A DNA stretch of 64,000 bases from Nitrospiraceae bacterium. Its GTDB lineage: Bacteria; Nitrospirota; Thermodesulfovibrionia; Thermodesulfovibrionales; UBA6898. A model generated the notes under the pieces. That model made no database searches. It was not told the origin of the DNA and saw only the letters and a list, made by a program, of their open reading frames with translations. Of the stretch, positions 1-64,000 are shown piece after piece. The translations under genes and the position numbers were made by a program. Position 1 is the first letter of the stretch. Every line of letters starts with the position of its first letter. The stretch is from NCBI GenBank assembly GCA_020347665.1, contig CP070737.1, positions 1,075,189-1,139,188 of the forward strand, given 5' to 3'.

Positions 1-1
1 G

Positions 2-1252
2 CGACCGGGGGACATCCTGCTTTCCGTAAATACAAAACCGTTATATGATGTAATCGATTATATGTTTTACAAGGATACGTGCGATACGGCGTCCGGAACA
101 AATGAAGTGGTATTTACCGCGAGGAAAAAAGGATCGCGTAAAATAGTACAACTACATTCGGACCATACAGAAGATCTTGGATTAACTCTTAAGCCCCTTG
201 TCGTGAAAACGTGTAAAAATAACTGTATTTTCTGTTTTGTCAAACAGTTACCAAGGGGGCTCAGAAAATCGCTTTATATCAAGGATGAAGATTACAGACT
301 CTCTTTCCTGTACGGTAATTATATTACTCTTTCGAACATGGACGCAAAAGACAAAAAGAGAATAGTGGAAAAAAGGCTCAGTCCGCTTTATATCTCGGTT
401 CATACTACCAATAAGACATTGCGTAACAAAATGCTTGGCAATTCTCGTGCGCCAGACATAATGAAAGAGTTGAAGTTTTTTGCAGATCATAAGATTCGAA
501 TGCATATTCAGGTAGTGCTCTGCCCCGGGTTTAATGATGGAAAAGAACTCGGGCACACCATTCGTGATTTATATAAATATTTCCCCTACACTTCCTCCAT
601 CGCGGTTGTTCCCGTGGGATTAACGAAATACCGCACAGTTGATCTGAAGCCGGTCGAAAAAGACGATGCTATTAAAACCATACATATTATTGAATCTTTT
701 CAGAAGCGATTCATGAAAAAGCATGGAGATCCTTTTGTTTACTGTTCCGATGAACTATATATTAAGGCAGGACTGCCTTTTCCACGAATCCGCAATTACG
801 GCAGTTTTCCTCAGGTTGAAAACGGCGTAGGCATGGTACCGCTCTTTAACAGTCAGGCAAGAAAAGTTAATTTCCCGGATTTCATGCCAAAAAAAGTACG
901 CTTTCTTACCTTTACCGGGACGTCCTTCTATCCTTTTTTGAACAAATTGATTCAGAAGCTGCGTGAAAAAGAAGATATTACGATAGAAATAATTCCCATA
1001 GAAAACACGTTTTTCGGTTCTTCAGTAACGTGCGCCGGTCTGCTGACAGGTCGTGATATCATTAAATCATTGCACGGCATTGCTCGTGAACATGATATTC
1101 TTATTGTTCCTGACGTTGTTCTCAATGAAGACAAGACATTCCTCATTGATAGCGTTTCTCTGGTAGACATAGAAAACGCACTGGGCGTGAAGGTCGTTAC
1201 AACCGATAGTTCACCGCAAGGTCTTGTCAATACAATATCAAGCTACTGTTAA
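2..1252 (+). CDS. DUF512-family radical-SAM-like protein, 5' end outside window
   Basis: The reading frame is open from the first bases, so the start codon lies upstream of the window. The first visible residues (RPGDILLSVN) look like the end of a PDZ-like domain, which is the usual N-terminus of DUF512 proteins. A CxxxCxxC cluster (CKNNCIFC, about residues 71-78 of the visible part) matches the iron-sulfur binding motif of radical SAM enzymes and is followed by the family-typical FVKQLPRGLR. The rest fits the C-terminal DUF512 domain. The exact reaction of this family is not established as far as I know. The stop lies 13 bases before aroE, so the two are probably cotranscribed. Family confidence is high; function is open. 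Confidence 0.9.
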   Translation, partial: RPGDILLSVNTKPLYDVIDYMFYKDTCDTASGTNEVVFTARKKGSRKIVQLHSDHTEDLGLTLKPLVVKTCKNNCIFCFVKQLPRGLRKSLYIKDEDYRLSFLYGNYITLSNMDAKDKKRIVEKRLSPLYISVHTTNKTLRNKMLGNSRAPDIMKELKFFADHKIRMHIQVVLCPGFNDGKELGHTIRDLYKYFPYTSSIAVVPVGLTKYRTVDLKPVEKDDAIKTIHIIESFQKRFMKKHGDPFVYCSDELYIKAGLPFPRIRNYGSFPQVENGVGMVPLFNSQARKVNFPDFMPKKVRFLTFTGTSFYPFLNKLIQKLREKEDITIEIIPIENTFFGSSVTCAGLLTGRDIIKSLHGIAREHDILIVPDVVLNEDKTFLIDSVSLVDIENALGVKVVTTDSSPQGLVNTISSYC

Positions 1253-1265
1253 GAGAGGGAAAATA

Positions 1266-2090
1266 ATGTATATTAAAGGAAACACAAGAATAACAGGACT
1301 GTTCGGGTACCCTGTGGAACACTCTTTTTCTCCCCCGATGCATAATGCAGCATTCGATCATCTCGGGCTGAACTTCTGTTACCTGCCATTTGCCGTTCAT
1401 CCCGCTTCCCTTAAGGCCGCTGTGGAATCAGTACGGGCACTCAATATGGCGGGAGTAAATGTAACAATACCCCATAAAGAGGCTGTCATTCCATTCCTGG
1501 ACAGCCTTGACGATGAGGCCGCCTTTATCGGTGCTGTTAACACCATAGTGAACTCAGACGGCACCTTGACCGGCTTTAATACAGACGGCAGAGGTTTTCT
1601 CAGATCGTTAAAAGAACATAATATCCATCCAGAAGACAAAACTATACTTATGATCGGTGCCGGCGGAGCATCCCGTGCAATCAGCTATTATCTGAGCAGA
1701 ACAGCCTTTCAAATGCATTTTTCTGACATTGACAGGAAGAAATCAGATAAACTGGTATCGGATCTGAGTTCAATGGTAGGCAACGTTTCCGTCCTTCAGA
1801 ATCTGAAGAATCTTGAACAATATGAAATAATTATCAATGCCACCCCTCTGGGATTAAAAGAGGAGGACCCCCTACCGTTTGACGTTTCTGCCCTTGCAGA
1901 TCACCAGATCGTATGTGATCTCATTTACAAAACTACGAGACTTCTTGAACATGCCGCCCGAAGAGGGTGCCGGACACTGGATGGATCCGGCATGCTTCTC
2001 TGGCAGGGTGCGCTCTCCTTTGAGCTCTGGACGCATGTCTCACCACCCATTGATATTATGAAAAAAGCGTTGACAGACCAAATGAAATGA
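1266..2090 (+). CDS. aroE: Shikimate dehydrogenase (NADP+)
   Basis: Reduces 3-dehydroshikimate to shikimate in aromatic amino acid synthesis, in the cytosol. The 274-residue protein shows the substrate-binding SFSP near the N-terminus, NVTIPHKE with the catalytic lysine, FNTDGRG with the catalytic aspartate, a Rossmann glycine motif GAGGASRA and the C-terminal LLWQGALSFELW. I chose ATG 1266 because a purine-rich GAGAGGGA sits just upstream and the protein then begins at the usual place. An upstream ATG at 1224 lies inside the preceding gene and would add 14 unconserved residues. Length is normal for the family. Confidence 0.95.
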   Translation: MYIKGNTRITGLFGYPVEHSFSPPMHNAAFDHLGLNFCYLPFAVHPASLKAAVESVRALNMAGVNVTIPHKEAVIPFLDSLDDEAAFIGAVNTIVNSDGTLTGFNTDGRGFLRSLKEHNIHPEDKTILMIGAGGASRAISYYLSRTAFQMHFSDIDRKKSDKLVSDLSSMVGNVSVLQNLKNLEQYEIIINATPLGLKEEDPLPFDVSALADHQIVCDLIYKTTRLLEHAARRGCRTLDGSGMLLWQGALSFELWTHVSPPIDIMKKALTDQMK

Positions 2091-2093
2091 TGT

Positions 2094-2110
2094 CTGGCAT
2101 ACTTTTTGCC
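2094..2110 (+). promoter_or_regulatory. Candidate sigma-54 (-24/-12) promoter of the lpt-rpoN operon
   Basis: CTGGCATACTTTTTGCC lies between aroE and lptC. It has the GG at -24 and GC at -12 separated by exactly ten bases, and matches the sigma-54 core TGGCA...TTGC. The predicted transcript start near 2121 leaves about 26 bases of leader before lptC. Because rpoN is three genes downstream, this would be an autoregulatory arrangement. A match this good could occur by chance about once per 100 kb, so the position is the main support. Confidence 0.45.
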
Positions 2111-2146
2111 TTTACTTATAAATCCCCTGTGTGATAAACTTTTTTC

Positions 2147-2662
2147 ATGAAGAATTTCATGTTTTTTCCTCTTGCAGCGCTTTTTTTTATCCTTTTTGTT
2201 CTTCTCTTAAAAAGTGAAGACAAAAGGGACTTCCAGGTTCATTTTCAGGGAGCGTCATTTATCGAAGGCATGAAAATTATTAACAAAAGAAACGGACATG
2301 AAAGCTGGGTATTGACCGCCAAGCGAGCGGATATTGACGAACACCATAATACGGCTCATCTTGAAGACATGGAAATGACAATAAAAGAAAAGGGCCTGCT
2401 GTTGCATGCGGAATCGGGGATATATGATTTAACAGATAAAACGCTTACGATCACCAGTACGGTCACTGCTGACAACAAAAGCTACTCTTTGATTACTGAT
2501 AATGTTACATTGAACAGCTCGACACATAATATCGCCTCGGCAGGCAATGTGAAAATAAATGGAAAAACGTTCACGATTGAAGGCACGGGAATGGAAATCA
2601 CCAACAGGAAACAGAATGTACGGATATTGAAGGATGTTACGGCTACATTTAATAACAATTAG
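2147..2662 (+). CDS. lptC: LPS export protein LptC
   Basis: LptC is the bitopic inner-membrane subunit that passes lipopolysaccharide from the LptBFG transporter to the periplasmic LptA bridge. The 171-residue protein has one N-terminal membrane segment (about residues 4-21) followed by a beta-rich periplasmic domain with the alternating pattern of the LptC/OstA fold, such as the stretch around ANLEDMEMTI-like residues 72-85. Length is close to the family norm. It overlaps lptA by 29 bases. No strong ribosome binding site is seen. The assignment rests on fold-like pattern plus the lptC-lptA-lptB order, which is very common. Confidence 0.85.
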   Translation: MKNFMFFPLAALFFILFVLLLKSEDKRDFQVHFQGASFIEGMKIINKRNGHESWVLTAKRADIDEHHNTAHLEDMEMTIKEKGLLLHAESGIYDLTDKTLTITSTVTADNKSYSLITDNVTLNSSTHNIASAGNVKINGKTFTIEGTGMEITNRKQNVRILKDVTATFNNN

Positions 2663-3098
2663 TGTAATCCTGGTAGCGTTGGTTGCGCATCAGGGAACGT
2701 TCGCTGAAGACATTTCAGAAAAGGTAAAAGGCCCTATTCAAGTTACATCTGACACATTGACCGCAGATAAAATCGCCCGAACAATGTTATTTGAACATAA
2801 TGTTATTGCACGATCTCAAGACATGACGCTCTATGCAGATAAAATGGTCGTCACGTATAAAAAAGAAACCGGGGACGTTTCGGTGATAGAAGCAACTGGT
2901 TCTGTTAAACTTAATAAAGATACACAATTGATTACTGCTCAGACAGCAACATATTATGCGGATGAAGATAAGGTAGTTTTTTCAGGAAATCCCCGTGCAC
3001 TGGATGGGGAGAATGTTGTTACCGGCACAAGAATGATTTATTTTATTTCTGACGATCGTACATATGTCGAAAACAGCTCAGTGTATCTGAAAGAATGA
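2634..3098 (+). CDS. lptA: LPS transport periplasmic protein LptA (OstA-like)
   Basis: LptA forms the periplasmic bridge that carries LPS to the outer membrane. The 154-residue protein begins with a signal peptide (about residues 1-24, cleavage after GTFA) and continues with the beta-jellyroll repeats of the OstA domain; ITVTSDTL-like residues (IQVTSDTLTADK) and the FEHNVIARSQDMTLYADKM stretch are family-typical. The start lies inside lptC, so translation is probably coupled. It is followed 12 bases later by lptB. Confidence 0.9.
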   Translation: MLRLHLITISVILVALVAHQGTFAEDISEKVKGPIQVTSDTLTADKIARTMLFEHNVIARSQDMTLYADKMVVTYKKETGDVSVIEATGSVKLNKDTQLITAQTATYYADEDKVVFSGNPRALDGENVVTGTRMIYFISDDRTYVENSSVYLKE

Positions 3099-3110
3099 GA
3101 GATATGGCTT

Positions 3111-3833
3111 ATGAGTAATCTTGCAGTTAATGGTCTTTACAAAAAGTACGGCAGTAACGTTGTTCTTAATAACATTGATCTTGCTGTCTCTACGGGAGAA
3201 ATTGTTGGCCTTCTTGGTCCAAACGGTGCGGGCAAGACAACAACTTTTTATATGATCCTCGGATTGATACCATGCGAACGTGGCAGTATTCTTCTTGATG
3301 ACGAAGATATTAGTACATTGCCGATGTATCAAAGGGCCCGCAGAGGAATTAGTTATCTTCCTCAGGAACCATCAATTTTCAGAAAACTCTCTGTTGAGGA
3401 TAATCTTAAGGCTGTACTTGAAATCGCGGGATATTCAGACACGGAAACCAATTCCCGGGTATCCCGGTTACTCAGAGAATTCAACCTTCTGGAAGCATCA
3501 CAACGGTATGGGTATCGTCTTTCCGGCGGGGAGAGGAGACGCACTGAAATAGCCAGGGCAATTGCAACCCAGCCAACCTTCATACTGTTTGATGAACCCT
3601 TTGCAGGCATTGATCCCATTGCAATTATTGAATTAAAAAAAATGCTTTCATATCTTAAGAATAAAGGACTTGGGATAATCATCACAGACCACAATGTAAG
3701 AGACACCCTCTCAATCACCGACAGGGCTTACATCATCAATAGTGGTGAAATTCTTGATGAGGGTGCTCCTGACGAGCTGATTAGTATGCCCAGAGTAAAA
3801 GAAGTATATTTAGGGGAGGAGTTTAAACTGTAA
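3111..3833 (+). CDS. lptB: LPS export ABC transporter ATP-binding protein LptB
   Basis: Cytosolic ATPase that powers LPS extraction by LptFG. The 240 residues contain Walker A (GPNGAGKTT, about 36-44), the Q-loop region (YLPQEPSIF), the ABC signature (LSGGERRR, about 138-145), Walker B with catalytic glutamate (FILFDEPFAGIDP) and the switch histidine (ITDHNVRDT). These match LptB closely. Its stop codon overlaps the rpoN start (ATGG after TAATG), giving tight coupling with sigma-54, the usual order in proteobacteria. lptF and lptG are not in this window. Confidence 0.96.
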   Translation: MSNLAVNGLYKKYGSNVVLNNIDLAVSTGEIVGLLGPNGAGKTTTFYMILGLIPCERGSILLDDEDISTLPMYQRARRGISYLPQEPSIFRKLSVEDNLKAVLEIAGYSDTETNSRVSRLLREFNLLEASQRYGYRLSGGERRRTEIARAIATQPTFILFDEPFAGIDPIAIIELKKMLSYLKNKGLGIIITDHNVRDTLSITDRAYIINSGEILDEGAPDELISMPRVKEVYLGEEFKL

Positions 3834-5296
3834 TGGCCTTGGAAAGTCGTCTTGAATTAAAACTTTCGCAGAAACTGGTATTGACTCCACAGCTTCAGAT
3901 AGCGATAAAACTGCTTCATATGCCACAACTGGAGTTATCCCAGACCCTGACGAATGAGCTGACCGAAAATCCTTTGCTTGAAGCAGCTGATGCTACTACT
4001 ACCGAAGAAATACCTCAGGAAGAAAAAGAAATGGTTGAGTCATATGATGATCAGGATCAGGATGACTCTGAGTTACCCCTTGAGAAGATGATCCGCTTTG
4101 CTTCAGAGGATTACTTCGAAGAAAGAGGATCAGACGGGAGAGATCTCGGATACTTTACCCCGGGCAATACGGCTAAACCCTCTTTTGAATATTTTCTCAG
4201 CAATACTACAGACATATATGATTATCTTTCCTGGCAGCTTCGACTTTCTAAGGCAGACGAAGATATGAGAAGTTTGTGCAGAATGATTATCGGCAATCTT
4301 AATGAAAATGGTTATCTGAATCTCTCCGTAGAGGAACTCATGGAGCTGACGAAAAGGGATAGTGAATCTGTCGAAAAAGCCATTGCTTTAATTCAGAGCT
4401 TTGATCCTCCCGGCGTCGGGGCAAGAAATATTACGGAATGTCTTAGGCTTCAGTTAAAATTACTCAATCTTCAGGGAACTCTTGTTGAAAATATTATAAT
4501 ACATAATCTTGATTTTGTCGGGAAAAAGAAATATACTGAAATCGCCAAACTATACAATGTTTCCCTTGATGAGGTAATTTCAGCGGTAAAAATCATAGAA
4601 GGACTTGAGCCTAAGCCCGGCAGAAACTTGTCCGCCGCTGCCACCAACTATGTCGTTCCTGATGTGTATATCGTTAAAACCGATAATGGCTATCAGATCG
4701 TTTTGAATGACGAGGGCTTACCCAGATTAAGGATCAGCAGTTATTACCAAAAATTACTGAAACAGAAACAGACCCTTTCAAAGGATGACAAGCAGTTCCT
4801 GGAAGAAAAACTCAGGTCAGCAATATGGTTGCTCAAGAGTCTGGATCAGCGAAACAAGACTATTTACAGGGTTACAGAGACCATTTTGAATTTCCAAAAA
4901 GATTTCTTCGATATGGACATACATCATCTTAAGCCAATGAACTTAAAAGACATCGCCACCGAACTGAATCTCCATGAAAGTACGGTTAGTCGTGTCACGT
5001 CGAACAAGTACGTGGCGTGTTCGGATGGTGTTTTTAGCTTCAAGTATTTTTTTAGCAATTCAATTCAAGGTGAGTTAGGAGGCGTATCATCAACATCGAT
5101 CAAGGAAATGATGCGGCGGATCATTTCTGAAGAAGATTCACGCAAACCGCTGAGTGACATGCATATCGTCGAATTACTAAAAAACAGGAATATAACTATT
5201 GCACGAAGGACCGTTGCGAAATATAGAGAAGAATTAAGAATTCCTTCTCACTCCCAAAGAAAACGTTTTATCGCCGACACACCAAACTCTCGTTAA
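3833..5296 (+). CDS. rpoN: RNA polymerase sigma-54 factor
   Basis: Directs RNA polymerase to -24/-12 promoters that need AAA+ activators. The 487-residue protein has the Gln/Leu-rich region I (LELKLSQKLVLTPQLQ, residues 4-19), an acidic region II (about 58-90), the core-binding domain, a helix-turn-helix (LHESTVSRVTSNKYV) and the RpoN box (ARRTVAKYRE) near the C-terminus. All regions are complete. It overlaps lptB by one base and is followed by hpf. A candidate sigma-54 promoter lies upstream of lptC. Confidence 0.98.
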   Translation: MALESRLELKLSQKLVLTPQLQIAIKLLHMPQLELSQTLTNELTENPLLEAADATTTEEIPQEEKEMVESYDDQDQDDSELPLEKMIRFASEDYFEERGSDGRDLGYFTPGNTAKPSFEYFLSNTTDIYDYLSWQLRLSKADEDMRSLCRMIIGNLNENGYLNLSVEELMELTKRDSESVEKAIALIQSFDPPGVGARNITECLRLQLKLLNLQGTLVENIIIHNLDFVGKKKYTEIAKLYNVSLDEVISAVKIIEGLEPKPGRNLSAAATNYVVPDVYIVKTDNGYQIVLNDEGLPRLRISSYYQKLLKQKQTLSKDDKQFLEEKLRSAIWLLKSLDQRNKTIYRVTETILNFQKDFFDMDIHHLKPMNLKDIATELNLHESTVSRVTSNKYVACSDGVFSFKYFFSNSIQGELGGVSSTSIKEMMRRIISEEDSRKPLSDMHIVELLKNRNITIARRTVAKYREELRIPSHSQRKRFIADTPNSR

Positions 5297-5309
5297 AAAG
5301 GAGAATATT

Positions 5310-5834
5310 ATGAATATCATTATCAACGGCAAGCATCTTGATATTACACCTGCACTGAAAAAATATGCCGGAGGCAAAATAAAAAAGTTCGAGCGTTATC
5401 TTTCCGATATATCAGAGGCGGTTGTAACGCTCAGTATCGAAAAATATCGGCATAAGGCCGAAGTGCTTTTAAAAGTAAATGGTGTATTGATTCAGGCTGA
5501 AGGTGTTACCGGAGAAATTTATTCATCTATCGACGAGGTTTCAGAGAAACTTGAAAGGCAGATCAAGAAATATAAAGAAAAGCTTGTTTCCCACAGAAGG
5601 TATGCCGACAAAAGTTCGGGTGAAAATATTGAAGCGTCTGTTGTTGGAGAAAGTGGAATGATTATCAAAAATAAGCGGTTCGAACTAAAACCGATGAGTG
5701 CTGACGAAGCATCGATGCAGATGGAACTGCTTGATAAAGATTTTTTTATTTTTCTGAATGCTATAAGCGGAGATATTAATGTTATCTATCGCCGCAAAGA
5801 TGGTAATTTTGGGCTCATAGAACCGATAAAATAA
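5310..5834 (+). CDS. hpf: Ribosome hibernation promoting factor, long form
   Basis: Binds the 30S decoding centre and, in the long form, dimerises ribosomes into inactive 100S particles. The N-terminal half (residues 1-100) has the HPF/YfiA pattern (MNIIINGKHLDITPALKKY at the start). A linker follows, then the C-terminal dimerisation domain (about 117-174) with RFELKPMSADEA and FFIFLNAISGDINVIYRRKDG. At 174 residues it is a long HPF. A clear site AAAAGGAGAA precedes the ATG. Placement after rpoN is the classic order. Confidence 0.95.
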   Translation: MNIIINGKHLDITPALKKYAGGKIKKFERYLSDISEAVVTLSIEKYRHKAEVLLKVNGVLIQAEGVTGEIYSSIDEVSEKLERQIKKYKEKLVSHRRYADKSSGENIEASVVGESGMIIKNKRFELKPMSADEASMQMELLDKDFFIFLNAISGDINVIYRRKDGNFGLIEPIK

Positions 5835-5844
5835 CAGTTCTTTT

Positions 5845-6741
5845 GTGATCCAGAAAAAAATCAAAAAGACAGAAAAAGGCCGCATTTCAGAAATAAATTC
5901 GCAGATTGTGTTTATAACCGGTCTTTCCGGCTCAGGCAAAACAGTTGCCTTGAGATCTTTGGAAGATCTGGATTTCTTCTGTGTTGATAACTTGCCGGTT
6001 TCTCTCGTTACTGCACTGGTATCGAAAATATCTGATAATATCAGAAGTCGAAATATTGCTGTTGGTATTGATATCCGCGAAAAAGAGTTTCTTTCTGATA
6101 TTGATTCAGTTATCAAAACTCTCGGGAAAGCATATACTATTACAATAATATTTCTTGAAGCGGAAACTGACGTTCTCATTCGAAGGTTTAAGGAAACACG
6201 CAGACCACACCCTCTGGGAGGCACGTTAAGGGATGCGATCCGCTCCGAAAGAAGAAGTCTCGCTTCGCTCAGGAAAAAAGCTGACAGGATCATTGAAACA
6301 TCATCTTTTACGCCGCATCAGCTCAGAAAATACATATCATCTATCGCGTTTCCTAAGAGAGATTCGCAGGAATTAACGGTCAGCCTTATTTCATTTGGCT
6401 TCAAGTATGGTGCACCTGATCATATCGATCTCCTCTTTGACGTGCGATTTCTGCCGAATCCGAATTTTATACCGACATTAAAGCATCTCACCGGTATTGA
6501 CAAAGCTGTGTCTCACTATGTTTTAAAGCACAGGGAATCAAAATCATTTATGTCAAAAATAAAGGACCTTCTCGATTTTCTTCTCCCGCAATATGTGAAG
6601 GAAGGCAGAGCATATCTTTCAATAGCTGTCGGATGCACAGGGGGGAACCACCGCTCCCCGGCAATAATTGAAGCAGTTGCAAAGCATATTTCCAAGAAAA
6701 ACAGAGAGGTAAGAATCGTTCATAGAGATATTTCGAGTTGA
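5845..6741 (+). CDS. rapZ: RNase adapter / nucleotide-binding protein RapZ (YvcJ family)
   Basis: P-loop NTPase family which in Escherichia coli hands the small RNA GlmZ to RNase E; outside enterobacteria its role is less clear. The 298-residue protein has Walker A GLSGSGKT (about residues 27-34), the DNLP motif, FLEAETDVLIRRFKETRR, and in the C-terminal domain DVRFLPNP and GCTGGNHRSPAI. The start is GTG 5845 with about 25 residues before the P-loop domain; no ATG is closer. No ptsN or hprK is seen next to it, unlike many rpoN loci. Confidence 0.93.
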   Translation: MIQKKIKKTEKGRISEINSQIVFITGLSGSGKTVALRSLEDLDFFCVDNLPVSLVTALVSKISDNIRSRNIAVGIDIREKEFLSDIDSVIKTLGKAYTITIIFLEAETDVLIRRFKETRRPHPLGGTLRDAIRSERRSLASLRKKADRIIETSSFTPHQLRKYISSIAFPKRDSQELTVSLISFGFKYGAPDHIDLLFDVRFLPNPNFIPTLKHLTGIDKAVSHYVLKHRESKSFMSKIKDLLDFLLPQYVKEGRAYLSIAVGCTGGNHRSPAIIEAVAKHISKKNREVRIVHRDISS

Positions 6742-6774
6742 AATACCTCCATGGTTATATGCAGCCCCGCTGAA

Positions 6775-6796
6775 GGAACTGTCAGCTGACAGTTCC
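6775..6796. repeat. 22-bp perfect palindrome upstream of priA
   Basis: GGAACTGTCAG followed by its exact reverse complement lies 35 bases before the priA ATG and 33 bases after rapZ. It could form a 9-bp hairpin with an AGCT loop or be a dimeric repressor operator. It is not followed by a T run, so it is not a standard terminator. Confidence 0.85.
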
Positions 6797-6831
6797 CCAT
6801 TCCAAGCGGAATCACAGAACACGTCTTCATT

Positions 6832-8748
6832 ATGCTAAAATCCTCTATGAGATACTTCGATATAGTTTTCCCGATAAATCTTACTCCCTTAACGTACAGA
6901 TGTCCGAAGGCATTCGATCGTACCGCACAACCGGGTATGGTTGTTTCGGCTCCGCTAAAAAACAAGATTATGAAAGGTATTCTGCTGGAAAGAAAAGATC
7001 CACCTCCCGAAGGCGCGATCAAATATTTCAATGAAATCCATGGTGAATCAGCGGTACTCAGCAAAGGGCTCCTGAAGCTGCTGAGATGGCTGTCTGATTA
7101 TTATATAACCACCGAAGGCAGTATCGTGATGCATTCTTTTCCTCGAGAACTGTTCGAAAAAATCCTGATGAGAAAAACCAAAAAAAATATATCTTCCTAT
7201 GGCAGCATTGATTTTATGGATATATCTGATGACGATATTACTGACATTACAGAATCCTTTTCCATAGCCAATTACCATACCTTTCTGATTCATGCACCAT
7301 CTCTGTTGTTCGCATATTCACTGTTACCGACCTTTCTCAAAAAACACAAGACTATCATAATCCTGCTCCCCGAGGTGTCGCATGCAAATCTTATCTTTAA
7401 TTCTCTTAAGGATCATTGCAAGGGTAACATATGTATATTACACGGAGAAATTTCTAAAGGCAGACGGTCGGCATACATAGAGGGGATTTTATCCGGTAAA
7501 TACACCGTAGTTATCGGAACACGATTTGCGCTATTCGCTCCTCTGAAAAATGTCCACTCGATCGTAGTGCTCAATGAGAACAGTAGTTCATACAAACTCG
7601 AAGAGGGTATACGATATAATCTAAGAGATGTGGCCGTAATGAGAGGATTTATGGAGAAAGCACCTGTTTATCTCCTTTCTGCAAACCCTTCGGTCGATTC
7701 ATATTCCAATGCGCTAGCGGGCAAATACACACTATTAAGGCCTTCATTCCGTCCAAAACGCCCACGGTTCACAATCATTGACATGCGATTTGAAAAAATA
7801 ATAAAACCGATGTTCTCACGATCAGTTTATATCACATCGCGAAACAGGATAAAAGAAGGCAAACGAATTATTTTTGTAATTAATAGAAGGGGGTATACAA
7901 CCCTTTTTCACTGCCTGGACTGCGATCATATTGAAAGCTGCAGTCACTGTAATATTCCTCTTATACTGCATAAGAATGATGCATCTCTTAAATGTCATTA
8001 CTGCGGTGAATTACGTGAGGTGCCCGAACGGTGCAGCAGATGCGCTAGTTATAACCTTGAATTGCTTGGTGCAGGGACTCAAAAGATACAGGAAGTTTTG
8101 CGTGATTCGTTTGGCATAAAAGCGATTAGATTCGATAGCGATACAGCAAAAAAGAAAGCAGGCATTCAGGATCTCCTTCAAATTGTCTCCAGTGATTCAT
8201 CAAAAGTAATCGTAGGGACAAAGATGATGACCAGAAAAATTAGCATATCAGAGAAATTCTCTTTGGCTGTTGTACTGAACGCAGACAGTTATTTAAACAT
8301 CCCTGATTTCAGAGCTCAGGAAAAGGCTTTCGTGGAGTTTCATTCTCTATTGGACCTCGTTGATTCTTCCGGTGAAATCATTATTCAGACACGGTTTCCC
8401 CAAAATCCTTTGTTCAGGCATCTCAAAGCAGGGGATTATGAATCCTTTGTTAGAGAAGAGCTCCTTATACGAAAAGAGCTACAGTATCCACCTCATTCAA
8501 GACTGTTAAAGATTATTCTCTCAGAAAATGGCACGATGGCAGACAGAATTATCAAAAGCATCCATGATTGTGAGAAAAATATCGAAATTCTCGGTCCGAC
8601 GGTGCAGAAGAGCCGAAACAGGGCAGATGAAATAATTATCATGCTTAAATCCAGAGACCGGCAGACTCTAAACCGTGCCATGAAGTCACTGCTATTGGAA
8701 TACGCAGAACTGAAGAACAGTATTAAAGTGGACAGAGACCCTTTCTAA
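6832..8748 (+). CDS. priA: PriA-like primosomal protein lacking helicase motifs
   Basis: PriA reloads the replisome at stalled forks. The 638-residue protein keeps the 3'-DNA-binding N-terminal domain, both zinc sites (eight cysteines as four CxxC pairs, about residues 361-405, for example CLDC, CSHC, CHYC, CSRC) and the C-terminal domain (ELQYPPHSRLLKI). The ATPase motifs are gone: Walker A GVTGSGKTE is replaced by APSLLFAYS (about 155), DEEH by NENS (about 246), GSATPS by LSANPS and the arginine finger region GRAGR by VDSSGE (about 510). The flanking residues remain alignable, so this is decay of catalytic residues, not a deletion. Helicase-less PriA proteins are known in Actinobacteria and Deinococcus. 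ATG 6847 is an alternative start; neither start has a clear ribosome site. Confidence 0.9.
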   Translation: MLKSSMRYFDIVFPINLTPLTYRCPKAFDRTAQPGMVVSAPLKNKIMKGILLERKDPPPEGAIKYFNEIHGESAVLSKGLLKLLRWLSDYYITTEGSIVMHSFPRELFEKILMRKTKKNISSYGSIDFMDISDDDITDITESFSIANYHTFLIHAPSLLFAYSLLPTFLKKHKTIIILLPEVSHANLIFNSLKDHCKGNICILHGEISKGRRSAYIEGILSGKYTVVIGTRFALFAPLKNVHSIVVLNENSSSYKLEEGIRYNLRDVAVMRGFMEKAPVYLLSANPSVDSYSNALAGKYTLLRPSFRPKRPRFTIIDMRFEKIIKPMFSRSVYITSRNRIKEGKRIIFVINRRGYTTLFHCLDCDHIESCSHCNIPLILHKNDASLKCHYCGELREVPERCSRCASYNLELLGAGTQKIQEVLRDSFGIKAIRFDSDTAKKKAGIQDLLQIVSSDSSKVIVGTKMMTRKISISEKFSLAVVLNADSYLNIPDFRAQEKAFVEFHSLLDLVDSSGEIIIQTRFPQNPLFRHLKAGDYESFVREELLIRKELQYPPHSRLLKIILSENGTMADRIIKSIHDCEKNIEILGPTVQKSRNRADEIIIMLKSRDRQTLNRAMKSLLLEYAELKNSIKVDRDPF

Positions 8749-8855
8749 GGAGTTCACATAATAATATCTTCTCGGAAGACCAATACAATTACCCAGCTCT
8801 GTATCATTGCACAGAATGACTCCTCTATGAGGCAAGGATTTTACGGGAAATGCCG

Positions 8856-9137
8856 TTATTCCGGTGTACGAATAACGTCCTCCGCCTTTTCTGTCGTATG
8901 CACCTCAGCACCGCGATCAATTATCTTTCCTGTTACTGTATCGAGGACGTAGTATCCGGCATGATGCGTTCGAGCACCGGCCTGTGCTGCCCATGCAGAA
9001 ATTTGATATCTCCCTATCTGCGTTTTGCCTTCCTGTGCAGTCACCGATTGCGTGCTACCACCATAGAGCATTAAAGCGACACCCAGCAACATGGCAACAA
9101 TTATCAGAAGCGCTTTTGTCATGACATCACCTTTCAT
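8856..9137 (-). CDS. Small exported hypothetical protein
   Basis: A 93-residue protein with an N-terminal signal peptide (hydrophobic stretch about residues 8-26, ending QSVTAQEG). The mature part reads GRYQISAWAA...YYVLDTVTGKIID, a pattern seen in many short proteobacterial periplasmic proteins where a GRYQ strand is followed by a DTxTG turn. No function is known to me. The start at 9137 is supported by a strong AAAGGAGG eight bases upstream; ATG 9122 is a possible second start. It is a single gene with its own promoter, convergent with priA. Confidence 0.75.
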   Translation of the reverse strand: MKGDVMTKALLIIVAMLLGVALMLYGGSTQSVTAQEGKTQIGRYQISAWAAQAGARTHHAGYYVLDTVTGKIIDRGAEVHTTEKAEDVIRTPE

Positions 9138-9233
9138 AGAGCAAACCTCCTTTCAAATAAATAGCATAATTGTTTACGCGCCGCCATAAAAGAAAAAATG
9201 CTGCACTGCTGATAGTGCGTTATGGATAATAAC

Positions 9234-9262
9234 AAATTATCACGCTGTCAAAGTCTTGTCAA
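9234..9262 (-). promoter_or_regulatory. Promoter of the small exported gene
   Basis: On the minus strand a consensus TTGACA (9257-9262) is followed after 17 bases by TAATTT (9234-9239). A second TTGACA lies 11 bases further on (9246-9251). The predicted transcript has a leader of roughly 90 bases containing a weak GCACT/AGTGC hairpin before a T run. Confidence 0.5.
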
Positions 9263-9347
9263 TGAATTAATGCATACGAGCCCTCTTTTATGGCAGGAGA
9301 ATACGATATATCCATTCAGCCACATCACGTATCGCTGTAAAGAGGAC

Positions 9348-9719
9348 CTATTCGGAAGGTTGAGCAGGAACTTCAGGTGATGATGATTCAGATGGCTCTG
9401 ACGGCTGGACACCCTCGAATGTGCCTTTTTCCTGCGGAATGCTTTCCTCCTGCGTTGTAGCAGCAGGCGTGGTTTCCGGAATAACTGACCTTTGTTTATT
9501 AGTCGTAACAGCAAGCAGGAGAGATGTAATCATAAAAATTACTGCCGCTGACGTAGTCAATTTACTGAAAAAAGTGGCAGCACCCCGTGCACCAAAGAGC
9601 GTCTGGCTCGAACCGCCAAAGGCAGCCCCCAGTTCTGCTCCTTTACCACTTTGAATCAGAACAATGAAAATCATGAAAAAACATACGATAAGATGCACAA
9701 TCAATAATATTGTCGTCAT
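9348..9719 (-). CDS. secG: Preprotein translocase subunit SecG
   Basis: Small membrane subunit of the SecYEG channel. The 123-residue protein has two membrane segments (about 5-22 and 52-72) joined by the conserved cytosolic loop IQSGKGAELGAAFGGSSQTLFGARGA, shown here only as its hallmark GKGAELGAAFGG. The C-terminal 45 residues are rich in Pro, Glu, Ser and Thr, a common low-complexity tail in SecG. It overlaps tpiA by 4 bases (ATGA), the standard tpiA-secG order. Confidence 0.95.
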   Translation of the reverse strand: MTTILLIVHLIVCFFMIFIVLIQSGKGAELGAAFGGSSQTLFGARGAATFFSKLTTSAAVIFMITSLLLAVTTNKQRSVIPETTPAATTQEESIPQEKGTFEGVQPSEPSESSSPEVPAQPSE

Positions 9720-10468
9720 GAGATATCCTTTTTAAAATGTACTATTCTTGAAAAGCTTTCTGGTTTGAGACTGGCGCCTCCCACAAGAGCTCCGTTAATG
9801 TCCTGACTTGACATCAGATTGTCAACATTGTCAGCAGTTACACTTCCGCCGTAGATTATACGTATTTCATCTGCGTTATCACCGTATACGTTATAGAGTA
9901 TTTTCCTGATAAAAGCATGCACCTCCTGTGCCTGTTCAACGGTTGCGGTTTTCCCGGTTCCAATAGCCCAGATAGGTTCATACGCGACAACAAGTTTTTC
10001 AAACGAAACTTCAACAAGACCTGCTTCGACTTCCCGTTTTATCACATCAAAGGTCTTATCCGCTTCCCGTTCCTCCAGTGATTCACCGACACAGAAAATG
10101 ACCCCAAGTCCCGACTCTTTCGTGGCTCTTATTTTTCTGTTCACGACAACATCGTCTTCACTGAAGTATTGTCTTCTCTCTGAATGTCCGACAATAACAT
10201 ACTGACATCCAGCATCGCGCAACATCCGGGGAGATACCTCACCCGTATACGCGCCCTGCTCTTCCCAGAATGTGTCCTGAGCTGCAAGACCGATGTTTGT
10301 TCCCTGTATGGCATTCGCTACCGCGTACAACGCCGTAAATGGCGGAGCAATAATAATATCGTCTTCCTGAACACTCTGTACAGTTGGAATAAAACCGTGG
10401 AGAAACTGTCTTGCTTCAGGGATCGTCATATTCATCTTCCAGTTCGCTGCAATAAAATTTCTCATCAT
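9716..10468 (-). CDS. tpiA: Triosephosphate isomerase
   Basis: Interconverts dihydroxyacetone phosphate and glyceraldehyde 3-phosphate in glycolysis and gluconeogenesis. The 250-residue protein has the N-terminal FIAANWKMN with catalytic Asn and Lys, the electrophilic histidine in VGHSERRQ, the catalytic glutamate in VAYEPIWAIGTG and the phosphate-binding IIYGGSVTADN and GALVGGASL. Two ATGs at the start (10468 and 10465) cannot be told apart. The stop overlaps the secG start. Confidence 0.98.
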   Translation of the reverse strand: MMRNFIAANWKMNMTIPEARQFLHGFIPTVQSVQEDDIIIAPPFTALYAVANAIQGTNIGLAAQDTFWEEQGAYTGEVSPRMLRDAGCQYVIVGHSERRQYFSEDDVVVNRKIRATKESGLGVIFCVGESLEEREADKTFDVIKREVEAGLVEVSFEKLVVAYEPIWAIGTGKTATVEQAQEVHAFIRKILYNVYGDNADEIRIIYGGSVTADNVDNLMSSQDINGALVGGASLKPESFSRIVHFKKDIS

Positions 10469-10509
10469 AGCACGTTACTTTAATGTATCAAAAGAATTGT
10501 TGTCAAGTA

Positions 10510-11061
10510 TCAGTTAAAACGGTTCATAGCTGTGTCAGGATTTTCAGTAATTATACAGTAGATGGCTTCAACTGCAGATTGTAAAGCTCCTTTTATCACG
10601 GGAATTTCCTTCCGTTTGAATGTGGATAAAACATAATCTTCCGGAAGTACAGAGTTATCTCTCCCTATGCCAATCTTAACCCTTATAAATTCTCCGGACT
10701 GTATATGATCAATTATTGACTGTATGCCCCTATGTCCGCCCGAAGAGCCTTTTTTACGGATCTTTAGCTTCCCAACATCCAGATCCATATCATCATGGAC
10801 GACAATCATTTTTTCGACAGGAATCTCGTACCTGTCCTGAATGGCTTTCACGGCCAAACCGCTTCGGTTCATAAATATCAAGGGCTCCATGATTACAACA
10901 TCCCTCTCATCAACGGAGCCTCTGCATATATTGTAATCTCGTTTCTTCTTGAACGCCATGCCGTGCGCTGCGGTAAACTCTTTCACTACCAAAAAGCCGA
11001 TATTATGTCTCGTTCGAACATATTTCTTTCCAGGATTGCCAAGGCCAACAATAAGCCACAA
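10510..11061 (-). CDS. pth: Peptidyl-tRNA hydrolase
   Basis: Releases peptides from peptidyl-tRNA dropped by ribosomes. The 183-residue protein starts WLIVGLGNPGKKYVRTRHNIGF, whose GLGNPG and the catalytic RHN(I)GF histidine are diagnostic. Further motifs are PLIFMNRSG and the DDMDLDVGKLKIRKKGSSGGHRG region. Its start lies 3 bases after the rplY stop; rplY-pth is a very common pair and the two are surely cotranscribed with prs. Confidence 0.97.
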   Translation of the reverse strand: MWLIVGLGNPGKKYVRTRHNIGFLVVKEFTAAHGMAFKKKRDYNICRGSVDERDVVIMEPLIFMNRSGLAVKAIQDRYEIPVEKMIVVHDDMDLDVGKLKIRKKGSSGGHRGIQSIIDHIQSGEFIRVKIGIGRDNSVLPEDYVLSTFKRKEIPVIKGALQSAVEAIYCIITENPDTAMNRFN

Positions 11062-11064
11062 ACG

Positions 11065-11760
11065 CTATTTCTCCTTTTTCTCCTGTTTTTCTTCGCCTTC
11101 CGTTTCATCTTCTTTCTTGCCCTTCTTGATCACTTCCGGTTCAGCAGCCTCCTCAGGGGCCTCTATTCCTACTACTTCTTCAGCAGGAGCCGCCACTTCC
11201 TCCACAACCGGCGGAATAATAGCAAGAACAAGCTCTTCGGTATCAGATATCAGTTTTATGCCTTCTCCAAACTTTAAATCACTGACGTGGATGGACTGGC
11301 CAATTTCCAGATGCGATATATCCACTTCTATGCGGTCGGGAATTTTGTCAGGCAGACATTCTATTTCAACTTCACGGAGGTTATGTTGCAGAATGCCATT
11401 GTCGCGTTTAACACCGATAGCCTCGCCTGTCGGTGTGATACGAACTGATACCCTCACTGCTTCTGTCAATGAAACCTCGAAAAAATCAGTATGGAGTAAC
11501 TCTCCTCTGACGGGATCAATTTGATAATCTTTCAATAGAGCGATCTTCTTATCTCCATCCGCAAATTCAAGATCAACAATCACCTGCTCGCCAGACATAG
11601 TATTAATAATTTTGGTGATCACCGATTTAGACAGTTTTATCGACTGGGCTTTTCCTTCTCTATAGAGCACTCCGGGCACCATATCCTGTCTTCTGAGATT
11701 ACGGGCAACCCCTTTTCCTCGTCCTTCCCTCTTTTCTGCTGCCAAACTCATCCGTTCCAT
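11065..11760 (-). CDS. rplY: 50S ribosomal protein L25 (general stress protein Ctc type)
   Basis: Binds 5S rRNA in the large subunit. This is the long, two-domain Ctc form with 231 residues: an N-terminal 5S-binding domain (about 1-95, starting RKEGRGKGVARNLRRQDMVP-like, with GVLYREGK), a C-terminal beta domain (about 100-190) and a 35-residue tail very rich in Glu and Lys. The charged tail is typical of long L25 proteins. A GGGGAGAA site lies just upstream of the ATG. Confidence 0.95.
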   Translation of the reverse strand: MERMSLAAEKREGRGKGVARNLRRQDMVPGVLYREGKAQSIKLSKSVITKIINTMSGEQVIVDLEFADGDKKIALLKDYQIDPVRGELLHTDFFEVSLTEAVRVSVRITPTGEAIGVKRDNGILQHNLREVEIECLPDKIPDRIEVDISHLEIGQSIHVSDLKFGEGIKLISDTEELVLAIIPPVVEEVAAPAEEVVGIEAPEEAAEPEVIKKGKKEDETEGEEKQEKKEK

Positions 11761-11819
11761 GTTTTCTCCCCTTCTGTGAACCTCACCGACATATCAGTTC
11801 GCAGATCAATAATATTTTT

Positions 11820-12764
11820 TTATATAAATAGTGAGTTTATTGACGTCTCTTCATGAATTCTTTTAATCGCTTCCCCCAGAAGCGCAGCTATATTTAAGAT
11901 TTCCAATTTACCACATTTTTCTTTTTTTCTATCCAACGGAATGGTATTTGTAACAATCATGGTCTCAATACAGGAAGCATTTATTCGTTCTATTGCTGAA
12001 CCGGACAACACAGCATGGGTACAAACCGCTGAAACCCTTTCTGCACCATTTTCTTTCAGTGCCGTCGCGGCCTGGGCAATCGTACCAGCCGTGTCAACCA
12101 TATCATCAAGGATTATAGCGTCCTGATCTTTCACATCACCAATGACATTCATAACTTCACATTCATTTTCTTTTTCACGCCTCTTGTCGATGATTGCTAT
12201 GGAACACTGCAATTTTTTCGCAAAAGCCCTTGCCCGTTCAACGCCACCGGCATCAGGAGATACAATAATAACTTTCTGCGAATCAAAGTTCTTTTGAATA
12301 TATTCCAACAAGACCGGTGTAGCATATAAATTATCAACAGGAATATTAAAGAAACCCTGTATCTGGCCCGCATGAAGATCCACAGTAAGAACCCTATTTG
12401 TTCCCGCTACCGTTATCAAGTCAGCAACAAGCTTAGAAGATATCGGCACTCGCGGCTGGACTTTTCTGTCCTGACGCGCATATCCAAAATAAGGAATAAC
12501 GGCAGTGATCCTTCCGGCAGAAGCCCTCTTTAAGGCATCTATAATTAACAGAAGTTCCATGATATTATGATTTACCGGCATACAGGTTGGCTGGAGAACA
12601 AAAACATCTGAACCGCGTACATTTTCCGAAATCCGGATAAGAATTTCTCCATCGCTAAAACTGGAAACATGAGCATCCCCGACCTCAATGTTCAGATATC
12701 CGCTGACCTGCTCAGCCAATGACCTATGAGCGGTACCTGTGAATAGCTGTAACCCTTGTGGCAT
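11820..12764 (-). CDS. prs: Ribose-phosphate pyrophosphokinase
   Basis: Makes PRPP from ribose 5-phosphate and ATP for nucleotide, histidine and tryptophan synthesis. The protein shows GDVFVLQPT-like PPi/ATP elements (RGSDVFVLQP), the flexible-loop region YARQDRK, VDLHAGQIQGFF, and the PRPP-binding loop VIVSPDAGGVERA plus ILDDMVDTAGT. Three ATGs in a row (12770, 12767, 12764) directly follow AAGGAG; I chose the third, which gives a six-base spacing and 314 residues. An upstream ATG at 12782 has no ribosome site. It lies in the ispE-tRNA-prs-rplY-pth run. Confidence 0.96.
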   Translation of the reverse strand: MPQGLQLFTGTAHRSLAEQVSGYLNIEVGDAHVSSFSDGEILIRISENVRGSDVFVLQPTCMPVNHNIMELLLIIDALKRASAGRITAVIPYFGYARQDRKVQPRVPISSKLVADLITVAGTNRVLTVDLHAGQIQGFFNIPVDNLYATPVLLEYIQKNFDSQKVIIVSPDAGGVERARAFAKKLQCSIAIIDKRREKENECEVMNVIGDVKDQDAIILDDMVDTAGTIAQAATALKENGAERVSAVCTHAVLSGSAIERINASCIETMIVTNTIPLDRKKEKCGKLEILNIAALLGEAIKRIHEETSINSLFI

Positions 12765-12825
12765 CATCATCTCCTTATGCACGATTATTCGGTGGCATGT
12801 ACTACGTCTGATATGCCGCCTCTCA

Positions 12826-12839
12826 AACGAGTACTCGTT
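12826..12839. repeat. 14-bp palindrome between tRNA-Gln and prs
   Basis: AACGAGTACTCGTT is a perfect 14-bp inverted repeat, 62 bases upstream of the prs start and 50 bases past the tRNA 3' end. It may be an RNA-processing hairpin or an operator. Nothing else in the sequence decides between these. Confidence 0.6.
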
Positions 12840-12888
12840 GTCAGCTTTTACTGCTGATGACTACCGTCCCCCTGCCGGTTCCGTCATC

Positions 12889-12963
12889 TGGCTGGGGCGG
12901 GAGGATTCGAACCTCCATATGGGAGATCCAAAATCTCCTGACTTGCCATTTGTCGACGCCCCA
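12889..12963 (-). tRNA. tRNA-Gln (anticodon UUG)
   Basis: A complete 75-nt tRNA on the minus strand. The acceptor TGGGGCG pairs with CGCCCCA over seven bases, followed by discriminator G and an encoded CCA. The anticodon stem GGAGA/TCTCC closes the loop TTTTGGA with anticodon TTG, which reads CAA. The T arm is GGAGG-TTCGAAT-CCTCC and the variable region has five bases. It lies between ispE and prs in the same direction, so it is probably cut from that operon transcript. Confidence 0.96.
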
Positions 12964-13014
12964 AAAAAACGCCTCACAGCAAAATGGAAAATCCCTCGCC
13001 GCCCCGGAAACATA

Positions 13015-13869
13015 TTAATTGTCTACCGGCCGAATGAGGGTCTTCACAACCCTGCACCAGTTATCTCCCATCCCAGAGGCAGCCTCCTCTGCTTCATCAG
13101 CAGAATGATAAATTCCATACACCGTCGGTCCACTGCCGCTCATCATAGACAGAACTGCACCGCTTTCAATGAGTTGTTCCTTGATCTCTCTTACCGCCGG
13201 GTACATTTTAAAAACAGGCTGCTCAAGATCATTAGTCAACACCCGTTGCAAATGATAAAAATCTCTCTCCACAAGAGAAGAACAAAATAGTTTAATATCA
13301 ATAGGTTTTTTTGTCAACTCTGTACTAAATGATTCGTATGCCAATGAAGCAGGAATCCCAATATCCGGCTTGACCAGAAGGATATCAACTGAAAGAGCAT
13401 CAGGAATGTCCGACACTTTTTCCCCTCTTCCCGTTATCAGAGAAAACGGACCGCTCAGGAAAAAAGGGACATCAGATCCAATATGAGCGGCAATGGTAAT
13501 CAGTTCAGTGCGGTCAAGACGTAACTCCCAAAACTGATTCAGACCAATCAGGGTAGCTGCAGCATCGCTACTCCCGCCACCAAGTCCGGCTGCTACAGGT
13601 ATATCTTTCTTAAGTGTTATACGAGCTCCACGATTACAGGACGTATAGTCCCTCAGCAAAACAGCTGCCATGAAAACGAGATTATCTTCAGCAGGTATAT
13701 CAAGATCAGAGATTACTTCTACTTCGTTCGCTTCTTCAAAGGACAAAGTATCGAATACATCTATGTACTGCAGTGCACTAATAATATTATGGTACCCATC
13801 ATCTCTTTTATTCAGGACCGAAAGAAACCAGTTGATTTTTGCAGGCGTCTTTTGAGTAAATTTCATCAC
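13015..13869 (-). CDS. ispE: 4-diphosphocytidyl-2-C-methyl-D-erythritol kinase
   Basis: GHMP kinase of the MEP isoprenoid pathway. The 284-residue protein has the N-terminal PAKINWFLSVLNKRDDGYH with the conserved Lys and DGYH, the ATP-binding glycine loop PVAAGLGGGSSDAAATL (about 90-106) and the third motif SMMSGSGPTVYGI near the C-terminus. All catalytic motifs are intact. Two adjacent ATGs (13869, 13866) are possible starts. The order ispE, tRNA-Gln, prs is widely conserved. Confidence 0.97.
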   Translation of the reverse strand: MMKFTQKTPAKINWFLSVLNKRDDGYHNIISALQYIDVFDTLSFEEANEVEVISDLDIPAEDNLVFMAAVLLRDYTSCNRGARITLKKDIPVAAGLGGGSSDAAATLIGLNQFWELRLDRTELITIAAHIGSDVPFFLSGPFSLITGRGEKVSDIPDALSVDILLVKPDIGIPASLAYESFSTELTKKPIDIKLFCSSLVERDFYHLQRVLTNDLEQPVFKMYPAVREIKEQLIESGAVLSMMSGSGPTVYGIYHSADEAEEAASGMGDNWCRVVKTLIRPVDN

Positions 13870-13900
13870 CTTTCAGGTTTATGGACAAGAGGTCACCGGA

Positions 13901-15604
13901 TCATTCCGTCCGTGAATTAATATTCAATTGTCTCAATTTCTTTTCAACTCTCTGTTTGAGACCCTCTTCTTTATGATGAAATTGTATCGCTTTTTCCCAC
14001 AATTCAATAGCCTTTTCAGTCTGTCCATCAGCGTTATAGACATCACCGAGATGCTCAAGAATGACTGGATCATCCTGGGTGATATCAACAGCCCGTATCA
14101 ATCTCTCAATAGCCTCTTTGTACTTCCCTTTTCTGAAATAAACCCATCCCAGGCTGTCGATGATAAAGCCATTCCCGGGTTTTATCTCGAGGGCACGGCT
14201 TATCAGAGACAAGGATTCATCCAGGTTAATGTTCCGGTCGGCAAAACTATAGCCGAGATAATTCAAGGCGTCAGCATTATCCGGATCAAGTTCTATCGCC
14301 TTTCTCAGACTTTGCACCATCGCACCAAAATTTCCCATCTTATCGAACAAAACAGCGCGGTTAAAATGTACATCACTGTTATCTGCGAACTGTTCAAGAG
14401 CTTCATTAAGCCATTTCTCGGCTTCTGTGTAGTCCTTTTTCTTCATCAGAGCGATTGACAGGTACACAAAAATTTCAGGCTTGGTTTTATCAAAATTAAG
14501 GATCTCCTTATACATATCAATGGCTTCGTCAGTCTTTTCCATCTTCGAATAGATATATGCCAGATGGAGAAAGGCATTTACGTTTTTCGGCTCTTCCGAT
14601 AATATGAGCTTTAATTCACTTATCGCCTCATCCATTTGGTTTAATTCTTCCAAAGCAATTGCAAGATAGTACCGTATCTGAGTATCTTCCGGCTTTGCCT
14701 CAAGAGAAATTCGGAATTCTTCAACCGCCTTTTCATATTTCGTTTCTTCAAGATACAGCAAACCCAGGCGGACGTGTATATCAACATTGTCCGGTTGCAT
14801 ATAGCTCAAGGTCTCGAGCTCAAGAATCGCTTTATCAACTGTTTTCTGTTTCAAATAAACCTGAGATAACCGTTCCCGTGCTTTAGCGTTATGTGGGTTA
14901 TACCGCAATGCTTTTTTATAGTTTTTTTCCGCTGCGTCAATATTTTCGTTTATTTCATTAATGATACCAAGCTTATAATAAATATTGTCCGATTCTGGTC
15001 TGACATCCAGTGCCTTCCTCAGATAGTGTTCAGCGTTTGCATAGTCTTTCCCATCAATATACACGAGCCCAAGATAATCAAGAGCAATGAAATTGTATGG
15101 ATCTCGGTCAAGCAACGAATGAAGTGTTTCAGCCGCCAGATCCAGTTCACCGTTGTAGTAATAGAGGGTGCCGAGATAAAGGAGCGCCCTGTTATTATCG
15201 GGCTCAATCTGAATAATCCTTTTATAGATTTCTATCGCATCACCGATTCTTTTTTGACTATTATAGAGTTCCCCAATATGCATAAGGGCAGGGATATAGT
15301 CCGGATTACGCGCAACAACATCCTCGGCTATAGCCAGAGATTCTGGAAACTTACCGGATCTCTGGAATAAATAGCTTAGCTGCAGCATTAAAAACAGGGA
15401 TTCAGGATCATAATTGAGCGCCTTCTTATAATTCGCTATTGCATCGTCCCATCTATTATCAAGGTCCGCTTCATACCCAAGAATATAGTAATAATAGGCA
15501 TCATGCGGAGGTATCGGTCTGCCATCCTGAACAGCACTATGCCGGGGCGCACAGGCTCCAACAAGCAAAAAAAGGCTTATGACTAATGAAATAGATATTT
15601 TCAC
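13901..15604 (-). CDS. TPR-repeat lipoprotein
   Basis: A 567-residue protein with a lipoprotein signal peptide (lipobox LVGAC, cysteine about residue 18) followed by about fourteen to fifteen tetratricopeptide repeats spanning residues 35-555. The repeats carry the usual W/Y, G, Y, A and P positions, for example GKYKEAIERLIRAVDI and DNADALNYLGYSFA. Such proteins are protein-protein scaffolds; the lipid anchor places it at the inner or outer membrane facing the periplasm. It precedes ispE in the same direction by 31 bases. The partner and exact role are unknown. Confidence 0.9.
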   Translation of the reverse strand: MKISISLVISLFLLVGACAPRHSAVQDGRPIPPHDAYYYYILGYEADLDNRWDDAIANYKKALNYDPESLFLMLQLSYLFQRSGKFPESLAIAEDVVARNPDYIPALMHIGELYNSQKRIGDAIEIYKRIIQIEPDNNRALLYLGTLYYYNGELDLAAETLHSLLDRDPYNFIALDYLGLVYIDGKDYANAEHYLRKALDVRPESDNIYYKLGIINEINENIDAAEKNYKKALRYNPHNAKARERLSQVYLKQKTVDKAILELETLSYMQPDNVDIHVRLGLLYLEETKYEKAVEEFRISLEAKPEDTQIRYYLAIALEELNQMDEAISELKLILSEEPKNVNAFLHLAYIYSKMEKTDEAIDMYKEILNFDKTKPEIFVYLSIALMKKKDYTEAEKWLNEALEQFADNSDVHFNRAVLFDKMGNFGAMVQSLRKAIELDPDNADALNYLGYSFADRNINLDESLSLISRALEIKPGNGFIIDSLGWVYFRKGKYKEAIERLIRAVDITQDDPVILEHLGDVYNADGQTEKAIELWEKAIQFHHKEEGLKQRVEKKLRQLNINSRTE

Positions 15605-15704
15605 TTCGATTTATGCTTTATGTTTATCGATTATCGACGTACTGTCATTCATACGTATTGGGACACAAGGTCATACTGTATTATCGCATAAAAGAAGCAT
15701 TTGA

Positions 15705-16949
15705 TCAAAATACTTCATGGAGAACAGTATCCGGCACATTACCATATACGGCTACTGAAAAAAGCTCTTTTCTGATGAGCTGTTCTGCGAGCTCCCTGGA
15801 CTGTTTCAGACTAACCGCATCTATAGATTTCATTATTTCTCTAGATGATATATACCTATTAAAAAATATTTCCTGTCGCGCGATATTCATCATACGACTA
15901 CTGGTTGATTCAAGACCAAGAAGCAGATTGCCTTTTAGATGCCTTTTTGCACGATCCAGTTCTGCTTCAGTTAACGTTTCTTTCATTGCGTGCATATTGT
16001 TCATGATAAGATGCATCACTTCTCTAACATTGTTTTGATTTACTCCTGCATAGACACCCCATATGCCGGTATCAAAATACATGGATGCAAATGAGTAGAT
16101 TGAATACGCAAGTCCCCTGTTCTCCCTTATATCCTGGAAAAGACGCGAGCTGAATCCCCCGCCAAGTATGGTATTTAAAACAGATAACGCATACCGATCA
16201 TCGCTTATTTGTGAAGGTGCAGGTACGCCAAGACAGATATGTGCTTCCAGCAGTTCTTTCTGATAGACTGCTGCATTGTGAAAAAACTCCGGACGCGCTC
16301 CTATCTTTGCCTCAGATCCTCTTCTCAGACCACAAAAGTGCCCATTGAGGAGCTGTATCAACCGTTCCGGTCTGAAGTTTCCCGCACATGCAATAACAAT
16401 ATCCTTGACACCGTAATATTTACGGACATGTGCAATAAGGTCGTTTCTCGATAACGTATTGACGGATTCAGGGCGGCCAAGTACCGACTGACCCAGCGAT
16501 GCACCTCCCCAGACAGTTCTGTTCAAAAGATCGTAGATATAATCTTCCGGAGCATCTTCCACCATCTTTATCTCTTCAATGACAACTCCCTTTTCTTTTT
16601 CTATCTCTTCTGAAGGGAAAAGGGAGTTCACAAAAATATCCGAAATGAGCTCAATGCCTTCTTCAAGATATGCATCTATCATTTTTATATAAAAAGTCGT
16701 CTGTTCCCGCGAAGTAAACGCATTCAGATCACTGCCGATAGAATCACTATCAATGGCGATATCCTGGGCTGTCCGCCTCTTTGTAGCCTTAAAAAACATG
16801 TGTTCGAGAAAATGAGAAATCCCGTTCTTCTCGGGAGCTTCATATCGAGAACCAACTTTCACCCAAATGCCGAGACAGACTGAATGGACATTCTTAAATG
16901 ACTCCATAACCACCGGGATTCCGTTTTCAAGTTGTGCCTTTCTGAACAT
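15705..16949 (-). CDS. M16-family zinc metallopeptidase (processing-peptidase type)
   Basis: The 414-residue protein has the inverted zinc motif HFLEH (about residues 46-50) within GISHFLEHMFFK and the downstream glutamate in EEIKMVEDAPEDYIYD. The C-terminal half holds the family's RY-containing stretch GGGFSSRLFQDIRENRGLAYS. This is the arrangement of PqqL/mitochondrial-processing-peptidase type M16B enzymes, found after pnp in many bacteria. The start follows AAGAAGGTGACAT. A quality-control role in peptide degradation is likely but not shown. Confidence 0.93.
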   Translation of the reverse strand: MFRKAQLENGIPVVMESFKNVHSVCLGIWVKVGSRYEAPEKNGISHFLEHMFFKATKRRTAQDIAIDSDSIGSDLNAFTSREQTTFYIKMIDAYLEEGIELISDIFVNSLFPSEEIEKEKGVVIEEIKMVEDAPEDYIYDLLNRTVWGGASLGQSVLGRPESVNTLSRNDLIAHVRKYYGVKDIVIACAGNFRPERLIQLLNGHFCGLRRGSEAKIGARPEFFHNAAVYQKELLEAHICLGVPAPSQISDDRYALSVLNTILGGGFSSRLFQDIRENRGLAYSIYSFASMYFDTGIWGVYAGVNQNNVREVMHLIMNNMHAMKETLTEAELDRAKRHLKGNLLLGLESTSSRMMNIARQEIFFNRYISSREIMKSIDAVSLKQSRELAEQLIRKELFSVAVYGNVPDTVLHEVF

Positions 16950-17115
16950 ATGTCACCTTCTTACCATGATATTCTTATTGTACACCAGCGGAAACATTAT
17001 CAGAAGAATAGCTTTTCTCTTTTACCGCTTCTGGGCGAGAATTACAACGGAAGGGTAAAGATCAGCAAGACATAGCAGGGTTACTGTTCATAGGTTCCGG
17101 GAAATTGTTGGACAG

Positions 17116-19218
17116 CTAGCTGGTCGTTTTGTGAGGAAGCTCCTTCATAGCTTCTTTTCTACTCAAGCGAATCCGCCCCATCTTATCTATCTCTATAACT
17201 TTTACTGGCACTTCGTCTCCCTCTTTTATCTCATCGGTTACCTTCGCTACCCTTCTGTCTGCTATCTGGGATATATGAAGGAGTCCTTCTGTTCCGGGTA
17301 TTATTTCAACAAACGCCCCGAAATCCATTATTCTTTTCACCTTACCACGATATATTTTCCCGATTTCAGCTTCAGCAGTAATGTCTTTGATAATATCTAT
17401 GGCCTTCTGTGCCGCAGTGCCGTCCGAGGCAGCAATATTTATCAATCCGCTGTCATCAATGTCTATTTTGACCCCGGTCTGTTCAATAATACTTCTGATA
17501 ACCTTTCCTCCCGATCCTATAACATCACGAATTTTGTTCTGTTTTATATGCATAGTATAAATTCTCGGAGCGTGACGCGCCAGCGATTCACGGGGACCAC
17601 CGAGTGATTTTTTCATTTCCTCCAATATGACCAGCCTGCCCTGTCTGGCCTGTTCGAGTGCCCGTTCCATAACAGTGCGCTCAATACCGGCTATTTTGGT
17701 ATCCATCTGGAATGCGGTGATCCCTTTTTCCGTTCCGGTAACCTTAAAATCCATGTCTCCAAGATGGTCTTCAAGACCAAGTATGTCAGTAAGAATCACG
17801 ACCTTGTCTCCCTCTTTTATCAGTCCCATTGCAATGCCGGCTACAGGTGCTTTAATCGGAACACCAGCGTCCATCAAGGCGAGCGAACCGCCACAGACCG
17901 TAGCCATGGACGATGAGCCGTTTGATTCAAGGATGTCCGAGACAATTCTGACCGTGTATGGGAAATCCTCTTTAAGAGGTATAACGGCCTTGAGGGCTCT
18001 CTCGGCAAGAATGCCGTGTCCAATTTCCCGCCTGCCCGGTGACCGCAAGGGCCTCACCTCACCAACACTGAAGGGAGGAAAATTATAATGAAGCATAAAG
18101 GTCTTTGATGACTCCCCATCAAGAGAATCTATCCTTTGCTCGTCATCAGCAGTGCCAAGGGTTACAACAGCCAGAGATTGTGTTTCGCCACGGATAAAAA
18201 GGGCTGATCCATGTGTCCGTGGCAATATGCCAACAGACGATGCTATGTGCCTGATGCGTTCGGGCGTTCTCCCGTCTGCCCGTTTATTCTCATGTAAGAT
18301 CATATTCCGAACAAGATCTCGTTCGATCTCATTAAAGGTCGAGGCAATATCGCCGGAAATATCTTTCTCACCGGTATTCAGCTGCTCGATAACAGCAATC
18401 AGCATTTCATCAAGGGCTGCCTGTCTCCGTAATTTGTCCGGAATTGTAATGACTTGCTGTATCTTCTCCAAAGCAATTTTTGTTATAGTAGTTCTTAATG
18501 TTTCGTCTATAACTTCTCTTTTTATAATTCTTTTATCTTTTCCTGTAGAATCCTTCAGTTCCCGCTGCAAGGCACACAATCGCCTGATTTCCACGTGAGC
18601 AATGTCGATAGCCTCAAGAACATCCTGCTCACTCATCTCCTGGGCACTTCCCTCTACCATCATCACCGCTTCTTCCGTGCCTGCTACAATGAGATCGAGA
18701 TCACATTCTTCAGACTCTCTTATATCAGGATTGATTATCAGAGAACCCGATATTCTACCAATTCTGACAGCTCCAACCGGTCCCATAAATGGTATATCAG
18801 ATATTTCAAGTGCAGCAGACATGGTAACAATACCCAGAATATCAGCTATATTCTCCTCGCCATAGGACAGGACATTTACGATCCCCTGAGTTTCACACCG
18901 ATATCCTTTTGGAAAAAGTGGTCTCATTGGCCGATCAATAAGGCGGGACGTCAGGATTTCCTTTTCAGTCGGCCTTCCTTCTCTCTTGAAAAATCCCCCT
19001 GGAATTTTACCAGCGGAATATGTCTTCTCAAGATAGTCAATAGTGAGGGGGAAAAAGTCTATACCTTCTCTTTCCGTCTTACTACTTACAGCAGTTGCCA
19101 ATACAATGGTATCACCATATTGCGCAAGGACAGAGCCATCCGCCTGACGTGCTATTCTTCCTGTTTCCAGGCTTAATTCTTTTCCGCGTATATCGAGAGT
19201 GACACTATCTATTTTCAT
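17116..19218 (-). CDS. pnp: Polynucleotide phosphorylase
   Basis: 3'-5' phosphorolytic exoribonuclease and core of RNA degradosomes. The 700 residues run: first RNase PH domain, helical linker, second RNase PH domain (including VTLGT, FMLHYNFPPFSVGE and RREIGHG), KH domain with VIGSGGKVIRSI and S1 domain with GKVKRIMDFGAFVEI and GLLHIS. All are complete. It starts 3 bases after rpsO; rpsO-pnp is a classic operon in which PNPase often controls its own leader. Confidence 0.98.
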   Translation of the reverse strand: MKIDSVTLDIRGKELSLETGRIARQADGSVLAQYGDTIVLATAVSSKTEREGIDFFPLTIDYLEKTYSAGKIPGGFFKREGRPTEKEILTSRLIDRPMRPLFPKGYRCETQGIVNVLSYGEENIADILGIVTMSAALEISDIPFMGPVGAVRIGRISGSLIINPDIRESEECDLDLIVAGTEEAVMMVEGSAQEMSEQDVLEAIDIAHVEIRRLCALQRELKDSTGKDKRIIKREVIDETLRTTITKIALEKIQQVITIPDKLRRQAALDEMLIAVIEQLNTGEKDISGDIASTFNEIERDLVRNMILHENKRADGRTPERIRHIASSVGILPRTHGSALFIRGETQSLAVVTLGTADDEQRIDSLDGESSKTFMLHYNFPPFSVGEVRPLRSPGRREIGHGILAERALKAVIPLKEDFPYTVRIVSDILESNGSSSMATVCGGSLALMDAGVPIKAPVAGIAMGLIKEGDKVVILTDILGLEDHLGDMDFKVTGTEKGITAFQMDTKIAGIERTVMERALEQARQGRLVILEEMKKSLGGPRESLARHAPRIYTMHIKQNKIRDVIGSGGKVIRSIIEQTGVKIDIDDSGLINIAASDGTAAQKAIDIIKDITAEAEIGKIYRGKVKRIMDFGAFVEIIPGTEGLLHISQIADRRVAKVTDEIKEGDEVPVKVIEIDKMGRIRLSRKEAMKELPHKTTS

Positions 19219-19221
19219 GAA

Positions 19222-19491
19222 CTATTTCCTTATACCAAGTCGTGCAATAATTTCATCGTACCTTCTTCTGTCCGAAGTCTTCAGATAGTCGAGCAATTTT
19301 CTTCTTCGGCCGACAAGCTTCAGCAGTCCTCTTCGAGAATGATGATCTTTTGTATGAGTTTTAAAGTGTTCGGTAAGATATCCTATTCTCTTGCTGAGAA
19401 TAGCTATTTGCACCTCAGGCGATCCTGTATCCGAGTCATGAACCCTAAAGTCATTGATCAGGGCCGCTTTATTATCTTTATCAAGTCTCAA
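19222..19491 (-). CDS. rpsO: 30S ribosomal protein S15
   Basis: Primary 16S rRNA binding protein that organises the platform of the small subunit. At 89 residues it has normal length and shows the signature [22 protein letters not shown]-like region (key DTGSPEVQ), [20 protein letters not shown] and the C-terminal arginine-rich [16 protein letters not shown] strong AAAGGTGG lies upstream of the start. Cotranscribed with pnp. Confidence 0.98.
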
Positions 19492-19535
19492 TGGCTCACC
19501 ACCTTTCCCGAATGAAATTGAACAATAATAAGATT

Positions 19536-19565
19536 AGCATATGTATTTTGATTCTGTAAAGACAA
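19536..19565 (-). promoter_or_regulatory. Promoter of rpsO-pnp
   Basis: TTGTCT (19560-19565) and TATGCT (19536-19541) are separated by 18 bases on the minus strand. The predicted start near 19529 gives a leader of about 38 bases before rpsO. Confidence 0.5.
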
Positions 19566-19621
19566 TCATTCATAGGAAAACACCTCATTCTCTCTTTGAC
19601 AAACTGTATTCGGGAATATTC

Positions 19622-19638
19622 ATATGTTCAGAACATAT
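19622..19638. repeat. 17-bp palindrome ATATGTTC-A-GAACATAT
   Basis: Perfect 8-bp arms around one base, about 60 bases upstream of the rpsO promoter. The shape fits a dimeric repressor operator. The half-site GTTC/GAAC recalls LexA-type sites, but in the opposite order to the known GAAC-N4-GTTC box. Confidence 0.7.
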
Positions 19639-19689
19639 CTGCGTGAGGGAATGGTGCCGGCGTAATGATACTAAGAAATGATATGAGAA

Positions 19690-19720
19690 GTGCTTACTCC
19701 CTGACAGGTCTGAGAAGCAC
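19690..19720 (-). terminator. Hairpin after the degenerate GGDEF gene
   Basis: On the minus strand GTGCTTCTC pairs with GAG-T-AAGCAC (nine pairs with one bulge) about 36 bases after the stop at 19757. The following bases (TTCTCATATCATTTC) are only moderately T-rich, so termination is plausible but not certain. Confidence 0.4.
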
Positions 19721-19756
19721 AATAACGTGCACGCAAAGCATCATCTTTTTGCAGCG

Positions 19757-20365
19757 TCAGAATATCATGTCATCCGTCATGACAATGATATCTTCACCGG
19801 TACCTTCTATTCTCTGGCATATCCTACCCATATCCTGAATGAGATGGCTTCTTTTCGTCGGCAGCTCGCTATCAGCAATAACGGAAATAAGGGTGACCAG
19901 TCCTATGTCAACTTTTTCCCCACCGTCTTTTTTGAACGTAAGGGTCGTCCTTTTCTTGAGGTCTTTCTTTGTATAGAACGACTCAATCTTTCTATTAAAA
20001 ATCCTGCGTGCCTCATTGACAATCTGCATCACATTTTTTGTCCTGCATGTAATAATGAAATCATGCGTGCTGAGCGTTCCAACAAAGCTATCCTTGCATT
20101 TTTTTGATGTTGTATGAAGAATTGCAGCAGCCCACTGGATAATCTCGGCATGTCTGTCAGGACCATATTTTATGAGATACGGGTGTATATTCGCGATACG
20201 CACATATGCAATCGAATGCGACCCGAGTTTTGGATACACTGACTCCATTTTCTTGATGATTGCTGATTTGTCAGGTAATCCCGTGAGATAATCAGGCCAG
20301 AGATATGGATTGTCCTGTTTTTTGTGCAGATGCTGAATATACTTTTTCGCCTCTGTTAAGCCCAT
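19757..20365 (-). CDS. Degenerate GGDEF-domain protein
   Basis: The 202-residue protein begins with a short helix and then DYLTGLPDKSAIIKKME, the DxLTGLxN entry of GGDEF domains. The pattern continues through AYVRIANIHPYLIKYG, matching the substrate-binding D(I)DxFKxxND region but lacking its key residues. The active-site signature GGDEF is replaced by STHDF (about residues 97-101) and no I-site is seen. It is therefore unlikely to make c-di-GMP and may act as a binding or partner domain. It stands alone between rpsO and ppdK. The assignment is from motif position only. Confidence 0.6.
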   Translation of the reverse strand: MGLTEAKKYIQHLHKKQDNPYLWPDYLTGLPDKSAIIKKMESVYPKLGSHSIAYVRIANIHPYLIKYGPDRHAEIIQWAAAILHTTSKKCKDSFVGTLSTHDFIITCRTKNVMQIVNEARRIFNRKIESFYTKKDLKKRTTLTFKKDGGEKVDIGLVTLISVIADSELPTKRSHLIQDMGRICQRIEGTGEDIIVMTDDMIF

Positions 20366-20485
20366 TTGTTCGTCTCCTCCCTTTACATACGAGTCTATGA
20401 GCGCATAACGATTATTATCGCATTTATCGACTGTTTGTCAACTTTAAATTATAATTATCAGGCGGGTTAACCGTAATGTACATAC

Positions 20486-20511
20486 GAGCGTGAGGTCAAT
20501 TCCTCACGCTC
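20486..20511 (-). terminator. Terminator-like hairpin after ppdK
   Basis: GAGCGTGAGG and CCTCACGCTC form a perfect ten-pair stem with a six-base loop, 34 bases past the ppdK stop. The T-rich side (CTTTTC) is on the plus strand, while the minus side lacks a T run. As ppdK is the only gene reading into it, a role in ending or protecting the ppdK transcript is the simplest reading. Confidence 0.55.
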
Positions 20512-20544
20512 CTTTTCACTAGTCTGCTCTGTTCAAGAGAGACA

Positions 20545-23301
20545 CTATTTCTTTTTTCCAGATCTCCCGCTTTTCTTTGATTTCTGCTTCAGTGCGGCTT
20601 GGGCCGCAGCAAATCGGGCGATCGGCACCCTGAATGGTGAACAGCTCACATAATCAAGTCCGATGTTGTGACAGAACTCAACCGACCTTGGCTCTCCGCC
20701 ATGCTCTCCGCATATACCAAGCTTCAGGTCCTTTTTGACCTTCCTGCCCTTTTCAACAGCGATCTTCATGAATGCACCTACCCCTTCCTGGTCAATCGTT
20801 ATAAAGGGATCATCGCCCAGTATCTTGTTTTCAACATAAAATGGAAGGAACCTTCCTGCATCGTCCCTTGAAAGCCCGAAAGCTGTCTGTGTAAGGTCGT
20901 TTGTACCAAACGAGTAAAAGTCGGCAATCTCTGCAATTTCGTCTGATGTAACACACGCACGGGGCAGTTCTATCATGGTGCCTACTGTATACGGGACTTT
21001 TACACGATAAGTTTTCTGAACCCTTTCCGCAACAGTTATGGTTACCTTTTTCATCTCTTCAAGCTCCCTTACATGCCCTACAAGAGGGATCATTATCTCG
21101 GGTAAAACCTTTACCTTCTGTTTCTTCAGTTCACATGCAGCCTCCATAATCGCCTGTGCCTGCATCTCGTATATTTCAGGATAGGTGATTCCGAGCCGGC
21201 AACCTCGGTGTCCAAGCATTGGGTTAAATTCATGAAGCGACTGGTTTTTTGCATTAAGCTGCTCATAAGATACTCCCATATCAGAGGCAAGTTCCCTCAA
21301 TTCTGCCTCAGTATGAGGAAGAAATTCATGCAGAGGTGGGTCCAGAAGCCTGATCGTTACAGGACACCCCTTCATGGCACTGAATATGCCTGAGAAATCT
21401 CCCCTCTGAATCGGAAGGAGCTTGTTAAGCGCGTTCTTCCTGCCTTCCAGGGTTTCAGAAAGAATCATTTCCCTGACAGCCTTTATCCGGTCAGGGCCGA
21501 AGAACATATGCTCAGTCCTGCAGAGACCTACACCTTCAGCACCGAAGTTTATGGCATTGGTTGAGTCTTCCGGGGTATCTGCATTGGTCCTCACCTTAAG
21601 TGTCCTGAACGTATCAGCCCATTTCATGAGCTCTATATACCATTTATTGTGCTCGGGGTCAGCAGGAAGAAGGTTCAGTTTCCCCTCATAAACACGGCCT
21701 TTTGTTCCATTAAGGGTTATCAAGTCACCCTCTTTAATCTGGATGCCGTTCACATTAATAACCTTATTGGGTAAATCTATATGGAGTGCTGAACAGCCTA
21801 CTATACAGCACTTGCCCCATCCACGTGCAACAAGGGCGGCATGGCTTGTCATACCTCCCTTTGCAGTAAGGATAGCCTCTGCAGCATGCATGCCGTGGAC
21901 ATCTTCGGGTGATGTCTCGCTCCTGACCAAGATAACTTTTTCACCCTTCTTTGCCCAGTCCTCTGCATCATCTGCTGTAAAGACTACCTTTCCGAAAGCA
22001 CCTCCGGGACCCGCGGGAAGTCCCTTTGCCAGCTCTACAGCCCTCTTTTCATCAGCAGGATCAACACTCGGGTGAAGCAACTCATCTATCTGGTCGGGTT
22101 TTACGCGCATTACGGCTGTCTCCTTGGAGATCAGCCTTTGCTTTGCCATCTCAACAGCCATGCGTATCGCGGCCTGTCCATTGCGCTTCCCCACCCTCGT
22201 TTGCAGCATCCATAGTCTCCCGTCTTCCACGGTAAACTCTATGTCCTGCATGTCCGTATAGTGTCTTTCTAGTTTTTTCTGGATGCCGAACAACTGCTTA
22301 TACAGTTTTGGCATTGCACGTTCCAGTGAGTGGAGGTGCACAGTATCCTCTGTTTTTCCGGCTTCGTTGACCGGATTAGGAGTCCTCAGCCCTGCCACAA
22401 CATCCTCTCCCTGTGCATTCGGAAGCCATTCACCAAAGAACATGTCTTCACCTGTTGCAGGGTTTCTGGTAAACGCCACTCCTGTTGCAGAATCATCTCC
22501 GGTATTTCCGAATACCATGGACTGTACATTGACTGCAGTTCCCCAGTCTTCGGGAATCTTTTCGATCTTCCTGTAGGAGACAGCCCTCTTCCCCATCCAT
22601 GACTGGAAGACAGCGCCAATACCACCCCAGAGCTGTTCATGCGGTTCATCAGGGAACTCTTTACCAAGGGTATTCTTGATAATTTTCTTAAATGTGTCAC
22701 ATAAGTTACGAAGATCATCCTCGCTAAGGTCAGTATCGCTTTTGTATCCTTTATTCTTTTTTACCGTTTCAAGGGCGGATTCCAGTTTATGGCGGATACC
22801 GTCGTGATCTGTCGCCGGTTCGATACCTGCAGCCTTTTCCATTACAACATCAGAGTACATCATCATGAGACGACGATATGCATCATATACGAAGCGCGGA
22901 TTGCCTGTCTTTTCAATGAGTCCCGGAATTGTTCTAGTTGTCAGTCCGATATTCAGTACGGTTTCCATCATTCCCGGCATTGAACTGCGTGCGCCGGACC
23001 GCACCGACATGAGAAGCGGATCTTGAAGATCACCGAAGTTCTTTCCCATTATCTTCTCAACCCTGGCCAGAGCCTTGTCAACCTGACCTTTTAACTCCCG
23101 GGGATATTTACGGTTATTTTTATAAAAAAGGGTGCAGACCTCTGTAGTTATGGTAAAGCCAGGCGGAACAGGGATGCCAAGGTTTGTCATCTCGGCAATA
23201 TTCGCACCTTTGCCGCCCAAAAGATTCTTCATAGCAGCTTTGCCATCAGCCTTACCGTCACCGAAAAAGTAGACATATTTTTTAGAAGACTTCTTTGCCA
23301 T
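20545..23301 (-). CDS. ppdK: Pyruvate, phosphate dikinase
   Basis: Interconverts pyruvate + ATP + Pi and PEP + AMP + PPi; in anaerobes it can serve gluconeogenesis or glycolysis. The 918-residue protein has the N-terminal ATP-grasp domain (GGKGANIAEMTNLGIPVPPGF, key GGKGANLAEM-like), the swivelling domain with catalytic histidine in GGMTSHAALVARGWG (about 467-481), and the C-terminal PEP-utilising TIM barrel with GAEGVGLCRTEHMFF and GTNDLTQ. The C-terminus ends in a short Lys/Ser-rich tail. Length matches the bacterial family. It is transcribed divergently from slp, with a 212-base gap. Confidence 0.98.
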   Translation of the reverse strand: MAKKSSKKYVYFFGDGKADGKAAMKNLLGGKGANIAEMTNLGIPVPPGFTITTEVCTLFYKNNRKYPRELKGQVDKALARVEKIMGKNFGDLQDPLLMSVRSGARSSMPGMMETVLNIGLTTRTIPGLIEKTGNPRFVYDAYRRLMMMYSDVVMEKAAGIEPATDHDGIRHKLESALETVKKNKGYKSDTDLSEDDLRNLCDTFKKIIKNTLGKEFPDEPHEQLWGGIGAVFQSWMGKRAVSYRKIEKIPEDWGTAVNVQSMVFGNTGDDSATGVAFTRNPATGEDMFFGEWLPNAQGEDVVAGLRTPNPVNEAGKTEDTVHLHSLERAMPKLYKQLFGIQKKLERHYTDMQDIEFTVEDGRLWMLQTRVGKRNGQAAIRMAVEMAKQRLISKETAVMRVKPDQIDELLHPSVDPADEKRAVELAKGLPAGPGGAFGKVVFTADDAEDWAKKGEKVILVRSETSPEDVHGMHAAEAILTAKGGMTSHAALVARGWGKCCIVGCSALHIDLPNKVINVNGIQIKEGDLITLNGTKGRVYEGKLNLLPADPEHNKWYIELMKWADTFRTLKVRTNADTPEDSTNAINFGAEGVGLCRTEHMFFGPDRIKAVREMILSETLEGRKNALNKLLPIQRGDFSGIFSAMKGCPVTIRLLDPPLHEFLPHTEAELRELASDMGVSYEQLNAKNQSLHEFNPMLGHRGCRLGITYPEIYEMQAQAIMEAACELKKQKVKVLPEIMIPLVGHVRELEEMKKVTITVAERVQKTYRVKVPYTVGTMIELPRACVTSDEIAEIADFYSFGTNDLTQTAFGLSRDDAGRFLPFYVENKILGDDPFITIDQEGVGAFMKIAVEKGRKVKKDLKLGICGEHGGEPRSVEFCHNIGLDYVSCSPFRVPIARFAAAQAALKQKSKKSGRSGKKK

Positions 23302-23513
23302 TAAAGACCCTCCCGAAGATTTTGATTGAAAGCTTTATAGAATAACTTACAGAAAAGTCTAAATTCAATAAGAACTTTGCAGATTTATGAGATTATTAAT
23401 AAATACAATAATAAAATCTCTCACATTTCGCCCGCTCATTTCATCAGGCAGTGTATACAGATAAAGGCTTGCAGTATTTCCTTAAAAATGATAGAAAAAG
23501 ATATGGAGCAGAT

Positions 23514-24080
23514 ATGGGCAGATATAATTATGTCATAGTACCATTATTCTTTTTATTCGTAATCTCATGCAGTTATGTCATTTCAAAGGAAGTCCGCCAG
23601 CAGGCAATCAGGAATGTTCCATTCAAGAATATCCTTGAAAATCCGTCTGCGTACGAAAATAATGTGTTTATTCTCGGAGGCATAATATCGGAAACGAAGA
23701 ATTCGAACCAGGGTACGGAGATCGAAATTGTACAATCACCGCTTGATCGGTATGGCTATTTCATCAATAGAGATTATTCTGAAGGAAGATTTATTGTGTC
23801 GTCGTCAAAAATGCTTGATCCGTTGATTTATAAAGAAGGCCGTTATATAACCGTGGCCGGACGGCTAACCGGCATGAGGACAAAATTGCTCGGTGATCTT
23901 GAATATTCATATCCGCTCATTGAATCTATAGAACTGTTTCTATGGAAAGAGGAGCGCTATTACTGGTCTGAATATTACTATGATCCCTATTATTACCGCC
24001 CGTACTATATTCCATACCCGTACTACTGGTCGTATCCATCACATCACCGGTTGCATGGACCCTACCCGTGGTACTGGTAA
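23514..24080 (+). CDS. slp: Slp-family outer-membrane lipoprotein with aromatic-rich tail
   Basis: The 188-residue protein has a lipoprotein signal peptide (LFVISC, cysteine about residue 18) and the Slp domain: VPFKNILENPSAYENNVFILGG and the ITVAGRLTG strand. Slp proteins are starvation- or acid-linked outer-membrane lipoproteins in enterobacteria. The last 45 residues are a low-complexity run of Tyr, Pro and Trp (for example YYYDPYYYRPYYIPYPYYW). I chose ATG 23514 because GGAG lies five bases upstream and the signal peptide then has normal length. Its stop is 4 bases from that of the convergent bactofilin gene. Confidence 0.85.
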   Translation: MGRYNYVIVPLFFLFVISCSYVISKEVRQQAIRNVPFKNILENPSAYENNVFILGGIISETKNSNQGTEIEIVQSPLDRYGYFINRDYSEGRFIVSSSKMLDPLIYKEGRYITVAGRLTGMRTKLLGDLEYSYPLIESIELFLWKEERYYWSEYYYDPYYYRPYYIPYPYYWSYPSHHRLHGPYPWYW

Positions 24081-24084
24081 ATAA

Positions 24085-24465
24085 CTAACGAGCTTTTTCT
24101 TTGGTCTGAAGCTCGATAATCTTCGCCTCTTCAGCATGCATAGAAGACTTGCCGTCAAAAATTGCGCCTTCGACTATAGACAGCTTACTCGTGAAGATCT
24201 GGCCGTGAATCTGACCTTTATTTTTTATTTCAACGATGTCTTTCCCTTTTAGATTGCCGTCAACACGCCCGCCAACAACGATGCCCCGTGCCGTGATGTC
24301 ACCGTTAATATGAGATTTTTCACCGACAATTACCCAGTCAGCATTAATGTTTCCCTCAATAGTGCCCTCAACCCTCAGCGTCCCCCTGGTTTCAATCTCT
24401 CCCTTAAACACGGTATTAGTTCCAAGAAAGGATTCCAGTTTTTCATGATTCTTATGAAACATCAC
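24085..24465 (-). CDS. bacA: Bactofilin (polymer-forming cytoskeletal protein)
   Basis: A 126-residue protein whose centre (about 18-110) is a right-handed beta-helix of six-residue steps with Gly, Ile and Val at fixed positions, as in TRGTLRVEGTIEGNINAD and GVVVGGRVDGNLKGKD-like repeats. This is the DUF583 bactofilin fold, which forms membrane-associated filaments without nucleotides. The start overlaps the preceding M23 peptidase stop by 4 bases. This pairing recurs in other bacteria, where bactofilins direct peptidoglycan enzymes to shape the cell. Confidence 0.93.
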   Translation of the reverse strand: MMFHKNHEKLESFLGTNTVFKGEIETRGTLRVEGTIEGNINADWVIVGEKSHINGDITARGIVVGGRVDGNLKGKDIVEIKNKGQIHGQIFTSKLSIVEGAIFDGKSSMHAEEAKIIELQTKEKAR

Positions 24466-25298
24466 GACCTCCCTTTTATAAATTTATACGGATTCAGTGA
24501 TTTGCCCTCTTTCCATATCTCATAATGGACATGCGGACCCGTAGAATTACCAGTGGAACCGATAAAGCTTATGATGTCACCTCTACGAACCTCCTGACCA
24601 ACTTTCACATTTACTTTCTTGTTATGAGCGTAAAATGTAGAATAACCATGACCATGTTCAACAACCACAAGATTGCCGTTTCCTCCTGCCCAGCCTGAAA
24701 AACTCACAATGCCGTCCGCTGTGACTGTAACAGGTGTTCCCGGACCTGCGGCTATGTCGACACCGCTATGGAAATCTCTTCTGCGAGATTTCGGGTGCTC
24801 TCTCCTGCCATATGACGATGTTAATCTCCCGGCAACCGGCCATCCCTTCGGCGTGGAAAAATAAAGATCTCGTTGCTGACTCAAATAATCTTTTATTTCT
24901 CCAATATTTTCCATGGTCGTCTTTATTTCATTCCGTATCCACTCCATGTCAATGGAACCACTGTCAGTATTATCAATGCTTTCGAGTATCTTTTCCCTGT
25001 CATTTAATGAAAATAACGTTCTGAACTCATATTCGGCTCTTTTCAATGCAGATATCGTTGTTTTCAATTCCAAAAACTGAGTAGTGTAGTAATTCAGTTT
25101 TTCACTCATCCTTTTATATTCAAATGAATTAATGGCGATTGAAAAAACATAGACCGAACCTATGATCCAGAGAATGATAGAAACAACGATCCCAATGGAC
25201 GGTATCTTTAATCTAATGGATTTCGTGTTACTATGGGGGATCAACATAATGGTAATGGGCGTGAAGGCTCTTCTGAAGTAATTCCGAATCGAACGCAT
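24462..25298 (-). CDS. M23-family peptidoglycan endopeptidase
   Basis: The 278-residue protein has one N-terminal membrane segment (about residues 33-54), a coiled-coil stretch (about 60-145) and a C-terminal LytM/M23 domain with zinc ligands in HSGVDIAAGPGTPV (His and Asp) and the HVHYEIW motif. All catalytic residues are present, so it probably cuts cross-links in the periplasm. It is translationally coupled to the bactofilin, which suggests a localised cell-shape enzyme. A consensus promoter lies upstream. Confidence 0.94.
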   Translation of the reverse strand: MRSIRNYFRRAFTPITIMLIPHSNTKSIRLKIPSIGIVVSIILWIIGSVYVFSIAINSFEYKRMSEKLNYYTTQFLELKTTISALKRAEYEFRTLFSLNDREKILESIDNTDSGSIDMEWIRNEIKTTMENIGEIKDYLSQQRDLYFSTPKGWPVAGRLTSSYGRREHPKSRRRDFHSGVDIAAGPGTPVTVTADGIVSFSGWAGGNGNLVVVEHGHGYSTFYAHNKKVNVKVGQEVRRGDIISFIGSTGNSTGPHVHYEIWKEGKSLNPYKFIKGRS

Positions 25299-25384
25299 GT
25301 GGGTTCCTCTAACTCCCTAAAATTAAAACTTTTTTAATGCATTATGACTCGCTGTCAGCCAGCAATATGAAGTGTTACTATAAA

Positions 25385-25413
25385 AGAATAGACAAAATAC
25401 GCCATAATGTCAA
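25385..25413 (-). promoter_or_regulatory. Promoter of the M23-bactofilin operon
   Basis: A perfect TTGACA (25408-25413) is followed after 17 bases by TATTCT (25385-25390) on the minus strand. The predicted leader is about 80 bases and ends with GGGAGTTAGAGG before the ATG. Confidence 0.7.
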
Positions 25414-25454
25414 GAAAAATTGCACGTCCAGGTGAAACGCATCATCACGGCGCT

Positions 25455-26495
25455 TTATGTGCCTCTCTGCCGCCGGTGAATCCTCTTAACAGCCCCGATC
25501 GCATAGGGATCAAATCCATTCTTCTGCAAGGTTAACAGAGCCTTTTGTTCGTCCCTCTGATCAACAATTACAATATACCCAATGCCCATATTAAACGTCT
25601 TCTTCATATCATTATGAGGAACATTCCCACTCTTTTGAATAAGTTCAAAAATCGGTTGTGACGGCCATGATGGATAGTTGATCGAAGCCTTCAGCCCTTT
25701 TGGGATAATCCTCTTTACATTTCCCGGAATACCGCCACCGGTTATATGGGCCATACCCTTAATGACAATCTTTCCTTTCAATGCATTGAATGCCTGGGTA
25801 TAAATCCGCGTCGGTCTCAATAATTCTTCTTCGAGAGAAGATCCGAATTCAGACATATATTTCTTGCTGTTCATTTTATGTATGTCAAAGAATATTTTTC
25901 TCACAAGGGAAAAGCCATTGCTGTGCAGTCCATTGGAAGAGAGCCCAATAATGGCATCACCCTCCCGAATCTTACTACCATCTATAATTCTGTCTTTTTC
26001 GACAATTCCGACAACAAAGCCTGAAAGATCATATTCCCCTTTGCGGTAAAACCCGGGCATTTCAGCTGTTTCTCCGCCTATGAGCGCGCACCCTGCTTCT
26101 TCGCAGCCGTCTGCTATGCCCGAAATCACTCGTGCAGCTGTTCCGGTAGAAAGTTTCCCTGTAGCAAAGTAGTCAAGAAAAAACAGAGGTTCAGCGCCGC
26201 ATGTCAGAATATCATTGACACACATTGCAACAAGGTCTATGCCGACTGTGTCATGACGGTTTGCCATAAAAGCAATTTTCAATTTCGTTCCAACGCCATC
26301 CGTCCCGCTCACCAGAACCGGATTTCTGTATTTCTTCAGATTAAGCTTAAATAACGCGCTAAACGATCCGACAGACGTCAGGACTTCAGACCGAAACGTT
26401 CTTTTGGCAAGAGGCCTGATTATATCAATAAACCGGTCCCCCTTCTCTATATCGACACCAGCTTTTTTGTATGTAAGCCGTGACGCTTTTTTCAT
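25455..26495 (-). CDS. purM: Phosphoribosylformylglycinamidine cyclo-ligase (AIR synthetase)
   Basis: Fifth step of purine synthesis, closing the imidazole ring of AIR with ATP. The 346-residue protein shows YKKAGVDIEKGD at the start, the substrate region SGTDGVGTKLKIAF, VNDILTCGAEPLFFLDY, GGETAEMPGFY and the C-terminal HITGGGIPGNVKRIIP and FNMGIGY. The family motifs are all intact. It is transcribed away from surE. No other pur gene is in the window. Confidence 0.98.
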   Translation of the reverse strand: MKKASRLTYKKAGVDIEKGDRFIDIIRPLAKRTFRSEVLTSVGSFSALFKLNLKKYRNPVLVSGTDGVGTKLKIAFMANRHDTVGIDLVAMCVNDILTCGAEPLFFLDYFATGKLSTGTAARVISGIADGCEEAGCALIGGETAEMPGFYRKGEYDLSGFVVGIVEKDRIIDGSKIREGDAIIGLSSNGLHSNGFSLVRKIFFDIHKMNSKKYMSEFGSSLEEELLRPTRIYTQAFNALKGKIVIKGMAHITGGGIPGNVKRIIPKGLKASINYPSWPSQPIFELIQKSGNVPHNDMKKTFNMGIGYIVIVDQRDEQKALLTLQKNGFDPYAIGAVKRIHRRQRGT

Positions 26496-26645
26496 AAGAT
26501 AGTCGTCAACATGGGAATTTTACCGTTTATATTCTGCTAAAATTATTTTAAAAGGGCAAGTTTTGATTTCATGGCCTCGGCCAAAGCAGTAGAGAAACAA
26601 AAACATTTGTTCAATGAAGCAGTGGTTTCTGCTAGAATATCCGAC

Positions 26646-27422
26646 ATGGGTATCATACTTGTTACCAATGATGACGGAGTGCATTCACCGGGTATCATTG
26701 CTCTCTACAGGGCAATGAAACTATTCGGCGAAACTTATATGGTTGCACCTGATCGGGAGAGAAGTGCTGCGAGCCATTCACTGACACTGCACCGACCGCT
26801 GAAGGTTGAAAAGTTGAGGGACCATGTTTACAGCTTAAACGGAACACCAACAGACTGTGTTACGCTGGGGATCAACAAAGTACTGCCTGAAAAACCGCTT
26901 CTGGTAATGTCGGGGATTAACAGGGGAGCAAACCTTGGCGATGATATTACGTATTCAGGCACTGTTTCTGCTGCGATTGAAGGAACCATATTCGGTGTCC
27001 CTTCAATCGCCATATCCCTGATCAATGATAAACAATATCATTATGAGACAGCTTCACACTTCGCTTCAAAAATAGTACCGCTCGTTCTTGAACAGTCACT
27101 TCCCGAAGATACCCTGCTCAATGTTAACATTCCCAATCGGCCACGGGACCAGATCAGGGGCGTCAAAATAACCCGGCAAGGCAAACGGATTTATGACAAT
27201 TCAATTCAGGAAACATATGATCCCTGGGGAGATAAGCATTACTGGATAGGCGGTGGCAAACCATCGTGGGAGCGCGGTGAAGATACGGATATTGATGCAA
27301 TAAGGACTGATTATATTTCTATTACCCCGATCCATCTCGACCTTACCAATTATGAAGCACTTGGTATCCTTCGGAAGCAATGGGGTCTTGATAGCAGGAG
27401 ACATCTTGATGAAAACATATGA
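26646..27422 (+). CDS. surE: 5'/3'-nucleotidase SurE
   Basis: Metal-dependent nucleoside monophosphatase linked to stationary-phase survival. The protein begins ILVTNDDGVHSPG with the metal-binding Asp pair, continues with VAPDRERSAASHSLTL, GTPTDCV and SGINRGANLGDDITYSGTV. I chose ATG 26646 because SurE proteins start within a few residues of NDDG; this gives 258 residues. An upstream ATG at 26571 would add 25 unconserved residues. The 3' end overlaps the next gene by 14 bases. surE-pcm proximity is typical. Confidence 0.94.
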   Translation: MGIILVTNDDGVHSPGIIALYRAMKLFGETYMVAPDRERSAASHSLTLHRPLKVEKLRDHVYSLNGTPTDCVTLGINKVLPEKPLLVMSGINRGANLGDDITYSGTVSAAIEGTIFGVPSIAISLINDKQYHYETASHFASKIVPLVLEQSLPEDTLLNVNIPNRPRDQIRGVKITRQGKRIYDNSIQETYDPWGDKHYWIGGGKPSWERGEDTDIDAIRTDYISITPIHLDLTNYEALGILRKQWGLDSRRHLDENI

Positions 27423-28788
27423 TGTTATCATTGTAGGCGCTGGCCCGGCAGGGATATTCGCCGCGCTTGAACTCGTTCAATCATCAGGAGCTCTTCGGAC
27501 GACCCTCATCGAAAAAGGCAAAGACATTGACCAGCGCACATGCCCGCTTAAAGTCAAGAATATCTCCTGCACAACGTGTAGCGAATGTGACCTCCTTAGT
27601 GGCTGGGGTGGTGCCGGGGCCTTTAGTGACGGAAAGCTGAGCCTTTCATCAAATGTTGGTGGATTCCTGACACGGTATACGAACAAGGAAACGGTCCAAA
27701 CATTAATTAACTATGTTGATAACATGTATGTAAAATACGGGGCTCCCAAGACGGTGTTTGGAAATAATCCTGAAGCAATTTCAAAACTTGAAAAAATTGC
27801 ATCGAAGAACGGCCTCGTTCTGGTTCCTTCACAGATACGGCATATCGGAACCGACAGATGTGGACATCTCTTAAAAAGGATCAAGAAAGATATTAATAAT
27901 AAAGTTGAAACCTTATTCCAGTGTGAAGTGGATTCCATCATTATTGAGAGGGGACAATACAAGGGAATAAAAATGAAAAACGGTAATGAACTGTTTTCCC
28001 GTTTTCTTATTTTGGCCCCTGGCCGCGAGGGATCGAGATGGCTTGAAGAAGAAGCGAAGAAACTCGGTCTCACCCTGCTCAATAATCCAGTTGATATTGG
28101 TGTTCGAGTCGAAGTACCGGCTTCTGTTCTAGAACCGCTCACCTGCGTCACATACGAACCGAAGCTGATATTTTATTCAAAAAGATTTGATGATAAGGTA
28201 AGAACTTTTTGTGTCAACCCATATGGAGAGGTTGTTAAAGAATACCTGAAGGGAATATGGACCGTAAACGGGCACAGCTATGCCGATCGGAAAACGAATA
28301 ACACCAATCTTGCTCTTCTGGTAAGCACGTATTTCACGGAACCGTTTGATGAACCAATATCATATGGAAGATATATAGCTCAACTCGCAAATTTCCTTGG
28401 AAAAGGTGTGATTGTTCAAAGACTCGGGGACCTGATGAACGGCAGACGTTCTACGCAATCACGGATTGCGAAGGGGATCGTACAGCCGACATTAAAGGAT
28501 GCAACACCTGGTGACCTCAGTTTTGTTATTCCCTACCGCTATCTTTACGACATTATGGAAATGTTGGAGGCCCTGGACAGGATAGCTCCTGGAGTCAATT
28601 CCCGGCACACACTGCTCTACGGCGTTGAGGTGAAGTTTTACTCCATGCGGTTAAAACTGACCGATAATCTTGAGACTGAAATAGACAATGTCTTCGCAGT
28701 TGGTGATGGGCCTGGAGTCAGCAGAGGACTCATACAGTCGTCGGTATCGGGCGTTATAGCTGCTAGAGAAATACTGAAGCGCCTATAA
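27409..28788 (+). CDS. FAD-dependent oxidoreductase (COG2509-type dehydrogenase)
   Basis: The 459-residue protein opens with the FAD-binding Rossmann motif VGAGPAGIFAALEL (about residues 8-21) and carries the family-specific GGAGAFSDGKLSLS. A C-terminal AVGDGPGVSRGLIQSSVSG completes the FAD site. Cysteines cluster at 43-60 (CPLKVKNISCTTCSEC), as in this family. The substrate is unknown. ATG 27409 is supported by AGGAG eight bases upstream and overlaps the surE stop. It sits in a probable surE-oxidoreductase-pcm operon. Confidence 0.88.
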   Translation: MKTYDVIIVGAGPAGIFAALELVQSSGALRTTLIEKGKDIDQRTCPLKVKNISCTTCSECDLLSGWGGAGAFSDGKLSLSSNVGGFLTRYTNKETVQTLINYVDNMYVKYGAPKTVFGNNPEAISKLEKIASKNGLVLVPSQIRHIGTDRCGHLLKRIKKDINNKVETLFQCEVDSIIIERGQYKGIKMKNGNELFSRFLILAPGREGSRWLEEEAKKLGLTLLNNPVDIGVRVEVPASVLEPLTCVTYEPKLIFYSKRFDDKVRTFCVNPYGEVVKEYLKGIWTVNGHSYADRKTNNTNLALLVSTYFTEPFDEPISYGRYIAQLANFLGKGVIVQRLGDLMNGRRSTQSRIAKGIVQPTLKDATPGDLSFVIPYRYLYDIMEMLEALDRIAPGVNSRHTLLYGVEVKFYSMRLKLTDNLETEIDNVFAVGDGPGVSRGLIQSSVSGVIAAREILKRL

Positions 28789-28800
28789 TTGGGTCACTTC

Positions 28801-29448
28801 ATGGATTTCGATAAACTCAGAGAGCAGATGGTTAAGACCCAGCTCATTTCGAGGGGCATCAAGGACAAGAAAGTCCTTGATGCCATGAGTTGCGTTCCTC
28901 GCCATCTTTTTGTTGAAGACGCAATGGTTGCCAACGCATATAGCGACATGGCATTGCCGATTGGAGATGGCCAGACAATATCGCAACCATATATGGTTGC
29001 TGTAATGACCGAGCTTCTCGAATTGCACGGCTTTGAAAAAGTACTTGAAATTGGTACAGGATCAGGATATCAGGGAGCAGTTCTTGCTGAACTTGCGCGA
29101 GAGGTGTATACCATTGAACGTCTTCCTTCGATGGCTGAAAGGGCCATGAATACCTTAAGTGCTCTAAGCTATAACAATGTTCATGTAAAGATTGGTGATG
29201 GCTCACAAGGCTGGCCGGAAAAGGCTCCGTTTGACAGAATTATTATTACTGCTGCATCGCCTAACGTCCCCCCCCCCCTGATCGAACAGCTCACAAGAGG
29301 TGGGATACTTTTGCTGCCAATTGGTACACGCTATAGTCAGACATTGCTCAAAATCAAGAAGAAAGATTCAGGGCAGACAGAGGAGTATCATACTCCGTGT
29401 GTCTTTGTACCGCTCGTAGGAAAATACGGATGGGATAGTGATGAGTAA
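28801..29448 (+). CDS. pcm: Protein-L-isoaspartate O-methyltransferase
   Basis: Repairs isoaspartyl residues in aged proteins using S-adenosylmethionine. The protein has MVKTQLISRGIKDKKVLDAM, the SQPYMVAVMTELL stretch, the SAM-binding motif VLEIGTGSGYQGAVLAEL and the post-motif FDRIIITAASPNVPPPLI. ATG 28801 gives 215 residues; a TTG at 28789 is less likely. The VPPPL codons are written with an uninterrupted run of eleven cytosines, a slippage-prone site. Confidence 0.95.
   Translation: MDFDKLREQMVKTQLISRGIKDKKVLDAMSCVPRHLFVEDAMVANAYSDMALPIGDGQTISQPYMVAVMTELLELHGFEKVLEIGTGSGYQGAVLAELAREVYTIERLPSMAERAMNTLSALSYNNVHVKIGDGSQGWPEKAPFDRIIITAASPNVPPPLIEQLTRGGILLLPIGTRYSQTLLKIKKKDSGQTEEYHTPCVFVPLVGKYGWDSDE
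29268..29278 (+). repeat. C11 homopolymer tract inside pcm
   Basis: Eleven consecutive C bases encode part of VPPPL in the pcm coding region. The reading frame is intact at this length. A change of one base would truncate the protein. Confidence 0.95.
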
Positions 29449-29512
29449 CGTTCTGTTCTTTTCATAGACCGGTCCGTCCACTTCATGCAATCTCATATCC
29501 CGTTTTCCAGAG

Positions 29513-29541
29513 TTGCTTTATGGTATGTTTTGTCATATTAT
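29513..29541 (+). promoter_or_regulatory. Promoter of argH
   Basis: TTGCTT (29513-29518) and TATTAT (29536-29541) are separated by 17 bases. The predicted start near 29548 leaves about 29 bases of leader before argH. Confidence 0.6.
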
Positions 29542-29576
29542 ATCTTCATATTTTAAGTATATGAGTTTCCCTGTGT

Positions 29577-30968
29577 ATGAAAAAAGCGTGGTCAGGAAGA
29601 TTTAAAAGAAATTCATCAGCTTCGGCAGAGTCTTTTACTGAATCTGTATCTTTTGACAGCAGGCTCTGGGAATATGATATTAAGGGGAGTATTGCGCATG
29701 CAAAAATGCTGGCCAGACAAAACATAATTTCGAAAAAAGATTCGGCACGGATACTGAAAGGATTATCGGCCATTGCTGATGAATTTACTTCCGGCACGTT
29801 TAAAGTGCGAAAAGAACTTGAAGACATACATATGAATATTGAGGCAGCGCTGATAAAGAAAATAGGCCCTATTGGCATGAAGCTTCATACGGCTCGCTCA
29901 AGGAATGATCAAATTTCTCTGGATATGAGGATGTACCTGAAAGAAGAAACTAGAGAGATAACCGCGCTCATCAGGAAGGTACAGAAAACTCTTTTAAAAA
30001 TGTCTGAGCGTCACCTGGGCAGTATTATGCCGGGATATACCCATCTCCAGCGTGCGCAGCCGGTTCTGTTGTCTCATCATCTCCTGGCGTATGTGGAGAT
30101 GCTCCAAAGAGATGTCTCACGCTTTAAGGACTGCTTAAAGCGCATCGATGTTCTTCCGCTTGGTTCATGCGCTATCTCTGGAACGACACTGCCGATAGAC
30201 CGCACGTATGTGGCCAAAATGCTGGGCTTTAAGCAGATTGCAGGCAACAGTATTGATGCGGTATCAGATAGAGATTTCATGCTCGAGTTTTTATCCTGTT
30301 CTTCAATGGTAATGATGCACCTGTCACGTCTTTCTGAAGAGCTCATCCTGTGGTCTACAGAAGAATTTAATTTTATCGAGCTTCCGGACGAATATACAAC
30401 AGGATCGAGCATTATGCCACAGAAAAAAAATCCTGACGTTCCCGAACTGGTAAGGGCTAAAACAGGCAGAGTATATGGTAATGTTATGTCGATTCTGACC
30501 CTCATGAAAGGTCTGCCGTTAGCTTACAACAGGGACTTGCAGGAGGATAAGCCGCCGGTGTTCGATACGGTTGATACGGTAAAATCCTGTTTAACGATAC
30601 TCTGCAATATGCTACCAGATATTATCTTTCACACAGAGACCATGCTGTCATCCGCAGGCACAGGGTATACAACAGCAACGGATATTGCAGAATACCTTGT
30701 CAAAAAAAATATCCCGTTTAGAATGGCCCATGAAATAACAGGAAAGATTGTCCTGTATTGCATGGATAAAAACATTCAGTTACATCAGCTGAATATCAAA
30801 CAGTTAAAGGCCTTTTCTCCAGTTTTTCGGAACGATATACTCAAACATCTTGAGCCTGCAGCATCTGTTCGAGCCCATTCGTCTCCGGGTGGCACGGCTA
30901 CCTCTTCCGTTATGAGACAGATCAGGAAGTATAAAAAACTGTTTAATGAGAAGTCTCCTCTTAGATAG
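29577..30968 (+). CDS. argH: Argininosuccinate lyase
   Basis: Last step of arginine synthesis, releasing fumarate. The 463-residue protein begins KKAWSGRFKRNSSASAESFTESVSFD, with the family's WSGRF; it has TARSRNDQ, the HLQRAQPVLLSHHLLAY stretch with the catalytic histidine and the signature GSSIMPQKKNPD with the catalytic serine. The C-terminus ends 23 bases inside the next gene. argG is not in the window. Confidence 0.98.
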   Translation: MKKAWSGRFKRNSSASAESFTESVSFDSRLWEYDIKGSIAHAKMLARQNIISKKDSARILKGLSAIADEFTSGTFKVRKELEDIHMNIEAALIKKIGPIGMKLHTARSRNDQISLDMRMYLKEETREITALIRKVQKTLLKMSERHLGSIMPGYTHLQRAQPVLLSHHLLAYVEMLQRDVSRFKDCLKRIDVLPLGSCAISGTTLPIDRTYVAKMLGFKQIAGNSIDAVSDRDFMLEFLSCSSMVMMHLSRLSEELILWSTEEFNFIELPDEYTTGSSIMPQKKNPDVPELVRAKTGRVYGNVMSILTLMKGLPLAYNRDLQEDKPPVFDTVDTVKSCLTILCNMLPDIIFHTETMLSSAGTGYTTATDIAEYLVKKNIPFRMAHEITGKIVLYCMDKNIQLHQLNIKQLKAFSPVFRNDILKHLEPAASVRAHSSPGGTATSSVMRQIRKYKKLFNEKSPLR

Positions 30969-31938
30969 TAAATCTTTCTGGAACAGGGGTGTCGCGCGGC
31001 CGCGATCATACGCATTGTATGCCATCATTATATGCACTATATTCCTGTTTCCATCATGCGGGAAGAAAGGCCCTCCCACCCTTTCGTACCGCGGGGAACC
31101 TTTCGTGCCAGTCCTGTTACATGCCATCCATCGCGAGGATAAGATAATTTTGACATGGCGTTTTCCCAAGGATAAAGAGGCCGACATCAAAGGATTTCAC
31201 ATTTTCAGACGCACTGGTTCAGATGCAAAACAGATTGCGTTTGTCGAGAGTGACATTCGAAGACTGACAGATACTGATTTCAGGATAGGCATTTCGTATC
31301 ATTATTATATGACTACAGAGACGGAAGATGGCAGAACCAGCCGGGACTCAGAACCGCTTTCGGTAACTCCAGCGACTGTTCCTCTACCACCTGCAGATAT
31401 TTCATTCAAAATAAATCGGAATTCACTGGATTTAAACTGGGAGCATGCAGATAACGATATACGGTACAACGTATATAAAACTTTTAAAAAAGGTGATTAC
31501 GACTTAAATCCCGTAAATAAAAAACCTTTGACAGTCAATTCTTTCAACGATAGTCTATCCATTGATACAACAGTTTTTTATACCATAAGAAGTCTGAGAG
31601 ACAGCGCCATAAGAGACGAAGGGTATCCGTCAAAAGAAGTTGAAATAACACCTGACGAAATGGTCCCATCAGCACCTCACGGTCTCAGCTATTTTTCCTC
31701 TGAAGACACTATCCTTCTTTACTGGGAGGAAGCTCCCGAGCCATGGGTACGGGGGTATAGAATTTATCGGAGACTTGAGGAACAGGACTATTCATTTATT
31801 GGGGAAACAGTCACGCCAGCGTTTCGTGACAGTGACCAACTCCTCTTACAACGGGACTACCGTGTACGTGCAGTTGGTCCGGGCAAGGAAGGAGATGCCT
31901 CGGAATTGAAAGACGTTCGGTTTATCCCTCCCCCGTAA
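30946..31938 (+). CDS. LptM-like lipoprotein fused to fibronectin type III domains
   Basis: The 330-residue protein has a signal peptide with lipobox FPSC (cysteine about residue 38), followed at once by CGKKGPP, the hallmark of the small YifL/LptM lipoproteins that usually follow lysA or argH. Instead of ending there, it continues with about 280 residues that look like three fibronectin III-type beta sandwiches (IILTWRFPKDKEADIKGFHIFRR; LNWEHADNDIRYNVYK; ILLYWEEAPEPWVRGYRIYRR). It overlaps argH by 23 bases. The function is unknown; a surface or periplasmic binding role is plausible. Confidence 0.8.
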   Translation: MRSLLLDSKSFWNRGVARPRSYALYAIIICTIFLFPSCGKKGPPTLSYRGEPFVPVLLHAIHREDKIILTWRFPKDKEADIKGFHIFRRTGSDAKQIAFVESDIRRLTDTDFRIGISYHYYMTTETEDGRTSRDSEPLSVTPATVPLPPADISFKINRNSLDLNWEHADNDIRYNVYKTFKKGDYDLNPVNKKPLTVNSFNDSLSIDTTVFYTIRSLRDSAIRDEGYPSKEVEITPDEMVPSAPHGLSYFSSEDTILLYWEEAPEPWVRGYRIYRRLEEQDYSFIGETVTPAFRDSDQLLLQRDYRVRAVGPGKEGDASELKDVRFIPPP

Positions 31939-31965
31939 CAGCTGCTTTCCTGTCTCTCTGTTCCA

Positions 31966-31994
31966 TTGACTTAAACGTTCAATTGTTTTACTCT
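31966..31994 (+). promoter_or_regulatory. Promoter of gmhA-ruv genes
   Basis: TTGACT (31966-31971) and TACTCT (31989-31994) are 17 bases apart. The predicted transcript start near 32001 lies after the ATG at 31996 and so favours ATG 32023 as the gmhA start. Confidence 0.5.
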
Positions 31995-32022
31995 AATGTC
32001 ACTGTTTCATTTTATCGCCCTC

Positions 32023-32607
32023 ATGAAATCTAAAATTCTGAAAGAATTTAAGGAAAGTATCTCTGTAAAAGAAAAATTCATTGAGGATCATCTTGATATC
32101 ATTGTAGATGCCGCAAAAGAAATTGCCCGCACGTTCAACGAAGGCAATAAACTCATTTTATTCGGTAACGGCGGGAGCGCCACTGACGCATCCCATATAG
32201 CCGCTGAATTTGTAAACCGGTTTAAGAAAGATCGCCCTGGTCTGCCTGCCATATCGCTCAATACGGATATGGCGGTGATAACTTCGATTGCCAATGATTA
32301 CGACTACTCCGAAGTTTTTTCTCGGCAGCTTAAGTCACTTGCAGTTGAGGGAGACATTATTATTGCGATAAGTACGAGCGGCATCTCTCCTAATATTCAT
32401 AAGGCGCTTGATACGGCAAAAAAAAAGCGGTTAAAAACAGTCGTTTTCACCGGAGCACACGGCGGGAAAATGGCTCAACGATCTGATTTTTCTTTCATGG
32501 TAGCTTCGGAGAACACACCAAGAATCCAGGAAACCCATATAACGCTCGGCCATGTGCTTTGCCTCATGGTAGAAGAAATTTTATTTGAAGCTCCAAGAAA
32601 GAAATAA
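32023..32607 (+). CDS. gmhA: Sedoheptulose-7-phosphate isomerase
   Basis: First step of ADP-heptose synthesis for the LPS inner core. The SIS-domain protein has FGNGGSATDASHIAAEF and the IAISTSGISPNI phosphosugar-binding loop, plus the C-terminal ETHITLGHVLCLMVEE with catalytic Glu and His. With ATG 32023 it has 194 residues, the family norm; ATG 31996 would add nine. The 3' end overlaps ruvC by 23 bases. Confidence 0.95.
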   Translation: MKSKILKEFKESISVKEKFIEDHLDIIVDAAKEIARTFNEGNKLILFGNGGSATDASHIAAEFVNRFKKDRPGLPAISLNTDMAVITSIANDYDYSEVFSRQLKSLAVEGDIIIAISTSGISPNIHKALDTAKKKRLKTVVFTGAHGGKMAQRSDFSFMVASENTPRIQETHITLGHVLCLMVEEILFEAPRKK

Positions 32608-33109
32608 ACCTCGTACGGTCCTCGGCGTTGATCCAGGAAGCTTAAAATGCGGATATGGCGTAGTTGCCTTGCAGGGGAAAGAGACACGGCACGTAGCCTC
32701 AGGCACCATATCCCCCTCATCTAAAAAACCGTTACAGGAAAGATTAAAACAAATTTATGATGAGCTCATACAGATAATCCGTACCTATAAACCAGATGAT
32801 ATTGTCGTTGAGAAAATTTTTTTTTCTAAAGGAACCAAGGCAGCACTCAGTCTCGGACATGCACGCGGCATTGTCCTCCTGGCTGCAGCAGCTGAAAATA
32901 TTCAATTGCATGAATTCAGCGCCCTTCAGGTTAAAAAGGCCGTCGTAGGATACGGGCGTGCGGAAAAAGGACAGGTCGCGTCAATGGTAAAAGTACTCTT
33001 GGACGTAACCGGGGTTCTTTCCACCGATAGTGCCGATGCACTTGCACTTGCTCTCTGTTACCTTAATACTTTACAATTTAACGAAAGACTGAAAATCAAT
33101 GAAAAATAA
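32585..33109 (+). CDS. ruvC: Holliday junction resolvase RuvC
   Basis: Endonuclease that cuts Holliday junctions. The 174-residue protein shows the four acidic active-site residues in their motifs: VLGVDPGS (Asp), VVEKIFF (Glu) and the C-terminal DSADALALALCY (two Asp). Length is normal. The usual neighbours ruvA and ruvB follow. A run of nine T bases codes for part of EKIFFS. A 56-codon ORF starts within the last 11 bases of ruvC. Confidence 0.97.
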   Translation: MKLQERNKPRTVLGVDPGSLKCGYGVVALQGKETRHVASGTISPSSKKPLQERLKQIYDELIQIIRTYKPDDIVVEKIFFSKGTKAALSLGHARGIVLLAAAAENIQLHEFSALQVKKAVVGYGRAEKGQVASMVKVLLDVTGVLSTDSADALALALCYLNTLQFNERLKINEK

Positions 33110-33269
33110 CCTTCAGGCGTTAACCCTGTTCATGAAGAGAATATTATGCTATTCGAGAAGCTTCGAGAGATATCAGCTCATGAATTCTTATCCGTTTCAG
33201 CCTCTTGAGCCGGAATATACCCCGTGCGATATCGAAGTAGTCTATGACGAAAGCAGACAATGCCGATGA
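33099..33269 (+). CDS. Candidate small protein between ruvC and ruvA (56 codons)
   Basis: An ATG at 33099, overlapping the ruvC stop by 11 bases, opens a 56-codon frame that ends in TGA at 33267-33269. That stop overlaps the ATG of ruvA at 33266 as ATGA. Both junctions look like coupled operon joints. The C-terminal half is the more protein-like part (SYPFQPLEPEYTPCDIEVVY), and an internal ATG at about 33180 would give a 29-residue version. I do not recognise the protein, and the ORF could be accidental. Confidence 0.45.
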   Translation: MKNNLQALTLFMKRILCYSRSFERYQLMNSYPFQPLEPEYTPCDIEVVYDESRQCR

Positions 33270-33844
33270 TAGCCTCATTGACAGGCAGGATTACTTCCAG
33301 AAGACCGGACAACGTTATTATTGACGTTAATGGTATCGGATACCAGGTCAATGTTTCTCTGCACACACTGTCAAGCTTACCAGTAGAAGGGAGTGAAGTC
33401 GTTCTCTCCATATATACTCATGTCCGGGAAGATGCGATACAGCTCTACGGTTTCAGTTCCGAAGATGAAAAAAAAATATTTATAACGCTTTTGGGTATTT
33501 CCGGAATTGGTCCTAAAATGGGGCTCACTATACTGTCAGGCATTTCGCATGATGATTTTCTCAATTCAATAGAAAATGAGGATATAGCCATGCTCTGCAG
33601 GGTACCGGGGCTCGGCAAAAAAACAGCCCAGAGGCTGATACTGGAACTCAGGGAAAAACTTCCCGCAGCAACAGGAGTAAGGGATAAGTTATATGAAGAC
33701 ACCCTTTCGGCCCTTGTTAATCTCGGCTATAAAAAGTCGATCGCACAACAATCAATAGAAAAAGTCTATAAAAAAGATTTTGGCGATATTGAAAGCCTGC
33801 TCAGGGAAACCTTAAAGCAGCTTACTGGTAATACTCATGGATAA
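33266..33844 (+). CDS. ruvA: Holliday junction branch migration protein RuvA
   Basis: Binds Holliday junctions as a tetramer and loads the RuvB motor. The 192-residue protein has the N-terminal OB fold ([22 protein letters not shown]), two helix-hairpin-helix motifs ([18 protein letters not shown] and [19 protein letters not shown]) and the C-terminal RuvB-binding domain ([15 protein letters not shown]). I prefer ATG 33266, since RuvA usually begins MIA; ATG 33260 would add two residues. Confidence 0.96.
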
Positions 33845-34874
33845 TCCTGATTCCTTAAGAAAATCTGATGACAACAGAGCCGTCAGTTCGGACATATCCA
33901 ATGACGACCATTCGCTGGAATTGAACCTCAGACCGAGATCGTTTGATGACTTCATCGGGCAAAACAAGATAAAGGATAATCTCAGAATATTCATCACAGC
34001 ATCGCTTCAGAGAAAGGAACCTCTTGATCATGTTCTCCTCTGCGGTCCACCTGGTCTCGGCAAAACAACACTCTCTCATATAATTTCTAGCGAGCTCAGT
34101 GTTACGATAAAAACCACATCCGGCCCTGTGCTGGAAAGACCCGGAGATCTTGCTGCTATTCTCACAAACCTTTCTGACATGGATATACTGTTTATTGATG
34201 AAATTCACAGACTGCCGAGAATCGTTGAAGAAGTACTGTACCCGGCAATGGAGGACTATCAGCTTGATATAATCATCGGCCAAGGACCTAACGCACGATC
34301 ACTGAAATTAAATCTGCCGAAATTTACCTTAATCGGCGCCACTACAAGGACCGGTCTTCTCACCTCTCCTCTGAGAGACAGATTCGGGATTATTAACCGA
34401 CTTGAATACTATAATCCAGAGGAACTTAAATTGATTATCGATCGTTCAAGTCGCCTTCTGAAAATTCCGATCGAAGACGATGCTGCTCATGAAATTGCTA
34501 AACGCTCCCGAGGAACTCCGAGAATAGCCAATAGATTATTAAAGAGGATCAGAGACTTTGCCCAGGTATTGGGCGATGGGATGATACATCTTCCAATTAC
34601 GCGGACTTCTCTTGATGCTCTCGAAGTCGATGAACGGGGCCTTGATGATATGGACAGAAAGCTGCTGATAACGCTCATTGAGAAATTCAGTGGCGGTCCC
34701 GCCGGAGTAGATGCCCTGTCCTCTTCATTGCGTGAGGACAAGGAAACCATTGAAGACGTATACGAGCCGTATCTCCTACAAGAAGGCTTTCTGGAACGTA
34801 CCCCCCGCGGACGGATAGCAACCAAAAATGCATTTCTGCACCTGAAAAAGGAAGCTCCTCAAGGATTGTTTTAA
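33837..34874 (+). CDS. ruvB: Holliday junction branch migration helicase RuvB
   Basis: AAA+ motor that drives branch migration. The 345-residue protein shows [19 protein letters not shown], Walker [11 protein letters not shown] (about 69-78), Walker [10 protein letters not shown], sensor 1 GATTR, the arginine finger PLRDRFG and the C-terminal winged helix ([20 protein letters not shown]). It overlaps ruvA by 8 bases. All motifs are intact. Confidence 0.98.
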
Positions 34875-34890
34875 CGTTAACGTGATCTAA

Positions 34891-35457
34891 ATGAAACTCT
34901 TAATGCATATCTGCTGTGCCAATTGCTGCATCTACCCGCTTCAGATGTTTCTCGGAGAGGGTGTTGATATAAAAGGGCTCTGGTTTAATCCCAATATTCA
35001 TCCCTATACGGAATACCGTCACAGACGTGATGCGCTTCAGAAGCTCCAGCGTATCTGGCACTGTGATCTTGAGTTTATTGATGTCTATCCTCTTGATACC
35101 TTTTTGCGCTCAATCGCCGGGAAAGAAGAAAAAAGGTGTGCTGTCTGTTATTCATTACGGCTTGAGAAAACGGCCGAGATTGCAAAAAAAATGAACGCGG
35201 ATGGTTTTACCACCTCATTGCTCGCCAGTCCCTATCAACGATTTGATATGATAAGAGAAATCGGCAGAGAAACTGGGATGAAATATGGCATAGAGTTCCA
35301 TGGTCGAGACTTCCGTCATGGGTGGATGGTTTCCAAATCCCAATCCAGGGAGTTTGGTCTCTACAGCCAGAAGTATTGCGGCTGTATTTATTCAGAAATG
35401 GAACGATATCTTAAGAAGAAGAAACGTTCTGCGGTCGAAACAGGAAAACCTGAATGA
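34891..35457 (+). CDS. queH: Epoxyqueuosine reductase QueH
   Basis: Reduces epoxyqueuosine to queuosine in tRNA, the alternative to QueG. The 188-residue protein (DUF208) has MHICCANCC near the N-terminus with adjacent cysteines, FNPNIHPYTEY, KRCAVCYSLRLEKTA and the C-terminal YCGCIYSE; the family binds iron-sulfur and iron through these cysteines. It lies close to queA, which makes its substrate. Confidence 0.95.
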   Translation: MKLLMHICCANCCIYPLQMFLGEGVDIKGLWFNPNIHPYTEYRHRRDALQKLQRIWHCDLEFIDVYPLDTFLRSIAGKEEKRCAVCYSLRLEKTAEIAKKMNADGFTTSLLASPYQRFDMIREIGRETGMKYGIEFHGRDFRHGWMVSKSQSREFGLYSQKYCGCIYSEMERYLKKKKRSAVETGKPE

Positions 35458-35542
35458 TGATACATAATAATTATGAAAGGCGTTCCTTTTTTGATTTGGA
35501 AAATGGTTTTCCATGTCATTGTTCTATCCGGTGATTTTCTAG

Positions 35543-35770
35543 ATGGTGGAAAACTTTCATTCCATAGGTAAAATACTCATAGTTTTTGGGATTATTGTTG
35601 TTGCAGTAGGTATCCTGCTCACCTTCATCCCCAAAATTCCCTGGCTTGGCAAATTGCCTGGAGATATTTTGATACAGAAGAGGAATATCACCTTTTATTT
35701 TCCTCTTGTTACGTGCATAATTATAAGCATTGTACTTACGATACTGTTTTCGTTAATCGGAAGGAGATAA
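35543..35770 (+). CDS. DUF2905-family small membrane protein
   Basis: A 75-residue protein with two membrane segments (about 9-30 and 50-71) separated by the family-typical IPWLGKLPGDILIQKRNITFYFPL. This matches DUF2905, often found near queA, ruv and spoIID genes. Its function is unknown. It ends 6 bases before the SpoIID-domain gene. Confidence 0.88.
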   Translation: MVENFHSIGKILIVFGIIVVAVGILLTFIPKIPWLGKLPGDILIQKRNITFYFPLVTCIIISIVLTILFSLIGRR

Positions 35771-35776
35771 CTGAAT

Positions 35777-36760
35777 ATGAAGAAAATTTTATGCGCTCTC
35801 ATATTCACTTTTATCGTCATGCTCATCAATGCAGAGGCACGTACGGTAAAGGTGCTTATAATAGATGACGCCTTTCGGGAAATACCACTTAAAAATGAGG
35901 TGCTTGTTCAGATGGGGAAATTGCATGGTGATCTCCTGGTAAATGGGAGCCGTTACAACGGAAAGATTGAAGTATGGAAAGGGACGAAAGGGCTTTTTCT
36001 TATTAACGAACTTCCCTTGGAAGAATACGTCAGCAGCGTCGTTAAAGCTGAAGTCGGTAAAAATTGGGCTATCGAAGCCTTGAAAGCTCAGGCTGTTATT
36101 GTGAGAACATATGCCCTTTATAAAATAAAACATAATAGAAATCATATGAATTATGATTTAACTTCTTCCGTCCTGCATCAGATTTACAAAGGACAAAGCC
36201 GTGATCCTCACATTTCAGACGCTGTATTATCAACGCACGGTGAAATCCTGACCTATAATGGAGAAGTTATTGAATCTCTTTATCATTCAACCTGTGGCGG
36301 AAAAACAGAACTGCCTGAAGAAGTCTTCAGTAGAAGCTATCCTTACTTACAGTCCGTAGAATCAAATTGTGAATTATCTCCCTATTGGATCTGGGAGCGT
36401 AAAATATCATTACATGAAATTGAAGCGGCATTGGATATATCAGACATTGAAGATATACGGATAAGCTCACATACGAAGACCGGGAGAGTAAAAATGCTTG
36501 AGATCCTGCATGCCGATAATGTTCTGTCCGTAAAGGCGGCTGAACTGAGAAAAGCCCTCGGATGGAAGCGCCTGCCCAGCACAAAATTTGATAGTGCTAT
36601 AACCAATGGACATGTGATATTTGAAGGGAAGGGATATGGGCACGGCGTTGGACTCTGCCAGTGGTGTGCACTTCAGATGGCACAAAACGGCATGAATTAC
36701 AAGGATATATTGGCATTTTTCTATCCCGGTACTACAATAGCAATAAATGAGAACCTCTGA
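35777..36760 (+). CDS. SpoIID/LytB-domain protein
   Basis: The 327-residue protein has a signal peptide (residues 1-20) and a SpoIID domain: LPLEEYVSSVVKAEVGKNW, LKAQAVIVRTYAL, the STCGGKTE motif and the C-terminal GYGHGVGLCQWCA. SpoIID is a lytic transglycosylase that acts on denuded glycan in spore formers; similar proteins occur in non-sporulating Gram-negatives, where they may help septal wall processing. The catalytic glutamate in AEVG is present. It overlaps queA by 14 bases. Confidence 0.9.
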   Translation: MKKILCALIFTFIVMLINAEARTVKVLIIDDAFREIPLKNEVLVQMGKLHGDLLVNGSRYNGKIEVWKGTKGLFLINELPLEEYVSSVVKAEVGKNWAIEALKAQAVIVRTYALYKIKHNRNHMNYDLTSSVLHQIYKGQSRDPHISDAVLSTHGEILTYNGEVIESLYHSTCGGKTELPEEVFSRSYPYLQSVESNCELSPYWIWERKISLHEIEAALDISDIEDIRISSHTKTGRVKMLEILHADNVLSVKAAELRKALGWKRLPSTKFDSAITNGHVIFEGKGYGHGVGLCQWCALQMAQNGMNYKDILAFFYPGTTIAINENL

Positions 36761-37754
36761 CTTCGATTTTTTCCTGCCGAAAGAACTTGTTGCAACAAGA
36801 CCATTGGCAAGACGGGATGATTCACGACTGCTCGTTGTGCAGAAAAATGGAAAAATAGAACATAAACGGTTCTATGATCTCCCTTCGTATCTCTGTGCAG
36901 GTGATATGGTCATTCTCAATAACTCCAAGGTATTTCCGGCCCGCCTTTCAGGCACAAAAGTATCCGGCGGCACGATGAGTATTCTTTTGGTAAATGAATC
37001 TTCCCCGGGCGTCTGGAATATTATTGCAAAAGGCAATTTTACAGGAACACTATTGTTTTCCGACACGATAAAGGCTCATATCGCAGGTAGTAAAACTGCC
37101 TATTTTGAAAATCACGATGAATTAAAACGCTCTATCTGGTCACTTGGTGAAATGCCTCTTCCTCCGTATATAAACCGCCCGCCTGATGAGAGCGATAAAA
37201 AAAGATATCAGACAGTATATGCCCATGTTGAAGGTTCCATTGCAGCTCCTACGGCTGGCTTGCATTTTACAGATGATTTGATCGATAAAATGAAATCAAA
37301 GGGAATCCACGTTCGCACTATTACACTCCATGTCGGTGCAGGCACATTCAGGCCCATCAGAACAGCTAGGCTTGATGATCATACCATGGAAAAGGAGTAC
37401 TTTTCGATTAACAAACACATTTTAACAGAAATAAAACAGGCAAAAGCATCGAACAACCGTATCGTTGCTGTGGGTACTACGACGACTCGGGCCCTCGAAG
37501 GCTACATGAGCGGTATGTGTGAAGCCATCGTCAATAACGGTTCGTTGCGCGGTTCTACTGATATTTTTATTCATGAAGGATACTCATTGCAGGTAATAGA
37601 TTCATTAATAACAAATTTTCATCTTCCGCGTTCCACACCACTTATGCTGACGGCTGTATTCGCTGGCCGAGAAAACCTTCTCAACGCATACAAAAAAGCG
37701 GTCTCGGAGCGCTATAGATTTTTCTCTTATGGTGATGCTATGCTTGTGTTATGA
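36747..37754 (+). CDS. queA: S-adenosylmethionine:tRNA ribosyltransferase-isomerase
   Basis: Transfers the ribosyl part of SAM to preQ1 in tRNA to give epoxyqueuosine. The 335-residue protein shows the family motifs YDLPSYLCAGDMVILNNSKVFPAR (key NNSKV.PAR), RYQTVYAHVEGSIAAPTAGLHFT, LHVGAGTFRPI and FHLPRSTPLMLTAVFAG. Length is normal. Its product is the substrate of QueH, encoded 1.3 kb upstream. It overlaps its neighbours at both ends. Confidence 0.98.
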   Translation: MRTSDFDFFLPKELVATRPLARRDDSRLLVVQKNGKIEHKRFYDLPSYLCAGDMVILNNSKVFPARLSGTKVSGGTMSILLVNESSPGVWNIIAKGNFTGTLLFSDTIKAHIAGSKTAYFENHDELKRSIWSLGEMPLPPYINRPPDESDKKRYQTVYAHVEGSIAAPTAGLHFTDDLIDKMKSKGIHVRTITLHVGAGTFRPIRTARLDDHTMEKEYFSINKHILTEIKQAKASNNRIVAVGTTTTRALEGYMSGMCEAIVNNGSLRGSTDIFIHEGYSLQVIDSLITNFHLPRSTPLMLTAVFAGRENLLNAYKKAVSERYRFFSYGDAMLVL

Positions 37755-38359
37755 ATCAAAATATGGATGATCGTTCATCGTTTTATATCATAGGAAAGGA
37801 ATTCATAATAGTGTTTGTGGTCGTTTTTTCTGCTGTCAGTTTTACACTTGGCTATCTCGTGGGGAAAAGCGTTCACGCAGACCGTGAACGACTGACATTG
37901 GAGATAGCGGATGAGTTGACAGCACAAGCGGACCTCAGTACAGTGCACGTACAGGATCCGGAAACTCCTGTTATCGTTGCCCGTGATTTTATTCCATCGG
38001 AAAATCATGAGTCATCACAGCATGATGGGTTAGAAGGAGCGTCTTCCATGAAGAGAACATCATCATCATTGAAACGTGACACATATGCTACATCAAAAAA
38101 TGAAGGAACACACGATCCTATTATATATACTATTCAGCTCGGTGCATTTAGAAATTCTGAAGATGCTGATAATTTTAAGACAAAGTATCAGAACAAGGGT
38201 TACTCGACGTACATCACCGTTTTCAGGAACAATAGTGGCGAAACTATATACAAGGTGAGAATGGGTTCATTCAGAACGAGAGAAGAAGCCGACCTTTTTT
38301 CGGTTAAATTGAAAAAAACCGAAGGTTTGAGTGCCTTTGTAACGTTTAAAAAAGAGTAA
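37751..38359 (+). CDS. SPOR-domain membrane protein
   Basis: The 202-residue protein has a short cytosolic start, one membrane segment (about residues 17-37), a polar linker and a C-terminal SPOR domain (about 125-200, YTIQLGAFRNSEDADNFKTK and VRMGSFRTREEADLFSVKL). SPOR domains bind denuded septal peptidoglycan, so the protein is probably a division-site factor. The ATG overlaps the queA stop as ATGA. A ribosome site for the next gene overlaps its stop codon. Confidence 0.88.
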   Translation: MNQNMDDRSSFYIIGKEFIIVFVVVFSAVSFTLGYLVGKSVHADRERLTLEIADELTAQADLSTVHVQDPETPVIVARDFIPSENHESSQHDGLEGASSMKRTSSSLKRDTYATSKNEGTHDPIIYTIQLGAFRNSEDADNFKTKYQNKGYSTYITVFRNNSGETIYKVRMGSFRTREEADLFSVKLKKTEGLSAFVTFKKE

Positions 38360-38368
38360 GGAGCAGAT

Positions 38369-39334
38369 ACGAACACGCTCGAAATAGAATTTGACAGTGA
38401 AAAGGAATATCCATTCCTTTTCGATGGCATTGAAAAGAGTCTTAAATTAATAGAAGAGTCCTTAGGTATTAGTGCCAGTACCAGGGGAAACAAGATTTTT
38501 CTCAAAGGTAAAGATGATACGCTCAGAACCGCTGAAAAACTTATTAACGACCTGCGCCATATCAGCTCCGGGGGATATCATTTTAGACCTGAAGACATAC
38601 GATATGCAATAAAATTGATAGCCGAGGGCAATGAAACATCCCTGAAGGACCTTTTTCTGAACAATATTCCTGTCTCATCCAAACGGCGGTTCATTATTCC
38701 AAAAACTGAAACGCAAAAGAAATATATTGAAGCCATTAAACTTCATGATATTGTTATCGGAATCGGCCCTGCGGGTACAGGAAAGACATACCTTGCCATG
38801 GCCATGGCCATCAGTGCATATGTAAAAAAACAGATCAGCAGAATAGTCCTTGCCCGCCCTGCACTCGAGGCAGGCGAAAAACTTGGGTTTCTCCCTGGCG
38901 ATTTGTACGAAAAAGTAAATCCGTATCTGAGACCGCTCTATGATGCACTCTTCGACATGATGGGTGCTGACAAATCCTCAAAATTGATAGACCGGGGAAT
39001 TATTGAGATCGCTCCCCTCGCCTTTATGAGAGGGAGAACGCTGAATGACTCTTTTATTATTCTTGACGAGGCGCAAAATACGACATCAGAGCAGATGAAA
39101 ATGTACCTTACGAGGCTGGGATATAATTCCAAGACGGTGATTACCGGAGACATTACCCAGATAGATCTTCCTGCCGGACGAATGTCCGGACTGGTGGAGT
39201 CCATAGACATCCTCAAGAATATCAAAGGGATCCAGTTCATTTATTTCTCTGAAAAAGATGTTGTAAGACATCAGTTAGTTCAGGAGATTGTAAGGGCTTA
39301 TGAAAAACATGAAAAACGGAATACCTCTAGATAA
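38369..39334 (+). CDS. PhoH-like ATPase, apparent ACG start
   Basis: The PhoH domain has Walker A GPAGTGKTYLA and Walker B SFIILDEAQNTT, with the conserved RPALEAGEKLGFLPGDL. Upstream of it the frame encodes the usual N-terminal KH-like domain (TLEIEF...GNKIFLKG). No ATG, GTG or TTG occurs in frame before that domain; the next is TTG 38615, which would remove it. AAGGAG at 38358-38363 stands five bases before ACG 38369, which is followed by NTLEIEF. I therefore place the start at ACG, giving 321 residues. This is either a rare start codon or a single-base change from ATG. PhoH and YbeY are a common pair in rRNA maturation. Confidence 0.85.
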   Translation, partial: TNTLEIEFDSEKEYPFLFDGIEKSLKLIEESLGISASTRGNKIFLKGKDDTLRTAEKLINDLRHISSGGYHFRPEDIRYAIKLIAEGNETSLKDLFLNNIPVSSKRRFIIPKTETQKKYIEAIKLHDIVIGIGPAGTGKTYLAMAMAISAYVKKQISRIVLARPALEAGEKLGFLPGDLYEKVNPYLRPLYDALFDMMGADKSSKLIDRGIIEIAPLAFMRGRTLNDSFIILDEAQNTTSEQMKMYLTRLGYNSKTVITGDITQIDLPAGRMSGLVESIDILKNIKGIQFIYFSEKDVVRHQLVQEIVRAYEKHEKRNTSR

Positions 39335-40847
39335 AAACAGCGGCAGCGCTACAAAACCATTTCTGCTTAACATATTCTGTCTGTGCGTCATTGCCTTAAT
39401 TGTCTCAACTATCCTTATAACTGATCTGAGATCAGAACAGATTATTGGCGGTTCATTGATTTCTTTCGTTCTTCTGATTATTTTTTTCAGGGATATCATG
39501 CGCTACAGACCCTTGTATATGAATAATTATAATATGCTTTTTCTCCTTACCCTGATGATTTTGAGTACGCTAATTCTCGGGAGATCTTTTGAGTATATCT
39601 TTCTCATTCTGTCAGATGGATTAGGTTTCATTGTGCCTGAAACTGCGATGTTCGGTCTTCCTCTTGCGGCGGGGGCAATGCTTGTTACCCTCTTGTTCGA
39701 CTTTCATACTGCAATCACCTTTTCGTTCATTATCAGTCTCCTGTCGGGATACTGGCTTCTTGATGCATTTTATCCTATCTATGTCTTTGTGGGTAGTCTG
39801 ACAGCGGCCTTCAGCGTCATTCGATGCAAGAAAAGATCTGCCATTTTATTGGGCGGACTATATATCATTCTGGCAAATGTATTGATGGTACTGATTATAT
39901 GCCTGACAAAAGGAGAATTATTCAGTCCCACGGCTCTTTCAGCGCTCATTCTTGCTATTATTTCTGGGATAATCGTTTCAGCGATTGTTTCACTGCTCCT
40001 ACCTTTTCTGGAATATTTATTTAAAATTACGACAGATATAAGTCTCCTCGAACTGCTCGACCTTAATCAGCCTCTTATGAAAAATCTCATGGTCACGGCC
40101 CCTGGAACCTACCACCACAGCATTATTGTCGGAAATCTTGTCGAGTCAGCTGCAGAGGTTGTTAATGTGAATCCTCTTCTTGCTCGGGTAAGCTCTTATT
40201 ATCACGATATTGGGAAACTGAAAATGCCTGATTATTTTGTTGAAAATCAGATCGGCACGGAAAATAAACATGACAAATTGACACCTCATATGAGTAGCAT
40301 GATCATCACGAACCATGTAAAAGAAGGGGTGGAATTGGCAAAACAGTTTAAATTGCCTGATGTGATTATCAATATCATTAAGGAACATCATGGAACATCA
40401 GTAATGACATATTTCTACCAGAAGGCAAAAGAACTGGAGCAGCCCAGTATACCTGAAGAAGAGGAGTACCGATATTTAGGTCCGAAGCCTCAGAGCCGTG
40501 TTTCAGCACTGGTGATGATGGCCGATGCCATTGAAGCAGCATCGCGAGTTTTGAACGATCCGACTCCGTCAAGGATTTCAGCACTTGTAGATAAAATTAT
40601 GAATAATTTTTTTATCGACGGTCAGCTTGACGAATGCGAACTAACGTTCAAGGATATATCTGAAATAAAAAAGAGATTTATTTATATCTTAACCAGTATC
40701 TTTCATAAAAGAATCGACTATCCGGGATTTGATTTCAGTGAACAGGGTCTACATAACAAACCAGCAAAGAACGAAAAAGCTGAGCCATCGGAGAATAATA
40801 AGGGATCTCAACAAGACTCTTCTGCTTCTCGGGTTTCAAAAAGCTGA
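39300..40847 (+). CDS. Membrane HD-domain phosphohydrolase (PgpH-like)
   Basis: The 515-residue protein has about seven membrane segments in residues 20-235 and a cytosolic HD domain with the metal ligands in TYHHSIIVGN, YYHDIGKLKMP, KEHHGTS and MADAIEAAS. This matches 7TM-HD proteins such as PgpH of Listeria, which cleave c-di-AMP, but the large extracellular N-terminal domain is absent. c-di-AMP as substrate is inference. It overlaps phoH by 35 bases and ybeY by about 110; phoH-HD-ybeY is a conserved order. Confidence 0.9.
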   Translation: MKNMKNGIPLDKNSGSATKPFLLNIFCLCVIALIVSTILITDLRSEQIIGGSLISFVLLIIFFRDIMRYRPLYMNNYNMLFLLTLMILSTLILGRSFEYIFLILSDGLGFIVPETAMFGLPLAAGAMLVTLLFDFHTAITFSFIISLLSGYWLLDAFYPIYVFVGSLTAAFSVIRCKKRSAILLGGLYIILANVLMVLIICLTKGELFSPTALSALILAIISGIIVSAIVSLLLPFLEYLFKITTDISLLELLDLNQPLMKNLMVTAPGTYHHSIIVGNLVESAAEVVNVNPLLARVSSYYHDIGKLKMPDYFVENQIGTENKHDKLTPHMSSMIITNHVKEGVELAKQFKLPDVIINIIKEHHGTSVMTYFYQKAKELEQPSIPEEEEYRYLGPKPQSRVSALVMMADAIEAASRVLNDPTPSRISALVDKIMNNFFIDGQLDECELTFKDISEIKKRFIYILTSIFHKRIDYPGFDFSEQGLHNKPAKNEKAEPSENNKGSQQDSSASRVSKS

Positions 40848-41232
40848 ACTCAGCATTCTTTTCGTGAATAATGAAAAGATGAAGTTCCTTAATGCTCGGT
40901 ATCGTGGTGTTGACAGGATTACCGATATCCTCTCTTTTCCTCAGCAGAGGGAAAAAAGGAGAAGATCTCCGGGCTTAACGGCTGTAAATGACAATGCAGA
41001 CGCCTCAGGCAATACAATTCTCGGTGATCTGGTTATCTGTATACCTCGGGCTGTCTCACAGGCAAAAAAAACCCATGTCAGCATCTATGATGAATTGCTG
41101 CGACTATTCATACACGGACTCCTGCATCTTTTAGGCTATCACCACGAAAAAAATACGTATCAGAAAAGAAAAATGCAAAACAAAGAGAGGGAATTACTCC
41201 TTGCCCATAAGACCGTTAAAAGCCTGGCTTAA
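40729..41232 (+). CDS. ybeY: Endoribonuclease YbeY
   Basis: Metal-dependent RNase for 16S rRNA 3'-end maturation. The 167-residue protein has VDRITDILSFP, GDLVICIPRA and the zinc motif HGLLHLLGYHH, where the three ligand histidines are kept and the usual Asp before the last one is His. TTG 40729 is the first start in frame and GTG 40738 is an alternative. Either start lies over 100 bases inside the HD gene, an unusually long overlap. Confidence 0.92.
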   Translation: MISVNRVYITNQQRTKKLSHRRIIRDLNKTLLLLGFQKAELSILFVNNEKMKFLNARYRGVDRITDILSFPQQREKRRRSPGLTAVNDNADASGNTILGDLVICIPRAVSQAKKTHVSIYDELLRLFIHGLLHLLGYHHEKNTYQKRKMQNKERELLLAHKTVKSLA

Positions 41233-41908
41233 GAGTGTGGACCATGCCGTAGAAGGTATCCTGTACGGTACAAAGTCGCAGCGACACATGAAATATCACT
41301 TGTTTACTGCTGCTGTAGTGATTTTCTCAAGCTATGCACTTGGACTTTCAAAATCAGATTTTGTCATAGTTTCCCTTTCCGTAATACTCGTTATCTTCGC
41401 CGAAATGATTAATAGTTCCATCGAGACAATAATCGATTTATTATCACCCGAATATTCTGAAAAAGGTCGGATTGCCAAGGATATTGCCGCTGGAGCTGTA
41501 TTCATAACTGCCTTTGGAGCAGCGATTATTGGCTACATGATTTTCATACCCTATATTAAGTCATTGATACAGTACGGTCTGAATATACCGAAGCATCCTC
41601 ATGAAGATATTATTCTCATATCTCTGATTCTTGTGTTCATCACGGTAATATTAATCAAATCATACTTCGGAAAAGGACATCCATTGAGTGGCGGAATGCC
41701 AAGCGGTCATGCTGCGATCGCATTTTCAATATGGATTGCAGTCACGTATTCGACACGGAACTTTGTCGCATCGATCCTCTGCTTTATCCTGGCAGTATTG
41801 ATCGCTCAAAGCAGAGTATTGGTCCGTGTACACAGCCAACTTGAGGTCACTATAGGAGCATTAATTGGATCAATCCTGACGTTGCTCCTTTTCCGCCTCT
41901 TTACCTAG
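41201..41908 (+). CDS. DgkA-type lipid kinase fused to a PAP2 phosphatase domain
   Basis: The 235-residue membrane protein joins two domains. Residues 1-110 form a diacylglycerol/undecaprenol kinase with the catalytic EMINSSIE and KDIAAGAV and three membrane segments. Residues 125-235 form a PAP2-type phosphatase with GGMPSGHAA and SRVLVRVHSQLE, though the first PAP2 motif (KxxxxxxRP) is not evident. The kinase and phosphatase would act on the same lipid carrier, for instance undecaprenol recycling. The start is TTG 41201, overlapping ybeY by 32 bases. Confidence 0.85.
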   Translation: MPIRPLKAWLKSVDHAVEGILYGTKSQRHMKYHLFTAAVVIFSSYALGLSKSDFVIVSLSVILVIFAEMINSSIETIIDLLSPEYSEKGRIAKDIAAGAVFITAFGAAIIGYMIFIPYIKSLIQYGLNIPKHPHEDIILISLILVFITVILIKSYFGKGHPLSGGMPSGHAAIAFSIWIAVTYSTRNFVASILCFILAVLIAQSRVLVRVHSQLEVTIGALIGSILTLLLFRLFT

Positions 41909-42009
41909 CAGAACAGGCGATATCGTATGGAATCATTCGATACCTTTCGTATTTGGAGTATTGCCAGCATCAGAAAATCTTCTTGTCCGATACTCAGTGA
42001 TTGCTCTTT

Positions 42010-42039
42010 TTGAAAGTTTTGTGGCATCAGTGATAGAAT
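42010..42039 (+). promoter_or_regulatory. Promoter upstream of the UGA-containing lipoprotein gene
   Basis: TTGAAA (42010-42015) and TAGAAT (42034-42039) are 18 bases apart. The predicted start near 42046 leaves about 20 bases before ATG 42066. Confidence 0.5.
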
Positions 42040-42065
42040 TTTTTAAAGAAGAATTGGGCTCAATG

Positions 42066-42577
42066 ATGTGTAAAATGTATTATTCCCTTTTCTGCTACTT
42101 TCTGCACTGTACGGTTGTCTGGATGATCATGCCGGTGTATCCGAGCTGAAGACATTTCCTCTGGACGATTTCAAGGGGATAGTAACACAGTCAGCTGTTG
42201 CCATCGACCGCGCCATATCGAGTAACGGCAATGGTTCTCTTCCCGTATCTGTTGATAAGCCGACGGTGGTTCACCTTTTTGAAGTCCATGGTTTGTCTGT
42301 TGATAATGCTCGTCTCTTCTATCAAGCAAAGGTTCGCACAAAAAATGTTTCCGGCAAGGTGTATCTTGAAATGTGGTGACACTTTCCTCGCAAGGGAGAG
42401 TTCTTTTCACGAAGTCTCCATGCGCCGCTGTCAGAAACAACAGACTGGATAACCGTAGAAACGCCGTTTCTCCTCAAAAAAAATGAAAATCCCGATTATC
42501 TGAAACTGAATCTCGTTATCGACGGGTCAGGAACTGCCTGGATAGACGACATGAAATTGTTAAAAAGGGCTCTGTAG
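42066..42577 (+). pseudogene. Lipoprotein gene with frameshifted start and in-frame UGA (pseudogene or selenoprotein)
   Basis: From ATG 42066 the frame reads MCK and then needs a one-base shift at the AAAA run (42072-42075) to continue as NVLFPFLLLSALYGC, a lipoprotein signal with its lipobox. The same frame then runs to TAG 42575 and is interrupted only by TGA at 42377-42379. The protein around it reads KVYLEMW-[UGA]-HFPRKGEFFSRSL and goes on to LNLVIDGSGTAWIDDMKLL, so the part after UGA is clearly coding. From memory, relatives have Cys at the UGA position; I could not check this. With both corrections the protein has about 170 residues, UGA at about 105. Two lesions favour a pseudogene or assembly errors. 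A Cys-aligned UGA with a downstream hairpin favours selenocysteine. Confidence 0.7.
42389..42424 (+). promoter_or_regulatory. SECIS-like hairpin downstream of the in-frame UGA
   Basis: CGCA pairs with TGCG, GGAGA with TCTCC and TTC with GAA, separated by small internal loops. The apical loop is TTTTCAC, about 24 bases after the UGA. Bacterial selenocysteine insertion elements lie at this distance inside the coding region. The loop lacks the preferred early G unless the inner three pairs are open, when it begins GTTC. Confidence 0.35.
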
Positions 42578-42585
42578 CGGCAATC

Positions 42586-43839
42586 TTATTCGGCAACAGG
42601 AATGATCAGATCTTTTGGTAATCGAAGAGTCATCGTCGTTCCGTCTTCACCTGTATCAACGGAAATATGTCCGCCGTGTGAAATGGCAATCTTATGAACT
42701 ATGGATAGTCCAAGCCCTGTGCCCCTTTCCTTTGTCGTGAAAAAGGGGAGAAAGATTTTATCCTTCACACTTTCTGGTATGCCGTGTCCGCTATCTGAAA
42801 AGATAATTTCCAGATAATCTCCTGTTCCAACTGCTACAGAGAGCCTGCCACCGTCAGGCATCGCCTGAACCGCATTTTGAAGGATATTCATAATCGCCTG
42901 TCTCATCAAGACTTCATCACACCGTATCGTATGGTTTTCATTCTTTTTGAAATCAACCATAACCTTGTCACGTGCTGTCTCCAGAGCGTCTATACAGGTG
43001 TTTAAAAGCCTGTTTAAATCAATTTCCGAATAAATCAGTTCTGAGGGTCTCGCAAACGAAAGGAAATCCTTGATGATTCTGTCCATAACAGAGACTTCAT
43101 TATTGATAGCTTCTACGGTCGGCTTTAAGAATCCGTCGACTTTTCTGGAAAGAATCTTTGTATAGCCTGAAATAACCGCCATGGGATTTCTGAGCTCATG
43201 AGCAATTCCACCAGACATCTCACCTAATGTTGAAAGTCTTTCACGCAGTTCCTTCTGAGACTGGAATGCTTTCAATTCTGTTAAATCGGTAAAAACAAGC
43301 AGCTGGCCAATAACATTATGTGAACTGTCCTTCAACGGCGATATGGTGAGCCCAAGCCAGATACTTTTTCCCGACTGTGTCATATAACGAATCTCTGCCC
43401 TTTCCACCATTTTCTTGTCATCGAGCATGTCCGTAATCGGTTTGTGCAGCACAGCATTATGCCTTTTGTTCAATATATCCTTCTTATTCAATGAAAGAAT
43501 TTCTTCTGCGGCAGAATTAATCTTCGTAATCTTCATATCCTGATCGAAGCTGAGAACACCACTCGGTACACTCTGAAATATATTTTCGTTATATATCTCT
43601 ATTTCTGAAGCACGTTCTTCGGCACTCTTTCTCAATGCCTCGAGTTCTTTCTCTTTCTCCTTCAGCTTTGAAACGAGATCATGAAAGGTATTTACAACAA
43701 ATCCAACCTCATCGTTTTTTTTGCTTTTTGCCTGCGTTCTGTTCTTATGATAACCTGAGAGAAATTTAATCAGATTGAAAGAAATAAGAATTATTAATAA
43801 CGTGACGAGCGAAATTATTATTAATATGTCAGGACTCAT
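42586..43839 (-). CDS. PAS-domain sensor histidine kinase
   Basis: The 417-residue protein has an N-terminal membrane segment (about 4-26), a coiled coil (about 50-75), a PAS domain (about 78-195), a HisKA dimerisation domain with phospho-accepting His in GGIAHELRNPMAVISGY and a HATPase domain with N box NILQNAVQAMPDGG and G boxes DSGHGIPE and GTGLGLSI. It resembles NtrB/AtoS-type kinases that partner sigma-54 activators, but no response regulator is in the window. It is the last gene of the rimP-to-kinase run. Confidence 0.93.
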   Translation of the reverse strand: MSPDILIIISLVTLLIILISFNLIKFLSGYHKNRTQAKSKKNDEVGFVVNTFHDLVSKLKEKEKELEALRKSAEERASEIEIYNENIFQSVPSGVLSFDQDMKITKINSAAEEILSLNKKDILNKRHNAVLHKPITDMLDDKKMVERAEIRYMTQSGKSIWLGLTISPLKDSSHNVIGQLLVFTDLTELKAFQSQKELRERLSTLGEMSGGIAHELRNPMAVISGYTKILSRKVDGFLKPTVEAINNEVSVMDRIIKDFLSFARPSELIYSEIDLNRLLNTCIDALETARDKVMVDFKKNENHTIRCDEVLMRQAIMNILQNAVQAMPDGGRLSVAVGTGDYLEIIFSDSGHGIPESVKDKIFLPFFTTKERGTGLGLSIVHKIAISHGGHISVDTGEDGTTMTLRLPKDLIIPVAE

Positions 43840-43902
43840 TAACTATCTCGTGCCGGTTGATTCCTTATCCCTGCGGTCGCGCTGCATATGACCCTGCTCC
43901 AT

Positions 43903-44667
43903 TTAATGCAGGTACCAATCTAACAGTTCCTGGCCATAAAATATCGTAACAACTGCTCCAAATGCAAGAAACGGCCCAAAGGGAATCTTTGCTTTCCTCC
44001 CTTTTCCCTTGAAGAGCATAAGGAAAAGGCCCAGGAAAGAGCCCGTGAGACTTCCCAGAAAAGTGGTAAGGAGAACAGATTTCCATCCTATGAACGCACC
44101 AACCATCGCCATCATCTTGATATCACCACCACCCATGCCTCCTTTGCTTAAAACAGCAATAAGATAAAAGAGCCCCCCTCCGACAAAAAAGCCAGTTATC
44201 GATGCTCGATATCCAAGCTCGGATATTCTCATAAAAGGGTCCGGTAAAATAAAAGAACCTGCAATAAGGCCAACAGGAATCCCGACAAGAGTGATCCTAT
44301 CCGGAATGATCTGAAAGTCAATATCGATAAACGTGATCACAATCAGAGCTGAGCAGATCATGCAGAATATCGCACAATCCCACCCCAGTCCGTATCGCCA
44401 TAATGCGAGACCATATAAAAAAGCATTTAGTGCTTCAACAAACGGGTATCTGATTGAAATCTTTTCCTTACAGTTCCTGCATTTCCCTCCTAATAATAGA
44501 TAACTGACTATCGGTATATTATCCCATGCCCTGATTGCGCTATCGCACGCAGTACACCTGGAAGAGGGAACAATAAGGGATATATTTCTCGGAATTCTAT
44601 AAATGCAAACATTGAGAAAAGAGCCGATAACTGCACCAAAGATAAATACGATAAAATAGGTTGTCAC
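43903..44667 (-). CDS. pilD: Type IV prepilin peptidase / methyltransferase
   Basis: Cleaves and N-methylates type IV pilins and type II secretion pseudopilins in the inner membrane. The 254-residue protein has GSFLNVCIYRIPR, the two CxxC pairs of the cytosolic zinc loop (CTAC and CRNC, about 38-75), and both catalytic aspartates (ITFIDIDFQIIPD and GGGDIKMMAM). About eight membrane segments follow. No pilin gene is in the window. The start abuts the stop of the small hypothetical gene. Confidence 0.95.
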   Translation of the reverse strand: MTTYFIVFIFGAVIGSFLNVCIYRIPRNISLIVPSSRCTACDSAIRAWDNIPIVSYLLLGGKCRNCKEKISIRYPFVEALNAFLYGLALWRYGLGWDCAIFCMICSALIVITFIDIDFQIIPDRITLVGIPVGLIAGSFILPDPFMRISELGYRASITGFFVGGGLFYLIAVLSKGGMGGGDIKMMAMVGAFIGWKSVLLTTFLGSLTGSFLGLFLMLFKGKGRKAKIPFGPFLAFGAVVTIFYGQELLDWYLH

Positions 44668-44985
44668 TTATTCAGCCACACTACTTATCTCAGATGCCTT
44701 ATCCTTAAGAGTGTTTATATCTTTATCAAGCTGCTCTATCTGATTAATCGCATCAGTTACCATCTTGTCACCTGAAAAATCCTGTGCCGACTGCTTTTTC
44801 ATCTCAATAATGCGCTCTCCAATCAGTCTCAGAAGGTCATCTCGTGCCTTACTCTTTCCTTCAGACTGGTACAGCAACTTAATCACAGCGATTTCTATCT
44901 GTAAACGTTCAGCAAAAAGATGTGACAGCCACTTTATTTTATTAATGCCGTTTGCGAAATTTCCCTTTAATCCTTTCAGCATCAA
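44668..44985 (-). CDS. Small hypothetical helical protein
   Basis: A 105-residue protein predicted by eye to be all-helical, with charged heptad-like stretches from residues 45 to 100 (for example QIEQLDKDINTLKDKASEI). There is no signal peptide or membrane segment. It starts 8 bases after recG and ends 1 base before pilD, so it is part of that operon. I do not recognise the family. Confidence 0.7.
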   Translation of the reverse strand: MMLKGLKGNFANGINKIKWLSHLFAERLQIEIAVIKLLYQSEGKSKARDDLLRLIGERIIEMKKQSAQDFSGDKMVTDAINQIEQLDKDINTLKDKASEISSVAE

Positions 44986-44993
44986 AACCTCCC

Positions 44994-47078
44994 TTATCCC
45001 ATTCTATAAAAATTGTCCCGTTTACGGCAGTATACCTCTAGTTCCTCCCTGAGAACCGGATATCCTTTTATTTCCGGATCCCCTTCAACAAGATCAAAAG
45101 CATTCTTCTTGGCACTATCAAGGAGTTTAACATCCCGCACAATATGAGCAATTTTAAAATCAGCTATCCCAGACTGCATTACTCCCAAAAAATCTCCGGG
45201 CCCTCTGATGTTCAGATCTTCTTCCGCTATTCTATTTCCATCATTGCTCGCCACCATAATGTCGAGCCTTCTCATCGCTTCCTCCGTAATTGTTCCATAT
45301 GTTACCAGAAGACAGTACGACCTGTCAGTACCTCGACCGACACGTCCCCTTAATTGATGCAATTGGGCAAGGCCAAATCTTTCAGCATGTATTATGAGCA
45401 TGATCGTAGCGTTTGGAATATCCACGCCAACTTCAATAACGGTAGTGCACACGAGTATGTGAATCTCTCCTCTCTTAAAAGCAGCCATTATGGATTCTCT
45501 TTCAGCTGTGTTCATCCGTCCGTGCAGCAAACCAACCGTATATTCACTGTATATTCTCTCAAATGCTATTTTGCCCTGAATAGCCGACTTTAAATTCATT
45601 TTTTCGGAATCATCTATTGCAGGATAAACAATATATGCCTGTCTTCCTTTTTTGATCTCCTTGCGCAACAATGTATAAATGTCCGCTTTGGTATTTTCGT
45701 CGAATACCTCCGTAACAACAGACGTTCTGTTCGGCGGCAATTCATCAATGACAGAGCTGTCAAGATCACCATAGAGTGTAAGAGATAGCGAGCGGGGTAT
45801 TGGTGTGGCGGTCATAACAAGCACATCAGGATTAATTCCTTTTTTTCCAAGTCGTGCTCTCTGCATAACGCCAAATTTATGCTGTTCATCTATTACGGCT
45901 ATCCCGAGTCTTTTGAATATCATGCGCTCCTCTATAAGCGCATGCGTTCCAACGACCACGGGTATTTCACCTGATGCAACGCCTGCTACGGGACCCTTCA
46001 TGTCACCACCCGTAACCAGGGCGCATGGTAACCCTATCTGTTCGATCAGACTGACGATGTTGAGGTAGTGTTGTTCCGCAAGGACCTCAGTCGGTGCCAT
46101 CAAAGCCGCCTGATATCCTGATTCAACAGCATACAGCATTGCAAGAAGTGAAACGATTGTCTTTCCACATCCAACATCTCCCTGAATCAGCCTGTACATG
46201 GGATGCTCGCTCTTCATATCGGTCAGGATTTCCTTAGTCACTCTCTCTTGAGCCTTCGTTAACGTAAAAGGCAGTACGTTCAGAAGAGATTTCTGTAATT
46301 CTCCCGGATTCCTGAAGGCAATTCCTTTCTTTTTTCTTGCCCTTCTCTTCATGAATGCAATTCCCAGTTCAAATAAGAAGAGTTCATCGAATGAAAGTCT
46401 TTTATGACAGGAACTGGAAGAGCTGTTTAATGAATCAATATCAGTATCGTTATCCGGGAAATGCACCTGTCTGACACTCGTGTGCAAAGACGGAAAATTA
46501 TGCCGCTCTATAATAGACGGAGGAATATGATCAAGCAGCTGTTTTGTTTTATGCTGCACTACCCAGAACATTATTTTTCTGAACTGTTTCTGACTGATAC
46601 CTTCGGTGAGTCTGTATATCGGCACTATTCTGCCGGTGTGAATATACGGCGTATCGTCTGCCGTGACTATTTCAAACTCCGGATTCTCCATTTCCGGGAT
46701 ACCTTTTTCCGAGACGTCCCGGCTCACCGCTCCGCTGAGCACAACGTCCTGCCCCACTTTTACTGTATTCCTTATGAACGGTTGATTAAACCATTTCGCC
46801 CGTAACACGCCTGTTTCGTCAGTGATAACGATTATGAAAATCTTGAAACGTCTTTTACGAAGGGTAACCACATCCGCAGACAGTACGCTGCCCCGTACGG
46901 TTGCATGTTCACCGGGAAGAATATCGGCTATCGTCCGTACAGCTCTTCTGTCTTCGTATCTGAAGGGAAGGTAATACAGCAGGTCTCTAATGGTATGAAC
47001 GCCAAGACGTCTGAATAGTTTGGCCCTCTGCGGGCCTACGTCCTTAATACATTGAATATCATTATCTGCTGAGGCCAC
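44994..47078 (-). CDS. recG: ATP-dependent DNA helicase RecG
   Basis: Reverses stalled forks and processes branched DNA. The 694-residue protein has the N-terminal wedge domain (VGPQRAKLFRRLGVHTIRDLLYYLP-type start, with an OB fold), helicase motifs Walker A GDVGCGKT, DEQH (VIDEQHKFG), TATPIPR, and motif VI QLRGRVGRG, plus the C-terminal GPGDFLGVMQSG. All are intact. Its start overlaps the nusA stop by one base. Confidence 0.98.
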   Translation of the reverse strand: MASADNDIQCIKDVGPQRAKLFRRLGVHTIRDLLYYLPFRYEDRRAVRTIADILPGEHATVRGSVLSADVVTLRKRRFKIFIIVITDETGVLRAKWFNQPFIRNTVKVGQDVVLSGAVSRDVSEKGIPEMENPEFEIVTADDTPYIHTGRIVPIYRLTEGISQKQFRKIMFWVVQHKTKQLLDHIPPSIIERHNFPSLHTSVRQVHFPDNDTDIDSLNSSSSSCHKRLSFDELFLFELGIAFMKRRARKKKGIAFRNPGELQKSLLNVLPFTLTKAQERVTKEILTDMKSEHPMYRLIQGDVGCGKTIVSLLAMLYAVESGYQAALMAPTEVLAEQHYLNIVSLIEQIGLPCALVTGGDMKGPVAGVASGEIPVVVGTHALIEERMIFKRLGIAVIDEQHKFGVMQRARLGKKGINPDVLVMTATPIPRSLSLTLYGDLDSSVIDELPPNRTSVVTEVFDENTKADIYTLLRKEIKKGRQAYIVYPAIDDSEKMNLKSAIQGKIAFERIYSEYTVGLLHGRMNTAERESIMAAFKRGEIHILVCTTVIEVGVDIPNATIMLIIHAERFGLAQLHQLRGRVGRGTDRSYCLLVTYGTITEEAMRRLDIMVASNDGNRIAEEDLNIRGPGDFLGVMQSGIADFKIAHIVRDVKLLDSAKKNAFDLVEGDPEIKGYPVLREELEVYCRKRDNFYRMG

Positions 47079-48211
47079 TATTCATCAACAGCTTGGCTCT
47101 CATTTTTTTCCGTTTCCTTCTTTATGGAATCTTCAAGCGCTTTGTCGGTTTCTTCCATTCGGATCTTTGAATATTCCGTGTCGCTTATAATATCAATGTA
47201 CCAACCGGTAAGCTTCATGGCGAGCCTGACATTCTGCCCCTTTTTACCGATAGCAAGAGATAGTTGCTGGTCATTCACGACAACCATCGCTGTTTTAGCT
47301 TCTTCGTTTACCCCGACTTTATCAACAGTCGCAGGGCTTAAGGCTCTCGCTATGAGTACTCTTGGATCGTCTGTCCATGGGATGATATCTATTCTTTCAC
47401 CTCTGAGCTCCCGAACTATTGCCTGCACCCTGGTTCCCTTCATGCCAACACAGGAACCCACAGGATCAATTGAGGTATCAGTCGAATAAACTGCTATTTT
47501 AGTACGTTCTCCAGGTTCCCGCACAATATTTTTTATTGAAACCAGGCCATCATTAATTTCCGGCACTTCCATCTTAAAAAGGCTTGCAACAAATTGGGGA
47601 GTTGCTCGAGAAACAATGATCGCCGGTCCTTTTGAAGTAACTCTGACGTCTTCAATAATCGCTTTTGCCGATTCACCCCGCTTAAGATTTTCGCCCGGCA
47701 GGGTTTCCTTCAGAGGTAAAGCAGCTTCTGCCTTGCCCATGTTGATAAAATAGAGTCCTTTTTCCTTTCTCATAACCGTTCCACTGACGACATGACCGAC
47801 TTTATCCTTGAATTCATTATAAATAACATCTCGTTCTGCCTCTCTCACTTTCTGGAATATAACCTGCTTGGCAGTTTGAGCAGCTATTCTGCCCAAATCC
47901 TGTAAGTCCATCGGGATATCAATGGTCTGGTCAGTTTCTTTTGTAGAATCCATGGTTCTTGCATCCTTTAAAGCAATCTCTTCAAGCGGATCCGTAACTT
48001 TCTTAACAATTTTTTTCGTTTCAAAAACGTTTATATCACACTTCTGACGGTCAATCAATAAATGGACATTAGTTCTTCCGCCATACTTCTTTCTCAGGGC
48101 AGATTCAAGAGCAGATTCAAGCGCCTCTATCAGGACTTCTCTCGAAATACCCTTCTCCCTGCTTAACTGATCGATTATAGTACACAGTTCTTTTGATATT
48201 TTTTTTGTCAT
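47078..48211 (-). CDS. nusA: Transcription elongation/termination factor NusA
   Basis: Binds RNA polymerase and nascent RNA to control pausing, termination and antitermination. The 377-residue protein has the N-terminal polymerase-binding domain, an S1 domain (GHVVSGTVMRKEKGLYFINMG), and two KH domains (GSCVGMKGTRVQAIVREL and AIGKKGQNVRLAMKLTGW). The C-terminal acidic repeats of enterobacterial NusA are absent, as in most other phyla. The start overlaps the rimP stop by 4 bases. Confidence 0.97.
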   Translation of the reverse strand: MTKKISKELCTIIDQLSREKGISREVLIEALESALESALRKKYGGRTNVHLLIDRQKCDINVFETKKIVKKVTDPLEEIALKDARTMDSTKETDQTIDIPMDLQDLGRIAAQTAKQVIFQKVREAERDVIYNEFKDKVGHVVSGTVMRKEKGLYFINMGKAEAALPLKETLPGENLKRGESAKAIIEDVRVTSKGPAIIVSRATPQFVASLFKMEVPEINDGLVSIKNIVREPGERTKIAVYSTDTSIDPVGSCVGMKGTRVQAIVRELRGERIDIIPWTDDPRVLIARALSPATVDKVGVNEEAKTAMVVVNDQQLSLAIGKKGQNVRLAMKLTGWYIDIISDTEYSKIRMEETDKALEDSIKKETEKNESQAVDE

Positions 48212-48669
48212 TTTATCTCAATGGCCAGCTTTGCCTTTGATATGTTAACAAGGCTGATATTCATTTTGCCATGCTTATCCATGACTAATACAATATCGTC
48301 GCCATCTAATCCCTGTAGTGTCCCGGTAAAAGATTTCTTGTTATTAATCCGCTCTTTTGTTCTTACTGTTATACGTTTTCCAATATTTTTCTCAAAATCT
48401 TTCCTGCTTGTCAACGGCCTGTCCAGACCTGGAGATGATACTTCCAGAACATACGACGTCTGGATCGGGTCCTCAATATCAAGCACGGCGGATAAAGCCC
48501 TGCTAAATTCCTCACAGTCGCCGAGCGTTACGCCTCTTTCCTTGTCGATAAACACCCTGAGCAATGGCTTCTTTGAGCTACCGAGAAGAAGAACATCAAC
48601 CACCTGAAGACCGTATTCACCGGCCAAAGATTCAGCGAGTTCCGAAACCTTAGAAAGCACTGTGTCCAT
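48208..48669 (-). CDS. rimP: Ribosome maturation factor RimP
   Basis: Needed for 30S assembly. The 153-residue protein has the family features GLQVVDVLLLGSSKKPLLRVFIDKERGVTL-like first half (key RVFIDKE.GV), SRALSAVLD and the YVLEVSSPGLDRPL signature, then an SH3-like C-terminus. I chose ATG 48669; the frame stays open upstream to 48744, but that part covers the attenuator-like hairpin and is not conserved. The gene heads the rimP-nusA-recG run. Confidence 0.95.
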   Translation of the reverse strand: MDTVLSKVSELAESLAGEYGLQVVDVLLLGSSKKPLLRVFIDKERGVTLGDCEEFSRALSAVLDIEDPIQTSYVLEVSSPGLDRPLTSRKDFEKNIGKRITVRTKERINNKKSFTGTLQGLDGDDIVLVMDKHGKMNISLVNISKAKLAIEIK

Positions 48670-48698
48670 ATAAAATAAAAGAGTGGGACAGCCCACTC
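48670..48698 (-). terminator. Attenuator-like hairpin directly before rimP (rimP-leader type)
   Basis: On the minus strand GAGTGGG-CTGT-CCCACTC is followed by TTTTATTTTAT and then the rimP ATG. It has the form of an intrinsic terminator placed in the leader. Similar AGTGGGC-type hairpins before rimP are known as the rimP leader motif in proteobacteria. Confidence 0.75.
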
Positions 48699-49007
48699 TC
48701 ACATGAAAAAAGCTGGTATCTACACCATTATAAGATATGCCCATAAAAAAAGCAAATACGATTTCCTGATGTTGATTACATAATCACACTTCTCAATGCA
48801 TCATCGCATCATCATTTCCTGCCTTTTTAGCAAGACGTTCGTCGTCATTCGTGACAGGCACCCGGTAATTGATTTGTACGATAACCTCATGTTTTTCTCA
48901 GCGATGCAAAATGGTTCAAAAATTAATTATTGCGTTAAAATACATCATGAGTGATAATAATTTATGTTAATATGGTTCAATGCCAGAGCATGAATTGATT
49001 CAGAAGA
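48699..49007. other. Intergenic region between divergent rimP and GGDEF genes
   Basis: About 310 bases without a convincing gene. It holds the rimP operon promoter on the minus side. On the plus side a TGTTAATAT extended -10 near 48964-48972 may serve the GGDEF gene. The nonamer ATGGTTCAA occurs twice, about 50 bases apart. I see nothing else. Confidence 0.5.
48727..48755 (-). promoter_or_regulatory. Promoter of the rimP-nusA-recG operon
   Basis: TTGCTT (48750-48755) and a perfect TATAAT (48727-48732) are separated by 17 bases on the minus strand. Transcription would start near 48720, giving a leader of about 50 bases that contains the hairpin before rimP. Confidence 0.65.
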
Positions 49008-50423
49008 ATGCATGATGACCCTAAAATAAAATCTGCAGGTATGTTGAAACAGAATATTTTTTTCGATCTCTTTCCCGATCCGATTCTCACGTTTACAACA
49101 AACGGGACGGTCGTCTTTGCCAATTCTGTTTTCTTAAACATTATCAGCGGCAAAAAGGAAAACGTCATTGGGAAACACATCAGTGAAATACCTCTTATAA
49201 ATAAGTTCGGTGGTACATTCGATCATGTGATGCTCAATACTGCAAAAGACCTGGAACGGATTGAATATAATAATAAAAATTACGAGGCGATTTTCTTTCA
49301 CGTTACCCATGCCGGGGAACAGGAGTTGCTGTGCGTAATCTTGAAAGATATTACTGATTTTATTCATCTTGAAAAAGAGTTAGTAAAAAGAAACAAAGAA
49401 CTCATCATAATCAGTACCTTGTCAAGAACATTTATTTCATCAGAAAATATGGATGTCGTCATTGAAGATCTGCTTGACAAGATTCTGCTCATCACTGATT
49501 TCACGATTGGCTGGCTCATACTGAAAGAACACTCTTCGTACAGACTCAAGGCCAGCAGGGGGCTATCCTCTGGTCTCGAGAAACGTATTGAAGAAGGCAT
49601 CCTGGATTCCGTATGCAAAAACGTGGCTGATATGGATGAGCCCTTCTATATTGTGGAGACGTCGGAAATATCAGATATAACCATGTTAGAAAGGGAGGGC
49701 ATAACCTTTTTAACAGCAATGCCACTTCACAGCAATAAGAAAATTATCGGTTTTCTTTTTCTTGCACGACGGGATATGGTAACCGAGAGCTTCGATTTTG
49801 ATACCGTGGCCTTGCTGTCGCTCATTGGCAATAATATTTCGCTCATTTTGGATAAAATAAAACTTTTTCAGGAAACAAGGCGCCTCGCTATTACCGACAG
49901 CTTGACGGGCCTGTTTAATAGAAGACATTTCTATAAACATCTTGCCATTGAGATCGCTCGATCAAAGAGGTACGGGAATACCTTCTCATTAATGTTGTTT
50001 GATATTGATAATTTTAAGGAAATAAACGATACCTATGGACACCACGCTGGAGATATGGCGCTCATAAAAATATCGGATATTTTCAAGGCTGTTTCGAGAG
50101 AAACTGATGTAGTTGTTCGTTACGGCGGAGAGGAGTTCATTATTATCCTGCCCAATACGACGGAGGATGCGGCTTATGCGCTTGCCAACAGAATAAAGCA
50201 GACGGTACAAGAAACAGACTTCAAGATATCTACCAGCGAAAGAATACGCTTGACGTTAAGCGGAGGAATTGCATCATTTCCCGACCACGCGTCTGATGAG
50301 CATTCGCTGCTCAATGCCGCTGATCAAGCTCTGTATGCATCTAAGGCCGCGGGGAAAAACAGAATATCCTGCTTTAAGAATACGTCCTGTGAAAAAAATA
50401 TTCAAAAAACCACAAAGTCTTAA
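49008..50423 (+). CDS. PAS-GAF-GGDEF diguanylate cyclase
   Basis: The 471-residue protein has a PAS domain (about 12-120, FDLFPDPILTFTTNGTVVFAN), a GAF-like domain (about 135-290) and a C-terminal GGDEF domain with DSLTGLFNRRHF, the metal-binding FDIDNFKEIND and an intact active site GGEEF. The product-binding I-site RETD is present five residues before it, so the enzyme should make c-di-GMP with feedback inhibition. There are no membrane segments. Its end overlaps the next gene by 35 bases. Confidence 0.95.
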   Translation: MHDDPKIKSAGMLKQNIFFDLFPDPILTFTTNGTVVFANSVFLNIISGKKENVIGKHISEIPLINKFGGTFDHVMLNTAKDLERIEYNNKNYEAIFFHVTHAGEQELLCVILKDITDFIHLEKELVKRNKELIIISTLSRTFISSENMDVVIEDLLDKILLITDFTIGWLILKEHSSYRLKASRGLSSGLEKRIEEGILDSVCKNVADMDEPFYIVETSEISDITMLEREGITFLTAMPLHSNKKIIGFLFLARRDMVTESFDFDTVALLSLIGNNISLILDKIKLFQETRRLAITDSLTGLFNRRHFYKHLAIEIARSKRYGNTFSLMLFDIDNFKEINDTYGHHAGDMALIKISDIFKAVSRETDVVVRYGGEEFIIILPNTTEDAAYALANRIKQTVQETDFKISTSERIRLTLSGGIASFPDHASDEHSLLNAADQALYASKAAGKNRISCFKNTSCEKNIQKTTKS

Positions 50424-51138
50424 GTCTGTTCCATTGCGGTACTGTCCCGGCTGCGGTCACAGCCTGATCCACCGGCTCATAGCCGAGTGTATAGACAGTC
50501 TGCATATCAGAAATAAAACGATCGGAATCGCACCTGTCGGCTGCGCTGTCTTTGCCTACGATTATTTTAATTTTGACATTCTCGAAGCAGCTCATGGCAG
50601 ACCACCTGCCGTAGCCACAGCACTGAAACGATTACAACCGGATACTATCGTTTTTTCATATCAGGGCGATGGTGATCTCGCTGCGATCGGCACGTCTGAA
50701 ATAATCCATGCAGCTGCCCGGGCCGAAAACATCTCTGTTTTTTTTGTTAATAACGCCACCTATGGAATGACCGGAGGTCAGATGGCACCAACTACGATTT
50801 TAGGACAGCGCACAACAACGACCACTGAGGGGCGCGATGGTGCAGCTTCAGGGTATCCCATTCGTGTTGCTGAACTGCTTTCAACTATTACCGGCGCTTC
50901 ATTTATTCAACGAGTTTCTCTCGATTCGTATAAGAATATCATCACTGCCAAAAAAGCTATTAAGAAAGCATTCATATATCAGATGGAATGCAAAGGATTC
51001 AGTTTAGTGGAACTGCTGTCTGCATGTCCGACCGACTGGGGGATGTCACCGAAGGCATCAATGGACTGGATACATTCAAGATTATCCCAGGAGTATCCTC
51101 TCGGAGTCTTTAAAGACAGATTCAAGGAGAACATATAA
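50389..51138 (+). CDS. 2-oxoacid:ferredoxin oxidoreductase, beta (TPP-binding) subunit
   Basis: The beta subunit binds thiamine diphosphate for oxidative decarboxylation of 2-oxoacids with ferredoxin. The 249-residue protein has YCPGCGHSLIHRL, APVGCAVFAYDYF, AHGRPPAVATALKR, the TPP/Mg motif YQGDGDLAAIGTSE followed by NNATYGMTGGQMAPTT, and ACPTDWG. GTG 50389 gives a start KKIFKKPQSLKSVPLRYCPGCGH typical of the family. The substrate (2-oxoglutarate or branched-chain) cannot be told. No alpha subunit precedes it; the upstream gene is a GGDEF protein. Confidence 0.92.
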   Translation: MKKIFKKPQSLKSVPLRYCPGCGHSLIHRLIAECIDSLHIRNKTIGIAPVGCAVFAYDYFNFDILEAAHGRPPAVATALKRLQPDTIVFSYQGDGDLAAIGTSEIIHAAARAENISVFFVNNATYGMTGGQMAPTTILGQRTTTTTEGRDGAASGYPIRVAELLSTITGASFIQRVSLDSYKNIITAKKAIKKAFIYQMECKGFSLVELLSACPTDWGMSPKASMDWIHSRLSQEYPLGVFKDRFKENI

Positions 51139-51139
51139 G

Positions 51140-51688
51140 CTGGAAACAAGGATTATCATAGCAGGATCTGGCGGTCAGGGGGTTCTTTTTATGGGTAAGA
51201 TCCTTGCGATGGCAGGTACACTGGCTGAGAAAGACGTGACGTGGTTTCCATCGTACGGAGCGGAAATGCGAGGCGGCACGGCTAACTGTACGGTGATCAT
51301 TTCGGACGACATGATCGGATCCCCGGTTGTTGTGAGACCCGATCTTCTCATTATCATGAACACGTCGTCCCTGGACAGATTTCAGGGCAGGCTTGCGAAG
51401 AAGGGGCTCCTTTTCTTCGATTCTTCGCTTGTCAAAACTTCGGTGCTCCGACGGGATATAAAAGCTTTTCCTGTTCCTGCAACAAAGATTGCCGGTGCCC
51501 TGGGGCATACCAAGTCAGCAAATATGGTAATGCTCGGTGCCCTGATAGCTCAGACCGGTATTGTAAACAAGTCGTCTGTCATTCATATATTTGAAACGAG
51601 TTCTCACATGTGGAAAAATGCCGGATCAAAGATTAACATACACGCATTTTCTGAAGGGATAAAATATATTGAAAATAAGAAAAGCTAA
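51140..51688 (+). CDS. 2-oxoacid:ferredoxin oxidoreductase, gamma subunit, apparent CTG start
   Basis: The frame encodes the characteristic N-terminal IIIAGSGGQGVLFMGKIL, but no ATG, GTG or TTG stands before this glycine motif. ATG 51191 would delete it. CTG 51140, one base after the beta-subunit stop and ten bases after AAGGAG, gives LETRIIIAG, the expected start, and 182 residues. Later motifs are PSYGAEMRGGTANC and GALIAQTGIV. I therefore infer a CTG start. It pairs with the beta subunit and overlaps the acetyltransferase gene by 20 bases. Confidence 0.87.
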   Translation: METRIIIAGSGGQGVLFMGKILAMAGTLAEKDVTWFPSYGAEMRGGTANCTVIISDDMIGSPVVVRPDLLIIMNTSSLDRFQGRLAKKGLLFFDSSLVKTSVLRRDIKAFPVPATKIAGALGHTKSANMVMLGALIAQTGIVNKSSVIHIFETSSHMWKNAGSKINIHAFSEGIKYIENKKS

Positions 51689-52121
51689 CATGGCTGATAT
51701 TTCATCGGTTCACAGACTGATAAATAATTATGCACGAAAAGAAGCCATGCTTCCCCGCTCGATGCAGGAGTTATACGAGCATGTCAGGGATTTTACTGTT
51801 TTAGAGGATAAGGGAAAAGTACGGGGCGTATGTGCTCTCCACGTGCTATGGGAAGATCTTGCTGAAATCCGGTCACTCGCACTTTCAGGCACATATCGTA
51901 ACATAGGGATCGGGAAGAAATTGATACAGCGCTGTATATCTGAAGCAAAATCAATAGGGGTAAAAAGGGTATTTGTTCTAACCTATCATCCCGAACTTTT
52001 TAAAAAAAACGGGTTCGATTATATAGATAAAACAGAGCTTCCGCAGAAGATATGGGGAGACTGTGTACGGTGCCCTAAATTCCCTGGCTGTGATGAAACC
52101 GCACTCATCCGGAGTCTGTGA
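51669..52121 (+). CDS. GNAT N-acetyltransferase (short ArgA-like)
   Basis: The 150-residue protein has a GNAT fold with IRKANMADISSVHRLIN at the start, the acetyl-CoA loop in LALSGTYRNIGIGKKLIQ, and YHPELFKKNGF. The C-terminal IWGDCVRCPKFPGCDE cysteine cluster is characteristic of a stand-alone acetyltransferase group related to the ArgA acetyltransferase domain. N-acetylglutamate synthesis is a reasonable guess. The start is TTG 51669 inside the gamma-subunit gene. Confidence 0.85.
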   Translation: MKIRKANMADISSVHRLINNYARKEAMLPRSMQELYEHVRDFTVLEDKGKVRGVCALHVLWEDLAEIRSLALSGTYRNIGIGKKLIQRCISEAKSIGVKRVFVLTYHPELFKKNGFDYIDKTELPQKIWGDCVRCPKFPGCDETALIRSL

Positions 52122-52173
52122 TGAGCTGAGCTACGGGAAGTTTTTCAATATCCCTCTTACGATCATCGAGACG

Positions 52174-53427
52174 TTAAAGGTTGATATCAGGAAAAGGTGG
52201 GCCGGGTTTGGCAAACAGGAATCCCTGTCCGAATTTGATGCCTATCTCTTTTAACGTATTCAGTTCTCCGACGGTTTCTACCCCCTCCGCGATGACTGTT
52301 GACCGCATCTGTTTGGAAAGCCCCACAATAGCCTTGATCAGTTCCTGCTTAAGAATATTCTTATCGATTTCACGAACAATGGAGATATCAAGCTTTATGT
52401 ATTGGGGTTTGAGTTCAACAACCGTCTCAAGGCTCGAATACCCTGCTCCAGTGTCATCCACAGCGATAGCAAAACCCATGTCAGCATAGTATTGCGCAGC
52501 CTCCATGAAAAGGTCATACTGTTCAATCGCCTGTCGTTCCGTCACCTCAAGGACGATAGTGGACGGATTCAGATCCAAATCTCTGAGACAATCACGCAAA
52601 TAGGTATCCCGGAACTTCGGATCAAGGACAGCAGATGGTAGACAGTTGACAAACAATTTCAGTCCCGGCAATATGCCCTTCGCATTCTCAAGTGCCTTCT
52701 TTCTACACAGCTGGTCCAGCTCGAAAAGAAGGTCAGTATCTTCAGCAACGTCGAACAATATATACGGATGTTCGTACTCTGTCTCGGCAGGGCCGCGGGT
52801 AAGCGCTTCATATCCAATAACCGAATTATTTGTAAGATCAACAATAGGATGGAAGAATGTTCTGATGCTCTCTTTTAATATCAGTTCCTGCAGTTTCTCT
52901 TTATTTCTCATCAGTCTTTTGAAATCCTGATAGGTCGACATCAGTTTGGCATCCTCAATAAGCTTGTTCATGAGCCTTTCGTCACGGATCAGGGGGTTGT
53001 GAATAATCACAGCATACCCGACCACTATCTTCGGCCTTCCCCTGAGATACTGGAACGTTATCGGTGAGATGCTATCGTTCAGATATTCAGTAATCCTTTC
53101 ACAGAGGTTTTCAAGACCAGTTGGAGAAAATTCCAGGTCCACCCGCTTCTTTGAGAGGAATATGATATATTCATCGCTCGCAACTTCAGTTGACACAATA
53201 ATGTCATCTATCCTTATCTGCTTCCCCTTGAGATTATTCAGAACGACGTGTATTTTCTTCAAAATATCCATATACACTTTCTTGCCGAAGTGCTTTTCGA
53301 TATTATTCAGTTTTGAACAGTTGACATAGAGGGCTGAGAGCGCGTTGTTACTGACAAAGGCGGAGTTTACCTCTTCAATGACCTCCTGATACGACGGAAT
53401 GATACTCTCACGTTTCGGCTTATCCAT
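52174..53427 (-). CDS. EAL-domain c-di-GMP phosphodiesterase
   Basis: The 417-residue protein has an N-terminal degenerate GGDEF-like domain (residues 15-155, signature replaced by ASDEY) and a complete EAL domain: YEALTRG, FVNCLP with the metal-binding Asn, LEVTER, the DDTGAGYSSL loop, YIKLD with catalytic Lys, AEGVET and GQGFLFAKP. It should hydrolyse c-di-GMP to pGpG. No membrane segment. Convergent with the acetyltransferase gene. Confidence 0.94.
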   Translation of the reverse strand: MDKPKRESIIPSYQEVIEEVNSAFVSNNALSALYVNCSKLNNIEKHFGKKVYMDILKKIHVVLNNLKGKQIRIDDIIVSTEVASDEYIIFLSKKRVDLEFSPTGLENLCERITEYLNDSISPITFQYLRGRPKIVVGYAVIIHNPLIRDERLMNKLIEDAKLMSTYQDFKRLMRNKEKLQELILKESIRTFFHPIVDLTNNSVIGYEALTRGPAETEYEHPYILFDVAEDTDLLFELDQLCRKKALENAKGILPGLKLFVNCLPSAVLDPKFRDTYLRDCLRDLDLNPSTIVLEVTERQAIEQYDLFMEAAQYYADMGFAIAVDDTGAGYSSLETVVELKPQYIKLDISIVREIDKNILKQELIKAIVGLSKQMRSTVIAEGVETVGELNTLKEIGIKFGQGFLFAKPGPPFPDINL

Positions 53428-53491
53428 TATGGTTTATAGTATAGCGGAATATTCAAAAAAAATGAACCGTGCTGTGCCTGCAGTAGCTCCA

Positions 53492-55063
53492 TTACTCATC
53501 CTTGAGCAGTTTATATTCAATGCTGTCCACCAATGCCTGATATGAAGCCTCAATGATATTTACTGAAACCCCTACCGTTGACCATCGCTTGTCCTTATCA
53601 CCGGATTCTATCAGGACCCGTACACGAGCTCCGGTTCCCTTCCCCGCAGTAAGTACGCGCACCTTGTAATCGAGCAGTCGTACTTCTGTTAGCTGTGGAT
53701 AAAACCGTTCAAGGGCTTTTCTCAGTGCATTATCGAGTGCATTGACAGGGCCGTTTCCCGTTGCAGCAGTATGCTCAATATGTCCGCTGACCCTGAGCAT
53801 TATCGTGGCCTCACTGAGCGGATCTTCACCTTCCTTCCGTTTCTCAATAATAACCCTGAAACCGATAAGGTCAAAGAATCTTTTATGCAATCCGAGCGCC
53901 TTCTTCATAAGCAATTCGAACGAAGCCTCAGCACCTTCGAACTGAAATCCCTGATTTTCGAGTTCTTTCAGACTGGTAACAATGTCCTGCAACTGCTTTT
54001 TGTCCTTTTTCAGGGGTATGCCAAATTCCTCAGCCTTTCTCAGAATATTGCTTCTCCCGGCGAGGTCTGATATAAGAATACGCTGTGAATTACCGACCAG
54101 TTCAGGTTTGATATGCTCATATGTTTCAGATCGCTTTCTTATGGCGCTTACATGAACTCCTGCCTTATGCGCAAAGGCGCTGTCACCGGTATAAGGCTGA
54201 CGCTTGAAATGTCTCAAATTCGCAATCTCGTTAACAAATCTCGAAACCTCTCTCAGCTTTTTCATCTGTTCTGTTTCTATACATTTCACCCTCAGCTTTA
54301 ATTGAATATTGGGAATGATGGATATGAGATTTGCATTACCACATCTCTCTCCCAACCCGTTTATGGTCCCCTGCACATGGACCGCTCCAAATTCAACGGC
54401 AATTATGGAATTGGCAACAGCGCAATCAATATCATTATGCGCATGCATTCCAACAGGCGTATTGGCGTGCTTTACGACTCTCTTGACCGTCTCCCGGATC
54501 GCTGTTGTAATAGTCCCCCCGTTCGTATCACAGAGAACCAGACAGTCAGCCCCCCCATCCTGAGCAGCTTCCAGACACGAGAGTGCATAGTCAGGGTTAT
54601 TTGCATAGCCGTCAAAAAAATGTTCCGCGTCAAATAAAACCGTTTCAGCACGCTTTTTCAGATATGAAACAGTATTGTAGATAAGCTCAAGATTTTCATT
54701 ACGGGAAATCTTCAATGCCTCTTTTACATGAAAATCCCAAGACTTACCAAAGATAGTTATTGCCGATGTTTCGGCATCGAGCAGTGCCTTGATATTTTTG
54801 TCATGCTGAGGCTTTTTTCCGGGTCTATGCGTGCTTCCGAATGCAACGAGACGAGAATGCCTCAACTGCACCTTTCTTGCCTTTTTAAAGAAGGCAATAT
54901 CTCTAGGATTGGATCCCGGCCAGCCACCTTCAATATAATGCACTCCCAGATCATCCAGCTGTTCCGTAATTCTCAGCTTGTCTTCTACAGAAAAAGATAT
55001 ATCTTCTGATTGGGCCCCATCCCTCAGGGTAGTGTCATATATCTCGATTGTCTTTCTTCTCAT
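53492..55063 (-). CDS. cimA: (R)-citramalate synthase
   Basis: Condenses pyruvate and acetyl-CoA to citramalate, the first step of threonine-independent isoleucine synthesis. The 523-residue protein has [18 protein letters not shown] at the start, [14 protein letters not shown] with metal ligands, [15 protein letters not shown] and a C-terminal LeuA-type regulatory domain. It matches the TIGR00977 type of citramalate synthase rather than isopropylmalate synthase ([20 protein letters not shown]). It follows lysC by 12 bases. Confidence 0.95.
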
Positions 55064-55075
55064 AATAGATACATG

Positions 55076-56299
55076 CTAGTGCTTCGCAAGGTCAAAAGCA
55101 TCGTGCAGCACCCGAACGGCAAGCTCCGTAAACGTGGCGTCTATCACACACGATATTTTTATCTCAGAGGTGCTTATCATCATAATATTGATATTATGAT
55201 GCGCCAGCGTCTGAAACATTTTTGATGCAACGCCTGAATGTGCCTTCATACCCACACCAACAATAGACACTTTGCTTATGTCTTCATTTACATCCACCTT
55301 CTTTGCCCCGAGTTCCCGGGCCGCACGTTCTGACACCTCCAGAGCTTTCTTCGTATCAGAGGTCTGTACCGTAAATGAAATGTCTGCAGATTTGCCATCG
55401 CTGCTGATATTCTGAACAATCATATCAACAATGATGTCCGAAGAAGCGACCGCATTAAACAGCTGGGCTGCAATTCCGGGTTTATCAGGTACGTGTACAA
55501 TGGTAAACCTGGCCTGGTTTTTATCGTAAGCGATGCCTGACACAATTACGTCTTCCATATCCTTATCCTCCTTGGTAACCAGGGTTCCTGGATTATCCGA
55601 AAAACTCGAACGCACGATAATAGGCATATTATTTTTCATGGCAAATTCAACAGAGCGCGTCTGGAGTACCTTTGCTCCGAGACTTGCAAGTTCGAGCATC
55701 TCTTCAAACGAAATCTTATCTATTTTCTGCGCTTCTGCAACAATGTTCGGATCTGTTCTGTAGACACCTTCTACATCCGTATAGATCTCACACCGGTCAG
55801 CATTGATTGCAGCGGCCACCGCAACCGCCGAAAGGTCAGATCCTCCTCTCCCGAGTGTGGTAACCTCAGTACCATCCTCTGTTATACCCTGAAATCCTGC
55901 AACCACTATGATATATCCTTCGTCAAGGGCCTCGAGGATGCGATCACACGATATCCGTGCGATCCTCGCTTTCGTATGGACCGTATCGGTTATAATACCT
56001 GCCTGCCTGCCGGTCAGAGACCGTGCCTTAAAACCTAATGCCTCGATGGCAAGCGCTGTCAGGGCACTGGTTACCCGCTCTCCCGAGGAAAGCAGAAGGT
56101 CCATTTCTCTCTCATTCGGCTGGCTGGATATCTGATGAGCAAAATCAATCAACTTATCCGTTTCTCCCGACATTGCAGACACAATGACGACAATTTTATC
56201 TCCTCGACGGGCAGCATTGACCACACGTCCGGCCACCGCCTTAACCCTGTCAACATTCGCTACGGATGTCCCGCCATATTTATGCACTATGAGAGCCAA
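55076..56299 (-). CDS. lysC: Aspartate kinase
   Basis: Phosphorylates aspartate, the entry to lysine, threonine and methionine. The 407-residue protein has [15 protein letters not shown], the [21 protein letters not shown] active-site region and two C-terminal ACT domains (from about 260) that bind the feedback effector. I chose TTG 56299: it stands four bases after GGAGGT and gives the usual [15 protein letters not shown] 56311 lies within that ribosome site. The gene ends 12 bases before cimA. Confidence 0.95.
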
Positions 56300-56351
56300 T
56301 CGGACCTCCAAACCAGAAGCTGCATAGACATCCTCATACCCCTACGCATCG

Positions 56352-57578
56352 TCATGAGCCGGTAAAGAGCTCCCCGTTTATGAATGAGTCCATTAAACGA
56401 AAGCCCTCCTCCATAACAATTGCATCATCATGATCACCAATGCCTTCATCAAATGTCATGCCTTTATTCTCTCTGAGAGCAGAATTGTCAAACATAACAA
56501 ACGGTACCGGGGTATCAGTATGTGTTTTCAGTGCTACGGGCGTCGGATGGTCAGGTAAGAGTAAAATTCTATACTTCTGAAAAGCCTTCATGCCCGCCAT
56601 CACCTGAGCAACAACCCGTGTATCAAAATCTTCGATGGCCCTGATCTTATCCCCATATGCACCAGAATGACCGGCTTCATCAGGGGCTTCAACATGCACA
56701 TATACGAAATCGACATCCCGTAAGGCTTTAAGGGCAGCCTCCGCCTTTCCTTCATAGTTGGTATCGAGATAGCCGGTAACACCGGGAACTTTAAGTATCC
56801 TGAACCCGGCATATATGCCCAACCCCTTGGTAAGGTCAACTGCGGAAACCAGGGCACCTTCGAGCGAATATTTATCCCTAAATGTCGGCAGAGAAGGTTT
56901 TTTCCCCTGCCCCCAAAGCCAGATGCTGTTCCCCGGTCGTTCACCGTTGTTTATTCTTTTCATGTTTACCGGATGTCGCGCAAGCACAGAAAGCGAATCC
57001 ATCATAATCTTTCTGAGGACTTCCTCTCCTTCCCCCACGGGGAGGTAATCCATGATATCCCTGCCGATGATGTCGTGCGGGGGTACACACTCAACCTCGA
57101 TCGACCCTTTGGACCATATCATCAGGTGTCTATAACTTATCCCGGGATAAAATGCGATCGCGTCAGATCCTAATTCTTTATGTATTTCATCTATTAGCAC
57201 TCGGGACTCCTCCGTCGTAATATGACCACCACTGTAGTCTTCCATAATGGCCCGTGTTCTGTCAGCATTATGTTTGAGTGTAACAAGATTACATCGGTAC
57301 GCAACATCATCTTCAAGGAGTTCTATGCCCATACTGGCGGCTTCAAGCGGAGCCCGTCCTGAATAATATTCTGATGGGTTATATCCGAGAATACTTAAAT
57401 TCGCGACATCAGACCCCGGATGCATACCCTGCGGAATCGTTCTGACCATACCATACACACCCTTCTGCGTTAACACGTCCATAGAGGGTGTTCGCGCATA
57501 CTGGAGCGGTGTCTTATCACCTAAGTCCCGAAGCGGCATATCAGCCATGCCGTCACCTATCAAGACAACATATTTCAT
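56352..57578 (-). CDS. ApgM-type phosphoglycerate mutase homologue, probable homoserine kinase
   Basis: The 408-residue protein belongs to the archaeal-type cofactor-independent phosphoglycerate mutase group, alkaline-phosphatase fold, with [20 protein letters not shown] at the start, [16 protein letters not shown] with the catalytic serine, [12 protein letters not shown] and [15 protein letters not shown] with metal ligands. Members located between lysC and thrC have been proposed as replacements for homoserine kinase. The position here, with no thrB visible, supports that. It overlaps thrC by 4 bases. Confidence 0.88.
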
Positions 57579-58636
57579 ACAATACGTGTTATAACGTCCT
57601 CAATCACTTCCAGATCAGCAGCCATTCTCGACGGTTCTTTCGAAACCCTGAAAACAGTATCCGGATCCTTGAGCCCATGGCCAGTCAGGGTACACACAAC
57701 AGCGTCGCCGGGGGTAAAAAAACCTTCCTTATGCAGTTTTATTACACCGGCAAGAGATGCTGCAGATGCCGGTTCACAAAATATTCCTTCAGAAGAGGCT
57801 ACCAGACTATAGGCACTCAGAATCTCATCGTCTGAAACCATATCTATCCTTCCACCTGATTCTTCCTTAACAGTCAATGCCTCCTGCCAACTGGCAGGGT
57901 TCCCAATTCTGATAGCCGTTGCAACCGTTTCGGGCTGTTCGATCTTCTTGCCCCTCACAATGGGAGCAGCACCTTCAGCCTGAAACCCCAGCATAACCGG
58001 AACAGAAGCTGTCCTGCCGGCCGTGTGATACTCTTTGTATCCCTTCCAGTATGCGCAAATATTACCGGCATTACCAACCGGCAGGGCATGATACCGCGGA
58101 ACAGACATGAGCTGATCGCATACCTCGAAAGCACCGGTTTTTTGTCCTTCCAGTCTGAAGGGATTAATTGAATTCACCATGGTAATGGGATACCGTGAGA
58201 TAAGGGCCTTTACAATATTCAGGGCATCGTCAAAATTTCCGTCAATCTGCATAACATGGGCGCCATGTACAATCGCCTGAGAAAGCTTTCCCAGTGCTAT
58301 TTTGCCTTCAGGGATAATAACAATCGCCTTGAGTCCGGCCCTGGCCGCGTACGCTGCAGCCGCTGCTGATGTATTACCCGTAGAGGCACAAATAACCGCT
58401 TTTGCCCCGGACTCCACGGCTTTCGAGATGGCAAGCGTCATGCCACGGTCCTTGAATGATCCCGTAGGATTCGAACCTTCGAATTTAAAATAGAGGTCAA
58501 GGTCGAGCCGGGCCCGTGCACAGAAATGAACGGCTTTTATCAAAGGAGTATTGCCTTCGTGCAATGTTATGACCGGCGTTTCATGCGTAACAGGGAGAAA
58601 ATTCCGATACTCGTTAATTATTCCGAACCATGGCAC
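57575..58636 (-). CDS. thrC: Threonine synthase
   Basis: PLP enzyme converting O-phosphohomoserine to threonine. The 353-residue protein closely follows Bacillus-type Thr[11 protein letters not shown], the PLP lysine in [57 protein letters not shown] and LTGHGLKDP. The start is GTG 58636. Its stop overlaps the ApgM-like gene. This is the likely true threonine synthase, in contrast to the zinc-ribbon paralogue upstream. Confidence 0.95.
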
Positions 58637-58688
58637 GTATTCACTCGTCTCCTATCGCTTCAAAATTCCTTTATTTCTCTTTGCCCTT

Positions 58689-58708
58689 ATTATTCCGAAT
58701 TATTCCGA
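58689..58708. repeat. Tandem ATTATTCCGA repeat
   Basis: Two adjacent copies of ATTATTCCGA lie between thrC and the NIL gene. A third exact copy at 58617-58626 overlaps the first codons of thrC. The repeat may be an operator or a slippage product. Confidence 0.8.
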
Positions 58709-58730
58709 CGGGTACTCAGCAGAGTTCTTC

Positions 58731-58967
58731 CTACTCAATAATGTCGCCTTCCACAAGTTCCACATCAATACCTTTTTCCTTCAACCAAAGGATCCCCTTT
58801 TCCAGATTGGTATCTTCTCCTTCCAGCTCCAGAATCATTTCACCTACCGTCTCAGTAACTCGTGCTCTCCTGATGTTCGGCATGACATCAAACTGCTTTG
58901 CCATGGAAAAGATTACCGGCTCTTTGATAAGGCTTTGAGGAAAGGTCAGTTTAACCCTTTTCTTCAT
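58731..58967 (-). CDS. NIL-domain protein
   Basis: A 78-residue protein forming a single NIL domain (ferredoxin-like fold): KKRVKLTFPQSLIKEPVI, MPNIRRARVTETVGEMILELEG and the C-terminal GIDVELVEGDIIE. NIL domains are best known at the C-terminus of methionine ABC transporter ATPases and in proteins of anaerobic sulfur and homocysteine synthesis. Next to a MoaD-like carrier it may take part in sulfur insertion. It ends 94 bases before thrC. Confidence 0.9.
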   Translation of the reverse strand: MKKRVKLTFPQSLIKEPVIFSMAKQFDVMPNIRRARVTETVGEMILELEGEDTNLEKGILWLKEKGIDVELVEGDIIE

Positions 58968-58976
58968 TATCTCCTC

Positions 58977-59255
58977 CTATACGGTTCCGCCTGCAATGGC
59001 AGGCACAATTGAGATTTCGTCACCATCCTTCACAACCGTTTCTTCACCGCTGAGAAATCGAATATCCTCTTCGTTCAGATATACATTTACGAATCTGCGT
59101 ATTTTTCCATCTTCTGATATCCGCTCGGCAATTCCCGGGTACGTCTTGTCAAGAGTGTCAATGACAGATATGATTGTTCCTGTTGAACCTTCAACCTCTT
59201 CTTTTCCCTGAGTAAGCCTCTGCAGCGGCGTTGGAATTCTTACTTTTACAGCCAT
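58977..59255 (-). CDS. MoaD/ThiS-type ubiquitin-like sulfur carrier
   Basis: The 92-residue beta-grasp protein has the MoaD pattern KVRIPTPLQRLTQGKEEVEG at the start, FVNVYLNEEDIRFL and KDGDEISIVPAIAGG. The di-glycine that would be thiocarboxylated is followed by two extra residues (TV), so a protease must trim it first, as reported for sulfur carriers of Wolinella methionine synthesis. No JAMM-type peptidase or adenylating enzyme is visible in the window. It lies between the zinc-ribbon ThrC homologue and the NIL gene. Confidence 0.92.
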   Translation of the reverse strand: MAVKVRIPTPLQRLTQGKEEVEGSTGTIISVIDTLDKTYPGIAERISEDGKIRRFVNVYLNEEDIRFLSGEETVVKDGDEISIVPAIAGGTV

Positions 59256-59293
59256 TTCTTGTCCTCCTTGCAGACCATAGATCCTGAAGGTCC

Positions 59294-60529
59294 TTATGTG
59301 TTTATTTTTTCCAAAGCCTCTTCAAATGAAGCGATATTGGGCTTAATATAATGAGGTGAAATAACATGACTCTGCAATGCTTCCTGCGTCTTGAGACCAT
59401 TTCCCGTAATGCATACCACGGTAACCTCATCCCTGCCGATTTTGCCGGATTCAACAAGCTTCCTGGTTGCCGCTAAGGTTACCCCCCCGGCAGTCTCTGC
59501 GAATATTCCTTCGGTTCGGGCAAGCAGTTTCATCGCATCGATAATCTCCTGGTCAGTAACGTCTTCCCCATAACCGCCGGTATCAGCAACAACCCGTGAC
59601 GCATAGAACCCATCGGCAGGGTTGCCGATCGCCAGCGACTTGGCTATCGTATCAGGTTTAACAGGTTTTATAAGGTCTGTGCCCTGTTGAATAGCCTGTG
59701 TTATGGGAGAGCATCCAGCAGCCTGCGCAGCAAAAACCTTTGTGTCAAGATCCTGTATCAATCCTGTTTCCTTAAACTCTGTGAAGCTTTTCCATATTTT
59801 GGTCAATAGGGAACCACTCGCACAGGGAACAACCACGTTGTCCGGAGCCTTCCAGCCCAGTTGCTCGATAACCTCAAAGCCGAGCGTTTTTGAGCCCTCG
59901 GCATAAAACGGCCGTATGTTGATGTTAACAAAGGCCCACTTATACTTGTTCGCAACTTCACTACAGAGTCTGTTGACTTCGTCATAATTGCCATCTACAG
60001 CAATAAGATTTGGTTCATATACCAGAGACGCGATAATCTTGCTCGCCTCGAGCGAAGCAGGGATAAAAATAAACCTGTTGAATCCTGATACAGCCCCGTT
60101 CGCAGACACTGAATGAGCAAGATTTCCTGTTGAAGCACAAGCAACCGTATCAAAATCAAACTCCTTTGCCTTTGTCAAAGCAATAGAAACAACACGATCC
60201 TTGAAGGAAAGCGACGGGTACACCACACTATCGTCCTTTATATAGAGATTCCGCATACCGAGCACTCGTGCAAGGTTTTCCGTTTTTATGAGGGGGGTAT
60301 ATCCCGTATTCAAGCCGACATACGGCTTACCATCTATAGGCAGGAATTCACGGTATCTCCAGAGGTTTTTGGGCCTGCCTTCGATTTCCTCTGTCGTTAT
60401 GGCCGCGGAGATTGTTTCGTAATCATATGCAACTTCAAGGGGGCCAAAACAGAACTCACATACATAGATCGGTTCAACAGGATACTCCCGTGCGCATTCT
60501 CTACACTTAAGTCCCTTAATAAATCCCAT
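59294..60529 (-). CDS. Zinc-ribbon threonine synthase homologue
   Basis: The 411-residue protein has an N-terminal zinc ribbon with two CxxC pairs (CREC and CEFC, residues 9-32) and a PLP fold-type II domain: TGYTPLIKT, the PLP lysine in PSLSFKDRVVSIAL, CASTGNLAHS, LAIGNPADGFYA and CITGNGLKTQ. It is a paralogue of the thrC 0.7 kb downstream. Because it precedes a MoaD-like carrier and a NIL protein, it may be a sulfhydrylase that uses carrier-bound sulfide to make homocysteine or cysteine. Annotation as threonine synthase alone would be unsafe. GGGGGGTGATGCG lies before the ATG. Confidence 0.88.
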   Translation of the reverse strand: MGFIKGLKCRECAREYPVEPIYVCEFCFGPLEVAYDYETISAAITTEEIEGRPKNLWRYREFLPIDGKPYVGLNTGYTPLIKTENLARVLGMRNLYIKDDSVVYPSLSFKDRVVSIALTKAKEFDFDTVACASTGNLAHSVSANGAVSGFNRFIFIPASLEASKIIASLVYEPNLIAVDGNYDEVNRLCSEVANKYKWAFVNINIRPFYAEGSKTLGFEVIEQLGWKAPDNVVVPCASGSLLTKIWKSFTEFKETGLIQDLDTKVFAAQAAGCSPITQAIQQGTDLIKPVKPDTIAKSLAIGNPADGFYASRVVADTGGYGEDVTDQEIIDAMKLLARTEGIFAETAGGVTLAATRKLVESGKIGRDEVTVVCITGNGLKTQEALQSHVISPHYIKPNIASFEEALEKINT

Positions 60530-60788
60530 CGCATCACCCCCCTTTAGTGAATTTCTGTTATTTTACTTGAAAAAACAGATATTTTAAAGTCTTGTGGTTA
60601 CTGATATACAGAGAGCAAATCCGAACATCTATAGCGCTTCATGCGAAACGCATGGTTTCAGCTGAACAGGATCCTGTCGCGTACGGTAGAACCCGATGTG
60701 CAGGGGAGTTGAGAAACCCGTGTCCAGGATCTTCATTCCCTGAATGTACACGGCGATAGTCCCCGGAATCTCCCGAAGAATTATTTTA
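60530..60788 (-). other. Leader region upstream of the ThrC homologue with nested inverted repeats
   Basis: On the minus strand GATCCTG (60725-60731) can pair with CAGGATC (60670-60676), enclosing smaller hairpins. ACAGGATCCTGT is itself a palindrome (60666-60677). Further on, CATGCG-TTT-CGCATG (60640-60654) competes with GAAAC-N5-GTTTC (60645-60659). A 35-codon frame (60736 to 60629) also fits but has no proper ribosome site. This may be a structured regulatory leader or a repeat element. Confidence 0.4.
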
Positions 60789-61817
60789 TTACAGCGGCTC
60801 CCAATATTGAGACGGCATGTCCTCGGCCAGTTTCAATGCCCCTTCAGCACCCGCAAACATCGGATCTTTTACCAGTGCCACGTGACACGGGCCGTATTCT
60901 TTCAGGGCATCCTGCACGTACTCACGAATACCTCTTATCAGGCTGCCTCCTCCTGCGATGATAATATTGTTCTTTATTTTTTCCTGAAATTCAGGGTCAA
61001 ATCGCACGATCATTTCAATGGTGGTTTCCACAATTGCAGGCAGGATACTTTCACACGCACGCTTTATCTCCTGCTTGATATTATGAGTAACCGGCTTTCC
61101 ATCTACCGGTATTTCTACTTCGATTTCTTCTGATAACTCCCCAACAAAGCTATGCTGTTCCTTAAACTGACGAACCATGTTTTTATTGAACTTCGCATTC
61201 GGATATTTCTCACTTAAATAACTGAATAACTGTTCGTCGATATAGTCACCGGCAGATAAAATTGTTTTCTGATCTTCTTCTGTCGGTATGGTACCATGCA
61301 TAATGCAGAAATCAGTTGTCCCGGCACCAGTGTCTATGACCAGGGCATTTGTCAGGAGGTTCAGACCATAGGCAACGGCAAAAGGCTCTGAAACAACCAT
61401 GAGAGAGTTCACTGATTCAGCCACAGCGTTTCTTATGGCAATCTTGTTGACTTTCAGGGTATCCGCAGGAACGCCGACGACAGCATGTATTTTCTGATCA
61501 GACGCAGGTTTTGCCAGCTTCAGTAAATACTTGATTATTTCCTTGACTGCGTCTTCGCTTCTTTCGATACCCTCTTTTATGACACCATGCTGAAGCGGCC
61601 TGCATACATCCAGCGAGAGCCTGTGTTCCAGGGCCTCAGAGCCAAAGAGCACTTTTTTACCAACAACCTGCTGTGAAATAAAATCTTTTGGCCATCCGAC
61701 AAAACTCTCTATCCATTCCTTTCTACTATTGCTTGCAACGATCGCACTTCGCGATGTCCCCAAATCGATTCCCACATACAGGTTGTTATCGTCTTTCTTG
61801 CTCTCTTTTTGCTTCAT
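60789..61817 (-). CDS. MamK-like bacterial actin
   Basis: The 342-residue protein has the actin-fold motifs GIDLGTSRSA (phosphate 1, residues 16-25), VVGVPADTL (connect 1), VVSEPFAVAYGLN with Glu144, VIDTGAGTTDF with Asp162 (phosphate 2) and IIAGGGSLIRGI (adenosine). The whole protein follows MamK of magnetotactic bacteria from memory, including the VGWPKD, PLQHGV, KEQHSFVG and C-terminal QYWEPL stretches and the catalytic Glu/Asp pair. MamK forms ATP-driven filaments that order magnetosomes; relatives occur in non-magnetic bacteria. No other magnetosome gene is seen. It overlaps the amidase gene by 32 bases and has a good GGAGAGG site. Confidence 0.88.
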   Translation of the reverse strand: MKQKESKKDDNNLYVGIDLGTSRSAIVASNSRKEWIESFVGWPKDFISQQVVGKKVLFGSEALEHRLSLDVCRPLQHGVIKEGIERSEDAVKEIIKYLLKLAKPASDQKIHAVVGVPADTLKVNKIAIRNAVAESVNSLMVVSEPFAVAYGLNLLTNALVIDTGAGTTDFCIMHGTIPTEEDQKTILSAGDYIDEQLFSYLSEKYPNAKFNKNMVRQFKEQHSFVGELSEEIEVEIPVDGKPVTHNIKQEIKRACESILPAIVETTIEMIVRFDPEFQEKIKNNIIIAGGGSLIRGIREYVQDALKEYGPCHVALVKDPMFAGAEGALKLAEDMPSQYWEPL

Positions 61818-62862
61818 AGATTACCTCTCCTTTATTCAAATAATCCAGAATACCAGCTTCAAGATAGCGTGCTATGTTCTCTCTGTGAAGTTCCGTATTC
61901 AGTTTTGTTTCTTCGTCTCTGTTACTGAGGCATGACACTTCGGTAAGCACTGCGGGGACATCCACCCCGAGCAGAACCACAAAAGGCGCCCGCTTTACCC
62001 CATAATCATACACATCGCTCGTCACCTTTCTCCGGTTTACAAAGAGGCTCTTCTGTAATGAAGAAGCCAGTTCCCTGGATTCCTGAAGCTTGAGCGTGTT
62101 CCCCATTTTTCCAATTATTTCTTTAAAGTCACTCAGGCTGAACCGTGAACCAGCATTTTCCTTTTCAGCCAAATAAAGAGTTTTCCTATCAGCCGGCGGA
62201 CCAAAATAATATGTCTCAATAATATTAATAGGCTTTGAAGGAAGAAAGTTGAGATGGATTGAAACAAAAAGATCAGCTTTACTTATCTTCGCCAACTCAA
62301 CCCGTTCCTGAAGGGAAACCGTTTTATCATATTCTCGTGTCATGAGAACGCTGTAGTTACCGTATTTATGAAGCCTCCGCTTGAGCCGTTTTGCTATGTC
62401 GAGGACAATGTCCTTTTCCTTCGTTTTCATCATGCCGATCGCACCGGAATCAGAGCCGCCGTGTCCTGGATCAATCATGATCGTTTTTACATCCAATCCA
62501 AAAACACGGCTTAACGGCATATCCGGAATATCCATAAATCCCTGAACGTCTCTAGAGCTTGCAGCAAAATCCAGTGTACCCGCCGTGCCAAGGGCTGCGG
62601 TCTGTCCCGGTTCACGGGCCTCAATATACTCGGTTCGCGTCTCTTCAGACGACGATAGAGGAGACCAGTAATTTCCGTTTGCAAGAATCACAAGCACCGC
62701 TATCAGGCCGATCAGGACTGACTTCAGAACAACAGAGGCTTTTTTCCCTGTTTTTCGGGGATATTTCCCCTGCCCGATAATTCGCAGATTATCCTCATAG
62801 ATCTCCCGCAGGAGATCAGATTTCACCCTGGTTTTTCTTCTTTTAAAGAGTGTTGTTAGCAT
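61786..62862 (-). CDS. N-acetylmuramoyl-L-alanine amidase (Amidase_3)
   Basis: Cuts the amide bond between MurNAc and the stem peptide in the periplasm. The protein has a basic cytosolic start, one membrane segment (about residues 45-62), a linker and an Amidase_3 domain with zinc ligands in IDPGHGGSDSGAIG (His), KEKDIVLDIA (Glu) and VSIHLNFLPS (His), and the catalytic Glu in VLTEVSCLSN. I chose ATG 62862, 358 residues; GTG 62874 lies too close to the predicted promoter. The coupled MamK-like gene suggests a spatially controlled wall enzyme. Confidence 0.92.
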   Translation of the reverse strand: MLTTLFKRRKTRVKSDLLREIYEDNLRIIGQGKYPRKTGKKASVVLKSVLIGLIAVLVILANGNYWSPLSSSEETRTEYIEAREPGQTAALGTAGTLDFAASSRDVQGFMDIPDMPLSRVFGLDVKTIMIDPGHGGSDSGAIGMMKTKEKDIVLDIAKRLKRRLHKYGNYSVLMTREYDKTVSLQERVELAKISKADLFVSIHLNFLPSKPINIIETYYFGPPADRKTLYLAEKENAGSRFSLSDFKEIIGKMGNTLKLQESRELASSLQKSLFVNRRKVTSDVYDYGVKRAPFVVLLGVDVPAVLTEVSCLSNRDEETKLNTELHRENIARYLEAGILDYLNKGEVIYEAKREQERR

Positions 62863-62875
62863 AACTATTGACACA

Positions 62876-62904
62876 ATTGTACAATATATTTCTTAAAAAG
62901 TGAA
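62876..62904 (-). promoter_or_regulatory. Promoter of the amidase-MamK operon
   Basis: TTCACT (62899-62904) and TACAAT (62876-62881) are 17 bases apart on the minus strand. The -10 box is part of the palindrome ATTGTACAAT. The predicted start is only about 7 bases before ATG 62862, so the leader would be very short. Confidence 0.45.
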
Positions 62905-63056
62905 ATATGAAATAAACTTCACCCAATACTTCATAGAGAATATTGTAACTACTCTTAAATAAGAGAAATTTTGCACTATTCCTTCAGAGGACATTTCATG
63001 ATCACGTGCTTTTACCCTGCGCGCTTTCCTCTCACGGCATGCACACGGTACGATGT

Positions 63057-63821
63057 TCATTTTTCTTTCTTTGCTTCATTCCACAGCTCATCCATCTCTG
63101 AAAGCGTCATGTCCGACAAGTGTTTTCCCTTATGGGCAGCTGCCATTTCCATATACCGAAACCGGCCAAGAAATTTTGCAATAGTTTTTCCCAATGCTTC
63201 TTCGGGATTCACGCCAATAAATCTCGATACATTAACGAGGACAAACAAAATATCACCCAGTTCATTCTGAATTTCATTTTTCAGGTTATGCTTCATGGCG
63301 TTTCTGAATTCTCCGAGCTCTTCGTCAAGCTTGACCATGACATCATCCAGGGTTTTCCAGTCAAATCCTACTCTTGAGACACGGTCCTGGATCCGATGGG
63401 CCCTCAATAACGCAGGCAGCGTCCTCGGGATACCATCCGTAACGGATTGTTTCTGTTTTCCCTCGGCTTTCTTTTGAGATTCCCATTGGACAAGAACGTC
63501 ACCAGACGTTTTACAATCGGCATTTCCAAATACATGTGGATGCCGTGCCACCATTTTGCGGGCGATAACATCGATCACATCAGACATATCAAAATCATTT
63601 CGTTCCTGGGCCAGCTGCGCCTGGAAAATCACCTGGAACAGCAGATCGCCAAGCTCTTCTTTTAACGCGTCCGGCTGTGCTTCATCAATGGCTTCCAGTA
63701 CCTCATACGTTTCCTCAAGAATAAATGGCTTGAGAGAATCTGCTGTCTGTTCCTTATCCCACGGACACCCTCTTTCACTTCGGAGAGCTGCCATGATGGC
63801 AAGAAGTTCATTGAAGTCCAT
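63057..63821 (-). CDS. mazG: Nucleoside triphosphate pyrophosphohydrolase MazG
   Basis: Hydrolyses NTPs to NMP and PPi, sanitising pools. The protein has two MazG domains: the first with RGCPWDKEQTADSL, LEETYEVLEAID and EELGDLLFQVIFQAQ, the second with KLDEELGEFRNAM and ELGDILFVLVNVSRF. The EExxE..ExxD metal motifs are kept in both. ATG 63821 gives 254 residues and the usual N-terminus, although no strong ribosome site is seen; the frame is open upstream to a TTG at 63902. Confidence 0.95.
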   Translation of the reverse strand: MDFNELLAIMAALRSERGCPWDKEQTADSLKPFILEETYEVLEAIDEAQPDALKEELGDLLFQVIFQAQLAQERNDFDMSDVIDVIARKMVARHPHVFGNADCKTSGDVLVQWESQKKAEGKQKQSVTDGIPRTLPALLRAHRIQDRVSRVGFDWKTLDDVMVKLDEELGEFRNAMKHNLKNEIQNELGDILFVLVNVSRFIGVNPEEALGKTIAKFLGRFRYMEMAAAHKGKHLSDMTLSEMDELWNEAKKEK

Positions 63822-64000
63822 TTTTTTATGATAGAGATGGCTTTTTGTCTTGTCAAACAGATACTGCTCCACCGCCAAATGTGTTAGCGGTCTTCTCTTC
63901 AAAAAAAATCTGCATGACGCTCCAATGTCATCGTGGTGAGTTCAGGTCTCAGGGACAGGAATAGTTGAACTTTGACCGTCGTATGATATTTAATAGTGTT
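63822..64000. other. Window edge upstream of mazG
   Basis: About 180 bases with no gene I can support. The mazG frame stays open to 63902 but that part is not conserved in the family. A short minus-strand frame from 63928 stops after ten codons at a T8 run. Confidence 0.4.

Follow-up and report, generated by a model that had tools for sequence, protein, structure and literature searches.

A UGA in place of the invariant cysteine of a lipoprotein gene: a broken gene or a new selenoprotein?

A lipoprotein gene in the window (the whole stretch of 64,000 nucleotides analysed here) carries an in-frame UGA where every relative that covers the site has a cysteine codon. We read the gene, with a probability of roughly 0.5, as a recently broken copy of a family of Cys lipoproteins, in a host that uses selenocysteine (Sec). 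This reading is somewhat more likely than that of a new selenoprotein, and neither is proved; the odds assigned to the competing readings are a rough judgement and not a computed result. The only plausible start codon is cut off from the signal peptide by a one-base frame disagreement; in a broken gene, the UGA, having arisen by chance from a Cys codon during decay, would act as a stop, so that the full-length protein would not be made. The loss of the gene would be recent, since little else has decayed.

From 42074 on, the gene reads NVLFPFLLLSALYGCLDD...GKVYLEMW-UGA-HFPRKGEFFSRSL...LNLVIDGSGTAWIDDMKLLKRAL in one frame, with the UGA as the sole interruption (Table 1). As an earlier note on this DNA had stated, the 65 codons that follow the UGA, up to the TAG, are open and have protein character: the coding score of the lipoprotein frame is 8.1 upstream of the UGA (2.6 in the best other frame) and 9.0 downstream of it (-8.6 in the best other frame). 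The lipobox cysteine, C15, is nearly invariant in the alignment of relatives. The second lesion that the note had placed near the start was also observed. The start ATG (42063 or 42066) is out of frame by one base with the signal peptide and the lipobox LYGC; in the frame of the gene body, the TAA at 42071-42073 is followed by AAT GTA TTA TTC CCT TTT CTG, and no ATG, GTG or TTG occurs over 64 codons. Judged from the sequence, ATG ATG TGT AAA probably contains the only plausible start codons. A programmed -1 shift at the start was ruled out by inspection, the local sequence containing no slippery heptamer. As sequenced, the start lesion prevents translation of the whole protein; it may instead be a sequence error. 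A selenoprotein gene is expected to have, apart from its UGA, an intact frame with a start codon, and the lipoprotein gene has none.

Table 1. Features of the lipoprotein gene (window coordinates) and the arsenite methyltransferase gene of the same genome
Feature	Position	Strand	Remark
Probable original start, ATG ATG TGT AAA	42063..42074	+	one base off the frame of the gene body
A-run, start frame and body frame offset by one base	42072..42075	+	frame lesion or sequence error
Lipoprotein frame, UGA read through	42074..42577	+	167 codons, ending in TAG 42575-42577
Lipobox Cys codon TGT (LYGC)	42116..42118	+	most relatives have their lipobox Cys at the aligned position
UGA in frame, replacing the invariant Cys of LEMWCHF	42377..42379	+	codons at the aligned site: TGT 25, TGC 21, TGA 1 (window gene)
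Longer fold, TGACA (42377-42381, includes the UGA) pairing with TGTCA (42429-42433)	42377..42433	+	-19.6 kcal/mol
Stem-loop CGCA/TGCG, GGAGA/TCTCC, TTC/GAA, loop TTTTCAC	42389..42424	+	-16.1 kcal/mol
Arsenite methyltransferase, in-frame UGA in the UxxG motif, conforming bSECIS	L170:12271-13032 (TGA at 12898)		

Relatives of the gene were found at 33 public-genome loci over many phyla, with further matches, some of them pieces, in 17 other genomes of the order. The site aligned to the UGA is occupied by Cys in 46 of the 46 other sequences that cover it, a few of which are the same gene reached through two collections, and residues 97-104 (YLEMWCHF) are invariant in the alignment. The earlier note was therefore right that relatives read LEMWC at this place and that the UGA replaces Cys; Trp or Arg at the site is ruled out, every homologue having Cys. 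The invariant Cys codon is hit by one of the 55 single-base nonsense routes available in the lipoprotein frame (1.2-1.8% by weight), and we conclude that the UGA falls on this codon more than chance would predict. No second copy with a UGA at the site was present in 176 genomes of the order, 396 genomes of the phylum or the 33 public loci. For a selenoprotein, two or more different sequences would be expected to keep the UGA; a gene with the UGA in a single sequence, as here, is a candidate only by the classing of PMC1088965. In two Planctomycetota records (L053, L065), the same domain lies behind a longer membrane-spanning N-terminal region, without a lipoprotein signal.

The genome very likely decodes UGA as selenocysteine, judging from its gene content: SelA, SelB and two SelD genes score above curated cut-offs, both SelD genes carry a UGA, in a CG-U-AAK or AG-U-AAK motif, and the arsenite methyltransferase, which came from a 521-kb sample of the genome and whose UxxG motif is in the motif list of PMC13188914, is a further selenoprotein gene. 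Two findings that the earlier note had named as refuting a selenoprotein, Trp or Arg codons in homologues and a genome lacking selB, are thus contradicted by the data. Genome-wide reassignment of UGA is ruled out, since about a third of long genes (71 of 219) end in TGA. The search for selA, selB, selC and selD that the earlier note had proposed was thus successful for all but selC: no intact tRNA-Sec gene was found in the genome, nor was one found beside or within selA/selB. The sequence record is a pseudo-contig with gaps and 100-N joins, and the tRNA hits examined in it included neither tRNA-Glu nor tRNA-Ile(GAU). Because the assembly is gapped, and because tRNA-Glu was likewise not found, the absence of tRNA-Sec is uninformative. 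Two fragments of a tRNA-Sec gene are present 480 kb apart. One comprises the last 28 bases, 96% identical, and looks like an integration-site remnant (G000:C1:1513180-1513207, minus strand, in L109); the other comprises 22 bases from the D arm to the anticodon loop, identical to the selC of a relative (G000:C1:1993509-1993530, plus strand, in L110). A tRNA-Sec model gave hits over its cut-off in 20 of the 27 genomes of the family; the sole hit in G156, and the second hit in several others, is a similarly shaped tRNA-Cys. In five genomes of the family (L104, L105, L106, L107 and L108), ARAGORN assigns a tRNA-Sec-like gene to tRNA-Cys, anticodon GCA, in line with the selC* tRNA-Cys described in PMC7609411.

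Stretches of 48-60 nt starting from the UGA fold with -15.7 to -19.6 kcal/mol and z-scores of -2.75 to -3.5 against synonymous recodings of the same stretch. A stable stem-loop, as expected of a selenoprotein gene, therefore follows directly on the UGA. At 42-45 nt from the UGA, the effect was not significant, and control stretches within the lipoprotein gene gave no fold signal. At 54 nt, the z-score of the window gene was the lowest among homologues, the Cys homologues lying between -1.9 and +1.9. For comparison, z-scores over 42-60 nt range from -0.6 to -2.8 in the three known selenoprotein genes of the genome, and a value of -2.8 is attained by about 1% of ordinary coding windows.

In the published bacterial SECIS (bSECIS) model (PMC13188914), the loop must have 3-9 nt, carry a G among its first two positions and lie 16-37 nt from the UGA, and the energy must be at most -7.5. 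The two SelD genes conform to this model, as does the methyltransferase gene, with loops GUUC, GGUUC/GUU and GGUCA. The window gene departs from both the loop rule and the energy requirement: the loop of its stem-loop is UUUUCAC, the best stem of the conforming type has -2.7 kcal/mol and an over-long loop, and structures up to 9 kcal/mol above the optimum showed no conforming loop. Since some selenoprotein genes also miss the model, according to the review in PMC13188914, this failure lowers the selenocysteine claim rather than excluding it. A first hairpin, at 42381-42401 (-9.2 kcal/mol with a short extension), was rejected as a SECIS; its loop is just 9 nt from the UGA, and a similar hairpin occurs in several Cys homologues because the peptide encodes it. 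The idea that RNA structure forces the odd residues R and S downstream of the UGA was also rejected, as the consensus codons fold nearly alike. Rfam SECIS_1 (RF00031) was uninformative here, giving no hit in any control genome.

Decay is seen elsewhere in the family. Within the order, one copy (G095) is split by a one-base frameshift and four genomes (G098, G102, G103 and G105) contain C-terminal remnants; a Dadabacteria record (L075) has a copy with another frameshift. None of these broken copies and remnants has a UGA at the Cys. In L037 as in L075, an indel of one base splits the gene at most about 12 codons from the invariant Cys, possibly by chance. Of the 45 conserved columns, 5 are altered in the window protein, a count among the highest of the 42 sequences but reached or surpassed by some intact copies. 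Departures are no different before the UGA (3 of 23) and after it (2 of 22). The terminal branch of the window sequence is 0.52, versus a median of 0.24. The 521-kb sample took in the window plus 23 further stretches, together roughly a quarter of the genome. No convincing case of a gene interrupted by TAA or TAG was seen in it, and so decay by nonsense mutation is uncommon in this genome. Of the 558 coding frames sampled, most have a normal appearance. The phoH frame (38360-39334), 4 kb upstream of the lipoprotein gene, has no ATG, GTG or TTG before 38614; an ACG at 38369 lies roughly 5 nt past a GGAG. This is either an unusual start or a sequence error. A small gene judged by eye to resemble that of ribosomal protein S21 (L171, around 1391, minus strand) also has no usual start, with ATC/ATA after AGGAG, and L176:15971 resembles another frameshifted gene.

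The AlphaFold2 model of the protein is a confident beta-sandwich (mean pLDDT 89, pTM 0.81), and its closest fold is that of carbohydrate-binding module (CBM) family 16 (PDB 2zex and 2zew; Foldseek E 9.5e-7, TM-score 0.65-0.72, 15% identity). A Pfam search with the window protein returned no family, and two NCBIfam matches were far below cut-off; DUF7305 was touched by 1 of 30 relatives. No operon conserved across phyla offered a clue to function. From the fold alone, an intact member, which has an invariant Cys-His pair, is most likely a surface-anchored lipoprotein with putative binding of a sugar or other ligand.

The main rival to a broken gene is a working, or recently working, selenocysteine lipoprotein. 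SelB and tRNA-Sec would read UGA 42377 as selenocysteine, the downstream stem-loop would be a non-standard SECIS, and the product would be a form of the lipoprotein with Sec in place of its Cys; the start lesion would then reflect either a fault in the assembly or decay setting in once Sec had replaced Cys. We consider this a substantial but lesser possibility. The invariance of Cys at the site, the SelA, SelB, two UGA-bearing SelD and UxxG methyltransferase genes, a fold with a z-score lower than in any homologue, and the protein character retained on both sides of the UGA all argue for it, while the departure from the bSECIS loop rule and energy, the out-of-frame start, the failure to find an intact tRNA-Sec in an incomplete assembly and the candidate status of a single sequence argue against it. 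Two independent lesions lie within 167 codons of the gene. Further points in favour of decay are the broken start, the loop that misses the bSECIS model, the occurrence of the UGA in one sequence only, the broken and remnant copies in the order and in L075, the 5 of 45 departing columns and the long terminal branch. The small share of nonsense routes that hit the Cys codon (1.2-1.8%) and a fold stronger than in all Cys homologues favour the opposite; a fold as strong as in known selenoprotein genes, the lack of convincing TAA- or TAG-broken genes in the 521-kb sample, the even spread of departing columns across the UGA and the equal number of departures in intact copies also speak against decay. 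Decay, which the earlier note had offered as the competing view, has gained from the start lesion and the broken relatives, and a pseudogene is not proved. If the gene is indeed a broken one, it is a warning that a UGA at a conserved Cys, a Sec-using genome and a significant RNA fold do not together prove a selenoprotein.

Two further explanations have much lower odds. The real gene could be an intact Cys lipoprotein, with both the start lesion and the UGA being wrong base calls. The gapped, metagenome-type pseudo-contig with its 100-N joins, the nearby phoH without a usual start and the frameshifted appearance of L176:15971 are consistent with such errors, but two separate errors would be required in one gene, one of them precisely at the invariant Cys, and most sampled coding frames are normal; we consider this explanation improbable. 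Alternatively, the UGA could be read as Cys by a tRNA-Cys that resembles tRNA-Sec and has the anticodon UCA. Genes for tRNA-Cys of tRNA-Sec-like shape exist in the five genomes of the same family, and UCA-anticodon forms have been described (PMC7609411), but in all five the anticodon is GCA, which decodes TGC/TGT, no such tRNA was found in the window genome, and the other UGAs in this genome are at known selenocysteine sites. Reading of the UGA as Cys is therefore very improbable.

The 2026 catalogue (PMC13188914) tabulates 119 prokaryotic selenoprotein families and subfamilies, none of which is like the lipoprotein family. The suggestion of the earlier note that this would be a selenoprotein of an undescribed family thus stands as far as the catalogue goes, while selenoprotein status is unproved, the bSECIS and the start both failing. 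A new selenoprotein family, in which the single invariant Cys of an exported beta-sandwich lipoprotein is replaced by Sec and the SECIS lies off the bacterial consensus, is a tentative proposal. If true, a non-thioredoxin and probably surface-anchored family would join the 119 catalogued ones, the invariant Cys in this unstudied family of lipoproteins would be expected to have a reactive role, and the stem-loop would be a natural SECIS that breaks the consensus.

With bacterial selenoproteins that form Sec/Cys pairs, such as SelD and the UxxG arsenite methyltransferase, the window gene shares the UGA at a conserved Cys position, the presence of SelA, SelB and SelD in the genome, and a stable stem-loop directly 3' of the UGA. 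It differs in its loop, which does not fit the bSECIS model, in its broken start, in being known from one sequence, and in coding for a beta-sandwich in place of the usual thioredoxin-like protein or redox enzyme. The beta-sandwich is shared with CBM family 16, but at 15% identity and with no CBM family matched by sequence, so that the protein is not a member by sequence and the likeness is one of fold alone. The gene belongs with the single-Cys LEMWCHFPGKGEFFSRGL lipoproteins, an uncharacterised family matched by no Pfam or NCBIfam model: its protein is 44-60% identical to them, has the lipobox and keeps all invariant residues save the Cys, whereas the gene itself differs from theirs in the UGA that replaces this Cys and in the frame lesion at its start.
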